Notes: generated from the letters alone by a model not told the origin. 46,767 bases of DNA from Sharpea azabuensis DSM 18934 (GCF_000702165.1 NZ_JNKU01000018.1:1-46767); one strand, 5' to 3'. Shown: positions 1 through 46,767, counted from the first letter of the stretch. Numbers and translations: made by a program.

Positions 1-214
<214 letters not shown>

Positions 215-326
215 CATCTAGCTCTCTCTATTGCTTGCATTCTTCCGAATGTCTTTTCTTGTTTATCTGACGTGTTTCTGTTCAGTTATCAGTGTTCGGC
301 TTGCACTCACTGCTGAATGCTTATTT

Positions 327-355
327 ACTATACCATCGCATGTTTTTCTTGTAAA
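327..355 (-). promoter_or_regulatory. rRNA operon promoter
   Basis: On the minus strand a -35 TTTACA (350-355) and a -10 TATAGT (327-332) are separated by exactly 17 bp. This predicts transcription starting near 320 and a leader of about 115 nt before the mature 16S. A T/A-rich stretch at 360-400 upstream of the -35 could act as an UP element. No second tandem promoter is obvious. Confidence 0.8.
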
Positions 356-415
356 GCCTTTTTTCATCTTTTTGCGAAAAAAGTTGCTTAAAATAAAAAT
401 ATAGCCTCTACAAGG

Positions 416-441
416 CAAAATAAAAGAGAGTTCCCTCTCTT
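416..441 (-). terminator. Intrinsic terminator of the FakA-like ORF
   Basis: AAAAGAGAG (422-430) and CTCTCTTTT (434-442) form a 9-bp stem. On the minus strand it is followed by TTTTATTTT. It begins at the stop codon of the gene ending at 442 and insulates it from the rRNA promoter. Confidence 0.8.
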
Positions 442-711
442 TTATCCTTTGAGTCCTCTTGCCTGGCGATCCATATCTTCAACAACGATATCATAAATCT
501 CACCAAGTGTACGACAATACTTTAAAACATCCCAAGGTTCATTCGTATGGAAATGGATCTTAATTAAATCTTCATCCCCTACTGCAAGTAAGCAGTCACC
601 CTTAAAATGTTCTGTGATGTAATCATGAATATCATCTTCATCTAGGTCATGGCCTTCAATCAATAACTGTGTATCATAACGATATTCTAATGATCCTCTT
701 TCATTATCCAT
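442..711 (-). CDS. Small protein matching a FakA/YloV (DAK-family) segment
   Basis: The 89-residue protein carries the pattern GDCLLAVGDEDLIKIHFHTNEP (given here as key residues GD..VGD..KIHxHTNxP) and a following G.I.DI..EDM. This closely resembles the segment of about 80 residues that follows the DhaL domain in fatty-acid kinase subunit FakA/YloV. The ATP-binding DhaL domain and the C-terminal part are absent, so kinase activity is not expected. It may bind a partner or ligand. The start is the ATG at 709-711, preceded by AAGGAGG. An upstream in-frame extension lacks a site and runs into the opposite promoter. Its terminator follows directly. Function unknown; family resemblance fairly sure. 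Confidence 0.72.
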   Translation of the reverse strand: MDNERGSLEYRYDTQLLIEGHDLDEDDIHDYITEHFKGDCLLAVGDEDLIKIHFHTNEPWDVLKYCRTLGEIYDIVVEDMDRQARGLKG

Positions 712-802
712 TTGTTCAATCCTCCTTGACAGAAGTATTATACCACAATTGTTGAAATCTTTTAAATGAGATGATTGTAACTTATTTATAATCAAGTGAA
801 TA

Positions 803-829
803 TGTTATAATATAGTGGTTAAAGGGAGG
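803..829 (+). promoter_or_regulatory. Extended -10 promoter and strong RBS
   Basis: TGTTATAAT (803-811) is an extended -10 element. No good -35 is visible, as is usual for extended -10 promoters. AGGGAGG (about 823-829) then sits about 8 nt before the ATG at 838, so the leader is short and leaves no room for a riboswitch. Confidence 0.6.
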
Positions 830-837
830 CTAGTAAA

Positions 838-1515
838 ATGGAAGAACAAATCGATAAAAAGAAAATTCCTTATATCACAACTAAGCTTAGACATAATATA
901 CTAGAAATGCCACCAGTTATTCGTGAAGCAAGTGGTATCGTTATATTTGGTAGACGCATTAAGTCTCTTGTTTTTACAACAGATATTGCGATTATTCGCA
1001 ACTGTGATGCCGATGCAGTATTTGCCGTCTATCCATTTACCCCACAGCAGGCCATTTCTAAAGCAATCATTGAAGCAAGCTATACACCTGTATTTTGTGG
1101 TGTCGGAGGTGGCACAACAAGCGGTTTAAGAACTGTTGGACTCGCTAAAGATGTGGAGAGTCTAGGCGCTATGGGTGTTGTCTTAAATTCACCAATCACA
1201 AATCCTAACCTTCTTGCCGTCAGCAAGGTGGTAGATATTCCTGTCATCATTACCGTAACAAGTCCAGAAACAGATATTTCATCAAGAATTAGACACGGAG
1301 CAACCATTCTCAACGTTGCAGCAGGAGCTAACACTGCCAGCCTTGTCGCAAAAATACGTCAGGAGCATCCTGATATTCCCATTATGGCAAGTGGCGGTAA
1401 GAGCGAAGAAAGCATTAGGGCGACGATTGAAGCTGGTGCCAATGCCATCACCTATACACCACCAACGACTGCCGAACTTTTTAAAAGCATGATGCAAAAA
1501 TATAGAGAACCATGA
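838..1515 (+). CDS. TIM-barrel family protein, putative phosphate-binding enzyme
   Basis: The 225-residue protein has an N-terminal block with RHNILEMPP and ASGIVIFGRRIKSLVF, a glycine-rich GVGGGTTSG turn near residues 88-96, and a C-terminal MASGGKSEESIRATIEAG segment followed by ANAITYTPPT. Alternating beta/alpha segments ending in glycine-rich phosphate-binding turns match the ribulose-phosphate-binding barrel superfamily. Related Firmicute proteins are usually labelled only 'hydrolase' or hypothetical. Neither signal peptide nor membrane segment is present, so it is cytosolic. The reaction is unknown. It is monocistronic, with its own promoter and a strong terminator at 1566. Confidence 0.7.
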   Translation: MEEQIDKKKIPYITTKLRHNILEMPPVIREASGIVIFGRRIKSLVFTTDIAIIRNCDADAVFAVYPFTPQQAISKAIIEASYTPVFCGVGGGTTSGLRTVGLAKDVESLGAMGVVLNSPITNPNLLAVSKVVDIPVIITVTSPETDISSRIRHGATILNVAAGANTASLVAKIRQEHPDIPIMASGGKSEESIRATIEAGANAITYTPPTTAELFKSMMQKYREP

Positions 1516-1565
1516 TCAGTTCGTTTAACTATACATATACCAAAGGATTGATTCTTGTTCATTTC

Positions 1566-1608
1566 AAAAGACCAGGCATGTTACATAAGTAACAGCCCGG
1601 TCTTTTAA
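1566..1608 (+). terminator. Strong bidirectional intrinsic terminator
   Basis: AAAAGACC (1566-1573) pairs with GGTCTTTT (1599-1606). Inside it GGC/GCC and TGTTAC/GTAACA continue the stem around an ATAA loop. The T-rich flanks on both strands let it end both the gene at 838 and the minus-strand gene ending at 1620. Confidence 0.85.
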
Positions 1609-1619
1609 GTTTCTCTCAA

Positions 1620-2654
1620 TTATTCGCATTGACTAATGCCTTCTTCAAGCAATTTCAATTGTAGTAATGTCTGTTCTGGTGTCACAAGTTGAGGCTTGTG
1701 GTTTCTTATCGTCTCAAAGATAGCATCATACATGCGGCTATAGTCACCAGTCACTGTTGGCACCTTCTCTTCGACATATTCCTGATGTTCATTATAATAA
1801 GTGATCGTGCCATAATGTTCCTCACGGTCCATGCCAAAGTCTGGATGATCGAGAGTTGGCATATAGAAGCGCTTCAGATCTGCCTCCTGGCGGTCTTCAG
1901 TGACCTTCACAAACATCCCCTTTGTGCCATAGACGATAAATCTTGGGCGATGCTTTATGCGCATATAGGATGAGGCAATTGTCACCTTGAGGGCATTGTC
2001 ATAATAGAAATCAATATCAAAGTAGTCATTCATTCTTCCCTTGCCCATAATCTGTTTGACTTCCATATGATAATCATCGGGCTTGCCAAAATAGCTTAGT
2101 GCCTGATCTAGCGTATGACAGGCATGGCCATATAGGAAGCTGAGATAGCTATCGAAGTGATCAGTCGCATCCACCACATCCTTGCGGTAATAGTCATAAT
2201 GCATCTCTACTTCATAGATATCACCTAGCTTACCTGATTCAATGACTTTTTGAGTTGTTAAAAAGTCGGAGTCAAAGCGTCGGTTCTGGATGCACATAGC
2301 CATCAGGCCCTTTTGGCTAGCGAGATCAAAAATCTCTTTTGCCTGTTCGCTTGTGGTCGTGAATGGCTTTTCCACAAGCACATGCTTGCCATGTTCGAGT
2401 GCCATTAAGGCATATTCATAGTGCATGACGGGTGTTGAGACAACAATAAGCTCTATTTTTTTATCGTTAAGCATGCTTTCTAAATCATCCGTGTAATTGA
2501 CATCGGGAATTCTTTCCCATTGGATATGATCAAGATGTCTTGCCCAGATCGTCTTGATTGTAAACTTGTCGCTTCTTCTTAAGATAAAGGGTGCCTGATA
2601 GCGATGGGTTGATTTCCCTGCCCCAATAAATCCTACATTAATCTTTGTCTGCAT
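1620..2654 (-). CDS. Gfo/Idh/MocA-family oxidoreductase (copy 1)
   Basis: The 344-residue protein starts with the Rossmann motif VGFIGAGKSTHRYQ (about residues 7-20) for NAD(P) and carries the family's EKPFTTT motif near residue 95, the lysine of which is the usual catalytic residue. The C-terminal alpha/beta domain holds substrate. The family oxidises or reduces sugars, inositols and related polyols; the substrate cannot be told from sequence. Its start overlaps the end of the upstream paralogue by 17 bp (2638-2654), so the pair is probably translationally coupled. It ends at the shared terminator 1566-1608. Confidence 0.92.
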   Translation of the reverse strand: MQTKINVGFIGAGKSTHRYQAPFILRRSDKFTIKTIWARHLDHIQWERIPDVNYTDDLESMLNDKKIELIVVSTPVMHYEYALMALEHGKHVLVEKPFTTTSEQAKEIFDLASQKGLMAMCIQNRRFDSDFLTTQKVIESGKLGDIYEVEMHYDYYRKDVVDATDHFDSYLSFLYGHACHTLDQALSYFGKPDDYHMEVKQIMGKGRMNDYFDIDFYYDNALKVTIASSYMRIKHRPRFIVYGTKGMFVKVTEDRQEADLKRFYMPTLDHPDFGMDREEHYGTITYYNEHQEYVEEKVPTVTGDYSRMYDAIFETIRNHKPQLVTPEQTLLQLKLLEEGISQCE

Positions 2655-3621
2655 CGAATACGATACCCGCCTTTCTCCTTGCCGTTGTTAAGACCTCACT
2701 AGCAGCTAATGAGTTTTCCATCATTTCTTCTGCAAGCTGATCATTCTTCTCTTTGATCATTGTAATCATTCTTTTAAATTCATAGCTCATCGCATGCTTC
2801 TTTTCATCAAAGTCATAGAGATACTCCTCACCTGAATGTAGATGTAAAGTATATTGTGTCATGCGCGAAACCGGTGAATGAATAGTAATATAGCCTTTAT
2901 CGCCTTCAATTGTATTCACTAATGGTGCAGCTGTATCCTTTGCCCCAATTGCACTCAACTTGAACTGACCATAGTCCATTAAAAGAATGCCTGAAGTATC
3001 AATATTCCTTTCAATATTTGCATAATAATCAACATCTTTTGGCTTGCCAAAAAGATTGATTGCGAAATGCACATTATAAACATTGATATCATAAAGCGCT
3101 CCTCCTGATTTAGAAGGATCAAACGCCGGTGTTATAATGCCTTCTTTAAAACGATCATAACGGCTTGAATATTGTGAATAGTTTAAAGAAACAATTTTAA
3201 TTTGACCAATTTCATTTAAATGTTCTTTTAAGCTCATGACTGCTGGCATTGCATAGAGTGTTACAGCTTCAGTAAGAATACGCTTTTTCTCTCTTGCCAA
3301 GCAAGCAAGTTCTCTTGCTTCTTCAATCGTACTTGTCATTGGCTTTTCACAAATGACATGCTTATTTGCCAGCAAAGCTTCTTTAGCATACGCATAGTGC
3401 AAGCTATTAGGCAACGCAATATAGATCGTATCAACATCACTCTCAAGCAATTCTTTAAAATCTACAAAATGACCATCAAGATGATAGCGTTCTACTAACA
3501 TGCTTGCCTTCTCTTCACTTCGCTTGGTTGAAAATAGATAAACTTTCTCCACATCCTGTTCAACTAACATCGGCAACATTTCTTCAACAATCTTGCCCGT
3601 ACCTAGAATACCTAACTTCAT
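2638..3621 (-). CDS. Gfo/Idh/MocA-family oxidoreductase (copy 2)
   Basis: The 327-residue protein has the N-terminal nucleotide-binding motif GILGTGKIVEEM and the CEKPMTST motif near residue 93, as in the adjacent paralogue. The start is the ATG at 3619-3621 (MKLGILG), preceded by CAGGAGG. A longer in-frame reading to 3747 exists, but that extra stretch is the remnant of a different gene (see 3640-3786). The two paralogues are diverged, not a recent tandem duplication. Transcription may start from the old promoter of the decayed glycyl-radical gene. Confidence 0.92.
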   Translation of the reverse strand: MKLGILGTGKIVEEMLPMLVEQDVEKVYLFSTKRSEEKASMLVERYHLDGHFVDFKELLESDVDTIYIALPNSLHYAYAKEALLANKHVICEKPMTSTIEEARELACLAREKKRILTEAVTLYAMPAVMSLKEHLNEIGQIKIVSLNYSQYSSRYDRFKEGIITPAFDPSKSGGALYDINVYNVHFAINLFGKPKDVDYYANIERNIDTSGILLMDYGQFKLSAIGAKDTAAPLVNTIEGDKGYITIHSPVSRMTQYTLHLHSGEEYLYDFDEKKHAMSYEFKRMITMIKEKNDQLAEEMMENSLAASEVLTTARRKAGIVFDADKD

Positions 3622-3639
3622 AATATCCTCCTGTTTACA

Positions 3640-3786
3640 TTCTATCATAAAACAAAGGCACTTTTGGCTTATCTTCATTTCTTTATAAACCTTTGTGACA
3701 ATCATTGCACGCTCTTTATCAAGTACTTCTTCACGGAATGCTTGCATACGATCAGTATGCTGACCAAAGTGTTCTTTGTTTTCAAT
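3640..3786 (-). pseudogene. N-terminal stub of a glycyl-radical enzyme
   Basis: The minus-strand reading from 3786 gives ENKEHFGQHTDRMQAFREEV then LDKERAMIVTKVYKEM. This fits the N-terminus of pyruvate-formate-lyase/diol-dehydratase-type glycyl-radical enzymes (TERI..REE.LD ... ERA...T..YKE), with about five residues missing between LDK and ERA. An intact-looking ribosome site (AAAGGAG) precedes the codon at 3784-3786, but that codon is ATT, not ATG, so the start has decayed. After about 45 residues homology stops and the ORF runs in frame into the oxidoreductase. The catalytic cysteine and glycyl-radical loop are gone. The divergent activase remnant at 3964 supports the assignment. Confidence 0.6.
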
Positions 3787-3839
3787 AAGCTTCTCCTTTT
3801 AATTTCATTTGAAATATACATCACTTTTTCTACAAGTAT

Positions 3840-3867
3840 ATCGTAGCATTATTTAGAAATTAGTCAA
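3840..3867 (-). promoter_or_regulatory. Old promoter of the glycyl-radical gene
   Basis: On the minus strand TTGACT (3862-3867) and TACGAT (3840-3845) are 16 bp apart, with TGC just before the -10. It still faces the decayed gene and may now drive the two oxidoreductases through a leader of about 215 nt. Confidence 0.55.
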
Positions 3868-3912
3868 TATTATTTCAATTAAATGATATTTAGCTTTCAT
3901 TCGTAAGTTTTA

Positions 3913-3941
3913 TTTATCCCTCGCCATCAAACTGCTACAAT
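3913..3941 (+). promoter_or_regulatory. Promoter of the activase pseudogene
   Basis: TTTATC (3913-3918), a 17-bp spacer and TACAAT (3936-3941) with a TG extension form a promoter. GAAGGAG follows about 10 nt before the ATG at 3964. It diverges from the promoter at 3840-3867. Confidence 0.6.
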
Positions 3942-3963
3942 AATCGCGAAGGAGATATAGCTT

Positions 3964-4860
3964 ATGAGTAATGGTATCTTATTTAATATACAAAAGTTCA
4001 GCATTCATGACGTCCTGGCATCAGGACAACACTATTCTTAAAAGGATGTCCTTTAAGATGCCAATGGTGTGCAAACCCAGAAAGCCATCTGGCAAAGATT
4101 CAGGTCCTCTATCACCAAGAAGACTGCCTGCATTGTCTCAATTGTGTTCATCTCTATCCTACGCATGCATTAACACATCAGGATCAATGCATTCATGTAG
4201 ACTTCAATAAATGTATCGGCTGTCTAGAATGTGTGAAGAATTGTCCTGGACATGCCTTAAGTAATGAAGGGGAATATAAGAGTGTTGAGGAGGTTGTGGC
4301 AATCTGTCTTCAAGACTTGCCTTTCCATGAAGAGAGCGGTGGGGGTATTACGATATCCGGTGGTGAAGGCATGAGTCAGCCTGATTTCCTACGTGAATTA
4401 CTTTCTGCCTTGAAAAAGCACAATCTTCATCTTGCGATTGAAACAATAGGATATGTGCCTGAAGACGTATTCCAAGAACTTGCTCCGATGTTTGATTTAT
4501 TACTCTTTGATATCAAGCATGCCGATTCTGAAAAAACATCAAGCAGGAACAAAGGTTGGTAATGAGCTTATCAGAAAGAATCTCAAATGGGCTATTGAAC
4601 AACACATTGAAATCCTCCCACGTATACCAGTCATTCCTCATTTCAACGATTCTTTAGACGATGCAAAGTTAATTGCCACACACTTAAAAGAATTAGGCTT
4701 AAAGAAAGTCCAGCTCTTGCCATTCCATCAAATGGGTGAAAAGAAATATCAATTGCTTCACCGCAATTATGCCTACGAGAATACAAAAGCCTTACATCCC
4801 GAAGACCTTCTTTCCTACCAACAAATCTTCACTAATCAGGGCATTGATTGTTTTTTCTAA
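3964..4860 (+). pseudogene. Glycyl-radical-enzyme activating enzyme (radical SAM), two frameshifts
   Basis: Read across three frames, the gene gives a typical activase of about 298 residues. N-terminus MSNGILFNIQKFSIHD, then GPGIRTTLFLKG with the radical-SAM cluster CPLRCQWC, then two ferredoxin-like clusters (CLHCLNC...P and CIGCLECVKNCP), SGGGITISGGE, DIKH and a C-terminal LLPFHQMG. Frameshift 1 is a lost G at about 4011-4013 (GACGTCC in place of GACGGTCC). Frameshift 2 is one extra A in the run 4531-4536. The two-cluster insertion is typical of activases of decarboxylase, diol dehydratase and lyase-type glycyl-radical enzymes. With its partner reduced to a stub, this is a true pseudogene, not sequencing noise. 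Confidence 0.85.
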
Positions 4861-4927
4861 GTCACATATCATAAGCTGGCTATTTTTTTCAGCTATGATA
4901 ATACTTTTTAGAGAGGAGAGAGTCTTT

Positions 4928-5132
4928 ATGAAAAAAACATCGCCTATTCTTCATCATAGCTTCCATCATATTTATTGCATTCTATCTGTTTGACCATTTC
5001 GCATATGAATACTATTTGAGAAATTTTGATGTCTTCTTTTCTAACTTTTATCGCTTTACAGTCTTCAGTCGACCTCTTATTCTCATTGCATTATGGTGTG
5101 ATCATCTCTTTCTTGTATTTAAACGTAAATAG
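4928..5132 (+). pseudogene. Small membrane protein with frameshift in a start-proximal poly-A run
   Basis: GAGAGGAG precedes the ATG at 4928. Seven A residues follow (4931-4937) and push the reading into a stop after 21 codons. With six A residues the same start gives about 67 residues: MKKHRLFFIIASIIFIAFYL, DHFAYEYYLRNF and a second hydrophobic stretch near the end, closing KRK at TAG 5130-5132. That is a plausible two-segment inner-membrane protein. The family is not recognised. It may be a real pseudogene, a slippage-controlled gene or a base-calling error. Confidence 0.5.
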
Positions 5133-5133
5133 T

Positions 5134-5170
5134 AAAAAAAAGACATAAATATAAGTAATCATGTCTTTTT
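5134..5170 (+). terminator. Intrinsic terminator after the small membrane ORF
   Basis: AAAAAGACAT and ATGTCTTTTT (ending at 5170) form a 10-bp stem with a loop of about 14 bases and a terminal T run. Confidence 0.7.
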
Positions 5171-5171
5171 C

Positions 5172-5203
5172 GGAGAGCCCATTTTCAAGCGCCTCTCCTT
5201 TTT
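5172..5203 (+). terminator. Second, weaker terminator-like hairpin
   Basis: GGAGAG (5172-5177) pairs with CTCTCC (5193-5198), followed by TTTTTCTTT. It stands immediately behind the first terminator, so it may be a backup. Confidence 0.5.
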
Positions 5204-5294
5204 CTTTCATCCAACTGATCTCTCCTATTAAATCAACATTTACTTTCATACGCTTTAGCCACCTTAAAATAAGCTAAACTGAAACAAAAAAAGA

Positions 5295-5679
5295 ATGACC
5301 ATTATTAACAGTGACCTGTCACTGATCATAAGATCCAACAAGCAGCGATGGGAAATCGAGGAAAGCTTCCAGATAATGAAGAGCGAGCTTAAGACAAGAC
5401 CGATGTACGTCTCAAGGGAGAACTCAATTAACGGGCACCTTCTCGAGAAGAAATACCTGAACGAGAAATACACATGCGACGAAGTGTTCAGCACGCTTCA
5501 TGACTTCAACATCACACCTGAATGGAACGAACTACATTCCATCATTTACCCGGACGGAGATTGTTGATGCGCTGGCCGAATCATTCGGCTTCCAGCCATC
5601 AAGGGAAATCATTACACAGAAATATCTGAAAAAATTTCAGCAGGTCGTTAACGCAAAGAAAAGTACGAAGCTGAAATAA
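5295..5679 (+). pseudogene. C-terminal remnant of an IS4/IS1634-type transposase
   Basis: The first part has NKQRWEIEESFQIMKSELKT and RPMYVSREN, the hallmark C-terminal region of IS4-superfamily (IS1634/IS1380-like) transposases with the catalytic glutamate in the E-E-S-F motif. About 17 residues normally found between INGH and LLEKKYL are missing, an in-frame deletion. Near 5548 the frame shifts, and homologous sequence resumes as RTEIVDALAESFGFQPS to a TAA at 5677-5679. No intact N-terminus or terminal repeats are seen. The segment is richer in GC than its neighbours, consistent with foreign origin. It is inactive. Confidence 0.82.
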
Positions 5680-5697
5680 CAAACAAAAAGGTAAAAA

Positions 5698-5716
5698 GCA
5701 TTGATTATATCAATGC
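5698..5716 (+). repeat. Inverted repeat downstream of the transposase remnant
   Basis: GCATTGA-TTATA-TCAATGC forms a perfect 7-bp stem between A-rich and T-rich flanks. It could be a weak terminator or a leftover of the element's end. Confidence 0.45.
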
Positions 5717-5764
5717 ATTTCGCCTTTATCAGTTTTCTAGCAGTAAAGCATGAGATTATACCAC

Positions 5765-5808
5765 AAAATAGCGGCATCATTCACTATATGTATGATGTCG
5801 CTATTTTT
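5765..5808. terminator. Bidirectional intrinsic terminator
   Basis: AAAATAGCG-CATCAT (from 5765) pairs with ATGATG-CGCTATTTT (to 5807), with T runs on both strands. It ends plus-strand readthrough from the transposase remnant and the minus-strand gtrA-like gene. Confidence 0.8.
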
Positions 5809-5866
5809 ATGCGTCTATTTTATTTTGTGCTGATCCTTTTTGAAAATCTTATTTTCAAAATATATT

Positions 5867-6259
5867 TTAATTTGCATGCGTCTTAAAGGCCCAGAGCTTT
5901 GCAATGAGATAATTAAGTGGAGCAATAATAATAAGAATAATGATTGGAGCATATGTTGGAGAGAAATGAGCTTTATCAATAAATAAATACATGAGGAATT
6001 CTTTTAAGAAAATACCAGTTGAAAGATAGGTCATAAAGTTCTTCATTAATGCATGCCAGCGATTACGTGTTTCTCCAGGCTTTTTCTTAAATACAATGAA
6101 TTCATTAAATCCAAATGAAATAAGCGTACTGACAATAAAGCCAATGATTACACCAATATAGGGACTAAATCTCAATACTTTTAATGCAAGTAAGTATGAA
6201 AGATACTCACCGACAGATGAAGTGACCCCACCAATTACATATCTGACAATCTCATTCAT
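5867..6259 (-). CDS. GtrA-family membrane protein
   Basis: The 130-residue protein has four hydrophobic segments (about 4-22, 33-52, 72-95 and 103-122). It carries the GtrA/DPMS signatures RYVIGGVTSSVGEY near the N-terminus and GFNEFIVFK after the second segment. The family is linked to translocation of lipid-linked sugars for cell-surface glycosylation. No glycosyltransferase partner is next to it. It has its own promoter, and the terminator at 5765-5808 follows. Confidence 0.87.
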   Translation of the reverse strand: MNEIVRYVIGGVTSSVGEYLSYLLALKVLRFSPYIGVIIGFIVSTLISFGFNEFIVFKKKPGETRNRWHALMKNFMTYLSTGIFLKEFLMYLFIDKAHFSPTYAPIIILIIIAPLNYLIAKLWAFKTHAN

Positions 6260-6296
6260 TCCAATCCCTCATTCCTTTCCCCATCACAATATACGC

Positions 6297-6325
6297 ATAT
6301 TATCGAAAAAAAGGCTTCTTGTAAA
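6297..6325 (-). promoter_or_regulatory. Promoter of the GtrA-family gene
   Basis: TTTACA (6320-6325), a 17-bp spacer and TAATAT (6297-6302) stand on the minus strand. The -35 overlaps a weak hairpin that may also end the upstream methyltransferase operon. Confidence 0.7.
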
Positions 6326-6336
6326 GAATAATCATA

Positions 6337-7137
6337 TTACTCATGGTGAGCAAGCTGATAAAAAGCAACTGCACTAGCCCCAGCAACATTTAGGGAATCA
6401 ACACCATGATGCATTGGGATAATGACTTTATAGTCCATTGCTTGCAAGCTTTCATCAGAAAGTCCATCTCCTTCATTGCCAAGAACAACAGCCAGCTTCT
6501 CTTCTTGATTGAGTTGTTTATTGCGAATATCAATGGCATCATCTTTTAAAGCCAGTCCAGCAATTTTAAACTGATAATCATGCAGCTTCTCATATAAGCC
6601 AGTATGCACAATTGTCCATTTGATTTGAAAGACAGTTCCCATCGAGACACGACTTGCCCTTCGATATAAAGGATCGGCACAGCCATTGGTTAATATGACG
6701 CCATCCATATTCATTGCTGCCGCTGAGCGCATTATTGCTCCCACATTTGTTGGATTTTCCACATTATCCATAACGGCAATACGCTTTGCATTTTGTAATA
6801 GTTCTTCAAGCGATAATAGCTTTTGACGTTGCATTAAGCACATTGCTCCTTTAGTAAGCGTATAGCCAGTAAGCTTTGTAAGCTCTTTATAGCTCGTAAC
6901 ATAAACAGGAATGTTTTTTAAGTGTGCAAGAAGGGCAAGGTGTTCATCATTCATTTTTTCATCCATCAGGACGCTAACTGGCTGATACCCAGCAGTAAGT
7001 GCCCGTTCAATAATCTTGGGACTTTCTACAATAAACAAGCCAGGATCTGGTTCATAGATATGAGAAAGTTCACGTTCTCTTAAATTTCTATAGACATCTA
7101 CGCGTTCATCTTCGATATCTTTGATTTTTATAATCAT
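6337..7137 (-). CDS. TrmH/SpoU-family RNA 2'-O-methyltransferase
   Basis: The 266-residue protein has an N-terminal L30e-like substrate-binding part (FIVESPKIIERAL near residues 37-49). The C-terminal SPOUT knot has all three motifs: NPTNVGAIMRSAAA, VVLGNEGDGL and LNVAGASAVAFYQ. It would transfer methyl from SAM to a ribose in rRNA or tRNA; the target base is not predictable. The start is the ATG at 7135-7137, with AGGAGG just upstream; the longer reading lacks a site. It lies 8 bp after the deformylase-like gene, third in the rarA operon. Confidence 0.9.
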   Translation of the reverse strand: MIIKIKDIEDERVDVYRNLRERELSHIYEPDPGLFIVESPKIIERALTAGYQPVSVLMDEKMNDEHLALLAHLKNIPVYVTSYKELTKLTGYTLTKGAMCLMQRQKLLSLEELLQNAKRIAVMDNVENPTNVGAIMRSAAAMNMDGVILTNGCADPLYRRASRVSMGTVFQIKWTIVHTGLYEKLHDYQFKIAGLALKDDAIDIRNKQLNQEEKLAVVLGNEGDGLSDESLQAMDYKVIIPMHHGVDSLNVAGASAVAFYQLAHHE

Positions 7138-7145
7138 AAAGCCTC

Positions 7146-7556
7146 CTAAATGACAATTCCATTGCAATGATCTATTTCATGCTGAATAATCTGGGCAATG
7201 GTGCCACTAAAATGGGCATGAACTTTCTTAAAGTTTGCATCATTGTACTCTAGATCAATTTCCTGATATCGCATGCAATTTTTCATTCCATCAAGTGAAA
7301 GGCAGCCTTCCTGCGTAAGATATTTACCTGACTTTCTAATAATACGGGGATTATACATGACATATTGTACATTACTCATACTAATCGCAATAATTGCTTT
7401 ATTGATACCAATCATGTTGGCAGCCATGCCAACACATTCATCCTTATGCGCTATTAATGTATCCAACAGGTCTTGACCTGTTTCAATATCTTTCAATGTC
7501 GCTCTTTTAGCTTTCTTGCTGAATATTTGTGTTCCTTTTTTTATTTCTCTAATCAT
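7146..7556 (-). CDS. Peptide deformylase-like protein, motif-1 glutamine replaced
   Basis: The 136-residue protein shows the three deformylase motifs: GMAANMIG near residues 43-50, EGCLS (metal-binding Cys) and HEIDH (metal-binding His pair and catalytic Glu). Motif 1 is normally G-x-G-x-A-A-x-Q; here the conserved Gln position is Met. This defines a short Firmicute subfamily next to the bona fide Def. Activity on formyl-Met is therefore uncertain. The ATG at 7554-7556 is preferred because GAGG lies 6 nt upstream; the ATG at 7562 abuts it. The start overlaps the end of rarA by 8 bp, suggesting coupling. Confidence 0.82.
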   Translation of the reverse strand: MIREIKKGTQIFSKKAKRATLKDIETGQDLLDTLIAHKDECVGMAANMIGINKAIIAISMSNVQYVMYNPRIIRKSGKYLTQEGCLSLDGMKNCMRYQEIDLEYNDANFKKVHAHFSGTIAQIIQHEIDHCNGIVI

Positions 7557-8877
7557 TGTCATCCTCTTGATGTGCTTTCTTCCATTCTTTAATTGTTTTG
7601 AGTTTTTCTTTATAACGCTTTTCTAGTCCATAATTTGTTGGCTGATAGTAGGTTCTATCCTTCAAGCTATCGGGCAGACATTGCATTGCAGTGATGGCAT
7701 TTGGTGCATCATGGGCATACTGGTAGCCTTCCCCATAACGTAAATCCTTCATAAGTTTAGTCTCGGCATTTCGCAAGACTAATGGCACCGGCTCAGCCAT
7801 TGTCTTGTTGGCATCCATTGCCGCCTGATTATAAGCAAGATAAAGGGCATTGCTTTTAGGAGCAAGTGCGCAGAAGGTAACGGCTTCTGTTAAATGGACG
7901 GTGCACTCTGGCATACCAATAAAGTGACAGGCCTGATAAGCAGCAACACAGATTTCTAACGCCTTAGGTTCAGCAAGACCAATATCTTCTGAAGCAAAGC
8001 GTGTCACTCTTCTAGCAATATATATTGGATCTTCTCCCGCTTCAAGCATTCTTGCCAAATAATAGATGGCCGCATCAGGATCAGAATTACGCATGGATTT
8101 ATGCAAAGCAGAAATGAGATTATAATGCTCTTCTCCTTGCTTGTCATAAAGCAGAAACTTCTTACTTGTTGATTGGATAATATTGTCCTTTGTTACATGA
8201 ATAACACCATTTTCTTCCGGTGCATTCAAGATGATCATTTCCAGTGTTGTTAAAGCGCTTCTTGCATCCCCATTCGCAAATTGTGCAATGGCATGAATCA
8301 TATCATCAGTGATATCTGTTGTAAGATTGCCAAAACCCTTTGGTGAATGCAGGGCATTTTTTATCAGATCAACAAGATCTTCTTCACTTAAAGGCTTTAA
8401 GACAAAGACCTTACATCTTGACAATAAGGCACTATTGACTTCAAAAGATGGATTTTCTGTTGTTGCACCTATCAGTGTTATACTGCCATTTTCAACATAG
8501 GGCAAGAAAGCATCTTGCTGGGCTTTATTAAAGCGATGGATTTCGTCCACAAAAATAATCGTCTTAGCCCCCTGCATATGAGCTACTTTTGCTTCTTGCA
8601 TGACATTTCTGATATCTTTAATGCCACTTGTAACAGCCGAAAAAGTTATAAAACGAGCTGATGTCTGATGCGCAATAATGCGTGCAAGTGTTGTCTTGCC
8701 AACACCGGGCGGTCCCCAGAATATCATTGAAGGAACACGATCATTTTCAATCAAGCGATAAAGTATTTTATCTTTACCAAGCAAATGCCTCTGACCCACA
8801 AACTCTTCTAAATTCTCAGGTCTTAAGCGACTTGCCAAGGGCTCATTCTCATTTTCAAATAAACTTAATTGTTCCAT
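7549..8877 (-). CDS. rarA: Replication-associated recombination protein A (RarA/MgsA)
   Basis: The 442-residue AAA+ ATPase has Walker A GPPGVGKTT (about residues 55-63), Walker B IIFVDEIHRFN, a sensor region GATTENPSFEVN, and the MgsA C-terminal tetramerisation part. Length is typical for RarA/MgsA/WRNIP1, which acts at stalled replication forks with SSB. The extreme N-terminus reads MEQLSLFENE; QLSLF matches the consensus beta-clamp-binding pentapeptide. A GAGGT site precedes the ATG. There is no obvious promoter between it and the terminator at 8887-8912, so its promoter may lie inside the end of the upstream gene. Confidence 0.95.
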   Translation of the reverse strand: MEQLSLFENENEPLASRLRPENLEEFVGQRHLLGKDKILYRLIENDRVPSMIFWGPPGVGKTTLARIIAHQTSARFITFSAVTSGIKDIRNVMQEAKVAHMQGAKTIIFVDEIHRFNKAQQDAFLPYVENGSITLIGATTENPSFEVNSALLSRCKVFVLKPLSEEDLVDLIKNALHSPKGFGNLTTDITDDMIHAIAQFANGDARSALTTLEMIILNAPEENGVIHVTKDNIIQSTSKKFLLYDKQGEEHYNLISALHKSMRNSDPDAAIYYLARMLEAGEDPIYIARRVTRFASEDIGLAEPKALEICVAAYQACHFIGMPECTVHLTEAVTFCALAPKSNALYLAYNQAAMDANKTMAEPVPLVLRNAETKLMKDLRYGEGYQYAHDAPNAITAMQCLPDSLKDRTYYQPTNYGLEKRYKEKLKTIKEWKKAHQEDDND

Positions 8878-8886
8878 ACTTACCTC

Positions 8887-8912
8887 ACAAAAAAGGAAGC
8901 CTAAGCTTCCTT
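8887..8912 (-). terminator. Intrinsic terminator of the CheB-CheR hybrid gene
   Basis: On the minus strand GGAAGC-TTAG-GCTTCC is followed by TTTTTTG. The TAG stop codon of the hybrid gene lies in the loop. Confidence 0.85.
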
Positions 8913-11900
8913 CTGATCTTGTTTTTCTACTCTTTCAAACTCACGTGACAACAACATAAAGAGTCGTTCCGTATCAATCGGCTTAGAGAGATGGCCATTC
9001 ATGCCAGCAGCTAAACACTTCTCTTCTGTTACAGCGAAAGAATCAGCTGTCAAGGCAATAATTGGGATAGTCATTGCGTCCGGTGAATCAACGGATCTGA
9101 TTTCCCTTGCCGCATCAAAGCCATTCTTGATTGGCATCATGATATCCATAATGATTGCCTGATAATGATAGGCACCACCATTAATAAACATTTCAACAAC
9201 CTCTTCACCATCACGAGCCAGTTCCGAATGCACACCCTTTTCAGCTAGTATTTCCATAATCACTTCAGCATTCAACTGATTGTCTTCAGCAACCAGGACA
9301 TTCTTGCCTTTCAAGATGATTGATTCAAATGAATCATTTGCTTTTTCACTGATATGAATCTGTTCATCAGTTGCTAAGTCAAACTGGAATGTCAATGTAA
9401 ATGTTGTACCTTTGCCAAGTGCTGATTTACATGAAATCGTACCGTCAAGAAGATCAACAAGCGTTTTAACAATATATAAACCAAGTCCTGTTCCATCTCT
9501 TGTCTCATTGACTTCATCTTCCTGTTCAAATGGCAGGAACATACGTTTCTGGAAATTATCACTCATGCCCTTACCATCATCACTGATTGTATAGACATGT
9601 GTAACCTTGCCATCCTTATAGCTTGCTTTGCCATTGAATGATACATGGCCACCTTCAGGCGTAAACTTGAGGGCGTTCGTTAATATGTTGACGAGTATTC
9701 TAGTCAGATGTTCGCTATCAATTAAGGCATAACGGCCCTGACAGTTTTCAAAATGTGATTCATAATGTAGTTTTGAATCTTTGGCTTTAGGTGAGATGAT
9801 GGCATTGACATCATCAAATACAGAATTCTCATTCATCACCTCAAAAGCAGGAACAATCTTGCCTGCATTCAATTGACTTGTTTCAAGCACCTCTTCAATC
9901 ATATTTAAGAGATAGTGAGAAGAAATATCGATTTTCTTTAGATTATCCCTAGCCTTTTCTGGTAAATTCATATGAAGAGTAAGATCTGTTAAGCCGCTAA
10001 TTGCCGTCATCGGCGTACGCATATCATGACTCATATGGGAAAGGAATGCTTCCTTCGCTTTAGAGTTCTCGGTAGCTGCTTTAAGCGCTTTGGCCATTTC
10101 TTCAACCTGGGCCATGCTGTTGGCTTGTGATGTCGTATCAACAAAAGTCAATACCAAGCCAGAAACTGGTGCCTTATTATCTTCCTGCTTACTTACGGCA
10201 CGATATGGTGAAATACGTAAGAGATATGTCTTGCCTGTCACAGAAGCACAATGTATTTCAACTGGCTTAAGGTCAAGTAGAACCTGATGACAAAGCTCAA
10301 TGAGATTGATTGTTGCAAAGTTATAAGCAATATAGCGTAACGAGCGACCAACATCCTGGTCAGCTAAGTTAAACTCAGATGTAATATATTCAGTAAACTT
10401 ACAAATATTAAGATCACGGTCAACCATGATAATACCAACCAGTGTTGTTGATAGGAAGTTAGCCATATCATCATTAACACTAGCAAGTTCCTGGACTTTG
10501 CTTTGGTATTCGGAATTGACTGTATAAAGCTCTTCATTGACGGATTGTAATTCTTCATTGGAAGATTGCAATTCTTCATTAGCGGTTAAAAGTTCCTCAT
10601 TAGCAGTCTGCAGCTCCGCATTGACACTTTCAAGTTCTGTTACTGTATTCTTCAAATTTTCCTGAGTGATAGAAAGTTCTCGCTCTAGATCACTAATACG
10701 CTCACTTGCAGCAGTATCAACCTTGTAGACAGACATATCCTTAGTCACTGGACGTTTTTCTCTAATAAAGGCAATTGCCGTCATTGAAGTACGATCACCA
10801 AGCTTATCAGTAAGCGGTGTAGCGACAATGGAAATATATTCAGGATTTTTTTCAAGTAATACAGGCACTTCATCATAGGCCACACGTTTCTGTTTTTCAC
10901 GCGCTTCTTTTAAAGCCTTGCTGACAGCTATCTTCAAATCATTACGGACAAGCTGGAAGATATCCAATGTGACCTTGCCAGTTGGGATTGTAATAAAGAG
11001 CGAACAATCACCATAACTGTGTTCTAGCTCATTTTTTTCATTAATGACAACACAGGCTGGCATTAAATCTTCAAGCACTTTCGTATCAAGTTCCTGTGAA
11101 GAATATTGATGATCAACATCACGTGAAGAAGTATGATATGTAGCAACAGGAGAAAGATAGTCTTCAACCGACTGTAATGAATAGCTGATGCGATCATGCT
11201 TAGGCATCTTGCCACTGGCATCATGAATGAAGATCTTTTCGTTAGCACAATAAACCTTAAAGACATTATCATATGTAGATACGGATTCACTGCGTCCTAA
11301 GAACAAGAAGCCCTTATCTTTCAATGCCATATGGAAAATCGAGAAGAGGTCCTTTTGTAGGACATTCTGGAAATAAATCAACAAGTTACGACAGCTAATT
11401 AAATCTAGCTTACCAAAAGGAGGATCCTGGAAGACATTATGCTGGGCAAAGATCAACATTCTTCTGATTTCATGATTGACAGTATACTTGCTGCCTCGTC
11501 TTGTAAAGAAACGAGAGAGACGCGCCACTGAAACATCTTCAATAATATTATCACCATAGACACCTCGACCGGCAAAATTAACACTATCAGCATCAAGATC
11601 TGTAGCAAAGATCTTGATATCTCTTTGCATATTTAATTCTTCCATTACTTCCGCAAAGAGAATGGCAATGGAATATGCTTCTTCGCCAGTTGAGCAGCCA
11701 GCAACCCAGACACGAATCAAATCGCTAGGTGAAGCTTCCTGCACGATTTTCTTGACAACACGTTCCTTCAATACATCAAAATAATCCGGATCTCTAAAGA
11801 AACGAGTAACGCCAATCAAGACTTCCTTACCGAGAATTTTTGCTTCTTCAGGATTGTTATTCAGGTATGTGACATACTCTTTTAAATTACGATTATGTGT

Positions 11901-12656
11901 AATCACAATTCTTCTTTCAATACGTCTTAGAACAGTTGTCTGCTTATAATAAGTATAGTTGACATTGGTAACGGACTGCAGTATTGAAAAAACTTTATTC
12001 ATTAAATCATTGTCAGTGAGTTCAATATCCTTATTGACATTCATCATGCTTGCAGAAATATGACTCATTTCTCTTGCAATAGCGTCAGGTGATAGAACAA
12101 GGTCGACAAATCCTGTAGCAATTGCATTACGTGGCATGCCATCGAATTTAGCCGATTCAGGTGATTGGACAATAATTACACCATTCTGTTCCTTGATGGA
12201 GCGAATGCCATTTGTGCCATCACTGCCCGTACCTGACAAGATAACAGCGACTGACTTGTTTTCATAAGCACTTGCGAGCGATCTTAAAAAGATATCAATA
12301 GGATGATTAATATGAGTATGATTATATTCGCTTAAATAAAGTGTATCTGAGACAATCTCAATATTATATTTAGGTGGCAGCATATAGATGGTATTACGTT
12401 CAACCTTCATGCCATCCTTGGCTTCCACTACCGGCATGGAAGTATATTTTCCTAAAATATCCACCAGTAAACTCTTGTGATCCGGTGAAAGATGCTGAAT
12501 GATGACATAAGCCATTCCTGTGTCGCTAGGCAAGAAAGTCAGCAATTGCTGCAAAGCTTCAAGCCCACCAGCACTTGCGCCAATTCCTACGACACAATGT
12601 GGCCTTACTTCTACATTTTTTGCCACAAGCGTAGTCTTTGCATTAGATTGATTCAT
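8901..12656 (-). CDS. CheB-CheR-PAS-histidine kinase-receiver hybrid sensor protein
   Basis: This 1251-residue protein fuses a complete set of signalling modules. Residues about 20-200 are a CheB methylesterase, with catalytic Ser28 in GIGASAGG, His55 and Asp146 in GTGSDG. Residues 215-475 are a CheR methyltransferase, with SAM motif VAGCSTGEEAYS at 318-329 and SCRNLLIYF. A long coiled coil of repeated NEEL/ELQS units (about 660-725) leads to a PAS domain. Then come HisKA with SHMSHDMRTP (His near 877), a HATPase (NALKFTP near 995, GTGLGL) and a receiver with phospho-Asp near 1169 (IIMDIMMP). No membrane segment, so it is cytosolic. No receptor or output gene is adjacent. Strong AGGAGG before ATG. 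Confidence 0.95.
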   Translation of the reverse strand: MNQSNAKTTLVAKNVEVRPHCVVGIGASAGGLEALQQLLTFLPSDTGMAYVIIQHLSPDHKSLLVDILGKYTSMPVVEAKDGMKVERNTIYMLPPKYNIEIVSDTLYLSEYNHTHINHPIDIFLRSLASAYENKSVAVILSGTGSDGTNGIRSIKEQNGVIIVQSPESAKFDGMPRNAIATGFVDLVLSPDAIAREMSHISASMMNVNKDIELTDNDLMNKVFSILQSVTNVNYTYYKQTTVLRRIERRIVITHNRNLKEYVTYLNNNPEEAKILGKEVLIGVTRFFRDPDYFDVLKERVVKKIVQEASPSDLIRVWVAGCSTGEEAYSIAILFAEVMEELNMQRDIKIFATDLDADSVNFAGRGVYGDNIIEDVSVARLSRFFTRRGSKYTVNHEIRRMLIFAQHNVFQDPPFGKLDLISCRNLLIYFQNVLQKDLFSIFHMALKDKGFLFLGRSESVSTYDNVFKVYCANEKIFIHDASGKMPKHDRISYSLQSVEDYLSPVATYHTSSRDVDHQYSSQELDTKVLEDLMPACVVINEKNELEHSYGDCSLFITIPTGKVTLDIFQLVRNDLKIAVSKALKEAREKQKRVAYDEVPVLLEKNPEYISIVATPLTDKLGDRTSMTAIAFIREKRPVTKDMSVYKVDTAASERISDLERELSITQENLKNTVTELESVNAELQTANEELLTANEELQSSNEELQSVNEELYTVNSEYQSKVQELASVNDDMANFLSTTLVGIIMVDRDLNICKFTEYITSEFNLADQDVGRSLRYIAYNFATINLIELCHQVLLDLKPVEIHCASVTGKTYLLRISPYRAVSKQEDNKAPVSGLVLTFVDTTSQANSMAQVEEMAKALKAATENSKAKEAFLSHMSHDMRTPMTAISGLTDLTLHMNLPEKARDNLKKIDISSHYLLNMIEEVLETSQLNAGKIVPAFEVMNENSVFDDVNAIISPKAKDSKLHYESHFENCQGRYALIDSEHLTRILVNILTNALKFTPEGGHVSFNGKASYKDGKVTHVYTISDDGKGMSDNFQKRMFLPFEQEDEVNETRDGTGLGLYIVKTLVDLLDGTISCKSALGKGTTFTLTFQFDLATDEQIHISEKANDSFESIILKGKNVLVAEDNQLNAEVIMEILAEKGVHSELARDGEEVVEMFINGGAYHYQAIIMDIMMPIKNGFDAAREIRSVDSPDAMTIPIIALTADSFAVTEEKCLAAGMNGHLSKPIDTERLFMLLSREFERVEKQDQKEA

Positions 12657-12698
12657 AATTATCCTCCTGTAAAATAGTTCATAGTTCTAAGTAAATTC

Positions 12699-12727
12699 AT
12701 TATATAAAAAGATTTAAGCATCTGTCT
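12699..12727 (-). promoter_or_regulatory. Possible promoter of the CheB-CheR hybrid gene
   Basis: TATAAT (12699-12704 on the minus strand) lies 43 nt before the ATG. An AAGACA-like -35 sits about 18 bp upstream, inside the end of the preceding gene. The -35 is poor, so the gene may also be read with the upstream gene. Confidence 0.4.
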
Positions 12728-13496
12728 TTAAGACAATCTGACCAATTATTTCTTCAAGTTGTTTCTTGATCATTTCAAATTGTTCTATATCATGCATCAG
12801 TCTTTTCTTTTCTTCATTAAGCATAGCTTCATCCTTAACAAGCTCCTGTTTATCAAATGGGGCGCGAATAGGAATCCATTCAAGTTTGATATTCTTTTGT
12901 TGGATGAGCTTTTCCATTTTTTCTAGTAGAAGCTGTTTTTCTTTAAAAGTGAGATTTTCATTATTCTCACAGGCAAGACGGTTTAAATCTGCCAATGCAA
13001 CATAGTCATTGGCAATAAAAGCCATCTGTGCTCTTTTAAAAATATTCATATTCGTCGGTGATGTATAATAATGCAAGTCGGGATGGATTTTATAGATGAT
13101 TTCTTTATATTGATCATAGATAATGCCTTTCTCATAAAAGCCAACATCATCGCTTTCGAGATATCTTTTACTCGCTTCCACTTTCTCCTTATACTCAGCC
13201 AGTTTATTGATATTCTCTTCACGCATACTTTCAAGTATTGCATCAAGCATTGTTGAAGATATATATTCTCCTCTTTCTCTATATTGTTTTACAATTGAGA
13301 CACGTTTATTCAAGTACTGGCATAGATAGAAAAGTTTTGTACGTTCATAGATCAAATCACCAAGTTTTGCATCATACATTGCCTTGATGACTACGCCTTG
13401 CTTGGTTTTTTCATCTATTGCTTCTTCCAAAGTAGCAAGCTTTTCCTTTGTATACTCAAACTTGGTCTCAAACATTCTTAATGTTCTCTCGTCCAT
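12714..13496 (-). CDS. Unrecognised coiled-coil protein with an HPD motif
   Basis: The 260-residue protein is almost entirely helical and charged. Predicted coiled coil fills residues about 8-50 and 95-120, and again 185-250. Around residue 140 it reads IYKIHPDLHYY, followed by FKRAQMAFIANDYVALADL. This HPD-plus-helix layout resembles a degenerate J-domain-like module found in clostridial hypothetical proteins. No membrane or signal segment. It is immediately upstream of the CheB-CheR-kinase gene in the same direction, 57 bp apart, without a terminator between, so it may be part of the same pathway. Function unknown. Confidence 0.72.
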   Translation of the reverse strand: MDERTLRMFETKFEYTKEKLATLEEAIDEKTKQGVVIKAMYDAKLGDLIYERTKLFYLCQYLNKRVSIVKQYRERGEYISSTMLDAILESMREENINKLAEYKEKVEASKRYLESDDVGFYEKGIIYDQYKEIIYKIHPDLHYYTSPTNMNIFKRAQMAFIANDYVALADLNRLACENNENLTFKEKQLLLEKMEKLIQQKNIKLEWIPIRAPFDKQELVKDEAMLNEEKKRLMHDIEQFEMIKKQLEEIIGQIVLKTDA

Positions 13497-13514
13497 GCAT
13501 TATCACCTAATAGT

Positions 13515-13520
13515 ATTATA
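13515..13520 (-). promoter_or_regulatory. -10 element upstream of the coiled-coil gene
   Basis: A TATAAT hexamer stands about 20 nt before the ATG on the minus strand; no convincing -35 is seen. Confidence 0.35.
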
Positions 13521-13610
13521 CACACCCCAAGTAAAAACATGTAGTATGAATCACGAAATTACTAAAAAAATAAGCATAATACAAACTATTTTGATAACAA
13601 AAAAGCCAGC

Positions 13611-14075
13611 TTATCTCTGATATGCATGCTGAAAGCTTGTTTCAACAATCTGTTCATAAACATCAATTCGATCTTCAAGAGCTAATAGATAGCCCATCGC
13701 TCCACCAATAACAACAAGCATATGCATAGGCTGCAGTTCTTTATCATCCGATACAAAAATCAGATGTCCTTCATCACTTTGCGCAATGCCAATTTCACAT
13801 GCCTTGCTTTCAAGCTGATGGTCCCTGATTGGTGGACACAAGCCAAGATTAATCTTCGCATTCGCAAAGCTTGAAACTTCATTCATAAAGCTTAAAGCAT
13901 CAAAGACAAAGCGAGCATCCTGTTTTGTCATTTCATTGACATTTTTATGAATGACAAATTGGGCAATGGCATAAAAGAAAAACTCCTTCAGTCTGTTTGT
14001 ATCAACCTCATGATTTTGTTCATAAGTCACATTGTTGTTCTCATCAATCTTGAGAATACCCATCATTTCCTTCAT
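13611..14075 (-). CDS. Hypothetical cytosolic protein
   Basis: The 154-residue protein is not recognised. It starts MKEMMGILKIDENNNVTYEQ and has a helical middle (FVFDALSFMNEVSSFANAK) and a short hydrophobic segment MHMLVVIGGAMGYLLALED near residues 115-133, probably buried rather than transmembrane. It has a CPPIRDHQLESKAC stretch with two cysteines. Its ATG overlaps the stop of the upstream 79-residue gene (TAATG at 14075), a sign of translational coupling; the two products probably act together. Only a weak CAGC/GCTG hairpin with T6 follows. Confidence 0.72.
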   Translation of the reverse strand: MKEMMGILKIDENNNVTYEQNHEVDTNRLKEFFFYAIAQFVIHKNVNEMTKQDARFVFDALSFMNEVSSFANAKINLGLCPPIRDHQLESKACEIGIAQSDEGHLIFVSDDKELQPMHMLVVIGGAMGYLLALEDRIDVYEQIVETSFQHAYQR

Positions 14076-14314
14076 TATACATCATACTCCTCACCAACAC
14101 GTTCCATCGCAATCTTTGCCCCAAGTTCTAGCTCGCTTAAACGATTTTTCAATGTCAGTTCCATGCGATTTTGTGCTTCCTCAAGTTCTTCATCAGTTGG
14201 TTCAACTGCCTGCACAAGGCCGCTATATTGGGCAAGTAAGACAAGATAACTCTGATAAAGACGTTTTGTATCAATATCTTTGTCATTGATATTTTTTAAA
14301 TTTATTTTTTCCAT
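14075..14314 (-). CDS. Small hypothetical protein, coupled to the next gene
   Basis: The 79-residue protein reads MEKINLKNINDKDIDTKRLY, then a helical segment and an acidic stretch EPTDEELEEAQNRMELTLKN, ending EYDV. It is acidic, soluble and probably helical. A good site (GAGGTGA) precedes the ATG. Its stop overlaps the start of the 154-residue gene by one base. Not recognised. It heads the run of genes leading to the CheB-CheR hybrid. Confidence 0.7.
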   Translation of the reverse strand: MEKINLKNINDKDIDTKRLYQSYLVLLAQYSGLVQAVEPTDEELEEAQNRMELTLKNRLSELELGAKIAMERVGEEYDV

Positions 14315-14349
14315 AGAATCACCTCACTCATTCTAACATAGCTCAATAA

Positions 14350-14376
14350 GAAAAACCACCAGTGATCACTAGTGGT
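14350..14376 (-). terminator. Intrinsic terminator of the transglutaminase-like gene
   Basis: ACCACTAGTG and CACTGGTGGT form the stem on the minus strand, followed by TTTTTC. The gene's TAG stop at 14369-14371 lies inside the hairpin. Confidence 0.8.
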
Positions 14377-15280
14377 CGTATAAAGAAAGTGGATATTTTG
14401 ATTGGAAGGCTGTTGTTTTATAAATGTCATCAGCATGATGACTCTTTTTAAACTGCAAGTCACCTTTTAAGAAATACATATTTTTACGTCCTTCTGCATC
14501 ATTCCAGGTAACATCAACATCATAATAGCGATTGCCTAGCTTAACGATATTCCATGTATGATTTTCTCGTCCTGTTGGCTGGACGCTCAGGCCAGTAATC
14601 ATTCGATTATCAATTTTCGCCTCAAGTAGCAAACGATAGTACGCTAAAGTATAGGCCTGACAAACACCATGTCCATTAACGAGAGCACCATAGGCTGTAT
14701 ATTGGTCCCCACGGCCACGATCACTATAATACATATGATGGACAAGATAGTCATTAAGCTGCTTGATCTTCTGATAATTCGTTCCCTTCACATGAGCGAC
14801 TATAGCCTTAACTTTTTTATCAATCAATTGTTCTTTAGATAAGGTTGTACGATAGTTTATATCATAAGCTAAATCATAATGATATCCATTAATAATACGT
14901 GTACGCTTTGAGGAAATCGTAACTCTTGAAAGAGAATAGTGCAGATAGTCTCCTTCATTGGGAACACCTGTATGTTTGATTGCTTCTTGATAAATATTCT
15001 TTGCGATTTCTTGGGCATCTATTTTTTGTCTACTGAAATAGGTTATATCGATATGATGGGTACGATTAATCATCTTCCTACGTAACAAATTACCAGCTGA
15101 CACATCGTCGGAAAAATGTTCATCATCAGCAATAATGCCAGTCTTCTTGCTTAAGAAGGCAACCATATCATTGACCTGCTGACCACCATCGACCTGCAAA
15201 CGGTTATAGAGAACCAATCCTCCATAGCTAGCAGTTAGAATGAGGGCAACGACAATAAGCGTCTTAATGATCTTCTTCAT
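14369..15280 (-). CDS. Membrane-anchored transglutaminase-like protein
   Basis: The 303-residue protein begins MKKIIKTLIVVALILTASYG, an uncleaved signal/anchor, followed by an extracytoplasmic part. The transglutaminase-like (papain-fold) core carries the triad: Cys in NGHGVCQAYTLAYY, His in ENHTWNIVKL and Asp in YYDVDVTWND. The family acts as cysteine peptidases or cross-linkers at the cell surface. The ATG at 15278-15280 is chosen because GAGG lies 7 nt upstream. The start overlaps the end of the patatin-like gene by 17 bp, so the two are co-expressed. Confidence 0.85.
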   Translation of the reverse strand: MKKIIKTLIVVALILTASYGGLVLYNRLQVDGGQQVNDMVAFLSKKTGIIADDEHFSDDVSAGNLLRRKMINRTHHIDITYFSRQKIDAQEIAKNIYQEAIKHTGVPNEGDYLHYSLSRVTISSKRTRIINGYHYDLAYDINYRTTLSKEQLIDKKVKAIVAHVKGTNYQKIKQLNDYLVHHMYYSDRGRGDQYTAYGALVNGHGVCQAYTLAYYRLLLEAKIDNRMITGLSVQPTGRENHTWNIVKLGNRYYDVDVTWNDAEGRKNMYFLKGDLQFKKSHHADDIYKTTAFQSKYPLSLYDH

Positions 15281-16127
15281 TTCTTGCCTCATTAATAAAA
15301 TGCTTCAAGCTTGCAAGCTGTTTAAGAGCCTGCTGGCGACCAATTCTATACACACGCTCTTTTTCTTGCGCGGAGTGACAAAGCGCTGGAATATTGAGAC
15401 TAAAAGGTGGCTGAATGATAAATGCATCACCATATTCTCCACGCTTCTTGATATAGCTTAGCTGTTTGTTGTAAGCAAGATGGCGCTTCTTGAGTTTCTG
15501 ATAGATGGCTGGATATTTTTTCAATAACAGCTTCATCATATGTGTATGTTTCATTGGCCCTTTGCGGTAAGATGATGGCTGTGTGAGAATGACAACATTC
15601 TTCTTATAGCCAATGGATTCAAAATACTGTAATGGAATACTATCAGCAATACCTCCATCTAATAACTTCATACCATCAACTTCAACAGCATGTGAGACAA
15701 CGGGCATACTTGCCGAAGCACGAATATACTGCATTGTCTTTTTATCGTCCTCATCACAATGGTAATAAAGAGGCTCACCTGTTAAAGCATTTGTACAAAC
15801 ACAATAAAAATCATGTTTCATAAATTCCTGATAATCAAATATATCAAGTTCATAGGGCAGCTTTTCATAATCAAACTTTGCTCCATAGAGATCACCCGTT
15901 AAAAAGAACGAGCGCCATGAAGCATAACGCCAGTCTTTCGCAAATCGCTTATTGTAGCGTATAGCACGTCCAATCTGCTTAGAAGCATAATTACAGCCAA
16001 ATGCTGCACCTGCTGAAACACCAATTGAAGCATCAAGTTCAATCCCATTTTCCATTAACACATCAAGCACGCCAGCAGTAAACATGCCCCTATTAGCTCC
16101 GCCTTCCATTACTAATCCAATCTTCAC
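15264..16127 (-). CDS. Patatin-like phospholipase family protein
   Basis: The 287-residue acyl hydrolase has the oxyanion motif EGGANRGMF (residues about 8-16), the nucleophile elbow GVSAG and the catalytic Asp in LLDGGIADS. Together these form the Ser-Asp dyad of patatin/RssA-type lipases. No signal peptide: cytosolic, perhaps membrane-associated. The GTG at 16125-16127 is taken as start because GAGGTGA lies 6 nt upstream. A -10-like TAGAAT with TG extension lies just before that site, which would leave longer upstream starts untranscribed. It is coupled to the transglutaminase-like gene by a 17-bp overlap. Confidence 0.87.
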   Translation of the reverse strand: MKIGLVMEGGANRGMFTAGVLDVLMENGIELDASIGVSAGAAFGCNYASKQIGRAIRYNKRFAKDWRYASWRSFFLTGDLYGAKFDYEKLPYELDIFDYQEFMKHDFYCVCTNALTGEPLYYHCDEDDKKTMQYIRASASMPVVSHAVEVDGMKLLDGGIADSIPLQYFESIGYKKNVVILTQPSSYRKGPMKHTHMMKLLLKKYPAIYQKLKKRHLAYNKQLSYIKKRGEYGDAFIIQPPFSLNIPALCHSAQEKERVYRIGRQQALKQLASLKHFINEARNEEDH

Positions 16128-16189
16128 TTTGTTCACCTCACGTGGCATTCTAACATAAATGTCTATTTCTGACCACATCTATACTCTAA

Positions 16190-16215
16190 ATGAAAATACC
16201 AGGAGCTCCTGGTAT
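16190..16215 (-). terminator. Perfect 20-bp palindrome, terminator of the small acidic gene
   Basis: ATACCAGGAGCTCCTGGTAT (16196-16215) is fully palindromic. On the minus strand it is followed by TTTTCATTT. Confidence 0.75.
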
Positions 16216-16224
16216 CTTCTTCAA

Positions 16225-16407
16225 TCATAAGTGTAATGATGATAAATGCTCGCTGATAATCTGATGATGGCATATTTCTTCATCATCAGAAAGGCAATAG
16301 GAAGAATCATCTGCAACAAGATCTTTTTTCATTTCTTCTTCATCAAATTCTTCGTTCTTATCCTTTCTTAAAAGATCATCCGCAAATAAAGTTTCGAAAG
16401 CAATCAT
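16225..16407 (-). CDS. Small acidic hypothetical protein
   Basis: The 60-residue product (MIAFETLFADDLLRKDKNEE, then many D/E residues, SYCLSDDEEICHHQ) is strongly acidic, with two Cys and a His-His. It is not recognised. In favour of reality are a clear AGAAGGTGA site 5-6 nt before the ATG, an isolated position and a strong terminator directly after it. It could be a regulator, metal binder or nucleic-acid mimic; nothing decides between these. Confidence 0.55.
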   Translation of the reverse strand: MIAFETLFADDLLRKDKNEEFDEEEMKKDLVADDSSYCLSDDEEICHHQIISEHLSSLHL

Positions 16408-16465
16408 TTCATTTCACCTTCTCTTTACTATTTTAGTCAGTTTTAAGATGTAATCAAGCAAATGA

Positions 16466-16492
16466 CAAAAAAGGAAGGAATTTCTTCCTTCC
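16466..16492 (-). terminator. Intrinsic terminator of the alcohol dehydrogenase gene
   Basis: GGAAGGAA and TTCCTTCC pair on the minus strand around a short loop and are followed by TTTTTTG. Confidence 0.82.
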
Positions 16493-16499
16493 TGAATTA

Positions 16500-17717
16500 T
16501 TAGAAGTCTACTTCAGTGTCGTAGTAGCAAGCTTTCAATAATTTTTCCATTTCTTCCTGAGTTGGCTTACGTGGATTTGTAAGTGTGCATGCATCAGCAA
16601 TGGCATTCTTAGCAATTTCAGGTAATCTTTCTAAGAAGACATTTTCAGGTACGAAACCTTCTTCTGTTGGATAAGAATCCTTGCCATAATGTTTAATGCA
16701 ATGTGGAATATTAAGCTTATCGTTCATGTTTCTTAATAAGGCAATTAAGTTAGCAATCTTTTCATCAGCAGTTTCGCCGCCAAGTTTTAATTCATCAGCA
16801 ATCTGTGCATATCTTGCTTTTGCTTCTGGATCTTTAGCGTTGAAGGCAATAACCTTTGGTAAGTACATTGCATTAGCAGCACCATGGATGATATGAGCAC
16901 CATAATCAGCAAAGATGGCACCCGTCTTATGAGCCATTGAGTGAACAATACCAAGAGAAGCATTTGAGAATGCCTGACCTGCTAAGCACTGTGCATCGTG
17001 CATATTGTCACGTGCTGTCATGTCACCATTATAAGAATTGATTAAGTCTCTTCTGATCATTCGAATTGCCCATATTGCAAGTGGATCAGTGTAATTTGCA
17101 TGAGCTGTTGAAACATAGGCTTCAATGGCATGTGTCATTGCATCCATACCTGTATGTGCAACAAGTTTCTGTGGCATTGTTTCTGCTAATTCTGGATCAA
17201 CAATGGCAACATCAGGTGTGATTTCAAAATCTGCAATTGGATATTTAATACCTTTTTCGTAGTCTGTAATAATTGAGAAAGCTGTTACTTCTGTAGCCGT
17301 ACCTGAAGTTGATGATACAGCACAGAAATGTGCCTTATTTCTTAATTTAGGTAAAGCGAAGACTTTACACATATCTTCGAATGTACATTCTGGATGTTCA
17401 TATTTAATCCACATAGCTTTAGCAGCATCGATTGGAGAGCCACCACCAATGGCAACAATCCAGTCAGGACCAAATTCTTCCATAGCCTTAGCGCCACGCA
17501 TAACTGTATCAACAGATGGATCTGATTCAATACCCTCAAATAACTTTACTTCAAAGCCAGCTTCTTTCAAATAGTCTTCAGCTTTCTGTAAGAAGCCAAA
17601 ACGTTTCATTGAGCCACCACCAACACAAATGATTGCCTTTTTACCTTCCAATGTTTTTAATGCTTCTAGAGCTCCCTTTCCGTGATATAGATCTCTAGGT
17701 AAAGTAAATCTCTGCAT
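16500..17717 (-). CDS. Iron-containing (group III) alcohol dehydrogenase
   Basis: The 405-residue protein has the NAD(P)-binding GGGSPIDAAK at 91-100. The family's metal ligands appear as Asp192 and His196 (GMDAMTHAIEAY), His259 (GIVHSMAH) and His278 (HGAANAMYLP). It is most like fermentative alcohol/butanol dehydrogenases that reduce aldehydes with NADH to regenerate NAD+. Whole length is normal. It stands alone between strong terminators, with its own TTGAAA/TATACT promoter and a Rex-like operator just downstream of it. This suggests induction when the NADH/NAD+ ratio rises. Exact substrate unknown. Confidence 0.93.
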   Translation of the reverse strand: MQRFTLPRDLYHGKGALEALKTLEGKKAIICVGGGSMKRFGFLQKAEDYLKEAGFEVKLFEGIESDPSVDTVMRGAKAMEEFGPDWIVAIGGGSPIDAAKAMWIKYEHPECTFEDMCKVFALPKLRNKAHFCAVSSTSGTATEVTAFSIITDYEKGIKYPIADFEITPDVAIVDPELAETMPQKLVAHTGMDAMTHAIEAYVSTAHANYTDPLAIWAIRMIRRDLINSYNGDMTARDNMHDAQCLAGQAFSNASLGIVHSMAHKTGAIFADYGAHIIHGAANAMYLPKVIAFNAKDPEAKARYAQIADELKLGGETADEKIANLIALLRNMNDKLNIPHCIKHYGKDSYPTEEGFVPENVFLERLPEIAKNAIADACTLTNPRKPTQEEMEKLLKACYYDTEVDF

Positions 17718-17749
17718 AATATTATCTCCTTTTTTTATTGTTTTCTATT

Positions 17750-17767
17750 ATGTGATTTGTTTCACAA
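17750..17767 (-). promoter_or_regulatory. Probable Rex operator
   Basis: The minus strand reads TTGTGAAACAAATCACAT. Compared with the Firmicute Rex consensus TTGTGAANNNNTTCACAA it matches 12 of 14 fixed positions. It lies between the -10 and the ATG of the alcohol dehydrogenase gene, a roadblock position. Rex releases DNA when NADH is high, which fits the gene it controls. Confidence 0.65.
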
Positions 17768-17774
17768 CACCTAT

Positions 17775-17803
17775 AGTATAACGCCTACAGATTTATTTTT
17801 CAA
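17775..17803 (-). promoter_or_regulatory. Promoter of the alcohol dehydrogenase gene
   Basis: TTGAAA (17798-17803), a 17-bp spacer and TATACT (17775-17780) on the minus strand form a near-consensus promoter. The leader is about 50 nt, ending in AAAGGAG before the ATG. Confidence 0.8.
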
Positions 17804-17861
17804 GTATAGAAAGGGTGAAATCGCTATAGTTTTTATGTATATTACTTTTATCAGTATAAGT

Positions 17862-17889
17862 AAAAAAGGATATCACGAAGATATCCTTT
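17862..17889 (-). terminator. Intrinsic terminator of the coiled-coil gene
   Basis: AAAGGATATC-TTCGT-GATATCCTTT on the minus strand is followed by a T run; stable stem with a UUCG-type loop. Confidence 0.85.
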
Positions 17890-17897
17890 CACTTCCA

Positions 17898-18236
17898 TTA
17901 TTTTTCTTTTAAAGTTTCAAGCTTAGCTTTTAAATCTTTGAGCTTTTCCTGATAAGCAACATAGTCATTTGTCATATGATCAAGTGATTCTGTAGCTTCA
18001 GGAACACCAAAGATCTTTTCTTCACTTTCAATAGCTTTTTCTGTAGCTTCTTTTTTCATTTCTTCCTTGATCTTGTTGATAGCAGCCATATGAGCTTCAC
18101 CCTGAGCAATGACTTCTTCAACTTTCTGACGATCAACAACAACATCATTTGTCTTCTTTTCTGTTAAAGGTTCAACATTCTTAAAATATCTTGCATAGCT
18201 TTCCTGAGCCTTTTCAACGATCTGTTTGTAATTCAT
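17898..18236 (-). CDS. Small coiled-coil hypothetical protein
   Basis: The 112-residue protein (MNYKQIVEKAQESYARYFKN...) is Lys/Glu-rich and helical. Strong heptad-like stretches lie at about 45-75 and 90-110, ending KLKDLKAKLETLKEK. No Cys, signal or membrane segment. The ATG at 18234-18236 follows AGAGGGT; an earlier in-frame ATG has no site. Monocistronic, with its own terminator. It is not recognised; a cytosolic structural or adaptor role is only a guess. Confidence 0.7.
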   Translation of the reverse strand: MNYKQIVEKAQESYARYFKNVEPLTEKKTNDVVVDRQKVEEVIAQGEAHMAAINKIKEEMKKEATEKAIESEEKIFGVPEATESLDHMTNDYVAYQEKLKDLKAKLETLKEK

Positions 18237-18368
18237 ACTTATACCCTCTTTCTTTACATCTTTAATGATAATCAATTCTTAATAAACTTCAATGCTTGTT
18301 CAAGACAATTAAATAACTTTTACAATTTTTCTTCTTATAAAGGGCATTTTTTGTAAAAGCTAAGAACA

Positions 18369-20165
18369 CTAGAGAGCTTTTTCAGTCTGGATTTCTTCAA
18401 ACTGCCTGCTATAGAGTTCATAATAATAGCCATGTTTTTTCATCAGTTCATCATGCTTGCCTGATTCCACAATCTTGCCATCACGCACGACAAGAATAAC
18501 ATCTGCATCAACGACGGTTGAAAGACGATGGGCAATCATAAAGGATGTTCTTCCCTTGATGACTGTCTGTATGGCATCCTGAATTGCTTTTTCCGTCATC
18601 GTATCAATAGATGATGTCGCTTCATCAAGAACTAGGATAGCAGGATTGGCAAGAATAGCACGGGCAAAGGATAGAAGCTGTTTTTCACCTGTTGAAAGCA
18701 GGTCGCCGCCTTCACCAACATCAGAGTCTAAGCCATTTCCCATCTTCTTGACAATCTCGCTTGCCTTGACAAGTTCAAGTGCCTGCCAGATTTCTTCATC
18801 TGTTGCTTCTGGTGCGCCATAACGCATATTATCACGCACACTGCCACTAAAAAGATGTGGTGTCTGTAAGACATAGCCAATATGAGAATGAAGCCATAAT
18901 GTTGAACGGTCTCTGGCATCTTTTCCATCGATGAGCACCTGACCACTTGTTGGTTCAAAGAAACGACAGACAAGATTGACAAGCGTACTCTTGCCTGCTC
19001 CTGTCTCTCCTACAATAGCGACATTTTGTCCCTGAGGGACTTTGAGATTGAAATGTTCTAAGACCATTTCTTCTCCATCTGGATAATGGAAAGAAACATC
19101 TTTGAATTCAATATCACCATGCAAGTCTTCCCAGTTTTCTTTCTTTGGGTGGAAGGTATCGCCATAACGTTCAATGACATCTAATCGATCAGCAACATCA
19201 CTTTTTGTTTCCATTAAAGTACTAAAGCGTTCAATATTAGCCTGAGCTTGAATCATTGCCGAAAAGACTTCGACGATGGCCTGAATCGGGTCAATCATGC
19301 CAATCGCATAACTCATAAAGACAGAAAGCGTACCAATAGCCATCAGATTTTCCTGGCTGAGTCGTCCTCCTTGAGCGAGCACGACGGCAAGAGCTAAGCT
19401 ACTCATAATAGATATTGTGGATACAAAAAGAGCTGAATAATGGGTCGCATGTATACTGACTTTCTGCATTTCACGTGAGTCTTCTTCAAAATCATGCTGT
19501 ACAGTATCTTCTACAACGAGTGTTTTGATACTCTTCGCCCCACTGATACCTTCATTAAAGTTGGCAGTGATGAGGGAATTGATTTCTCTGATCTTACGAT
19601 TCAAGACAACTAAGTGCTTTTGGAAATACATGATCAGTAAGACAGCAATAGGAATGAGCAGCATCAAGATTAAGGTCAGCTTCAAATGGATTCTTGCCAT
19701 TATGACAAAGACAATGATCAAGTAGGAGAGATTCCAGACAAGATCCATTAAACGCCAGCTTACTAATGTACCAATACGATCCGTATCACTCATCACGCGC
19801 GCATGAATATAACCTACGTTATTTGTATTAAAATAGGAAAAGGACAGTGTCTGAAGATGATTGAAGCTCGCATTTTTCAAGTCACGGCCAACATAGAGTT
19901 CAACTTTGGAAATCATATAACTTGAAATAAAATTCGCAATCACCTGTAAGACTAAAACAAAGACATATAAAGCAACAAAATAGACAATCGTATCAAGAGT
20001 CTTTAAGGCAAGATAGTGATTAAGCACATAGCGATTAAAGAGAGGATAGATACTATCAAATAAGCTCGAAACAACCCCTAAAATCACCATGATGATCATT
20101 TCCTTACGATAAGGCTTGATATAAGGGATAATCTTTCTTAAGCCAAAGAATTGATATTTTCTCAT
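18369..20165 (-). CDS. Heterodimeric ABC exporter, subunit with canonical catalytic Glu
   Basis: The 598-residue half-transporter has six membrane segments (about residues 20-320) and then an ATPase domain with Walker A GETGAGKST, Walker B ILVLDEATSSID and H-loop AHRLST. Its signature is degenerate, LSTGE in place of LSGGQ. The partner gene upstream has the reverse pattern, so this matches BmrCD/LmrCD/TM287-288-type multidrug or lipid exporters with one working ATP site. The stop/start overlap with the partner is ATGA (20162-20165). This is the BmrD-like member. Substrate unknown. Confidence 0.93.
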   Translation of the reverse strand: MRKYQFFGLRKIIPYIKPYRKEMIIMVILGVVSSLFDSIYPLFNRYVLNHYLALKTLDTIVYFVALYVFVLVLQVIANFISSYMISKVELYVGRDLKNASFNHLQTLSFSYFNTNNVGYIHARVMSDTDRIGTLVSWRLMDLVWNLSYLIIVFVIMARIHLKLTLILMLLIPIAVLLIMYFQKHLVVLNRKIREINSLITANFNEGISGAKSIKTLVVEDTVQHDFEEDSREMQKVSIHATHYSALFVSTISIMSSLALAVVLAQGGRLSQENLMAIGTLSVFMSYAIGMIDPIQAIVEVFSAMIQAQANIERFSTLMETKSDVADRLDVIERYGDTFHPKKENWEDLHGDIEFKDVSFHYPDGEEMVLEHFNLKVPQGQNVAIVGETGAGKSTLVNLVCRFFEPTSGQVLIDGKDARDRSTLWLHSHIGYVLQTPHLFSGSVRDNMRYGAPEATDEEIWQALELVKASEIVKKMGNGLDSDVGEGGDLLSTGEKQLLSFARAILANPAILVLDEATSSIDTMTEKAIQDAIQTVIKGRTSFMIAHRLSTVVDADVILVVRDGKIVESGKHDELMKKHGYYYELYSRQFEEIQTEKAL

Positions 20166-21967
20166 GAATTGTCCTCCCCTATATTCTGAATGTCGCAGAT
20201 CTTGCGATAGATACCCTTTTGGCTTCTTAATTGCTGGTGATTACCAACTTCAGCAATCCTGCCTTTATTTAAGACAATAATCTGATCAGCCTGCATCAAT
20301 GTCGTAATACGATGACTAATCAAGATGACTGTGGCATCATGGATATTTTCTTCAAGAGCACGACGGATTTTCATATCCGTTTCACTATCAACAGCACTTA
20401 AAGAGTCATCAAAAATCATGATTGGGGTCTTACGGATGACCATCTGGGCAATCGCTGTACGCTGCTTCTGACCACCAGAAAGGGTTACCCCACGCTCACC
20501 AACCGATGTCTTGTAGCCATTCTTGAAATGGTTGATGGCTTCATTAAGGCTCGCAATCTTGCTTGCCTCTTCAACATCATCCATGGTTGCAGAATGGATC
20601 CCAATAGCAATATTCTCCTCAATACTTTTCGAAAAGAGGTAAGGTTCCTGTAAGACAAGACCAATATTCTTTCTTAAATAATCACGGTTAATATGTTTAA
20701 TATCAACACCATTAATATAGATATGACCACTTGATACCTCATAGAGATGATCTAATAAATACATAAGTGTTGATTTACCAGAGCCCGTCCCACCCAGGAT
20801 ACCAAGCGTTGTGCCTTTTTCAATAGCAAAAGAAATATCATCTAAGACAAGTGGACCATCATCATTATAGCGGAAAGATACATGATCAAAGACAATATCC
20901 CCATGCATATCGACATTTATAGCATCCTTGTCATCCTCTTCTTCTTCACTATTCATAATATAACGAATACGATCAATTGAGACACTTGCACGACTCATAT
21001 CTGAAATGACACGCCCAAGTGAACGAATTGGCCAGACAAGCATGGTATTATAGGAAACAAAGGCAATATAATCACCAGCTGTGATGTCTCCCTTGACGCC
21101 AAAATAAGCGCCCAGTGCTGCAATCGTTAAGAGCTGCAAGCCTGAGATACCATCACCAATCGACCAGAACCAGGTAATCAGGATATCAAGCTTCATGAAG
21201 GCCTTGGTATAGATCGTATTCTGCTTTTCAAAACGCTGTCGTTCATAGCGTTCTCGACCAAAGGCACGCACAACTCTTACGCCAGTCAAGTTCTCCTGAG
21301 CAATCGAAGAAAGCACGCCTTCTTCTTCATCGGCCTTTTCAAATGTCGCACCAATACGCTTATGGAAGAAAAGTGAATAAGTGACAATGATGGGAATAAA
21401 GATGGCAGCTGCCAGCATCATCTTTATGGAAATGGTACTCATGAAATAAAGAGAAAGAACAATCATAATGATAATACGTAGCATCTGGGTTAGCTGTTCT
21501 GAAAGGAAACGCTTGATAGTTTCCACGTCACTTGTACATCGTTGAATAATATCTCCTGTAGGATTATGCGTAAACCAGGCAAAAGGCAAGTGAACGATAT
21601 GCTCAAATAGGCCATCACGCATCACCTTGACAAACTTCTCGGCCCCCTTGCTGTTAAAAAGCCTAAAGAGATAACGAAATAATGCCCCAATAATGGCAAC
21701 AATCACTACAAATACACCAATAAGATAGATATGGCCTTTTAGATATGTTATCCCTCCAACACCTTGGATAAAGCCATTAAAGAAAGCAGGCAAGCTTGCT
21801 TTTTTAGAACCAATGACACTATCAACCGTAAAGCTGATAATGCGTGGGTTAATAAGATCAAAAAGTGAAGCTGCAGCGGCAAAGAGAATGGCAAGAATAA
21901 AATAGGTTTTTGAGCCTTTTATGAAATAAAGAATTAATTGTCGATTATTTTCAAACTGTTTTTTCAT
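20162..21967 (-). CDS. Heterodimeric ABC exporter, subunit with degenerate Walker B
   Basis: The 601-residue half-transporter has six membrane segments (about 15-320) and an ATPase domain with Walker A GGTGSGKST, signature LSGGQ and Walker B IMIFDDSLSAVD, where Asp replaces the catalytic Glu. The H-loop ISHRIT is kept. The Asp substitution and the partner's degenerate signature fall in the same composite ATP site, as known for BmrC/TM287. The ATG at 21965-21967 has AAGGAG 5 nt upstream; the GTG two codons earlier is too close. First gene of the pair. Confidence 0.93.
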   Translation of the reverse strand: MKKQFENNRQLILYFIKGSKTYFILAILFAAAASLFDLINPRIISFTVDSVIGSKKASLPAFFNGFIQGVGGITYLKGHIYLIGVFVVIVAIIGALFRYLFRLFNSKGAEKFVKVMRDGLFEHIVHLPFAWFTHNPTGDIIQRCTSDVETIKRFLSEQLTQMLRIIIMIVLSLYFMSTISIKMMLAAAIFIPIIVTYSLFFHKRIGATFEKADEEEGVLSSIAQENLTGVRVVRAFGRERYERQRFEKQNTIYTKAFMKLDILITWFWSIGDGISGLQLLTIAALGAYFGVKGDITAGDYIAFVSYNTMLVWPIRSLGRVISDMSRASVSIDRIRYIMNSEEEEDDKDAINVDMHGDIVFDHVSFRYNDDGPLVLDDISFAIEKGTTLGILGGTGSGKSTLMYLLDHLYEVSSGHIYINGVDIKHINRDYLRKNIGLVLQEPYLFSKSIEENIAIGIHSATMDDVEEASKIASLNEAINHFKNGYKTSVGERGVTLSGGQKQRTAIAQMVIRKTPIMIFDDSLSAVDSETDMKIRRALEENIHDATVILISHRITTLMQADQIIVLNKGRIAEVGNHQQLRSQKGIYRKICDIQNIGEDNS

Positions 21968-22034
21968 AGACACTCCTTAACTTGATTATAACGGATTTTG
22001 CTCTCATCTAATAGTAATATGCAAAAACAGGAAA

Positions 22035-22805
22035 CTAATGGGTTTCCTGCTGATCATAATATTTGCCTAAAAAGGCCTTCGTGCGTTCATTGTCACTTGT
22101 GAACATCTTTTGTGGTGTTGTCTTTTCAACAATCACACCTTTATCCATAAAGACAATCACATCACTGACATCTCTCGCAAACTGCATTTCATGGGTGACA
22201 ATAACCATTGTCATCTTTTCTTTTGCAAGTTCTTTGATAACCTTCAGAATTTCAAGTGTGAGCTCTGGATCAAGGGCACTTGTTGGTTCATCAAAGAAGA
22301 GGATTTTTGGCTTTAAGGCAAGTGCTCTGGCAATGGAAACACGCTGCTGCTGTCCGCCCGATAACTCACATGGATAGGCATTTTCCTTATCACTTAAACC
22401 CATCTTCTTCAAGAGTTCACGTGCTTCTTGTATGACTTCCTGTTTATTTCGTTTCTGGTTGCGAATAGGTGCATCAATGATATTCTTGAGAACTGTGAAA
22501 TGTGGGAAAAGATTGAAGTTCTGGAAGACGAGACCAAAGGTATTCATTGCTTCTTCAATAGCTTTTTTATGATCATAGCTGGCAATGTGATTAATAGAAG
22601 TTACGACTGGCTTTTCATTATATGAGAGTGTGCCATCATCCATTGTTTCTAGGAATGTCGCAATTCTCAGTAATGTTGACTTGCCTGAACCTGAAGGTCC
22701 AATAATGGAAACAACTTGACCTTCTTCAACTGCCAAGTCAATATCTTTTAAGACTTCGTTGTCACCAAATGATTTTTTAATGTGTTGTAAATCCAATATT
22801 CTCAT
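22035..22805 (-). CDS. Polar amino-acid ABC transporter, ATP-binding protein
   Basis: The 256-residue ATPase has Walker A GPSGSGKST, signature LSGGQQQRV and Walker B ILFFDEPTSALD, of the GlnQ/HisP class. It powers the permease encoded just upstream. The ATG at 22803-22805 (MRILDL) follows GGGAG; the apparent earlier start overlaps the permease stop and its own ribosome site. Last gene of a binding protein-permease-ATPase operon. No strong hairpin is seen right after it. Confidence 0.93.
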   Translation of the reverse strand: MRILDLQHIKKSFGDNEVLKDIDLAVEEGQVVSIIGPSGSGKSTLLRIATFLETMDDGTLSYNEKPVVTSINHIASYDHKKAIEEAMNTFGLVFQNFNLFPHFTVLKNIIDAPIRNQKRNKQEVIQEARELLKKMGLSDKENAYPCELSGGQQQRVSIARALALKPKILFFDEPTSALDPELTLEILKVIKELAKEKMTMVIVTHEMQFARDVSDVIVFMDKGVIVEKTTPQKMFTSDNERTKAFLGKYYDQQETH

Positions 22806-22818
22806 ACACTCTTCTCCC

Positions 22819-23469
22819 TTATTCATAATAACTCATTTTCTTTTCAATTGTTTCCATGACAAAAGCAACAACGGCATTGAAAATATAATAGAAGATTGCT
22901 GCTGCGACAAATGGCATCATGGAGCGACTTGTAGCGGCAATCGCCTTTGCTTCTGTAAACATTTCGGCATAGGCAATCGAGAAAGCCAATGATGTATCTT
23001 TGACAAGTGTAATGATTTCATTTGTGAGAGATGGGAGTATGCGTTTGATCACCTGAGGCAGGATGATGACAAAGAAAGTTGCCGTTTTAGAATAGCCAAG
23101 AACCTTGGCGGCTTCATACTGTCCTTTAGGCATGCTTTCAATACCACTACGATAGATTTCCGCAAAATAAGCAGCATAGTTAAGAGCAAAGGCAATAATA
23201 ACAGCAACACCACGATACATTGGAGAGATCGTTATGCCAAACATATAGTATGGGCCAAAGTATACGACAAGAAGTTGCAACATCAGTGGTGTCCCACGCA
23301 TAATGCTGATATAGACGCGTACGATATTCTTAAGGATCAGATGCTTGCTCATTCTGCCAAAAGCGACAATGAGGCCAAGAGGCAAAGAGAAGATGAGTGT
23401 CAGAAAGAAAATCTGTAGCGTTGTGCCCATGCCACCTGCTAGCTGGACAAATAAATCCATTAAATTCAT
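22819..23469 (-). CDS. Polar amino-acid ABC transporter, permease
   Basis: The 216-residue membrane protein has about five segments and the His/Glu/Gln/Arg-permease signature: EIYRSGIESMPKGQYEAAKVLG (key residues E..R.G....P.GQ.EAA..LG), which contacts the ATPase. A single permease type suggests a homodimer. The ATG at 23467-23469 follows AAGGGGG; upstream codons overlap a terminator hairpin. Lies between the binding protein and the ATPase. Confidence 0.92.
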   Translation of the reverse strand: MNLMDLFVQLAGGMGTTLQIFFLTLIFSLPLGLIVAFGRMSKHLILKNIVRVYISIMRGTPLMLQLLVVYFGPYYMFGITISPMYRGVAVIIAFALNYAAYFAEIYRSGIESMPKGQYEAAKVLGYSKTATFFVIILPQVIKRILPSLTNEIITLVKDTSLAFSIAYAEMFTEAKAIAATSRSMMPFVAAAIFYYIFNAVVAFVMETIEKKMSYYE

Positions 23470-23490
23470 AAATAATATCCCCCTTAGAAA

Positions 23491-23511
23491 AAAACCAAGC
23501 AACGCTTGGTT
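23491..23511 (-). terminator. Terminator inside the amino-acid transporter operon
   Basis: AACCAAGC-GTT-GCTTGGTT on the minus strand is followed by TTTTTC and lies directly between the binding-protein stop and the permease RBS. It probably acts as a partial terminator, giving more binding protein than permease. Confidence 0.75.
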
Positions 23512-24296
23512 TAATTTGCTTTTAGAATGCCATAGTCAGCTTTAAACCACTTCTTGCTGATCTTCGCAAAAGTGCCATCCTTGACCATAGCGATTAACGT
23601 TTTCTCTACTTCATCACGAAGCTTTGTATTGCCCTTCTTGAAGCCTACTGCATATTGTTCTGAAGAAATCGATTCATCAAGAATGGCATAAGTGTTTTCT
23701 TTACCTTCAATTTGTTTCTTAGCGACAAATTCATCCATGGCTACTGCATCAACAGCACCACTTTCTAAGTCCATCATGGCTGTATTGTAGTCGGCAACAC
23801 TTAAATAATTCTTGAATGAACTCTTCAGTTCCTTATTGGCATCAATGGCTGACTGGGCTGATGAGTCTTTCTGGACTTCCATGATCTTACCCGCCAAGTC
23901 TTTGAGTGTTGCAATCTTGCTAGCTTTCTTAACAACAACAACCTGGCGGTTATTCATATATGGTTTTGTCCAAGTATATTTGTTTTCTCTGCCATTCATA
24001 GTAAAGCCATTCCAGATACAGTCAATTGTACCACTATCAAGTTCCATGTCCTTGGCATCCCAGTCAATAGGCTGAAGCTTGATCTTCTTGTTCATGCGTT
24101 TAGCCGTTTCTTTCGCAAGATCAATATCAAAGCCCGTAAAGTTTCCTTTGTCATCCTTATAGCCAAATGGTGGGAAGTTCTGGTCAAAGCCAACAGTAAA
24201 CGTATCTGCTTTCTTTGAAGAAGAGCCTCCACAAGCTGTCAATCCAACAGCGAGTAATCCTGCTAAAAGGATTGTCCCTAATCTTTTCAACTTCAT
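23511..24296 (-). CDS. Polar amino-acid ABC transporter, substrate-binding lipoprotein
   Basis: The 261-residue protein has a lipoprotein signal with lipobox LTAC (Cys near residue 22), then a Ser/Lys linker and a family-3 solute-binding fold (FTVGFDQNFPPFGYKDDKG, FTGFDIDLAKETAKRMNKK, DCIWNGFTMN). It captures a polar amino acid outside the membrane. A cystine- or glutamine-type ligand is possible, but the sequence does not say which. Good site before ATG; first gene of the operon, followed by an attenuating hairpin. Confidence 0.93.
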   Translation of the reverse strand: MKLKRLGTILLAGLLAVGLTACGGSSSKKADTFTVGFDQNFPPFGYKDDKGNFTGFDIDLAKETAKRMNKKIKLQPIDWDAKDMELDSGTIDCIWNGFTMNGRENKYTWTKPYMNNRQVVVVKKASKIATLKDLAGKIMEVQKDSSAQSAIDANKELKSSFKNYLSVADYNTAMMDLESGAVDAVAMDEFVAKKQIEGKENTYAILDESISSEQYAVGFKKGNTKLRDEVEKTLIAMVKDGTFAKISKKWFKADYGILKAN

Positions 24297-24342
24297 AAAT
24301 ATCCCCCTTTTGTGGCATTATATCATAAATAGAAATGCTTGC

Positions 24343-24663
24343 CTACTGTTGATGAGTTTGCTTTGCTTTCCAGAGTTTATTCTCCTCAACCTTGACTTCA
24401 TCATTCTGACGATAGATATCTTCATAATAAGAATAACGTGCTTTCTTGAGTATACGATATTTCGTATCATCAGAGATATTCTGTAAGAACTTCTTGATTT
24501 CCTGTGCTTCTTCATGTGTTGAATCCAAGATTGTCACAAGCTCAAGGTCTTCTAAGTCCTTGCGGTCATAGCTTTCTTTGACAGGTATCAAGCCACTCTC
24601 TTGATATCGTGCAAAGTTTTCATTTGTAATTCCCAGAATATGTTGCATTTCATCAAGACGCAT
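24343..24663 (-). CDS. Small protein with a MerR-like N-terminus
   Basis: The 106-residue protein opens MRLDEMQHILGITNENFARY then QESGLIPV, which looks like a helix-turn-helix plus the start of a MerR-type wing (..R.YE..GLI.P). A helical, charged C-terminus follows with no ligand pocket. It may be a small DNA-binding regulator. A good GGGGAG site precedes the ATG; it lies 15 bp after the methyltransferase gene and is probably co-transcribed. The assignment is tentative. Confidence 0.6.
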   Translation of the reverse strand: MRLDEMQHILGITNENFARYQESGLIPVKESYDRKDLEDLELVTILDSTHEEAQEIKKFLQNISDDTKYRILKKARYSYYEDIYRQNDEVKVEENKLWKAKQTHQQ

Positions 24664-24678
24664 AAAAATCTCCCCTAA

Positions 24679-25881
24679 CTATTTTTCATCCGTAACCTGA
24701 AAAATATAAAACTTTAAATAACTTGAATCACTGGCTCCCCATAATATTGGATGATCAGGTGATTGCTGACGAAATTCAATCTGACGTAAACGCTTATGGA
24801 CAGAGCGAGCTGCCTGCTCAATAGCCTTCACAAAGTTCTCATTATCCATAAAGTGAGAACATGTACAGCTAGCCAGATAGCCACCATCTTTGACAAGCTT
24901 TAAGCCTTCACGATTGATTTCACGATAGCCTTTGATGGCATTCTTGATGGAGCTTCTGCTTTTTGTAAAGGCGGGTGGATCGAGAATGACAACATCAAAC
25001 TTCTTTCCTTCTTCAACAAGTTCAGGAAGGAAATCAAAGACATCATGTTGTTCAAAGTGTACCTTGTCTTCAAGATGGTTGAGTTTTGCATTATCATTGG
25101 CCAGTTCAACAGCTAAATCACTTGCATCCACACCAAGAACATCCTTTGCTCCAGCATAGCCACAGTTCAAGGCAAATGTACCAATATAAGTAAAACAATC
25201 AAGAACGGTTTTATCTTTGACAATTCTCTGCATTGCAAGACGGTTATATTTTTGATCAAGGAAGAAGCCCGTCTTCTGGCCATTTTCTACGTCAATATGA
25301 TAATGTACACCATTTTCCACAATATCAAACTTTGTCGCAAATGGCTCTCCAATAAAGCCTTTAATACGACTTAAGCCTTCTTTATCACGTTCTTTCGCAT
25401 CGCTTCTTTCATAGACGCCACGAATCGTAATGCCATCTTCTTGCAGCACTCCTTTCATCAAATTGACAAGACGCTCTTTGAGTAAATCCATGCCCAAAGT
25501 CAAGGCCTGAATGACAAGAACATCTTCAAACTTATCAATCACAAGTCCAGGCAAGAAATCCGCTTCACCAAAGACAATACGACAGCTCGATGTATCAACT
25601 GTATCTTTACGATATTGCCAGGCGTGAGAGAGACGCATCTTAAAGAACGCATCATTTATTTCCTGCTGCACATTACGGCTCAGCATGCGTACGCGTATTT
25701 TAGAGTTCTGGTTGATATAGCCAATACCTAATGGATAGTCATTGTAGTCATGTACTTCGACTAAATGTCCATTCTTGAATCTTCCCTTAATTGTTTCTAT
25801 TTCATTATCATAGATCCATAAACCACCTTGTTTAAAAGATCTACCTTCACCTTTTTTGAGTGTTACAATTGTGTTTTCCAT
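24679..25881 (-). CDS. Class I SAM-dependent rRNA methyltransferase (RlmI family)
   Basis: The 400-residue protein has an N-terminal PUA domain (GRSFKQGGLWIYDNEI), a central EEHUD-like part and a Rossmann methyltransferase. SAM motif I is DCFTYIGTFALNCGYAGA, the catalytic motif is ILDPPAFTKS, and the CTCSHFM motif carries cysteines. This is the RlmI/YccW architecture that makes 5-methylcytosine in 23S rRNA. The usual RlmI QKTGFFLDQ element is present. Confidence 0.9.
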   Translation of the reverse strand: MENTIVTLKKGEGRSFKQGGLWIYDNEIETIKGRFKNGHLVEVHDYNDYPLGIGYINQNSKIRVRMLSRNVQQEINDAFFKMRLSHAWQYRKDTVDTSSCRIVFGEADFLPGLVIDKFEDVLVIQALTLGMDLLKERLVNLMKGVLQEDGITIRGVYERSDAKERDKEGLSRIKGFIGEPFATKFDIVENGVHYHIDVENGQKTGFFLDQKYNRLAMQRIVKDKTVLDCFTYIGTFALNCGYAGAKDVLGVDASDLAVELANDNAKLNHLEDKVHFEQHDVFDFLPELVEEGKKFDVVILDPPAFTKSRSSIKNAIKGYREINREGLKLVKDGGYLASCTCSHFMDNENFVKAIEQAARSVHKRLRQIEFRQQSPDHPILWGASDSSYLKFYIFQVTDEK

Positions 25882-25907
25882 TTTTTAATACCTCAAAAAA
25901 AGATTAT

Positions 25908-25934
25908 AAAAAAATATTGCATGAGTGCAATATT
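25908..25934 (-). terminator. Intrinsic terminator of the MATE-YitT operon
   Basis: AAAAATATTGCA-CTCA-TGCAATATTTTTTT on the minus strand is a stem of at least 8 bp with a long T run. Confidence 0.85.
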
Positions 25935-25938
25935 TTTC

Positions 25939-26811
25939 TTAAGAATTGAGAAATCTTTCTGTTCTATTGATTTTTGTCCAGTCCGTAAAGTTCTCACCTC
26001 TGACTTCAGTGACCTTGCTGACAATCATAAAGGCATGCGGATCAATCGCATAAACACCACTTCTTAAGCTATGTAAGTCTTTTTGATTGACTACGGATAG
26101 TAATGCTTTGGAATCATCCAAATGATAACCTGTTTCAACCTTTAATAAAGTCAAGCCCTTATCAAGATCATGAATGAGAAGATTTCTGATTGCTTCATAT
26201 TGTGTGGATATGAGAAGAACCTGATAACTTGTATGACCGAATGTCAGAATACGATTCATGATGAAGGTTGTCGTAAAAAGCATAATGATACCACAGACTG
26301 TCTTGGTGATTGGAGAAAATGTAGCCTGGAATAAGAGTTCTGTTAAATCAAGGAGATTCATCACAACAGCAACTGGCCAGTGGAAGAATTTGTTGAGGAC
26401 AATGGGTGGAATATCCATACCACCCGTGCTTGCCCCGCTTTGAATGACTAGGCCAATCCCTGCACCAGCTAGAATGCCACCCATCACGCAGGCTATAAGA
26501 GGATCATTTGTGAGGTGAATCTGATCTGTAAAATAACTTGTGACTTCAAGAAGGAGAGGGTATATAAATGTTGCCAGGAGTGTTGTAGCAGCAAACTTCT
26601 TTCCCATAAAGATGAAGCCCACAATAAACATGATGATATTAACACCCGTTACAACCATATTGAAATTCCAATGCCAGAAATGACGGCCAATAAGACCTAA
26701 ACCGGTTGTTCCACCAGAAATAAAGCCAAAAGGTAATACGAAGACATTCACTGAAAGTGCCAACAATAATAATCCGATAAGAATTTTTATGACAAATTCA
26801 AAACGACGCAT
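25939..26811 (-). CDS. YitT family membrane protein
   Basis: The 290-residue protein has five or six membrane segments in its first 170 residues with glycine-rich turns (FGFISGGTTGLGLI and GASTGGMDIPP), and a C-terminal cytosolic DUF2179 domain. This is the YitT architecture, of unknown transport or regulatory role. The ATG at 26809-26811 follows AGGAGG. The GAGG site overlaps the end of the MATE gene; spacing between the genes is 1 bp, so they are coupled. Confidence 0.9.
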   Translation of the reverse strand: MRRFEFVIKILIGLLLLALSVNVFVLPFGFISGGTTGLGLIGRHFWHWNFNMVVTGVNIIMFIVGFIFMGKKFAATTLLATFIYPLLLEVTSYFTDQIHLTNDPLIACVMGGILAGAGIGLVIQSGASTGGMDIPPIVLNKFFHWPVAVVMNLLDLTELLFQATFSPITKTVCGIIMLFTTTFIMNRILTFGHTSYQVLLISTQYEAIRNLLIHDLDKGLTLLKVETGYHLDDSKALLSVVNQKDLHSLRSGVYAIDPHAFMIVSKVTEVRGENFTDWTKINRTERFLNS

Positions 26812-26812
26812 A

Positions 26813-28207
26813 CTATTCCTCCTTTGCTTGTTGATAGGCGTGATCAATCTCCGTTTCGATATTCTTATTTGGTAATTGTCTAAAGAAGCGTATGACAATT
26901 GGGACACATGTCAAGAAAGTCAGTGCATCACCAACTAACTGCGAGATTTCTACCCCTGTGATACCTAAGAACATTGGTAAGATGATAAGTGCAGGAATAT
27001 AGTAGAGCCCACTTCTTAGTGAGGCAAGCAGACTGGCAATTTTTGCCTTACCAATGGACTGGAACATCATGTTGCAGACAATGCCCAAAGGCTGCAAAAT
27101 CAAAGCAAAGCACTGAAAACGCAAAGCTCTTACACCAATTGCGATAACGGCTTGATCATCCCTGAATATACTAACAAGTTCTCTTGAAAAAAGCAATCCG
27201 ACAATCGCTGCCCCCATTAAAAGTATTTCCCCTAGCCCCCATGTAAAATAGAAGCCCTGACGAATACGTTTATATTTTTTTGCCCCATAATTATAAGCAC
27301 CAACAGGCTGATAGCCCTGGCCAATACCAACCATCATTGAGGCAAAGAAAGCGACAATACGTCCAACAATCGTCATTGCGGCAATGGCTGCATCGCCATA
27401 AGGATTGGCTGCAATATTAAGAGTCATGGTAGAAACTGAGTTAAGCACCTGACGCAGTAAACTTGGTAATCCATTTGAGACAATATTACCAATGGCAAGT
27501 TTGCGTAAATGGAAATGTTTGAAAGAAATCTTGCTGATGGTCTTGCCTGAATAAAACATATAGAAGAGAATGCCAAGTGAGACATATTGCGAAAGTGCCG
27601 TTGAAAGACCAGCACCATGAATGCCCATCTTCAAGCCAAACATAAAGATGGGATCACCGATCATATTCAAAACACCACCAGATACCAACCCAATCATCGC
27701 CAGTGATGCTTTGCCTTCATAACGCATGATATTATTCAAGACACAGCTTGCCGCTAATGCAGGCCCACATATCAACATATAATAGCCATAAATTCTCGCA
27801 TAGGGAAGAATGGTTGTGGTTGAGCCCAACATATGCATGAGTGGGGTAATAAAAATAAGTGCTGGAATAGTGAGAATTGTGGTGATGACAATTGACATCA
27901 GAAACGCTGTTGAAGCATAGTTGCTAGCTTCATCAACACGGCCCTGCCCTAAGAGACGAGAAATATTGGAACCAGAGCCATGACCGCACATAAAGCCAAT
28001 TGCCTGATAGATGGCCTGAACACTCATTAAAATGCCCACCGCAGCAGCCGCCGCCGTCCCAATCTTGCCGACAAAATAAGCATCAACTAAATTATAGATC
28101 ATTGATACCATCATCGAGATAATGGTTGGAATGGCAAGCTGAGGAATGATAACTTTAATAGGTGTTAAGACAAGTTTTTCATATTGTTCCTGTGTTTTTC
28201 TATCCAT
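26813..28207 (-). CDS. MATE family efflux transporter
   Basis: The 464-residue protein has 12 predicted membrane segments in two related halves. It carries MATE features near the start (PIKVIIPQLAIPTI, MIYNLVDAYFVGKIG) and at the middle (GLGLSTAL-like turn, GQGYQPVGAYNYGAKK). It exports cationic drugs or metabolites using an Na+ or H+ gradient. The ATG at 28205-28207 is preferred over an ATG two codons earlier because GAAGGT sits 6 nt before it. First gene of the pair with YitT. Confidence 0.93.
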   Translation of the reverse strand: MDRKTQEQYEKLVLTPIKVIIPQLAIPTIISMMVSMIYNLVDAYFVGKIGTAAAAAVGILMSVQAIYQAIGFMCGHGSGSNISRLLGQGRVDEASNYASTAFLMSIVITTILTIPALIFITPLMHMLGSTTTILPYARIYGYYMLICGPALAASCVLNNIMRYEGKASLAMIGLVSGGVLNMIGDPIFMFGLKMGIHGAGLSTALSQYVSLGILFYMFYSGKTISKISFKHFHLRKLAIGNIVSNGLPSLLRQVLNSVSTMTLNIAANPYGDAAIAAMTIVGRIVAFFASMMVGIGQGYQPVGAYNYGAKKYKRIRQGFYFTWGLGEILLMGAAIVGLLFSRELVSIFRDDQAVIAIGVRALRFQCFALILQPLGIVCNMMFQSIGKAKIASLLASLRSGLYYIPALIILPMFLGITGVEISQLVGDALTFLTCVPIVIRFFRQLPNKNIETEIDHAYQQAKEE

Positions 28208-28230
28208 ATTCATACCTTCTTTTCGTTCGT

Positions 28231-28240
28231 AGTATAGCAC
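28231..28240 (-). promoter_or_regulatory. Extended -10 promoter of the MATE gene
   Basis: TATACT (28231-28236) preceded by TGC on the minus strand; the -35 is weak. Confidence 0.5.
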
Positions 28241-28264
28241 GCTTTCCTTTATCCAAAAAGCAAC

Positions 28265-28279
28265 TTCCTAAATTAGGAA
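28265..28279. promoter_or_regulatory. 15-bp palindrome between divergent promoters
   Basis: TTCCTAA-A-TTAGGAA is a perfect 7-bp inverted repeat around one base. It lies between the MATE and kinase genes, 16 bp upstream of the kinase -35. Its symmetry suits a dimeric repressor, but none is identified. Confidence 0.4.
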
Positions 28280-28295
28280 ATCTTTATCGTCATGG

Positions 28296-28324
28296 TTGTT
28301 TGCCGAAGCAAAACATATTATACT
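28296..28324 (+). promoter_or_regulatory. Promoter of the deoxynucleoside kinase operon
   Basis: TTGTTT (28296-28301), 17-bp spacer, TATACT (28319-28324). Confidence 0.6.
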
Positions 28325-28355
28325 CAGTTAGATTCTAGAAAAAGGAGTTACAGTA

Positions 28356-29057
28356 TTGATGATAATTATGTCTGGCGCTATTGGCGCAGGTAAAAGCAAT
28401 TTAACGACATTTGTTTCCAAGCATCTTGGAACAGAAGCATTTTTTGAACCCGTGGGCGATAATCCTATTTTGCCACTTTTCTATAAAGATCCCAACCATT
28501 ATGCCTTCCTACTTCAGATTTATTTCTTAAATAAGCGTTTTGCGATGATCAAAGAAGCGATGACCAATGACAACAATGTCCTTGATCGTTCCATCTATGA
28601 AGACAGCCTCTTCTTCCATATGAATGCGGAAATGGGGCGCTGCAATGAAGAAGAAGTCAAGGTCTACGATGACCTTCTTGAGAACATGATGGAAGAACTT
28701 CCCTATGCCGCCCATAAAAAAGCACCCGATCTTCTTGTCCATATTGATATCGATATCACAACAATGCTTGCTCATATTAAAAAGCGTGGTCGTGATTATG
28801 AACAGATAGAGAATGATCCAACTTTAAGAGAATACTATATCAACCTCTTAGAACATTATACCCCTTGGTATGAAGCCTATGATGCTTCCCCAAAGATGAC
28901 CATCGATGCATCCCAATATGACTTTGTCAACTCTCTTGAAGACCGTAAGATTGTTCTTAAAAGCATTGATGACAAGCTTCTGGAAATTGGCAAGATTGAT
29001 GAAGATGAATATGCCAGCTTAATGCTGAAGCTTGAAAGGATGCAGCTTGATGACTAA
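28356..29057 (+). CDS. Deoxynucleoside kinase
   Basis: The 233-residue kinase has the P-loop GAIGAGKSNL near residues 7-16, the DRSIYEDSLFF motif (catalytic Asp-Arg-Ser with Glu), and a LID-type KRGRDYEQ. It belongs to the dCK/dGK/Dm-dNK family, which phosphorylates deoxynucleosides for salvage; base preference is not predictable. The start is either TTG at 28356 (8 nt after GGAG) or the ATG one codon later; the TTG has better spacing. Its end overlaps the HD gene by 8 bp. Confidence 0.9.
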   Translation: MMIIMSGAIGAGKSNLTTFVSKHLGTEAFFEPVGDNPILPLFYKDPNHYAFLLQIYFLNKRFAMIKEAMTNDNNVLDRSIYEDSLFFHMNAEMGRCNEEEVKVYDDLLENMMEELPYAAHKKAPDLLVHIDIDITTMLAHIKKRGRDYEQIENDPTLREYYINLLEHYTPWYEAYDASPKMTIDASQYDFVNSLEDRKIVLKSIDDKLLEIGKIDEDEYASLMLKLERMQLDD

Positions 29058-29685
29058 AGAAGTTCTTGATAGCTTACTTAGCGATCTTCAAAAATTCTTT
29101 AAGGATGATTATAGTGGTCATGACTTTAACCATACAATGCGTGTCTATAAGCTTGCCAACAATATCGCAATACAAGAGCACGCCAATCTTGAGATTGTGA
29201 GCTTAGCTGCTCTTCTTCATGATGTCGATGATGTCAAGCTAACGCAAAGCATCAACTATCAAAATGCCCGCTTATTGATGAATAGATATGGCATTGATAA
29301 AGCAACACAGGAAGAAGTCATTGCGATTATTCAGGATGTTTCCTTTAAGGGCAATCAAAGCAAGTCCCCTTCTACACTTGAAGGCAAGATTGTACAGGAT
29401 GCTGATCGTCTTGATGCCATTGGAGCAATTGGCATTGCCAGGGCATTTACCTTTGGTGGCAACCACAACCGTCCTCTCTACAATGATGAAAAGCCAGAAC
29501 GCAACATGGATGAAGCAAGCTATCGTCAGCATCAATCAAGTACAATCAATCATTTCTATGAGAAACTCCTACTTCTTAAGGATATGATGAATACGGAGTG
29601 TGCTAGAGTTCTCGCTGATCAGCGTCATCAGTTCATGGTAAACTATTTAGAAGAATTCTTTGATGAAGTAGAAGGCAAGAAATAG
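29050..29685 (+). CDS. HD-domain phosphohydrolase
   Basis: The 211-residue protein shows the HD metal triad: His in SGHDFNHTMRVYKLA, the HD pair in LAALLHDVDD and the distal Asp in QDADRLDAIGAIGIAR. This is the YedJ/YpgQ type, which acts on nucleotides. The ATG at 29050 has AAAGGA upstream, 9 nt away. It overlaps the kinase end by 8 bp, so both are coupled, a plausible nucleotide-salvage and clean-up pair. Substrate unproven. Confidence 0.88.
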   Translation: MTKEVLDSLLSDLQKFFKDDYSGHDFNHTMRVYKLANNIAIQEHANLEIVSLAALLHDVDDVKLTQSINYQNARLLMNRYGIDKATQEEVIAIIQDVSFKGNQSKSPSTLEGKIVQDADRLDAIGAIGIARAFTFGGNHNRPLYNDEKPERNMDEASYRQHQSSTINHFYEKLLLLKDMMNTECARVLADQRHQFMVNYLEEFFDEVEGKK

Positions 29686-29692
29686 ATTCCTC

Positions 29693-29720
29693 TTTACAAT
29701 AAATAGGATTTTTCTATAAT
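29693..29720 (+). promoter_or_regulatory. Promoter of the ECF S-component gene
   Basis: TTTACA (29693-29698), 16-bp spacer, TATAAT (29715-29720). The leader is only about 13-15 nt before the ATG, too short for a vitamin riboswitch. Confidence 0.65.
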
Positions 29721-29739
29721 TGGCCTAGGAGGTCTTGCC

Positions 29740-30252
29740 ATGAAACATAATCAGACTTACCATATTGCCATTTATGGTTTAGGTATTGCCATTGTCTTTA
29801 TTTCCACAATGTTCATTCAAATTCCTATTCCCCTAGGTTATGCGAATTTAGGAAACTGCTTTGTTTTCTTGTTTGCGATGTTCTTAAATGAAAAAGCTGG
29901 CTTCATTATTGGTGGTGTTGGTTCAGCTTTAGCCGATTTGCTTAGCGGCTGGAGTATGTGGGCTATTCCAACATTTTTCTTAAAAGGCCTGATGGGCTAT
30001 CTTGTTGGTATAATTGGGAAGAAGGAGGTAACTTCCCTTCATTCACCCTATCTCCTACTTGCCTCACTCATTGGAACACTTGAAGGGATTATTGGTTATT
30101 CTCTTGTTGGGGCAATCATTTATCACTCCTTGCCTACTGGTCTTATGCAGGCTCCTGGCCTGATTGTTGAAGGGATTGTGAATATGGTTGCATTCTATAT
30201 AATTTATGGTGCACTTAATGCTGGAAAAGTGAAACAGTTGTTTAAGAGATAG
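29740..30252 (+). CDS. ECF transporter S component
   Basis: The 170-residue membrane protein has about six segments, with the ECF S-component features IPIPLGYANLGNCFVFL and an ALADLLSGW..W.IPTFFLKGL stretch. It binds a small vitamin-like solute and works with a shared ECF energising module. That module is not encoded here. Relatives include HmpT- and PdxU-type S components, but the ligand cannot be told. Strong AGGAGG; own promoter; terminator follows. Confidence 0.83.
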   Translation: MKHNQTYHIAIYGLGIAIVFISTMFIQIPIPLGYANLGNCFVFLFAMFLNEKAGFIIGGVGSALADLLSGWSMWAIPTFFLKGLMGYLVGIIGKKEVTSLHSPYLLLASLIGTLEGIIGYSLVGAIIYHSLPTGLMQAPGLIVEGIVNMVAFYIIYGALNAGKVKQLFKR

Positions 30253-30272
30253 TCGTTGCGGCTATCTTTTTC
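30247..30272 (+). terminator. Intrinsic terminator after the ECF gene
   Basis: AGATAG (30247-30252) pairs with CTATCT (30262-30267), followed by a T run; the stop codon lies in the stem. Confidence 0.7.
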
Positions 30273-30273
30273 C

Positions 30274-30300
30274 TTGACTCCATATCTATCAAGATATACT
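30274..30300 (+). promoter_or_regulatory. Promoter of the amidotransferase-like peptidase gene
   Basis: TTGACT (30274-30279), 15-bp spacer, TATACT (30295-30300). Spacing is slightly short. Confidence 0.5.
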
Positions 30301-30326
30301 GTATGGACAAAAAAGGATGTGAGAAT

Positions 30327-31031
30327 ATGAAACCAATTATTGGCATTGTTGCTTTATATGATGAAAAGCGTCATAGCTATTGGATGTTACCTGAATATAC
30401 AGAAGCGATTAATAAATCCGGGGGGATTCCTATTATTTTACCTTATAATGTAGATATTGAAGCCATCATGCCTCATCTTGATGGTGTGCTTTTTACAGGT
30501 GGTCAGGACATTAATCCACTTCTTTATGGCGAAGATTTGTTAGAGAGGTGTGGTCCCTATCTTGAGGCAAGAGACTATTTTGAAATAAAGCTAATGAAGG
30601 AAGTGCTCGATCAAGATATGCCTGCTCTTTGTATTTGTCGGGGGCTTCAGCTCTTAAATGTCATTCATGGTGGTACCCTCTATCAGGATTTGCCTTCCCT
30701 GCATCCTTCTTCTATCAAACATGATATGCTTAAGCCCTATGATGCACCTTGCCATCAAGTCACCCTTCAGCAAGATACGCCTCTACAAAAGCTCTTGAAG
30801 CAGGATACAATTGGCGTAAATTCCAGACATCATCAGGCCATCCAAAAACTTGGCAATCATCTTGAAGTCATGGCAACAAGTGAAGATGGTCTTATTGAAG
30901 CTATTGACGTTTCCAATAAGACATTCATCTGGGGTATTCAATGGCATCCTGAGCATAGTTTCCACAATGATGAAAAGAGCCGTCTCATCTTCCAACAATT
31001 CATCACAAGCACAAAGAATGCTGGCCAATAA
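30327..31031 (+). CDS. Gamma-glutamyl-gamma-aminobutyrate hydrolase family (peptidase C26)
   Basis: The 234-residue protein is a class I glutamine-amidotransferase-like fold with FTGGQDINP, the nucleophile Cys in PALCICRGLQLLN and the His-Glu pair in GIQWHPEHS. PuuD-type enzymes split gamma-glutamyl amides, such as gamma-glutamyl-GABA. The ATG at 30327 (MKPIIG) follows AAAGGA; an upstream in-frame ATG overlaps the -10 element. It converges on the AEC gene with only 13 bp between. Confidence 0.9.
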   Translation: MKPIIGIVALYDEKRHSYWMLPEYTEAINKSGGIPIILPYNVDIEAIMPHLDGVLFTGGQDINPLLYGEDLLERCGPYLEARDYFEIKLMKEVLDQDMPALCICRGLQLLNVIHGGTLYQDLPSLHPSSIKHDMLKPYDAPCHQVTLQQDTPLQKLLKQDTIGVNSRHHQAIQKLGNHLEVMATSEDGLIEAIDVSNKTFIWGIQWHPEHSFHNDEKSRLIFQQFITSTKNAGQ

Positions 31032-31044
31032 GCCAACAGTCTTT

Positions 31045-31992
31045 TTAAATCGTATGTAATGTTCTAAGCAGGAAAATCCAGAACGTGAGTGTAAAAGCTG
31101 AAAGGATTGTTGTAAGAATGACGGTATTGCTTGTAAGAATGCCTTCATGATGCATATTACGACACATGACATAACTTGATACTGTCGTTGCTGAACCAAG
31201 CATGATGAGTATGGCAACAAGCTTGTCATATCTGAAGCCGAACTTGATTGCAAGAGGCAAGAAGATGATTTCAAGGCCGACAAGCTTAATAAAGGAAGCA
31301 ACAATGGCATTCTTAAGCTGACCACCAATTTTCTTCACATCCACGCTAGCTCCCATGGCCATTAAGCCGAGTGGCGTAGAAAGAGCTGCCACTTCACTTA
31401 AGAATTTATCAGGAATCTTGCCCAGTGGAAGATTCAAGATGGAATAGAAGAAACCTAAAACAATACCAATAATAATTGGGTTCTTAAAAATACCTAGAAT
31501 GGTTTTCTTTAAGACAGCTTTGTTGAGCTTTTCTGCTCCTGGTTCTGTTAACGAAAGCACTACAACAGCCATGATATTATAAAGTGGTACGGCGCCAATA
31601 ATCATCAAGGGTGCCATGGTCGCACGTCCATAAAGATTACTAATATAGGCAATACCAAGAAGTGCAGCACTTGAACGATAGCTTGCCTGAATAAATTCTC
31701 CCTGAAGGTCACGCTGTTTAATCAAAAGACTTGATAAAAGCGTAACGATTAAAATGGACGCAAATGTCGCAAAGAAACAGAAGAGGACAAATTTAGTATC
31801 CCAGGCTTTAATGAAGTCTGTTGTTGCTAGCTGATGGAAAAGCAACACAGGCAAAGGGATACGAAAGACGAAGGTATTGAGCTTAGCTGCCAGTTCATCA
31901 TCCATCCAGCCAATTCTATTAAGAAAATAGCCAAAGACCATCAAAAGAAAGACCGGCATTGTCGCATTCAAACTAAAAATCAAATTATTCAT
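31045..31992 (-). CDS. AEC family transporter
   Basis: The 315-residue protein has about ten membrane segments. N-terminal FSLNATMPVFLLMVFGYFLN, a central charged loop, and the conserved second-half motif PLGLMAMGASVD are typical of auxin-efflux-carrier/malate permease family members. They export or import organic acids. The ATG at 31990-31992 has GGGAGG 6 nt upstream and overlaps the end of the GH2 gene by 8 bp, so they are coupled. Confidence 0.88.
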   Translation of the reverse strand: MNNLIFSLNATMPVFLLMVFGYFLNRIGWMDDELAAKLNTFVFRIPLPVLLFHQLATTDFIKAWDTKFVLFCFFATFASILIVTLLSSLLIKQRDLQGEFIQASYRSSAALLGIAYISNLYGRATMAPLMIIGAVPLYNIMAVVVLSLTEPGAEKLNKAVLKKTILGIFKNPIIIGIVLGFFYSILNLPLGKIPDKFLSEVAALSTPLGLMAMGASVDVKKIGGQLKNAIVASFIKLVGLEIIFLPLAIKFGFRYDKLVAILIMLGSATTVSSYVMCRNMHHEGILTSNTVILTTILSAFTLTFWIFLLRTLHTI

Positions 31993-33706
31993 TTCCAACC
32001 TCCCTGTCAAAGAGTCCATAGATTCTTTGAGCAATGCCTCTCATGATCTCCTGATCACATTTGACAACTTCTCTGTCATAAGTGATTAAGCCGTTGACTT
32101 CATCTTCGATGTCTGAAAACTGGGTATAGATGCTTCCAGCAAGACCATGGGGGATGTTCTTCATGATATCACGGATCATCAGTTTACGGTAGGCTATCAT
32201 AAAATCTTTACGACTTGAAACTCGTTTATAGCCATAATTCTTTTTGCCATAGAAATGATTATTGATTTGATAGTTCATCCCACCAAACTCACTTAAGATA
32301 ATGATGCGTTGACTCTTTTTAAGATGAAGAGGACGGAAGTAGTTATGAATGGAAAGAAAATCCCCTGCTTTCATATCAAACCAACCAGAAGCACTGTCGA
32401 CAAAGCGTTCTGGATCAAGTTTCTTGATATAATCCGTCACTTCTTGACTATCAAACTGCCCCCAGCCTTCATTGAATGCAACCCATGTATCAATGGACAC
32501 AAAGTGCCTAAGATGTTCTATTGTCTCTTTGACCTCACGATAATATGCTGCTCGGTTATCTGGATCAGGACGTTTCATCTGGATATAGTTATGATCATCA
32601 CGCTTGGATTGTAAAGCAGGAAAAAGATTGGGTTGAACAGTGACAAACTGATCATCATATCTCTCTCCCCCATTGACCATATCCTGCATGACAAGAATAC
32701 CTAACTGATCGCAACGGTAATAGAAACGACTATTTTCAATCTTGACATGCTTACGGATAGTATTAAAGCCCAATGACTTGACAAGCTTCAAATCCTTGAT
32801 AACAGCTTCATCACTTGGTGGACTCATCAAAGTTCCCTGATAATACCCCTGATCTAATAAGCCATAATGGAATATGGGCTTGCCATTTATTGCCATATAG
32901 TGATGGCCATTGATTTCCACTTGACTAAATGCCCGCATCCCAAAATAACTTGTAACATGATCATGACCATAAATGAGTTCTACATCATAGAGACATGGAT
33001 GATCAGGTGACCAGAGTTGAATATTTTTTAATGCGATGAATGCCTGTTGACAAGCAGGAATATGGTAAGTTGTAGATTCTTTTGTATCTGGCTGGTGAAT
33101 AATCACTTCAACATCTTCTAGATCACCCATTGTACAGACTTCAAGATAAACACCTTGTTTTTGTAAGTCAGGCTTAAACAAGACATCTGTAATATATTGT
33201 TCATCAACCCATTCATACCATACAGTCTGCCAGATACCACTTACTGGCGTATAGTACATTCCTCCATGGTGAAGGCGCTGCTTGCCCCTGGCATGATTGC
33301 CATAATCCGTATCATCTTGGACAACCACCTTAATCTCATTCTCACCTTCAACAATCTCATTGGTTATATCAAAGCTAAAAGGCAGATAGCCCCCATCATG
33401 CTTCCCAACGAAGCAGCCATTAAGAAAGACCTCACAATATGCATCGACTGCTTCAAAATGGAGAAGAAGGCGTTGATGCGCATGTTTTGTGAGATGAAAA
33501 GTACGACGATAATGCAAATAATTGCCCGGAAGCAAAATACGCTCAACTCCTGATTTTTGACTTTCAGGAGGATATGGTACAAGAATCTTACCATCATAGT
33601 CATCAATTTCCTTATTGATGGAAAAGCCATAATCCCAATAGCCATCCAATGTTGTATATTCATCACGTCTTAACTGCGGACGTGGATAGTTTTTTTGTTC
33701 TTGCAT
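31985..33706 (-). CDS. Glycoside hydrolase family 2 protein
   Basis: The 573-residue protein has the GH2 layout: N-terminal sugar-binding jelly roll (residues about 5-185), an immunoglobulin-like middle and a TIM barrel. The acid/base Glu is in AFNEGWGQ (near 413) and the nucleophile Glu in ILSEFGG (near 472). No signal peptide, so it works in the cytosol on an imported sugar. It is shorter than LacZ and fits beta-glucuronidase-, beta-galactosidase- or mannosidase-like members; specificity is open. The ATG at 33704-33706 follows GGGGTGA. It leads the AEC gene. Confidence 0.9.
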   Translation of the reverse strand: MQEQKNYPRPQLRRDEYTTLDGYWDYGFSINKEIDDYDGKILVPYPPESQKSGVERILLPGNYLHYRRTFHLTKHAHQRLLLHFEAVDAYCEVFLNGCFVGKHDGGYLPFSFDITNEIVEGENEIKVVVQDDTDYGNHARGKQRLHHGGMYYTPVSGIWQTVWYEWVDEQYITDVLFKPDLQKQGVYLEVCTMGDLEDVEVIIHQPDTKESTTYHIPACQQAFIALKNIQLWSPDHPCLYDVELIYGHDHVTSYFGMRAFSQVEINGHHYMAINGKPIFHYGLLDQGYYQGTLMSPPSDEAVIKDLKLVKSLGFNTIRKHVKIENSRFYYRCDQLGILVMQDMVNGGERYDDQFVTVQPNLFPALQSKRDDHNYIQMKRPDPDNRAAYYREVKETIEHLRHFVSIDTWVAFNEGWGQFDSQEVTDYIKKLDPERFVDSASGWFDMKAGDFLSIHNYFRPLHLKKSQRIIILSEFGGMNYQINNHFYGKKNYGYKRVSSRKDFMIAYRKLMIRDIMKNIPHGLAGSIYTQFSDIEDEVNGLITYDREVVKCDQEIMRGIAQRIYGLFDREVGNE

Positions 33707-33722
33707 TTTTATCACCCCAACA

Positions 33723-33751
33723 AGTATAACATATAGATTCATTTGCTTGAA
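33723..33751 (-). promoter_or_regulatory. Promoter of the GH2-AEC operon
   Basis: TTCAAG (33746-33751), 17-bp spacer, TATACT (33723-33728) with TG extension on the minus strand. The -35 overlaps that of the divergent M18 promoter. Confidence 0.65.
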
Positions 33752-33775
33752 TGTAGCGTATAAAAAAGATAGAAT
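33747..33775 (+). promoter_or_regulatory. Promoter of the M18 aminopeptidase gene
   Basis: TTGAAT (33747-33752), 17-bp spacer, TAGAAT (33770-33775). It shares five bases of -35 with the opposing GH2 promoter, so the two cannot be occupied at once. Confidence 0.7.
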
Positions 33776-33797
33776 AGATAGGCAAGGAGGATTTGAA

Positions 33798-35171
33798 ATG
33801 GAAAGAAAATTTTTATGGGAAACATATGATGAAAATCAGTTGAGAAACATGAATGAAGTTAATGAACGTTATAAGAATTGCTTGAATGTTGGTAAGACTG
33901 AAAGAGAATGTGTAACCCTCGCAACAAAGATGGCTCAAGAAGCTGGTTATGTAGATTTAAAGGATGTCAAGGAAGTTAAGCCTGGCAGCAAGATCTATGC
34001 AACTTATAATAATAAAACAATTGCTTTATTTAATATTGGTACTGATCCTATTGAAGATGGTATGAATATTCTTGGTGCACATATCGATTCACCACGTCTC
34101 GATATCAAACAGAATCCACTTTATGAAGCACAGGGCTTTAGCTATCTTGATACACATTATTATGGTGGTATTAAGAAATATCAGTGGGTGACTATTCCTC
34201 TCGCCATTCATGGTGTGATTGTGAAAAAAGATGGCACTGTTGTCAATGTCTGTGTTGGTGAAAAGGAAGATGATCCAGTCTTCACAATTACTGACTTACT
34301 TGTGCATTTAGCTCAAGAACAGATGCAAAAGAAAGCTAATGTTGTTATTGAAGGGGAAAATTTAGACTTACTCGTTGGTTCTGTCACTGATAATGGTGAA
34401 GATGTTAAGGAACGTGTTAAGTCTAATACAATGAAGCTTTTAAGCGAGATGTATGGTATTGAGGAAGAAGATTTCTTATCGGCTGAACTTGAAGTTGTTC
34501 CTGCTGATAAAGCAAGAGATTTAGGCTTTGACCGCTCAATGGTTCTTGCTTATGGTCAGGATGATAAGATTTGTGCATGGACATCATTATTTGCGATGCT
34601 GAATGTCGAAAATCCAACAAGAACTTCATGTACACTATTAGTGGATAAAGAAGAAATTGGTTCTGTTGGAGCAAGTGGTATGCATTCTCACTTCTTTGAA
34701 AACATGCTTGCAGAAATTCTTTACTTAATGGGCAAGGAAAGTGATATTGCCGTAAGAAGAACTTTAGCACACTCAACAATGCTTTCAAGTGATGTCTCAG
34801 CTGGCTTTGACCCACTCTTCCCTGATAAATTTGAAGCAAAGAACTCTGCATTCCTAGGCAAAGGTATTGTCTTCAACAAATTTACAGGTTCAAGAGGTAA
34901 ATCTGGCAGCAATGATGCCAATGCTGAATATATGGCTAAGATTCGTAAAGTGATGGATGACAACAATGTTGCCTTCCAGACAGCAGAACTTGGTAAAGTT
35001 GATGTAGGTGGCGGAGGAACAATCGCCTATATCATGGCTAACTATGGCATGGAAGTAATTGATGCTGGTCTTGCCGTATTATGTATGCACTCTCCTGCTG
35101 AAATCAGTTCAAAGGCTGATGTTTATGAAGCAGTAAGAGCATATGAAGCATTCTTAAGAGATATGAAGTAA
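33798..35171 (+). CDS. M18 family aminopeptidase
   Basis: The 457-residue zinc metallopeptidase has NILGAHIDSPRLDIK (metal His/Asp), LLVDKEEIGSVGASG (catalytic and metal Glu), SSDVSAGFDP and LCMHSPAEISS (C-terminal metal His). Length and motifs match cytosolic aminopeptidase I/ApeA-type enzymes that trim N-terminal residues from peptides. The ATG at 33798 follows AAGGAGG. Monocistronic, ending at a strong terminator. Confidence 0.94.
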   Translation: MERKFLWETYDENQLRNMNEVNERYKNCLNVGKTERECVTLATKMAQEAGYVDLKDVKEVKPGSKIYATYNNKTIALFNIGTDPIEDGMNILGAHIDSPRLDIKQNPLYEAQGFSYLDTHYYGGIKKYQWVTIPLAIHGVIVKKDGTVVNVCVGEKEDDPVFTITDLLVHLAQEQMQKKANVVIEGENLDLLVGSVTDNGEDVKERVKSNTMKLLSEMYGIEEEDFLSAELEVVPADKARDLGFDRSMVLAYGQDDKICAWTSLFAMLNVENPTRTSCTLLVDKEEIGSVGASGMHSHFFENMLAEILYLMGKESDIAVRRTLAHSTMLSSDVSAGFDPLFPDKFEAKNSAFLGKGIVFNKFTGSRGKSGSNDANAEYMAKIRKVMDDNNVAFQTAELGKVDVGGGGTIAYIMANYGMEVIDAGLAVLCMHSPAEISSKADVYEAVRAYEAFLRDMK

Positions 35172-35173
35172 GC

Positions 35174-35200
35174 AAAAGGGACTCATCACGAGTCCCTTTT
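35174..35200. terminator. Bidirectional intrinsic terminator between M18 and nudC
   Basis: AAAAGGGACTC-ATCAC-GAGTCCCTTTT is an 11-bp perfect stem with A/T flanks suitable for both directions. Confidence 0.88.
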
Positions 35201-36029
35201 AACATGTCTTGCCTTCTTTAAATCTTTGCATCATTTCATTTGTGAGTGAAAGATGATCGGGCTGTAAGACAATATCTTCACGTCTTACAAAATGAGCAAT
35301 CTTTAATTCATTACGATCCATATGAATCGTATTGTCTCCATCGACATCACAATAGAATCCTAGCAACAAGTCATCGACAAAGCCCCATGGCTGAGATTTA
35401 TAGTAACGAATATTCTTGACCTTCAAGCCCACTTCTTCCATCACTTCTCTCTCCACAGTCTGCTCAATCGTCTCCCCGATTTCCACAAATCCTGCCACCA
35501 ATGCATTATGGCCATAACCCTGAGCATATTGTGTAATGCAGATGCGATCACCATCAATAATGCCCACAATCACCGCCGGAACAATACGTGGATAGACGCG
35601 ATGCCCGCATGATGGGCATGATAGCGCACGTTCTTCTTTCACCCTGATCATCTTGTCGCCACATCTTCCACAATACTGATTATTATCATACCAGTTCGCA
35701 AGCTGATAGGCTGTAACCAGGGCATAGAGGAAACTTGCTGAATGCTTATCATCCGTTCTTAATGACCAGACATCCTTAAAGACATAGCCTTCTATTTCTT
35801 CATTATCACGAATAAGATAACAACGAATATCATCAATCTTGAAAAGAAAGATATAGTCATGTTTCTCTTTTAATTCCTTCTTGACTGGAAAAACAAGATG
35901 GTCCGTATGCTCTTTGACAAGAACACGTTTATTATCAAAAATAAAAATAACATCGTCATCTCTTACATCATGTTCATAATCATGATCATAAGGATTGATG
36001 AGCTGATGTGGTTCAATATCCTGTATCAT
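35199..36029 (-). CDS. nudC: NAD(+) diphosphatase / RNA decapping Nudix enzyme NudC
   Basis: The 276-residue protein has a zinc ribbon (Cys120, Cys123, Cys138, Cys141) and a complete Nudix box from Gly180 to Leu202 (GFVEIGE...REVMEEVGL). The NudC-specific SQPW motif follows at 212-215, but here it continues GFVDD rather than the usual PFPxS. It hydrolyses NAD(H) to NMN(H) and AMP and can remove NAD caps from RNA in characterised homologues. GAGGTGA precedes the ATG. The atypical motif could alter specificity. Confidence 0.92.
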   Translation of the reverse strand: MIQDIEPHQLINPYDHDYEHDVRDDDVIFIFDNKRVLVKEHTDHLVFPVKKELKEKHDYIFLFKIDDIRCYLIRDNEEIEGYVFKDVWSLRTDDKHSASFLYALVTAYQLANWYDNNQYCGRCGDKMIRVKEERALSCPSCGHRVYPRIVPAVIVGIIDGDRICITQYAQGYGHNALVAGFVEIGETIEQTVEREVMEEVGLKVKNIRYYKSQPWGFVDDLLLGFYCDVDGDNTIHMDRNELKIAHFVRREDIVLQPDHLSLTNEMMQRFKEGKTC

Positions 36030-36080
36030 AATTTCACCTCAAAAAGAGAATACACCAATTGCCCAAGAAAAGAAAATCAT

Positions 36081-36416
36081 CTACACAGATTTTGAATACT
36101 TCTTGAACTCTATCATCACTCCAATAAATTCAACAGGAGGCCTTCGAAGCCTCCTGTTTTTATGTATTGAATTGTGATACAAATAATCCCTTAAGGTTTT
36201 TTTACTAATTTTCTTTATAATTAAGACTACGAGCAAGAAAATAGTACAGTAAATCATGCCTTTAACAACAAAAGGAAGTGATAAAGAAGGTATATACGAG
36301 AGAACCAGTATGCCTATCACTACGATTACTATGTATAAGTATTTGATTATGTTATTGAACTCTTCCTTGTGCATTTTAATAATCAAAGATTCTATTATAG
36401 AGAATACGCCAAACAT
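36081..36416 (-). CDS. Possible small membrane protein (doubtful)
   Basis: The 111-residue ORF has two clear hydrophobic segments (about residues 25-42 and 50-68) followed by basic IIKKISKK, which looks protein-like. Against it, no good ribosome site precedes any start, and its last 30 codons run through a terminator-type hairpin (36132-36165). It may be a decayed gene read through its own end. Not recognised. Confidence 0.4.
   Translation of the reverse strand: MFGVFSIIESLIIKMHKEEFNNIIKYLYIVIVVIGILVLSYIPSLSLPFVVKGMIYCTIFLLVVLIIKKISKKTLRDYLYHNSIHKNRRLRRPPVEFIGVMIEFKKYSKSV
36132..36165 (+). terminator. Terminator-like hairpin, orphan on the plus strand
   Basis: A 13-bp stem (AACAGGAGGC.. / ..GCCTCCTGTT) is followed by TTTTT only on the plus strand, yet no plus-strand gene lies upstream. 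It may be left over from a lost gene. Confidence 0.5.
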
Positions 36417-36451
36417 TAAAGAACAATATCATTCATGCAAAATTTAAAATA

Positions 36452-36480
36452 TTACATTTATGATGTCATTCCCCTATGAT
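36452..36480 (+). promoter_or_regulatory. Promoter of a short transcript
   Basis: TTACAT (36452-36457), 17-bp spacer, TATGAT (36475-36480), pointing at the structured segment that ends in a terminator at 36560. The -35 is modest. Confidence 0.45.
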
Positions 36481-36483
36481 AAA

Positions 36484-36570
36484 GGCGTGAAAGAAGTAAG
36501 ATCAGGCATATGCCGACGGGATTCTGCTTCTTTACCTTGATAAAGCGCCAAATAATGGCGTTTTATTTTT
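36484..36570 (+). ncRNA. Candidate structured RNA ending in a terminator
   Basis: The segment between the promoter and T run can fold as follows. AAAGAAGTA (36490-36498) pairs with TGCTTCTTT (36525-36533), enclosing the hairpin GGCA-TA-TGCC (36505-36514). CGCCA (36546-36550) can pair either with the downstream TGGCG (36556-36560), giving a terminator followed by TTTTATTTTT, or with the upstream GGCG (36484-36487). That is the geometry of a conditional terminator or a compact sRNA. No plus-strand gene follows, so an sRNA is more likely. No known family is recognised. A 26-codon ORF also spans it. Confidence 0.4.
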
Positions 36571-36571
36571 A

Positions 36572-37387
36572 TTATGATTGTGTTTGATGAAAGACCTCCT
36601 CGAATGCTTCATAATTCTTGCGTGATGAGGCAAATGTAGGAATCGCAAACACGACCTGATCAAAATGATCCCGATATTCTTCTTCAACAAGAATACTATA
36701 AAACATTTTAGCAACTTCTTTTGCATCATGGCCAAAAGCACCACATCCCCATGCCCCAAGCACGACATTGCGATAGTTGAAATGAATGCAGACATTCAAT
36801 AAATCCCTGATCTTGATTTTCATAATGGGCATAAGATAACGTTGTGGAATATGGCCTGCCCGGCCATTGAGGTTAGGTGCTGCATAGCTGATCACACTTG
36901 TAACAAATGAGTCTTCAACAAGCTGACCTTGAGCATCTCTAAAGACTTCTACTCTTGGTGAAACCAGCATATATTCTGAATCAAAGCCATTCAAGTTTTC
37001 AAAATTATAATGATACATTTCACTCGCTTTCTTGTTGCCAATGGAGAAGAAAAGCGTTGAATGACGACAAAGAGCTTCTTCCTGAGCATTAGCCCCTTTT
37101 AGAAATCCGCCACCAGGATTAAGAGCATTAGCGAAATTCAGGACGATTGTGTCATCTTTAAGACATCTTGCAGCTTCAAAGCTGTCCTTTCCAACAACCT
37201 GAATCATACCTTCTCCCTCATATTCTCTTGCTTCCTCAGAGAGTTCTCTGACTAACTCAGGTTTAACAACAATAACTTTATCTATTTCATCCCTTGATAG
37301 CTTCAGTGAATGTGCTTGATGATCTATTTCATAATAGCCCTGATCAACAATCTTTAATGTTTCTTTTGCGATTTTTCCAAGATTCAT
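36572..37387 (-). CDS. Microbial-type poly(ADP-ribose) glycohydrolase (TIGR02452 family)
   Basis: The 271-residue macrodomain-like protein has the PARG signature NFANALNPGGGFLKGANAQEE: GGG followed by the catalytic QEE. Further conserved parts are VSPRVEVFRD and VLGAWGCGAFGHD. Known bacterial PARGs remove ADP-ribose from modified macromolecules. Here it may reverse an ADP-ribosylation by a partner or toxin encoded elsewhere, as no ADP-ribosyltransferase is adjacent. A strong AGGGGGG site precedes ATG. It stands alone. Confidence 0.9.
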   Translation of the reverse strand: MNLGKIAKETLKIVDQGYYEIDHQAHSLKLSRDEIDKVIVVKPELVRELSEEAREYEGEGMIQVVGKDSFEAARCLKDDTIVLNFANALNPGGGFLKGANAQEEALCRHSTLFFSIGNKKASEMYHYNFENLNGFDSEYMLVSPRVEVFRDAQGQLVEDSFVTSVISYAAPNLNGRAGHIPQRYLMPIMKIKIRDLLNVCIHFNYRNVVLGAWGCGAFGHDAKEVAKMFYSILVEEEYRDHFDQVVFAIPTFASSRKNYEAFEEVFHQTQS

Positions 37388-37507
37388 ATCAATTCCCCCC
37401 TGTTACTATTATAAAACAAAATAGAAACACATGCCTACTATTCTATTTGATTATATTGTTTTTATGTTGAATTATTTCTCTCAAGCACAAATTGAGTTGG
37501 AATAATC

Positions 37508-37534
37508 AAAAAGGATCAGCATATGCTGACCCTT
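37508..37534 (-). terminator. Terminator of the alpha-galactoside operon
   Basis: AAGGGTCAGC-AT-ATGCTGATCCTT on the minus strand, followed by TTTTTG. Confidence 0.85.
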
Positions 37535-37538
37535 ATGT

Positions 37539-38645
37539 TTATGAAATAGCTTTTCCCGTTTCCTTATCGAATAAGTGAATCTTATTCTTATCAATAGCCA
37601 TTGAGATTGTATCACCATCTTTGTAATCAAAACGTGATGGTGTTTTTAAAATCATATCCTTTCCATGATAATTAAAATATAAATTCATTTCTGAGCCAGT
37701 ATTTTCAACCAAGTCCAAAGTTGCATTAAAGATAGCATCAGGGTAAGTATCGACCATGATCTTTTCTATATGTAGGTCTTCTGGTCTAATGCCTAATGTA
37801 ACAGTTTTGCCAACATACTGATCAAATGTGGCATTGACTTTTCCAGCAGGAATAGCAAAATGAAGATCTTCATTCTTAATATAATATGTGTTGCCTTTCT
37901 TTTCTAAAAGAACGTCTGTTAAGTTCATTTTTGGTGAACCAATGAAAGTAGCAACAAACAAGTTAGCTGGATGATCATAAATATGTGCTGGTGTATCGAA
38001 CTGCTGGATCACACCTTTATTCATGACAACAATACGATCTGCCATTGTCATGGCTTCTGTCTGATCATGAGTGACATACACAAATGTTGTATCAAGCTGC
38101 TTATGTAATTTTGCAATCTGAGCACGCATTTCTGTTCTCAGCTTTGCATCCAAATTAGATAATGGTTCATCTAATAAGAAAACTTCTGGATTACGCACCA
38201 TTGCACGTCCTAATGCAACACGTTGTCTCTGTCCACCTGACAAGGCACGTGGCTTACGATTCAAGTATTCCGTTAATCCTAAGATTTCTGCAGCATGTTT
38301 GACTTTTCGATCAATTTCATCTTTAGGTGTTTTCTTCAACTGCAAAGCATAGGCCATATTCTTATAAACTGTCATATGAGGATAAAGTGCATAAGTCTGA
38401 AATACCATTGCAATATCACGATCTTTTGGCTGTAACTCATTGACGACGCGATCACCAATATACAGCTCACCTGAAGTGATACTTTCTAGACCAGCAATCA
38501 TACGCAATGTTGTTGACTTCCCACAGCCTGAAGGACCAACCAATACGACGAATTCTTTATCTTTGATATCGAGATTTAAATCTGGGACAACAGTAACATT
38601 ATTATCATAAGTTTTTTCCACGTGTTGGAAACTAATTCTTGCCAT
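37539..38645 (-). CDS. msmK: Sugar ABC transporter ATP-binding protein (MsmK/UgpC type)
   Basis: The 368-residue ATPase has Walker A GPSGCGKSTT, Q-loop, signature LSGGQRQRV, Walker B VFLLDEPLSNLD and H-loop THDQTEA, followed by a C-terminal TOBE/MalK-like regulatory domain. It powers the two permeases of this operon. MsmK/UgpC ATPases often serve several sugar importers. Its start overlaps the alpha-galactosidase end by 14 bp. Last gene of the operon. Confidence 0.93.
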   Translation of the reverse strand: MARISFQHVEKTYDNNVTVVPDLNLDIKDKEFVVLVGPSGCGKSTTLRMIAGLESITSGELYIGDRVVNELQPKDRDIAMVFQTYALYPHMTVYKNMAYALQLKKTPKDEIDRKVKHAAEILGLTEYLNRKPRALSGGQRQRVALGRAMVRNPEVFLLDEPLSNLDAKLRTEMRAQIAKLHKQLDTTFVYVTHDQTEAMTMADRIVVMNKGVIQQFDTPAHIYDHPANLFVATFIGSPKMNLTDVLLEKKGNTYYIKNEDLHFAIPAGKVNATFDQYVGKTVTLGIRPEDLHIEKIMVDTYPDAIFNATLDLVENTGSEMNLYFNYHGKDMILKTPSRFDYKDGDTISMAIDKNKIHLFDKETGKAIS

Positions 38646-40818
38646 TTTCTTTTTCTCCCTTTAATTTTGTTAAGTGTATTGTATAAGCCTGGTACTCACC
38701 TTGTTCAATAATGAGTGGTAGGCCCTGTGTTTTTAATACATTGGCTTCATAGAAGTGACCTTGATCATCCTTATAACATGCATCCTTTTCAAGACCTTCT
38801 ACTTTAATAAAATGTGCATAGCGTGCACTTTGTGTGATGATTCTTACTGCAAAGATGAGTGCTTCTTGGCGATCTTCACTAACGAAAGCATAAGCTCCTA
38901 CTTCATCATGAAGTGGATTTGTTAGGCGGTAATAGAGACCATGATGAATTAATGAAGCATAGTTTTTAAATGTTTTAACCTGATTCTTTATCGTTGCTCT
39001 ATCATCATCGCTTAGCTTGGTGATATCAAGCTCATATCCAAAGCTTCCGCTCATACTAACAACGGCACGTGTATTCATCGGTGTGATTCGTCCATTCTGA
39101 TGATTAGGTACCGCTGAGACATGGGAACCAAAACTACTGATTGGGTAAATGAATGAAGACCCATACTGGATTGTTAAGCGGTCAATAGCATCCGTATTGT
39201 CCGATAGCCAAATCTGTGGTGTATAGTAGAGCATTCCTGCATCAAAGCGTCCACCGCCCCCGCTACATCCTTCAATCAGCAATGAAGGATAGCGTTTAAT
39301 AAGCCGTGCTAAGAAGTCATAGAGCCCTAGGACATAGTCATACATTACTTTGCCTTGCATCGTTGTTGATGAATAAAGATCAGAAATACTTCGGTTGAAA
39401 TCCCATTTGATATAATCAATTTCAGCATGATCTAAAACATCACAAACCTGATTAAAGATTGCATCAACAACTTCCTGACGTGAGAAGTCAAGAACAAGCT
39501 GATCTCTTGAACGAATAAACTTGTGACCGGGTACTTTTAAAGCATAATCAGGATGTTTGCGATAAAGATCACTGTCTTCATTGATACATTCTGGTTCGAA
39601 CCAAATGCCAAATTTCATACCCAATTCATGAATGCGATGTGTTAAGGAAGCTAGGGATTCCCCTAATTTTTCCTCATTAACATACCAGTCACCCAAACCT
39701 GCATCATCATTATTACGCTTGCCAAACCAGCCATCATCCATGACAACCATATCAATATCACAATCCTTAGCACTTTTCGCTAACTGATAGATGGCTTCAC
39801 CATCAAAATCAAAATAGCAGCTTTCCCAGCTATTAATTAAGATTGGTCTTAATTCTCCCTGATAAGGGTCACGAATTAAATATTTGTTCATACCCTGATG
39901 GAGGTTTTGTGACAACTTCGTTAAGCCTTCAAAAGAATAACTTAGCATGACTTCTGGAGCATAGAAAGTTTCTTCTTTTCCTAATGGATAATCAAAGTAA
40001 TCGGCAGCAATACCCATAGCCATACGTTTCTGATTATACTGATCACCTTCGACTAAAGCCTCAAAACTGCCACTATAAACAAAGTTCATACTATATGCAT
40101 CACCACTGGTTTCTGTAGCATCATGACTGCAGAGAATCAAGGCTGGATTGTATTGATGGCTAGAGGTGCCTCGTTTTGAAGAGACCTTGTAAATGCCATG
40201 TTGAATGGCTTGACGGTTAGGTATACGCTCCATTGTATGACGGCCATAAAAACTTATAACATCATAGTTGCCAGAAACAAAATCCAATGAAGCTGATTTG
40301 ATATTGTCAATAATAATTGGCTGACCATGATTGATAATGCGTACACTACGGGTAATGATATCCACATCTTCATAAACAGAATATGCCAAGATGACTTCTA
40401 AGTGAAGAAAGGAGTCTTCTAGCGTTATTTCCAATGATTCAGCATTCACTTCACGCATCGCAGGAAGACCCTTTAAAACTGTCTTTCCTTGAATGACTTC
40501 TGCTTTTTTAAAGCGTAAGTCACAGCCATAAACACCTTCTTGCGTATGTAGGGAAAATGAAGTACTACGAAAGTCACCACTGCCATCAAAAGGAAACTCC
40601 TGAGGCAATACATCTAGTGAGTAGGTACGATCTTTTAAAGCATCGTATGGATTCCCACTAAAGCCACGGTCTTTCTTTACAAGCAGGTATTCAGGAGGCA
40701 GGATTGCCTTTCTTCCATAATAGAGATGTAATAGATAACCATAGTCATCAGCTTGCATCATATATGTTGTGTTTTTCGTATGTAAAGCGAATGTTCGCTC
40801 ATTGATTGAAATCGACAT
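38632..40818 (-). CDS. aga: Alpha-galactosidase (GH36)
   Basis: The 728-residue enzyme has normal length for tetrameric bacterial GH36. Its nucleophile Asp is in YIKWDFNRS (near 472) and the acid/base Asp in WLSDNTDAID (near 540). Also seen: MVVMDDGWFG, GIWFEPECIN and CSGGGGRFD. No signal peptide: it cleaves imported raffinose, stachyose or melibiose inside the cell. It is flanked by the permeases and the ATPase gene of the same transcript. It is very well conserved and its identity is firm. Confidence 0.95.
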   Translation of the reverse strand: MSISINERTFALHTKNTTYMMQADDYGYLLHLYYGRKAILPPEYLLVKKDRGFSGNPYDALKDRTYSLDVLPQEFPFDGSGDFRSTSFSLHTQEGVYGCDLRFKKAEVIQGKTVLKGLPAMREVNAESLEITLEDSFLHLEVILAYSVYEDVDIITRSVRIINHGQPIIIDNIKSASLDFVSGNYDVISFYGRHTMERIPNRQAIQHGIYKVSSKRGTSSHQYNPALILCSHDATETSGDAYSMNFVYSGSFEALVEGDQYNQKRMAMGIAADYFDYPLGKEETFYAPEVMLSYSFEGLTKLSQNLHQGMNKYLIRDPYQGELRPILINSWESCYFDFDGEAIYQLAKSAKDCDIDMVVMDDGWFGKRNNDDAGLGDWYVNEEKLGESLASLTHRIHELGMKFGIWFEPECINEDSDLYRKHPDYALKVPGHKFIRSRDQLVLDFSRQEVVDAIFNQVCDVLDHAEIDYIKWDFNRSISDLYSSTTMQGKVMYDYVLGLYDFLARLIKRYPSLLIEGCSGGGGRFDAGMLYYTPQIWLSDNTDAIDRLTIQYGSSFIYPISSFGSHVSAVPNHQNGRITPMNTRAVVSMSGSFGYELDITKLSDDDRATIKNQVKTFKNYASLIHHGLYYRLTNPLHDEVGAYAFVSEDRQEALIFAVRIITQSARYAHFIKVEGLEKDACYKDDQGHFYEANVLKTQGLPLIIEQGEYQAYTIHLTKLKGEKENGKN

Positions 40819-40847
40819 AATAATACTCCTTTATCCTTAATAAGTGT

Positions 40848-41678
40848 TTATTTTACTGCCCCATTAACTACTCCATTCAAGATCTGCTTTTGTGCAAATA
40901 CATAGAAGATTAACATTGGCAATAAAGCTAATAAATATGAGGCAAAAGCTAAATTATAGTTTGTCCCAAATTGTGTCTGGAAAGTAAGCTGAGCTAAAGG
41001 TAATGTATTAGCACCAGAACCAGACATGATGACTAATGGGGTCATAACGTCATTCCATGTACTTAAAGCTGTCAGGATTGCCACTGTGGCATGCATAGGT
41101 TTCATAATTGGGAAAATGATTGTCCAATATGTTGACCATGTTGTGCCTCCATCAACCTTAGCAGCTTCTTCTAGTGCTTCTGGAATATTTGTCAGATAAC
41201 CACTATATAACATGACATTGATAGGCATAAAGAACACCAAATAACAAACAATAACACCAACAATATTCGCAATATGTAAGTCTGCTGTTTCTTTAACGAG
41301 GGGCATCATTAAGATGGCAAATGGTACAAACATCCCGGATACAATATAGAAATAAGCACGATTAAACCATTTATGGCGTTTCTTCATACGGCCAATGGCA
41401 TAACCAGCCATGGAATGTAAGAGAACGGACAAGATGACTGTTACGCCCGTGATTAAGACTGAGTTCAATAAGCTATGCCAGAAATCCGTTACCTTCATTG
41501 CTTGTGCAAAGTTTGACAAACTCCATGATTTTGGCAAAGACAAGATGGAAGCAACACTATTGCCCATTTCGCTAGGTTGCTTAAAGGCAATGACTACAGT
41601 GATATAGAGTGGGAATAGGACAGTTACTAAGCCTAAGATTAAGAGGATTGTGACTGGCCAATTATATTTCTTTTTCAT
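40848..41678 (-). CDS. msmG: Sugar ABC transporter permease (MsmG/MalG type)
   Basis: The 276-residue protein has six membrane segments and the EAA loop EEAAKVDGGTTWSTYWTI near residues 170-190, which docks with the ATPase. MalG-type end FAQKQILNGVVNGAVK. Pairs with the MsmF-like permease; their coding regions overlap by one base (TAATG at 41678). Typical of carbohydrate uptake family 1 (CUT1). Confidence 0.93.
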   Translation of the reverse strand: MKKKYNWPVTILLILGLVTVLFPLYITVVIAFKQPSEMGNSVASILSLPKSWSLSNFAQAMKVTDFWHSLLNSVLITGVTVILSVLLHSMAGYAIGRMKKRHKWFNRAYFYIVSGMFVPFAILMMPLVKETADLHIANIVGVIVCYLVFFMPINVMLYSGYLTNIPEALEEAAKVDGGTTWSTYWTIIFPIMKPMHATVAILTALSTWNDVMTPLVIMSGSGANTLPLAQLTFQTQFGTNYNLAFASYLLALLPMLIFYVFAQKQILNGVVNGAVK

Positions 41679-42550
41679 TATAACTGTTCCTCCTTTTTAC
41701 CCATGAATTTTAACTGGAAGATTGATATGAGCACAATGACAACGAAGAATAAAACGGCATTAGCACTTTGGAATCCAAACTGTCCACCGGACATTCCATT
41801 ATTGTAAATGAGGTAGGATATGGATTCTGTTGACTGAGCTGGACCACCTTTCGTTAAGGCCATGATCTGATCGAATACCATTAATGCATTCTTCATTGTG
41901 AGAACAAGGTTGATGGTAACGAATGGTAAGATGAGAGGTAATGTTAAAGTTCTGAATTTCGTCCATCCCGATGATCCATCGATTGCTCCTGCTTCATAAA
42001 CATCTTCTGGAACAGTCTGCAAGCCAGAGATATAGATAATTGTTTGCATGGCGATAGCCTGCCATGCACAAACGATGACAATTGCAACCCATGCCCATTT
42101 TTGTGAAGCAAGAATAGAACTGCCACTACCAAATAACATCTTCTCGAAAGCTGGCAAAATATAGGTAAAGAAATAATTGAAAATGTAACCAACAACTAAG
42201 GCACCTAAGATATTAGGAACGAAATATAAGGCACGTAAGCCACTCTTAAACTTAATTTTTGAATTTAAACCTAGGGCTAGTACAAGGGAAATCACATTAA
42301 CAAGAATAGTGACACAAATGGCAACCCCAAATGTAAATAAGTAAGAATGGTCTACACGTGCATCTGTAAATAAATCAAGATAGTTTCTTAGACCAACACT
42401 TTGATATGACCCATATCCACGGAAATTTGTAAAGCTGTATAAAAAGCCCTTGATCAGTGGGTATGTATTAAATAAGAAGAACAGTGCAACGAGAGGAATT
42501 GTCATCCAGACGTATGTTTTATCGAAGTCAAGTTTGCTTTTTTTCTTCAT
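41678..42550 (-). CDS. msmF: Sugar ABC transporter permease (MsmF/MalF type)
   Basis: The 290-residue protein has six membrane segments and the EAA loop YEAGAIDGSSGWTKFRTL. N-terminal WMTIPLVALFFLFNTYPLIK and the FTNFRGYG-type external loop are CUT1 features. It follows the binding-protein gene by 18 bp and precedes msmG. It forms the other half of the channel. Confidence 0.93.
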   Translation of the reverse strand: MKKKSKLDFDKTYVWMTIPLVALFFLFNTYPLIKGFLYSFTNFRGYGSYQSVGLRNYLDLFTDARVDHSYLFTFGVAICVTILVNVISLVLALGLNSKIKFKSGLRALYFVPNILGALVVGYIFNYFFTYILPAFEKMLFGSGSSILASQKWAWVAIVIVCAWQAIAMQTIIYISGLQTVPEDVYEAGAIDGSSGWTKFRTLTLPLILPFVTINLVLTMKNALMVFDQIMALTKGGPAQSTESISYLIYNNGMSGGQFGFQSANAVLFFVVIVLISIFQLKFMGKKEEQL

Positions 42551-42568
42551 AACATTTCTTTTCCTTTC

Positions 42569-43837
42569 CTAGCTTTGATGCGTTTTATTGTATTCTTGAA
42601 CCTTGCGGATAATGTCACGATTGTAGCGTTTCCAGTCCTTATCCCATTTAGCTAAGAAGGCTTTCTTATCACCCTTTAAGAGATAACTCTGGACAATGGC
42701 ATCGCATCCCATTGTTGATGGATAATGGTGATCCTGATAGTCAATCATCTTGCCACTCTCAATCCATGGGCGCATGTCATCAAACTGCTTTGGTAAATTA
42801 AAGTCACCAGTGCGGCAAGGTAATGACATTTGAGCATTAATATATTTCTGTAAGTTCTTTTTTTCTAATAAGTATTCTAAGACTGTATAAGCTGCTTTTT
42901 TATTTTTGCAGGCTTTAGTCACACCAAACATCAGGTCAATGCCTGAGTTTAAGTAATTCTTATTTTTGCCATTATTGGCAGGCATTACAAATGAGCCAAT
43001 ATGCATTTTAGGATTACATGAAAGAATCTGAGGAATGGCATAAGAACCAATTGTATACATTGCTGACTGCCCTTTTGCAAATGCTGTACAAGCATCATTG
43101 TAGCCATATGCAGCTACTTCTTTCTCCCCATACTTTAATAATGTTTTGATCTTCTGTGCTGTTTCATCATATTCCTTCGTAAATGTTGTTTTGCCTGCAT
43201 TGACATTTTGTGTTGTATTAGCCGGTGCTAGGGAAACAGCTAATGAGTTCCATGGGGCCATTGTTGTCCAGGTGTCCTTATAGCCGAAATAGAATGGCAA
43301 AAGTCCATCATTTTTCATTTGTTCACATAAAGCCATTAATTCATTCCACGTATCAGGAACTTTATAGCCATGTTCTTCAAAGATGTCTTTGTTGTAAAGA
43401 ATACCAGAAGCATTAGCAACATAAGGCAAACCATAGATACCTTTTGTAGGAACATATTCGAGCTGATCAAGCATATCAATATAGGCTTTTTTGATCAATT
43501 TGATATCACCAAAATCAGAGATATCTGCTAAAATGCCAGCATCAACAAATTCTGAGAATGTTGCGTCACCACCAATACCAATGATATCTGGATAGTCTTC
43601 ACGAATAAATCGTGTTTTCATAACTGTAACAGCATCATTTGGTGAAGAGATCTTGAGTTTAATATCAGTGTGTGTAGCATTGAATTCTTTCGCAACTTTA
43701 TCAAAATAGGTTGCAGCCTCCTGCTTATAGGAAATAATTTCAATCGTGGTTTTCTTAGAAGACGAATTTTGACATCCTGCAATGGATAAGACCATCGTCA
43801 GTGTAAGAAGAACACGCATAACTTTTTTGAGTCTCAT
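42569..43837 (-). CDS. msmE: Sugar-binding lipoprotein (MsmE type)
   Basis: The 422-residue protein has a signal peptide with lipobox SIAGC (Cys near 22), a Ser/Lys linker and a family-1 solute-binding fold (ATYFDKVAKEFNATHTDI, GDATFSEFVDAGILADISDF, GIYGLPY, WNELMALCEQMK). It captures an oligosaccharide, presumably an alpha-galactoside, given the neighbouring GH36. AGGAGG precedes ATG. First gene of the operon, downstream of an intergenic region with operator-like repeats. Confidence 0.93.
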   Translation of the reverse strand: MRLKKVMRVLLTLTMVLSIAGCQNSSSKKTTIEIISYKQEAATYFDKVAKEFNATHTDIKLKISSPNDAVTVMKTRFIREDYPDIIGIGGDATFSEFVDAGILADISDFGDIKLIKKAYIDMLDQLEYVPTKGIYGLPYVANASGILYNKDIFEEHGYKVPDTWNELMALCEQMKNDGLLPFYFGYKDTWTTMAPWNSLAVSLAPANTTQNVNAGKTTFTKEYDETAQKIKTLLKYGEKEVAAYGYNDACTAFAKGQSAMYTIGSYAIPQILSCNPKMHIGSFVMPANNGKNKNYLNSGIDLMFGVTKACKNKKAAYTVLEYLLEKKNLQKYINAQMSLPCRTGDFNLPKQFDDMRPWIESGKMIDYQDHHYPSTMGCDAIVQSYLLKGDKKAFLAKWDKDWKRYNRDIIRKVQEYNKTHQS

Positions 43838-43864
43838 AGTGACCTCCTATTCATTTTTTACCTC

Positions 43865-43874
43865 AACAGCTGTT
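43865..43874. promoter_or_regulatory. Short palindrome in the msmE leader
   Basis: AACAGCTGTT, a 10-bp perfect palindrome about 30 bp before the msmE ATG, in the transcribed leader. Possible operator; no known regulator matches. Confidence 0.3.
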
Positions 43875-43891
43875 TTTCATTTGGCACCTAT

Positions 43892-43897
43892 AGTGTA
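43892..43897 (-). promoter_or_regulatory. msmE operon -10 element
   Basis: TACACT preceded by TGT (extended -10) on the minus strand; the -35 is poor, consistent with activator dependence. Confidence 0.5.
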
Positions 43898-43924
43898 ACA
43901 TTCCATTTTGCGACTTAGAATACC

Positions 43925-43940
43925 TTAAAAACGCTTTTTT
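43925..43940. promoter_or_regulatory. Possible cre (CcpA) site
   Basis: AAAAACGCTTTTT is close to the palindromic core of CcpA operators but lacks the outer TG/CA bases. It lies about 28 bp upstream of the msmE -10 and could give glucose repression. Confidence 0.35.
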
Positions 43941-43947
43941 TATACCT

Positions 43948-43961
43948 TTATTCGCTTATTC
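43948..43961. promoter_or_regulatory. Direct repeat, possible AraC-type operator
   Basis: TTATTC occurs at 43948-43953 and 43956-43961, an 8-base period. It lies about 55-65 bp upstream of the msmE start point, where an AraC-type activator would bind. Confidence 0.4.
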
Positions 43962-43970
43962 ACTCGAATA

Positions 43971-44000
43971 TTGTCATATTAAATCTCATCATGGTATAAT
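43971..44000 (+). promoter_or_regulatory. Promoter of the AraC-type regulator
   Basis: TTGTCA (43971-43976), 18-bp spacer, TATAAT (43995-44000) with TG extension. Confidence 0.75.
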
Positions 44001-44019
44001 CCTATCTGAGGTGATATAT

Positions 44020-44868
44020 ATGCAAGACTGGCAGTTTTCCATTTTCCCCAATCAGACATTTATTGATTTAACGCTTTATCAGTATGGCGGTGAAGTATGC
44101 AAGCCTTCACATCTCTTTGGTCCAGCAACAAGAAATCATTATCTTTTCCATTATATTTTAAAAGGTAAGGGCATCCTGCGGGCTATTAATGATAAAGGTG
44201 TTGATGTTAGCTATCGCTTAAAGGCTGGTGATGGCTTCATGATTTTCCCTGGCCAGATTACAACTTATATTGCAGATACACATGATCCCTGGGAATATAT
44301 GTGGATTGAATTTGATGGTTTACGTGTCAAAGAAGCATTGGATACAGTCGGTTTAACACTTTCTTCTCCAATCTATCATTATATCTATGAAGATACGCAT
44401 AAAGAAATGGTAAAGCATATGATGCATATTGCTACAAGCAAGAATTCCACGCCTTTCGATTTAATTGGTCATTTGTATCTGACGCTTGATAATATGATGC
44501 GTTCAATCAAGATCACTGAACAACATTCTGGTAATCGTCTGGTTGATTATTATATGCATGAAACAATGGTCTTTATTGAACAAAACTATATGTACGATAT
44601 CTCCATTGAAGATATTGCCAATAACATTGGTCTCAACCGTTCCTACTTCGGCAAGCTTTTTAAGCGTGAAACCGGTAAAACACCGCAATCCTTTTTACTC
44701 AATTACCGTATGATTAAAGCTTGTGAGTACTTAAAAAGAACTGAAATGCATATTGCTGATATTTCTCAAGCTGTTGGCTATGAAAATCAGCTTCATTTCT
44801 CTCGTGCTTTTAAAAACATTTATGGCTTATCTCCCTTACAATGGCGAAAACTGAATCGCGAAAGATAG
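44020..44868 (+). CDS. msmR: AraC-family transcriptional regulator of the sugar operon
   Basis: The 282-residue protein has an N-terminal cupin-like sugar-sensing domain (YRLKAGDGFMIFPGQITTY, WEYMWIEF) and two C-terminal helix-turn-helix motifs (SIEDIANNIGLNRSYFGKLF and IADISQAVGYENQLHFSRAFK, ending SPLQWRK). This is the MsmR/RafR type. It diverges from the alpha-galactoside operon and very likely activates it. The ATG at 44020 has GAGGTGAT upstream; the GTG at 44011 overlaps that site. Confidence 0.9.
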   Translation: MQDWQFSIFPNQTFIDLTLYQYGGEVCKPSHLFGPATRNHYLFHYILKGKGILRAINDKGVDVSYRLKAGDGFMIFPGQITTYIADTHDPWEYMWIEFDGLRVKEALDTVGLTLSSPIYHYIYEDTHKEMVKHMMHIATSKNSTPFDLIGHLYLTLDNMMRSIKITEQHSGNRLVDYYMHETMVFIEQNYMYDISIEDIANNIGLNRSYFGKLFKRETGKTPQSFLLNYRMIKACEYLKRTEMHIADISQAVGYENQLHFSRAFKNIYGLSPLQWRKLNRER

Positions 44869-44918
44869 TGCATATTGTTGTAGGCTTGTTTAATGTCAAA
44901 ACATCTCTCATATGGCAA

Positions 44919-44946
44919 TAAAAAAAGAAGAGCATTTCACCCTTCT
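44919..44946 (-). terminator. Intrinsic terminator of the C-GCAxxG-C-C gene
   Basis: AGAAG...CTTCT on the minus strand, followed by TTTTTTT. Confidence 0.75.
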
Positions 44947-45352
44947 AGTCAATAATATGTCTTTCCTGCAATATATTTTCGACATAACTAATCGCTTCAT
45001 AAACCATTGCATCACAATGTGGCTTTTTTGCCCCACCCTTTTCAAAATTTGCTTTAAGAAGATCAGCACAGTTCATCATGCCTTCATGGGCATCTTTGAA
45101 TCGTTTATAATACTGGGTGATTGTTGCAGGATCATCTACGCCATATAGTCCCAAGACCATTAAGCCACCTGTAATTGCCCCACAAGTAGAAGCCATCTTC
45201 ATGCCTGAGCCAAAGTTAGCAGCAATTCTGTAAGCCGTCTCTTCATCAAGATTGGCATCCTTTACAAATGGTACGAAAACAGCCTGGGCACAGTTATAAT
45301 GACGATCAGTACGTGCTCTTAATTTTATCGCTTCATCTAAATATTTACTCAT
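44945..45352 (-). CDS. C-GCAxxG-C-C family (putative redox) protein
   Basis: The 135-residue protein has the family's Cys pattern: YNCAQAVFVPF near residue 20, STCGAITGGLMVLGLYG near 57, MNCADLL and KPHCDAMV. These proteins are small, cytosolic and thought to bind metal or cofactor for redox work; none is well characterised. The start codon has no clear ribosome site, and the region just upstream looks like foreign debris, so its native promoter may have been lost. Confidence 0.82.
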   Translation of the reverse strand: MSKYLDEAIKLRARTDRHYNCAQAVFVPFVKDANLDEETAYRIAANFGSGMKMASTCGAITGGLMVLGLYGVDDPATITQYYKRFKDAHEGMMNCADLLKANFEKGGAKKPHCDAMVYEAISYVENILQERHIID

Positions 45353-45840
45353 ACAATTCTGCTACTAAAAACATATACAATTGTGTACATGCTAGATGAT
45401 TCGCTACAATCTCACGATTTGTAGTTACTGTTTCATTGTGTATGCTTTGGCGATTGCAAGCAATACGCTACTCACAAGTTCCTGTACACTCCACAGTCGT
45501 AAATTCCCGACTAAGCCATCGGTACATACCTATAAATTCTTTTTCATTGATTAGATATAGGTTTTCATCTAAATAGCTTTTCCTTTCTTGATATTTTTCT
45601 TTTTTGCTACTTGGTTTTCGTAGACTTCTACCATTACTCAATCATTACCATCAAGGTTCTACCCTATAGTTAACAAGACTATTTCAACTTGCACTGGCTT
45701 ATCTTTCCTATGATTTCAGTGGTTTTAAGTCACCAACTAACACTCTGGGTTTTGAGTGCCTTTGAGTACATTGACTCACATTTAATTCGGTTTTTAGTTA
45801 CTTATATTTCCTCCTTATGTGCACCTATCGTATCACTATC
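45353..45840. other. Non-coding segment, possible mobile-element debris
   Basis: About 490 bp without an ORF of note. On the minus strand an AAGGAGG ribosome-type site (near 45813-45819) is followed only by frames broken by many stops, and then by GC-richer text such as GGCTTAGTCGGGAATTTACG and GTGGAGTGTACAGGAACTTG. It looks like a decayed element, perhaps the 3' part of an IS200/IS605 tnpB, but I cannot prove this. Its left edge abuts the start of the C-GCAxxG-C-C gene. An 8-bp palindrome ACAATTGT lies at 45377-45384. Confidence 0.4.
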
Positions 45841-45877
45841 AGGAATAATTGTATAGCTTTAGTTTGATGAAAAAGGA

Positions 45878-45886
45878 TGCTATAAT
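45878..45886 (+). promoter_or_regulatory. Extended -10 promoter
   Basis: TGC-TATAAT (45878-45886), with no good -35, about 23 nt before the ATG at 45909. Confidence 0.6.
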
Positions 45887-45908
45887 AGTGAGGAAAGTGA
45901 GTGATAGT

Positions 45909-46445
45909 ATGCAATATTTTCAAAATAACCGTCTTAAGATGATGGCAGGTATTTATGAAGAATTTGATCGTGGTGAACTCAATGAAGGCTTAACAGGCTT
46001 TAAGAAGCATCTCTCACAAGATGAAATCAATGCCATACAGATTCTTTTTGATTATTTCTATGCCTTTATGGAGCATTGCGAAGAGGAAGGGATTGTTCTT
46101 GATGCCACATATGCCACCCTTTACAATCTTCCAGATGCCTTACAGTCTTTTTATACAAAGCAGGCGCATAAATATCTTCCTAGTAAGCTCCATGATATTC
46201 TTGCCCGCACTCTCGCAAGCTACCTGATGATTCTTGCAAGCAATGTCCATCAGCTAGATATCAGCTTTCATAAAAATGAAGGAGGACTTTGGGCCAATAT
46301 GTATACGATATCAGTTAATGATATTGATTTACTTGAAAGTGCCCTTAATGTATTTAATGATACTCAATGGCATTTTGAAGCATTATCAAATGATTACAAG
46401 AAACTCAGCAATGTTAATCTTATAGACTATTTAACGCAAGCATGA
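45909..46445 (+). CDS. Hypothetical cytosolic protein
   Basis: The 178-residue protein is not recognised. It starts MQYFQNNRLKMMAGIYEEFD and has a helical middle with the aromatic-acidic stretch LFDYFYAFMEHCEEE. No signal or membrane segment. The ATG at 45909 follows a GTGAGTGAT site; the apparent earlier start lies before the -10. It has its own terminator. Function unknown. Confidence 0.68.
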   Translation: MQYFQNNRLKMMAGIYEEFDRGELNEGLTGFKKHLSQDEINAIQILFDYFYAFMEHCEEEGIVLDATYATLYNLPDALQSFYTKQAHKYLPSKLHDILARTLASYLMILASNVHQLDISFHKNEGGLWANMYTISVNDIDLLESALNVFNDTQWHFEALSNDYKKLSNVNLIDYLTQA

Positions 46446-46464
46446 ATCATTGATTCATGTTTTC
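46441..46464 (+). terminator. Intrinsic terminator overlapping the stop codon
   Basis: CATGAATC-ATT-GATTCATG is followed by TTTTC; the TGA stop lies in the stem. Confidence 0.8.
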
Positions 46465-46473
46465 TTATGGATG

Positions 46474-46767
46474 ATTTGTCAAATTAAGTGCAACACCTAC
46501 GATGAGTTACCCAGTAATTCTTCTTTAGGTGTTTTATATTTTATGCATTTACGTGGCCTGTTATTCATTAAATTCAGATTCTTTTTCAATTCCTCCGGGT
46601 CCACTTCAGACAGATCCATTCCTTTAGGATAAAACTCCCGCAGTAATCCGTTCGTATTCTCATTGGTTCCTTTTTGCCACGCACAGTAAGGATCACAGAA
46701 ATAGGTTTTGCATCCTAATGCTGCTTCGATCTTTTCATACTCTGCGAATTCCTTTCCTCTGTCGAAG
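46474..46767 (-). mobile_element. IS30-family insertion sequence, 3' end (partial)
   Basis: The element continues past the right edge. Its end is placed at the sequence TTTGTCAAATTAAGTGCAAC just outside the transposase stop, which resembles the terminal repeats of IS30-family elements. The exact boundary and target repeat cannot be fixed from one end. Confidence 0.7.
46497..46767 (-). CDS. IS30-family transposase, C-terminal part (partial)
   Basis: The 90 visible residues begin in FDRGKEFAEYEKIE, the second catalytic Asp region of the DDE core. Next are YFCDPYCAWQKGTNENTNG and LLREFYPKG, with the catalytic Glu in NENTNGLLRE, and then NNRPRKCIKYKTPKE, ending at TAG 46497-46499. This is a textbook IS30 C-terminus and no stop or shift is seen, so the element may be intact beyond the edge. 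Confidence 0.93.
   Translation of the reverse strand, partial: FDRGKEFAEYEKIEAALGCKTYFCDPYCAWQKGTNENTNGLLREFYPKGMDLSEVDPEELKKNLNLMNNRPRKCIKYKTPKEELLGNSS

Follow-up and report, generated by a model that had tools for sequence, protein, structure and literature searches.

The 46,767-nucleotide stretch of DNA analyzed here (the window; Sharpea azabuensis DSM 18934, GCF_000702165.1, NZ_JNKU01000018.1:1-46767) contains a single intact open reading frame of 1251 amino acids that starts with ATG and has no internal stops. It encodes a fusion of chemotaxis-type methylation enzymes, PAS domains, a histidine kinase and a receiver, hereafter the hybrid (Table 1). The Pfam matches to CheB, CheR_N, CheR, PAS_10, HisKA, HATPase_c and the receiver all exceed their own cut-offs, and the characteristic motifs of CheB (GASAGG, QHLSPDH and GTGSDG), CheR (FFRD, GCSTGEE and CRNLLIYF), the kinase (LSHMSHD in HisKA, and the N and G boxes) and the receiver (LVAEDN and MDIMMP) are present. 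Because the peak 19-residue hydropathy is 1.25, no transmembrane helix is expected. Reading frame, domain matches, motifs and hydropathy thus agree with a preliminary description of this DNA, in which all catalytic residues were said to appear intact in one soluble 1251-residue chain. That description overlooked a conserved helix between the PAS domains, as well as one of the two PAS domains themselves.

Two reading frames just upstream of the hybrid gene (12714-13496 and 13611-14075, both on the minus strand) have no Pfam or NCBIfam match. The nearer one begins 58 bases from the hybrid gene, in the same orientation, and could be cotranscribed with it. Elsewhere in the window, two short overlapping frames occupy positions 4233-4860 on the plus strand; the second resembles, by eye, the C-terminal part of a glycyl-radical activating enzyme, and the two are possibly a frameshifted or truncated gene.

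Table 1 Features of the hybrid gene and its product.
Feature	Residues	Coordinates	Strand	Basis
Whole gene, CheB-CheR-PAS-helix-PAS-HisKA-HATPase-REC hybrid		8901..12656	-	ORF and Pfam
CheB methylesterase domain, without receiver	23-196	12069..12590	-	Pfam PF01339, E 2e-58; Ser/His/Asp motifs kept
CheR N-terminal all-alpha domain (CheR_N)	220-269	11850..11999	-	Pfam PF03705
CheR methyltransferase, AdoMet-binding domain	283-470	11247..11810	-	Pfam PF01739, E 1e-54; conserved residues in 75 fused CheRs
First PAS fold, missed by Pfam	~525-632	10761..11084	-	AlphaFold (pLDDT 78) and Foldseek
Continuous predicted helix of ~90 residues	648-737	10446..10715	-	AlphaFold model
NEEL heptad repeat, proposed in-cis methylation helix	671-731	10464..10646	-	Conservation, synonymous divergence, CheR-specific profile, MCP-like flanks
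Glu pairs in NEEL heptad repeat	start at 687, 694, 701, 708			
Second PAS domain (PAS_10)	731-841	10134..10466	-	Pfam PF13596, E 1e-13
HisKA dimerization/phosphoacceptor domain	867-932	9861..10058	-	Pfam PF00512; H-box LSHMSHD
HATPase_c kinase domain	980-1092	9381..9719	-	Pfam PF02518
C-terminal receiver (Response_reg)	1120-1233	8958..9299	-	Pfam PF00072; phosphoacceptor Asp in MDIMMP

With a phosphoacceptor histidine in HisKA, a HATPase_c domain and a C-terminal receiver that has its aspartate, the protein is a hybrid histidine kinase. CheB, CheR, PAS and histidine kinase are joined in one open frame, as established by Pfam and the intact ORF, and a NEEL heptad helix, a defining feature introduced in this analysis, lies between CheR/PAS and the next PAS domain; the hybrid is thus a member of a known, uncharacterized fusion family. 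The CheB and CheR motifs, the H-box and the receiver phosphoacceptor aspartate are conserved among 26 full-length orthologs. The equivalents of the E. coli CheR residues R98, E129, Y, R, N and Y are retained in 74-75 of the 75 fused CheRs compared.

The region between CheR and the kinase was modeled with AlphaFold. In the model of residues 515-850, two PAS-like folds are joined by one helix, and a Foldseek search with this model returned tandem PAS sensors, among them DosP and the LOV-histidine kinase of Brucella. A longer model, of residues 16-868, reached a pLDDT of 58, too poor for placing the helix relative to the CheR active site. Among solved structures, no chain with the fusion was found, and the helix matched generic coiled coils only.

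No stretch of the protein is more highly conserved than the inter-PAS helix. Residues 671-731 (TVTELESVNAELQTANEELLTANEELQSSNEELQSVNEELYTVNSEYQSKVQELASVNDDM) form a heptad repeat of the form [ST]xNEELx. Among 23 dereplicated orthologs, 84% of the columns in the helix are invariant; the figure is 46-49% for CheB and CheR and drops to 18-32% for the PAS, kinase and receiver domains. Of 1191 windows as long as the helix, just 3 reach its count of invariant columns, and all of the top 60-residue conservation windows begin at residues 670-677. Synonymous codon differences in the helix (0.525) are close to those elsewhere in the gene (0.548), which indicates that selection acts on the protein and not on the DNA; recent gene conversion or a DNA-level constraint was therefore rejected as the source of the conservation. 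Over 45 diverse linkers, heptad position c is S, T or A in 93% of cases, e is N in 75%, f is E in 89%, g is E in 99% and a is L in 82%, with d and b variable; the heptads were picked for at least two of N, E and E, so these three percentages are inflated. This register is provisional; in an alternative one, with N at a and L at d, the second glutamate falls at position c, the position of the methylated residues in MCPs (PMC6829392).

The preliminary description had noted the absence of a receptor from the window, and this absence extends to the entire genome, which is listed as 100% complete. Neither an MCP signaling (MCPsignal) domain nor CheW was found in the genome search, so a canonical chemotaxis system is lacking on both counts, and the hybrid is the sole CheR. 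The orphan status proposed for the protein is thereby upheld: the finding that had been named as speaking against it, a complete chemotaxis system in which CheB and CheR are separate proteins, did not emerge from the genome searches for MCPs, CheW and CheR. One HPt protein was detected (118 amino acids; contig 25, 34726-35082, minus strand; L149 7726-8082). It is encoded elsewhere than the hybrid gene and is a candidate phosphorelay partner of the hybrid. Since the genome also encodes two further hybrid kinases, located in one cluster, and a total of 17 receiver domains, a shared phosphorelay from the hybrid through this HPt to one response regulator is plausible.

Occurrence in a Firmicute, which the preliminary description had considered unusual, proved not to be rare. 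In addition to a 98% identical protein in Sharpea porci, we identified about 30 relatives with 57-68% identity, mostly in Lachnospiraceae genomes of guts and rumens, with some in other gut Bacillota and one in Selenomonas, and two more, about 80% identical in CheR, from another genus of Sharpea's family. A CheR tree places the Sharpea proteins together with these two in a single group inside the Bacillota hybrids and separates fused from solo CheRs; the tree was a quick one with many open forks, and its branching order is not relied upon. Only a few of the 37 genomes searched from Sharpea's family carry the hybrid, a patchy distribution that fits either horizontal transfer or repeated loss. 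Beside the hybrid genes of the relatives, no conserved signaling gene was found. The gene ftsH was considered as a partner and discarded: it lies downstream in 13 Lachnospiraceae loci, is absent from that place in Sharpea and looks like synteny of relatives.

In 22 of the 29 other carrier genomes of Bacillota, no MCP scored over the cut-off and the hybrid is the only CheR. With Sharpea included, 23 of 30 carrier genomes thus lack detected chemoreceptors and have the hybrid as their sole CheR; the completeness of the other 29 is not reported, which makes single absences weak, but the pattern is consistent. The remaining seven have MCPs, and six of these also have a solo CheR. Because MCPs are present in 27 of 30 carrier genomes of Pseudomonadota, the family in its entirety cannot be said to be independent of chemoreceptors.

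The domain complement varies among the relatives. Rhizobium etli and Azospirillum argentinense encode CheB in a separate adjoining gene and have CheR still fused to the helix. A Selenomonas relative (L028, 8744-11338) ends after the second PAS domain, without a kinase, and keeps CheB, CheR and the NEEL helix. From such CheB-split and kinase-less relatives it follows that the constant unit is CheR-PAS-helix-PAS, usually together with CheB, and that the output part is variable. In one Lachnospiraceae locus (L030, 9968-12062), an internal deletion removed CheB-CheR and a helix-PAS-kinase-receiver frame survives; the helix there is still intact, and the deletion is presumably recent, so this locus says nothing about decay of the helix without CheR.

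A profile of the helix alone was run against 120 Pseudomonadota and 392 Bacillota genomes. Among the intact frames with high scores, all those read contain CheR as well, and CheB wherever the sequence sufficed. The high-scoring exceptions are a locus cut by the start of its contig (L077), a proteobacterial hybrid whose gene is broken, upstream of the helix, by an IS66 transposase-like frame (L104) and two short remnants (L182 and L184). Weak matches, of 18-28 bits, were EEL-heptad coils that precede HisKA in large hybrid kinases without an in-frame CheR. At 8 of 13 such loci, a stand-alone cheR abuts or overlaps the kinase gene, accompanied in four of the eight by a receiverless cheB; the other 5 of 13 have no CheR nearby. 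The adjacency corresponds to a p of about 7e-9 at a chance of 4% per 15-kb stretch, a rate that is our own assumption and not drawn from a matched control set. Since nearness to cheR was no part of the query, the adjacency supports an association of EEL kinase coils with CheR, fused or not. Operons with an EEL-coil hybrid kinase, a stand-alone cheR and a receiverless cheB, with overlapping or abutting start and stop codons, were seen at L189, L190, L192 and L201 (also L036, region 7430-13606).

The helix was compared with known methylation sites using the Alexander-Zhulin consensus as quoted in PMC6829392, either in strict form ([ASTG][ASTG]xx[EQ][EQ]xx[ASTG][ASTG]) or relaxed to at least three of the four small flanking residues. 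The relaxed form fits 49% of the Glu/Gln pairs in the helices and 35% of those in MCP cytoplasmic domains, and only 3.5% of those outside the helices in these proteins and 3.7% in other window proteins; in the Sharpea helix it fits two of six pairs. The full consensus is matched by about 1% of helix pairs, versus 19% in MCPs, and by none of the six Sharpea pairs. In a permutation test on 20 MCPs, the helix profile fell within the methylation regions in 10 of 20, compared with 7.6 +/- 3.1 for shuffled profiles; the difference is not significant, because composition alone draws Glu/Ser-rich patterns into these regions. The helix thus resembles methylation sites and departs from their strict definition, and for this reason we do not count it among methyl-accepting proteins of the MCP kind. 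We maintain no more than that it most likely functions in the manner of one.

We propose, with a confidence that falls just short of even, that the hybrid is self-adapting, a "methyl-accepting" histidine kinase of the hybrid type in which the helix would serve CheR and CheB as their substrate. The analysis established the domain architecture, the intact catalytic motifs, a genome without MCPs or CheW, the high conservation of a helix specific to CheR-containing proteins, and a structure prediction in which this helix runs unbroken. In favor of the proposal we count the single CheR in genomes without MCPs, the retained catalytic residues, the conservation of the helix at the protein level, its link to CheR even where CheB is split off or the kinase is missing, the MCP-like flanks of its Glu pairs and the cheR genes beside EEL-coil kinases. 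Against it stand the rarity of the full consensus, the permutation result, the low quality of the longer model, the MCPs of most Pseudomonadota carriers and the EEL-coil kinases that have no CheR close by. A cytosolic signal would be sensed by one or both PAS domains and alter the packing of the inter-PAS helix, thereby changing the activity of the HisKA/HATPase kinase, which would phosphorylate the C-terminal receiver. The fused CheR would methylate, and the fused CheB demethylate, glutamates of the NEEL heptads, either within the chain or across a dimer. We infer that methylation would tune the kinase by shifting the balance of the helix and so reset it, as methylation of MCPs resets CheA. 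From the receiver, the phosphoryl group would probably pass to the one detected HPt and from there to a response regulator. The preliminary description had left a choice between unknown receptors and an altogether different methylated target; the evidence favors a different target, one located inside the protein itself, and makes unknown receptors the less favored option.

It is also conceivable, although we consider it less likely than the proposal above, that the NEEL helix is an unmethylated structural signaling helix, or a docking surface for CheR and CheB, and that the two enzymes act in trans on another protein of the cell. Coiled-coil signaling helices often connect PAS domains to HisKA, EEL heptads occur in the five kinases without a nearby CheR, the strict consensus is rarely matched, and the permutation test was not significant. 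However, a plain coiled coil keeps its core and varies its surface; here positions c, e, f and g (S/T/A, N, E and E) are conserved beside the leucine, and, in the provisional register, one candidate core position varies. The helix is, moreover, more conserved than the catalytic domains and tied to CheR, and no conserved neighboring gene offers itself as a trans substrate.

Two further explanations leave the helix aside. It is improbable, in our estimate, that CheB and CheR are non-catalytic sensor modules, with CheR, for example, regulating the kinase as an AdoMet sensor and no protein being methylated. The CheR family binds AdoMet, a sensor of this kind needs no acceptor protein, and any substrate is still hypothetical; but both enzymes retain their motifs, among them the Ser/His/Asp motifs of CheB, which play no part in AdoMet binding, and a methylesterase kept together with a methyltransferase argues for reversible methylation. 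Most improbable is a kinase-coupled adaptation enzyme of ordinary chemotaxis that methylates or demethylates chemoreceptors in trans. The MCPs of the Pseudomonadota carriers and of a minority of the Bacillota carriers would suit such a role, and trans methylation of MCPs is possible in Pseudomonadota; the lack of MCPs over the cut-off in most Bacillota carriers speaks against it, as does the separate solo CheR in most of those that have MCPs, and for Sharpea it is nearly excluded.

Reversible glutamate methylation is the memory of chemotaxis and takes place on chemoreceptors. Adaptation methylation on a histidine kinase, if true, would be a novel form of this known mechanism, and methylation-based adaptation would extend more generally to two-component signaling. 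It is possible, though we hold this extension only tentatively, that there is a broad class of "methyl-accepting histidine kinases", with CheR and CheB fused or adjoining, in which reversible methylation of an EEL-heptad helix provides an adaptive memory beyond chemotaxis, also in bacteria without chemoreceptors. Proteins of this kind, common in gut Lachnospiraceae and spread over Proteobacteria, would then be self-tuning sensors mislabeled as "chemotaxis protein CheB". The Sharpea protein offers a clean test case because no chemoreceptor is there to confuse the assay.

In the open-licence literature, we found no functional study of CheB-CheR-PAS-kinase fusions or of methylated histidine kinases, although earlier work may exist; one paper makes passing mention of a CheB-CheR chimera of this sort (PMC11974857). 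Among the closest known systems are CheB-CheR-PAS(-kinase) fusions such as those of Sinorhizobium meliloti pSymB and Azospirillum B510, a type annotated as "chemotaxis protein CheB" or "CheR family methyltransferase". They share with the hybrid the order of receiverless CheB, CheR, PAS, NEEL helix and PAS and a similar heptad repeat, but they occur mostly in MCP-bearing genomes, have other parts after the second PAS domain and are 35-42% identical in CheB-CheR. DosP and the Brucella LOV-histidine kinase share the PAS-helix-PAS arrangement, without CheB or CheR in their chains. The CheR-TPR fusion proteins likewise join CheR to another domain and serve non-taxis pathways, but lie in chemosensory-pathway gene clusters, are nearly absent from Gram-positives and have no CheB, PAS or kinase in the chain (PMC3447774). 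In the Pseudomonadota operons described above (L189, L190, L192 and L201), an EEL-heptad-coil kinase is similarly paired with CheR and CheB, but the enzymes are separate proteins and the weakly matching coil directly precedes HisKA. Adaptation of E. coli Tar and Tsr, where CheR and CheB act on MCPs, has in common with the hybrid the same two enzymes, a long helix, heptad-spaced glutamate pairs with small flanking residues and the proposed logic of adaptation; in Sharpea, by contrast, the genome has no MCP or CheW, the strict consensus is not matched, and the enzymes, including a CheB without a receiver of its own, are fused to the kinase.
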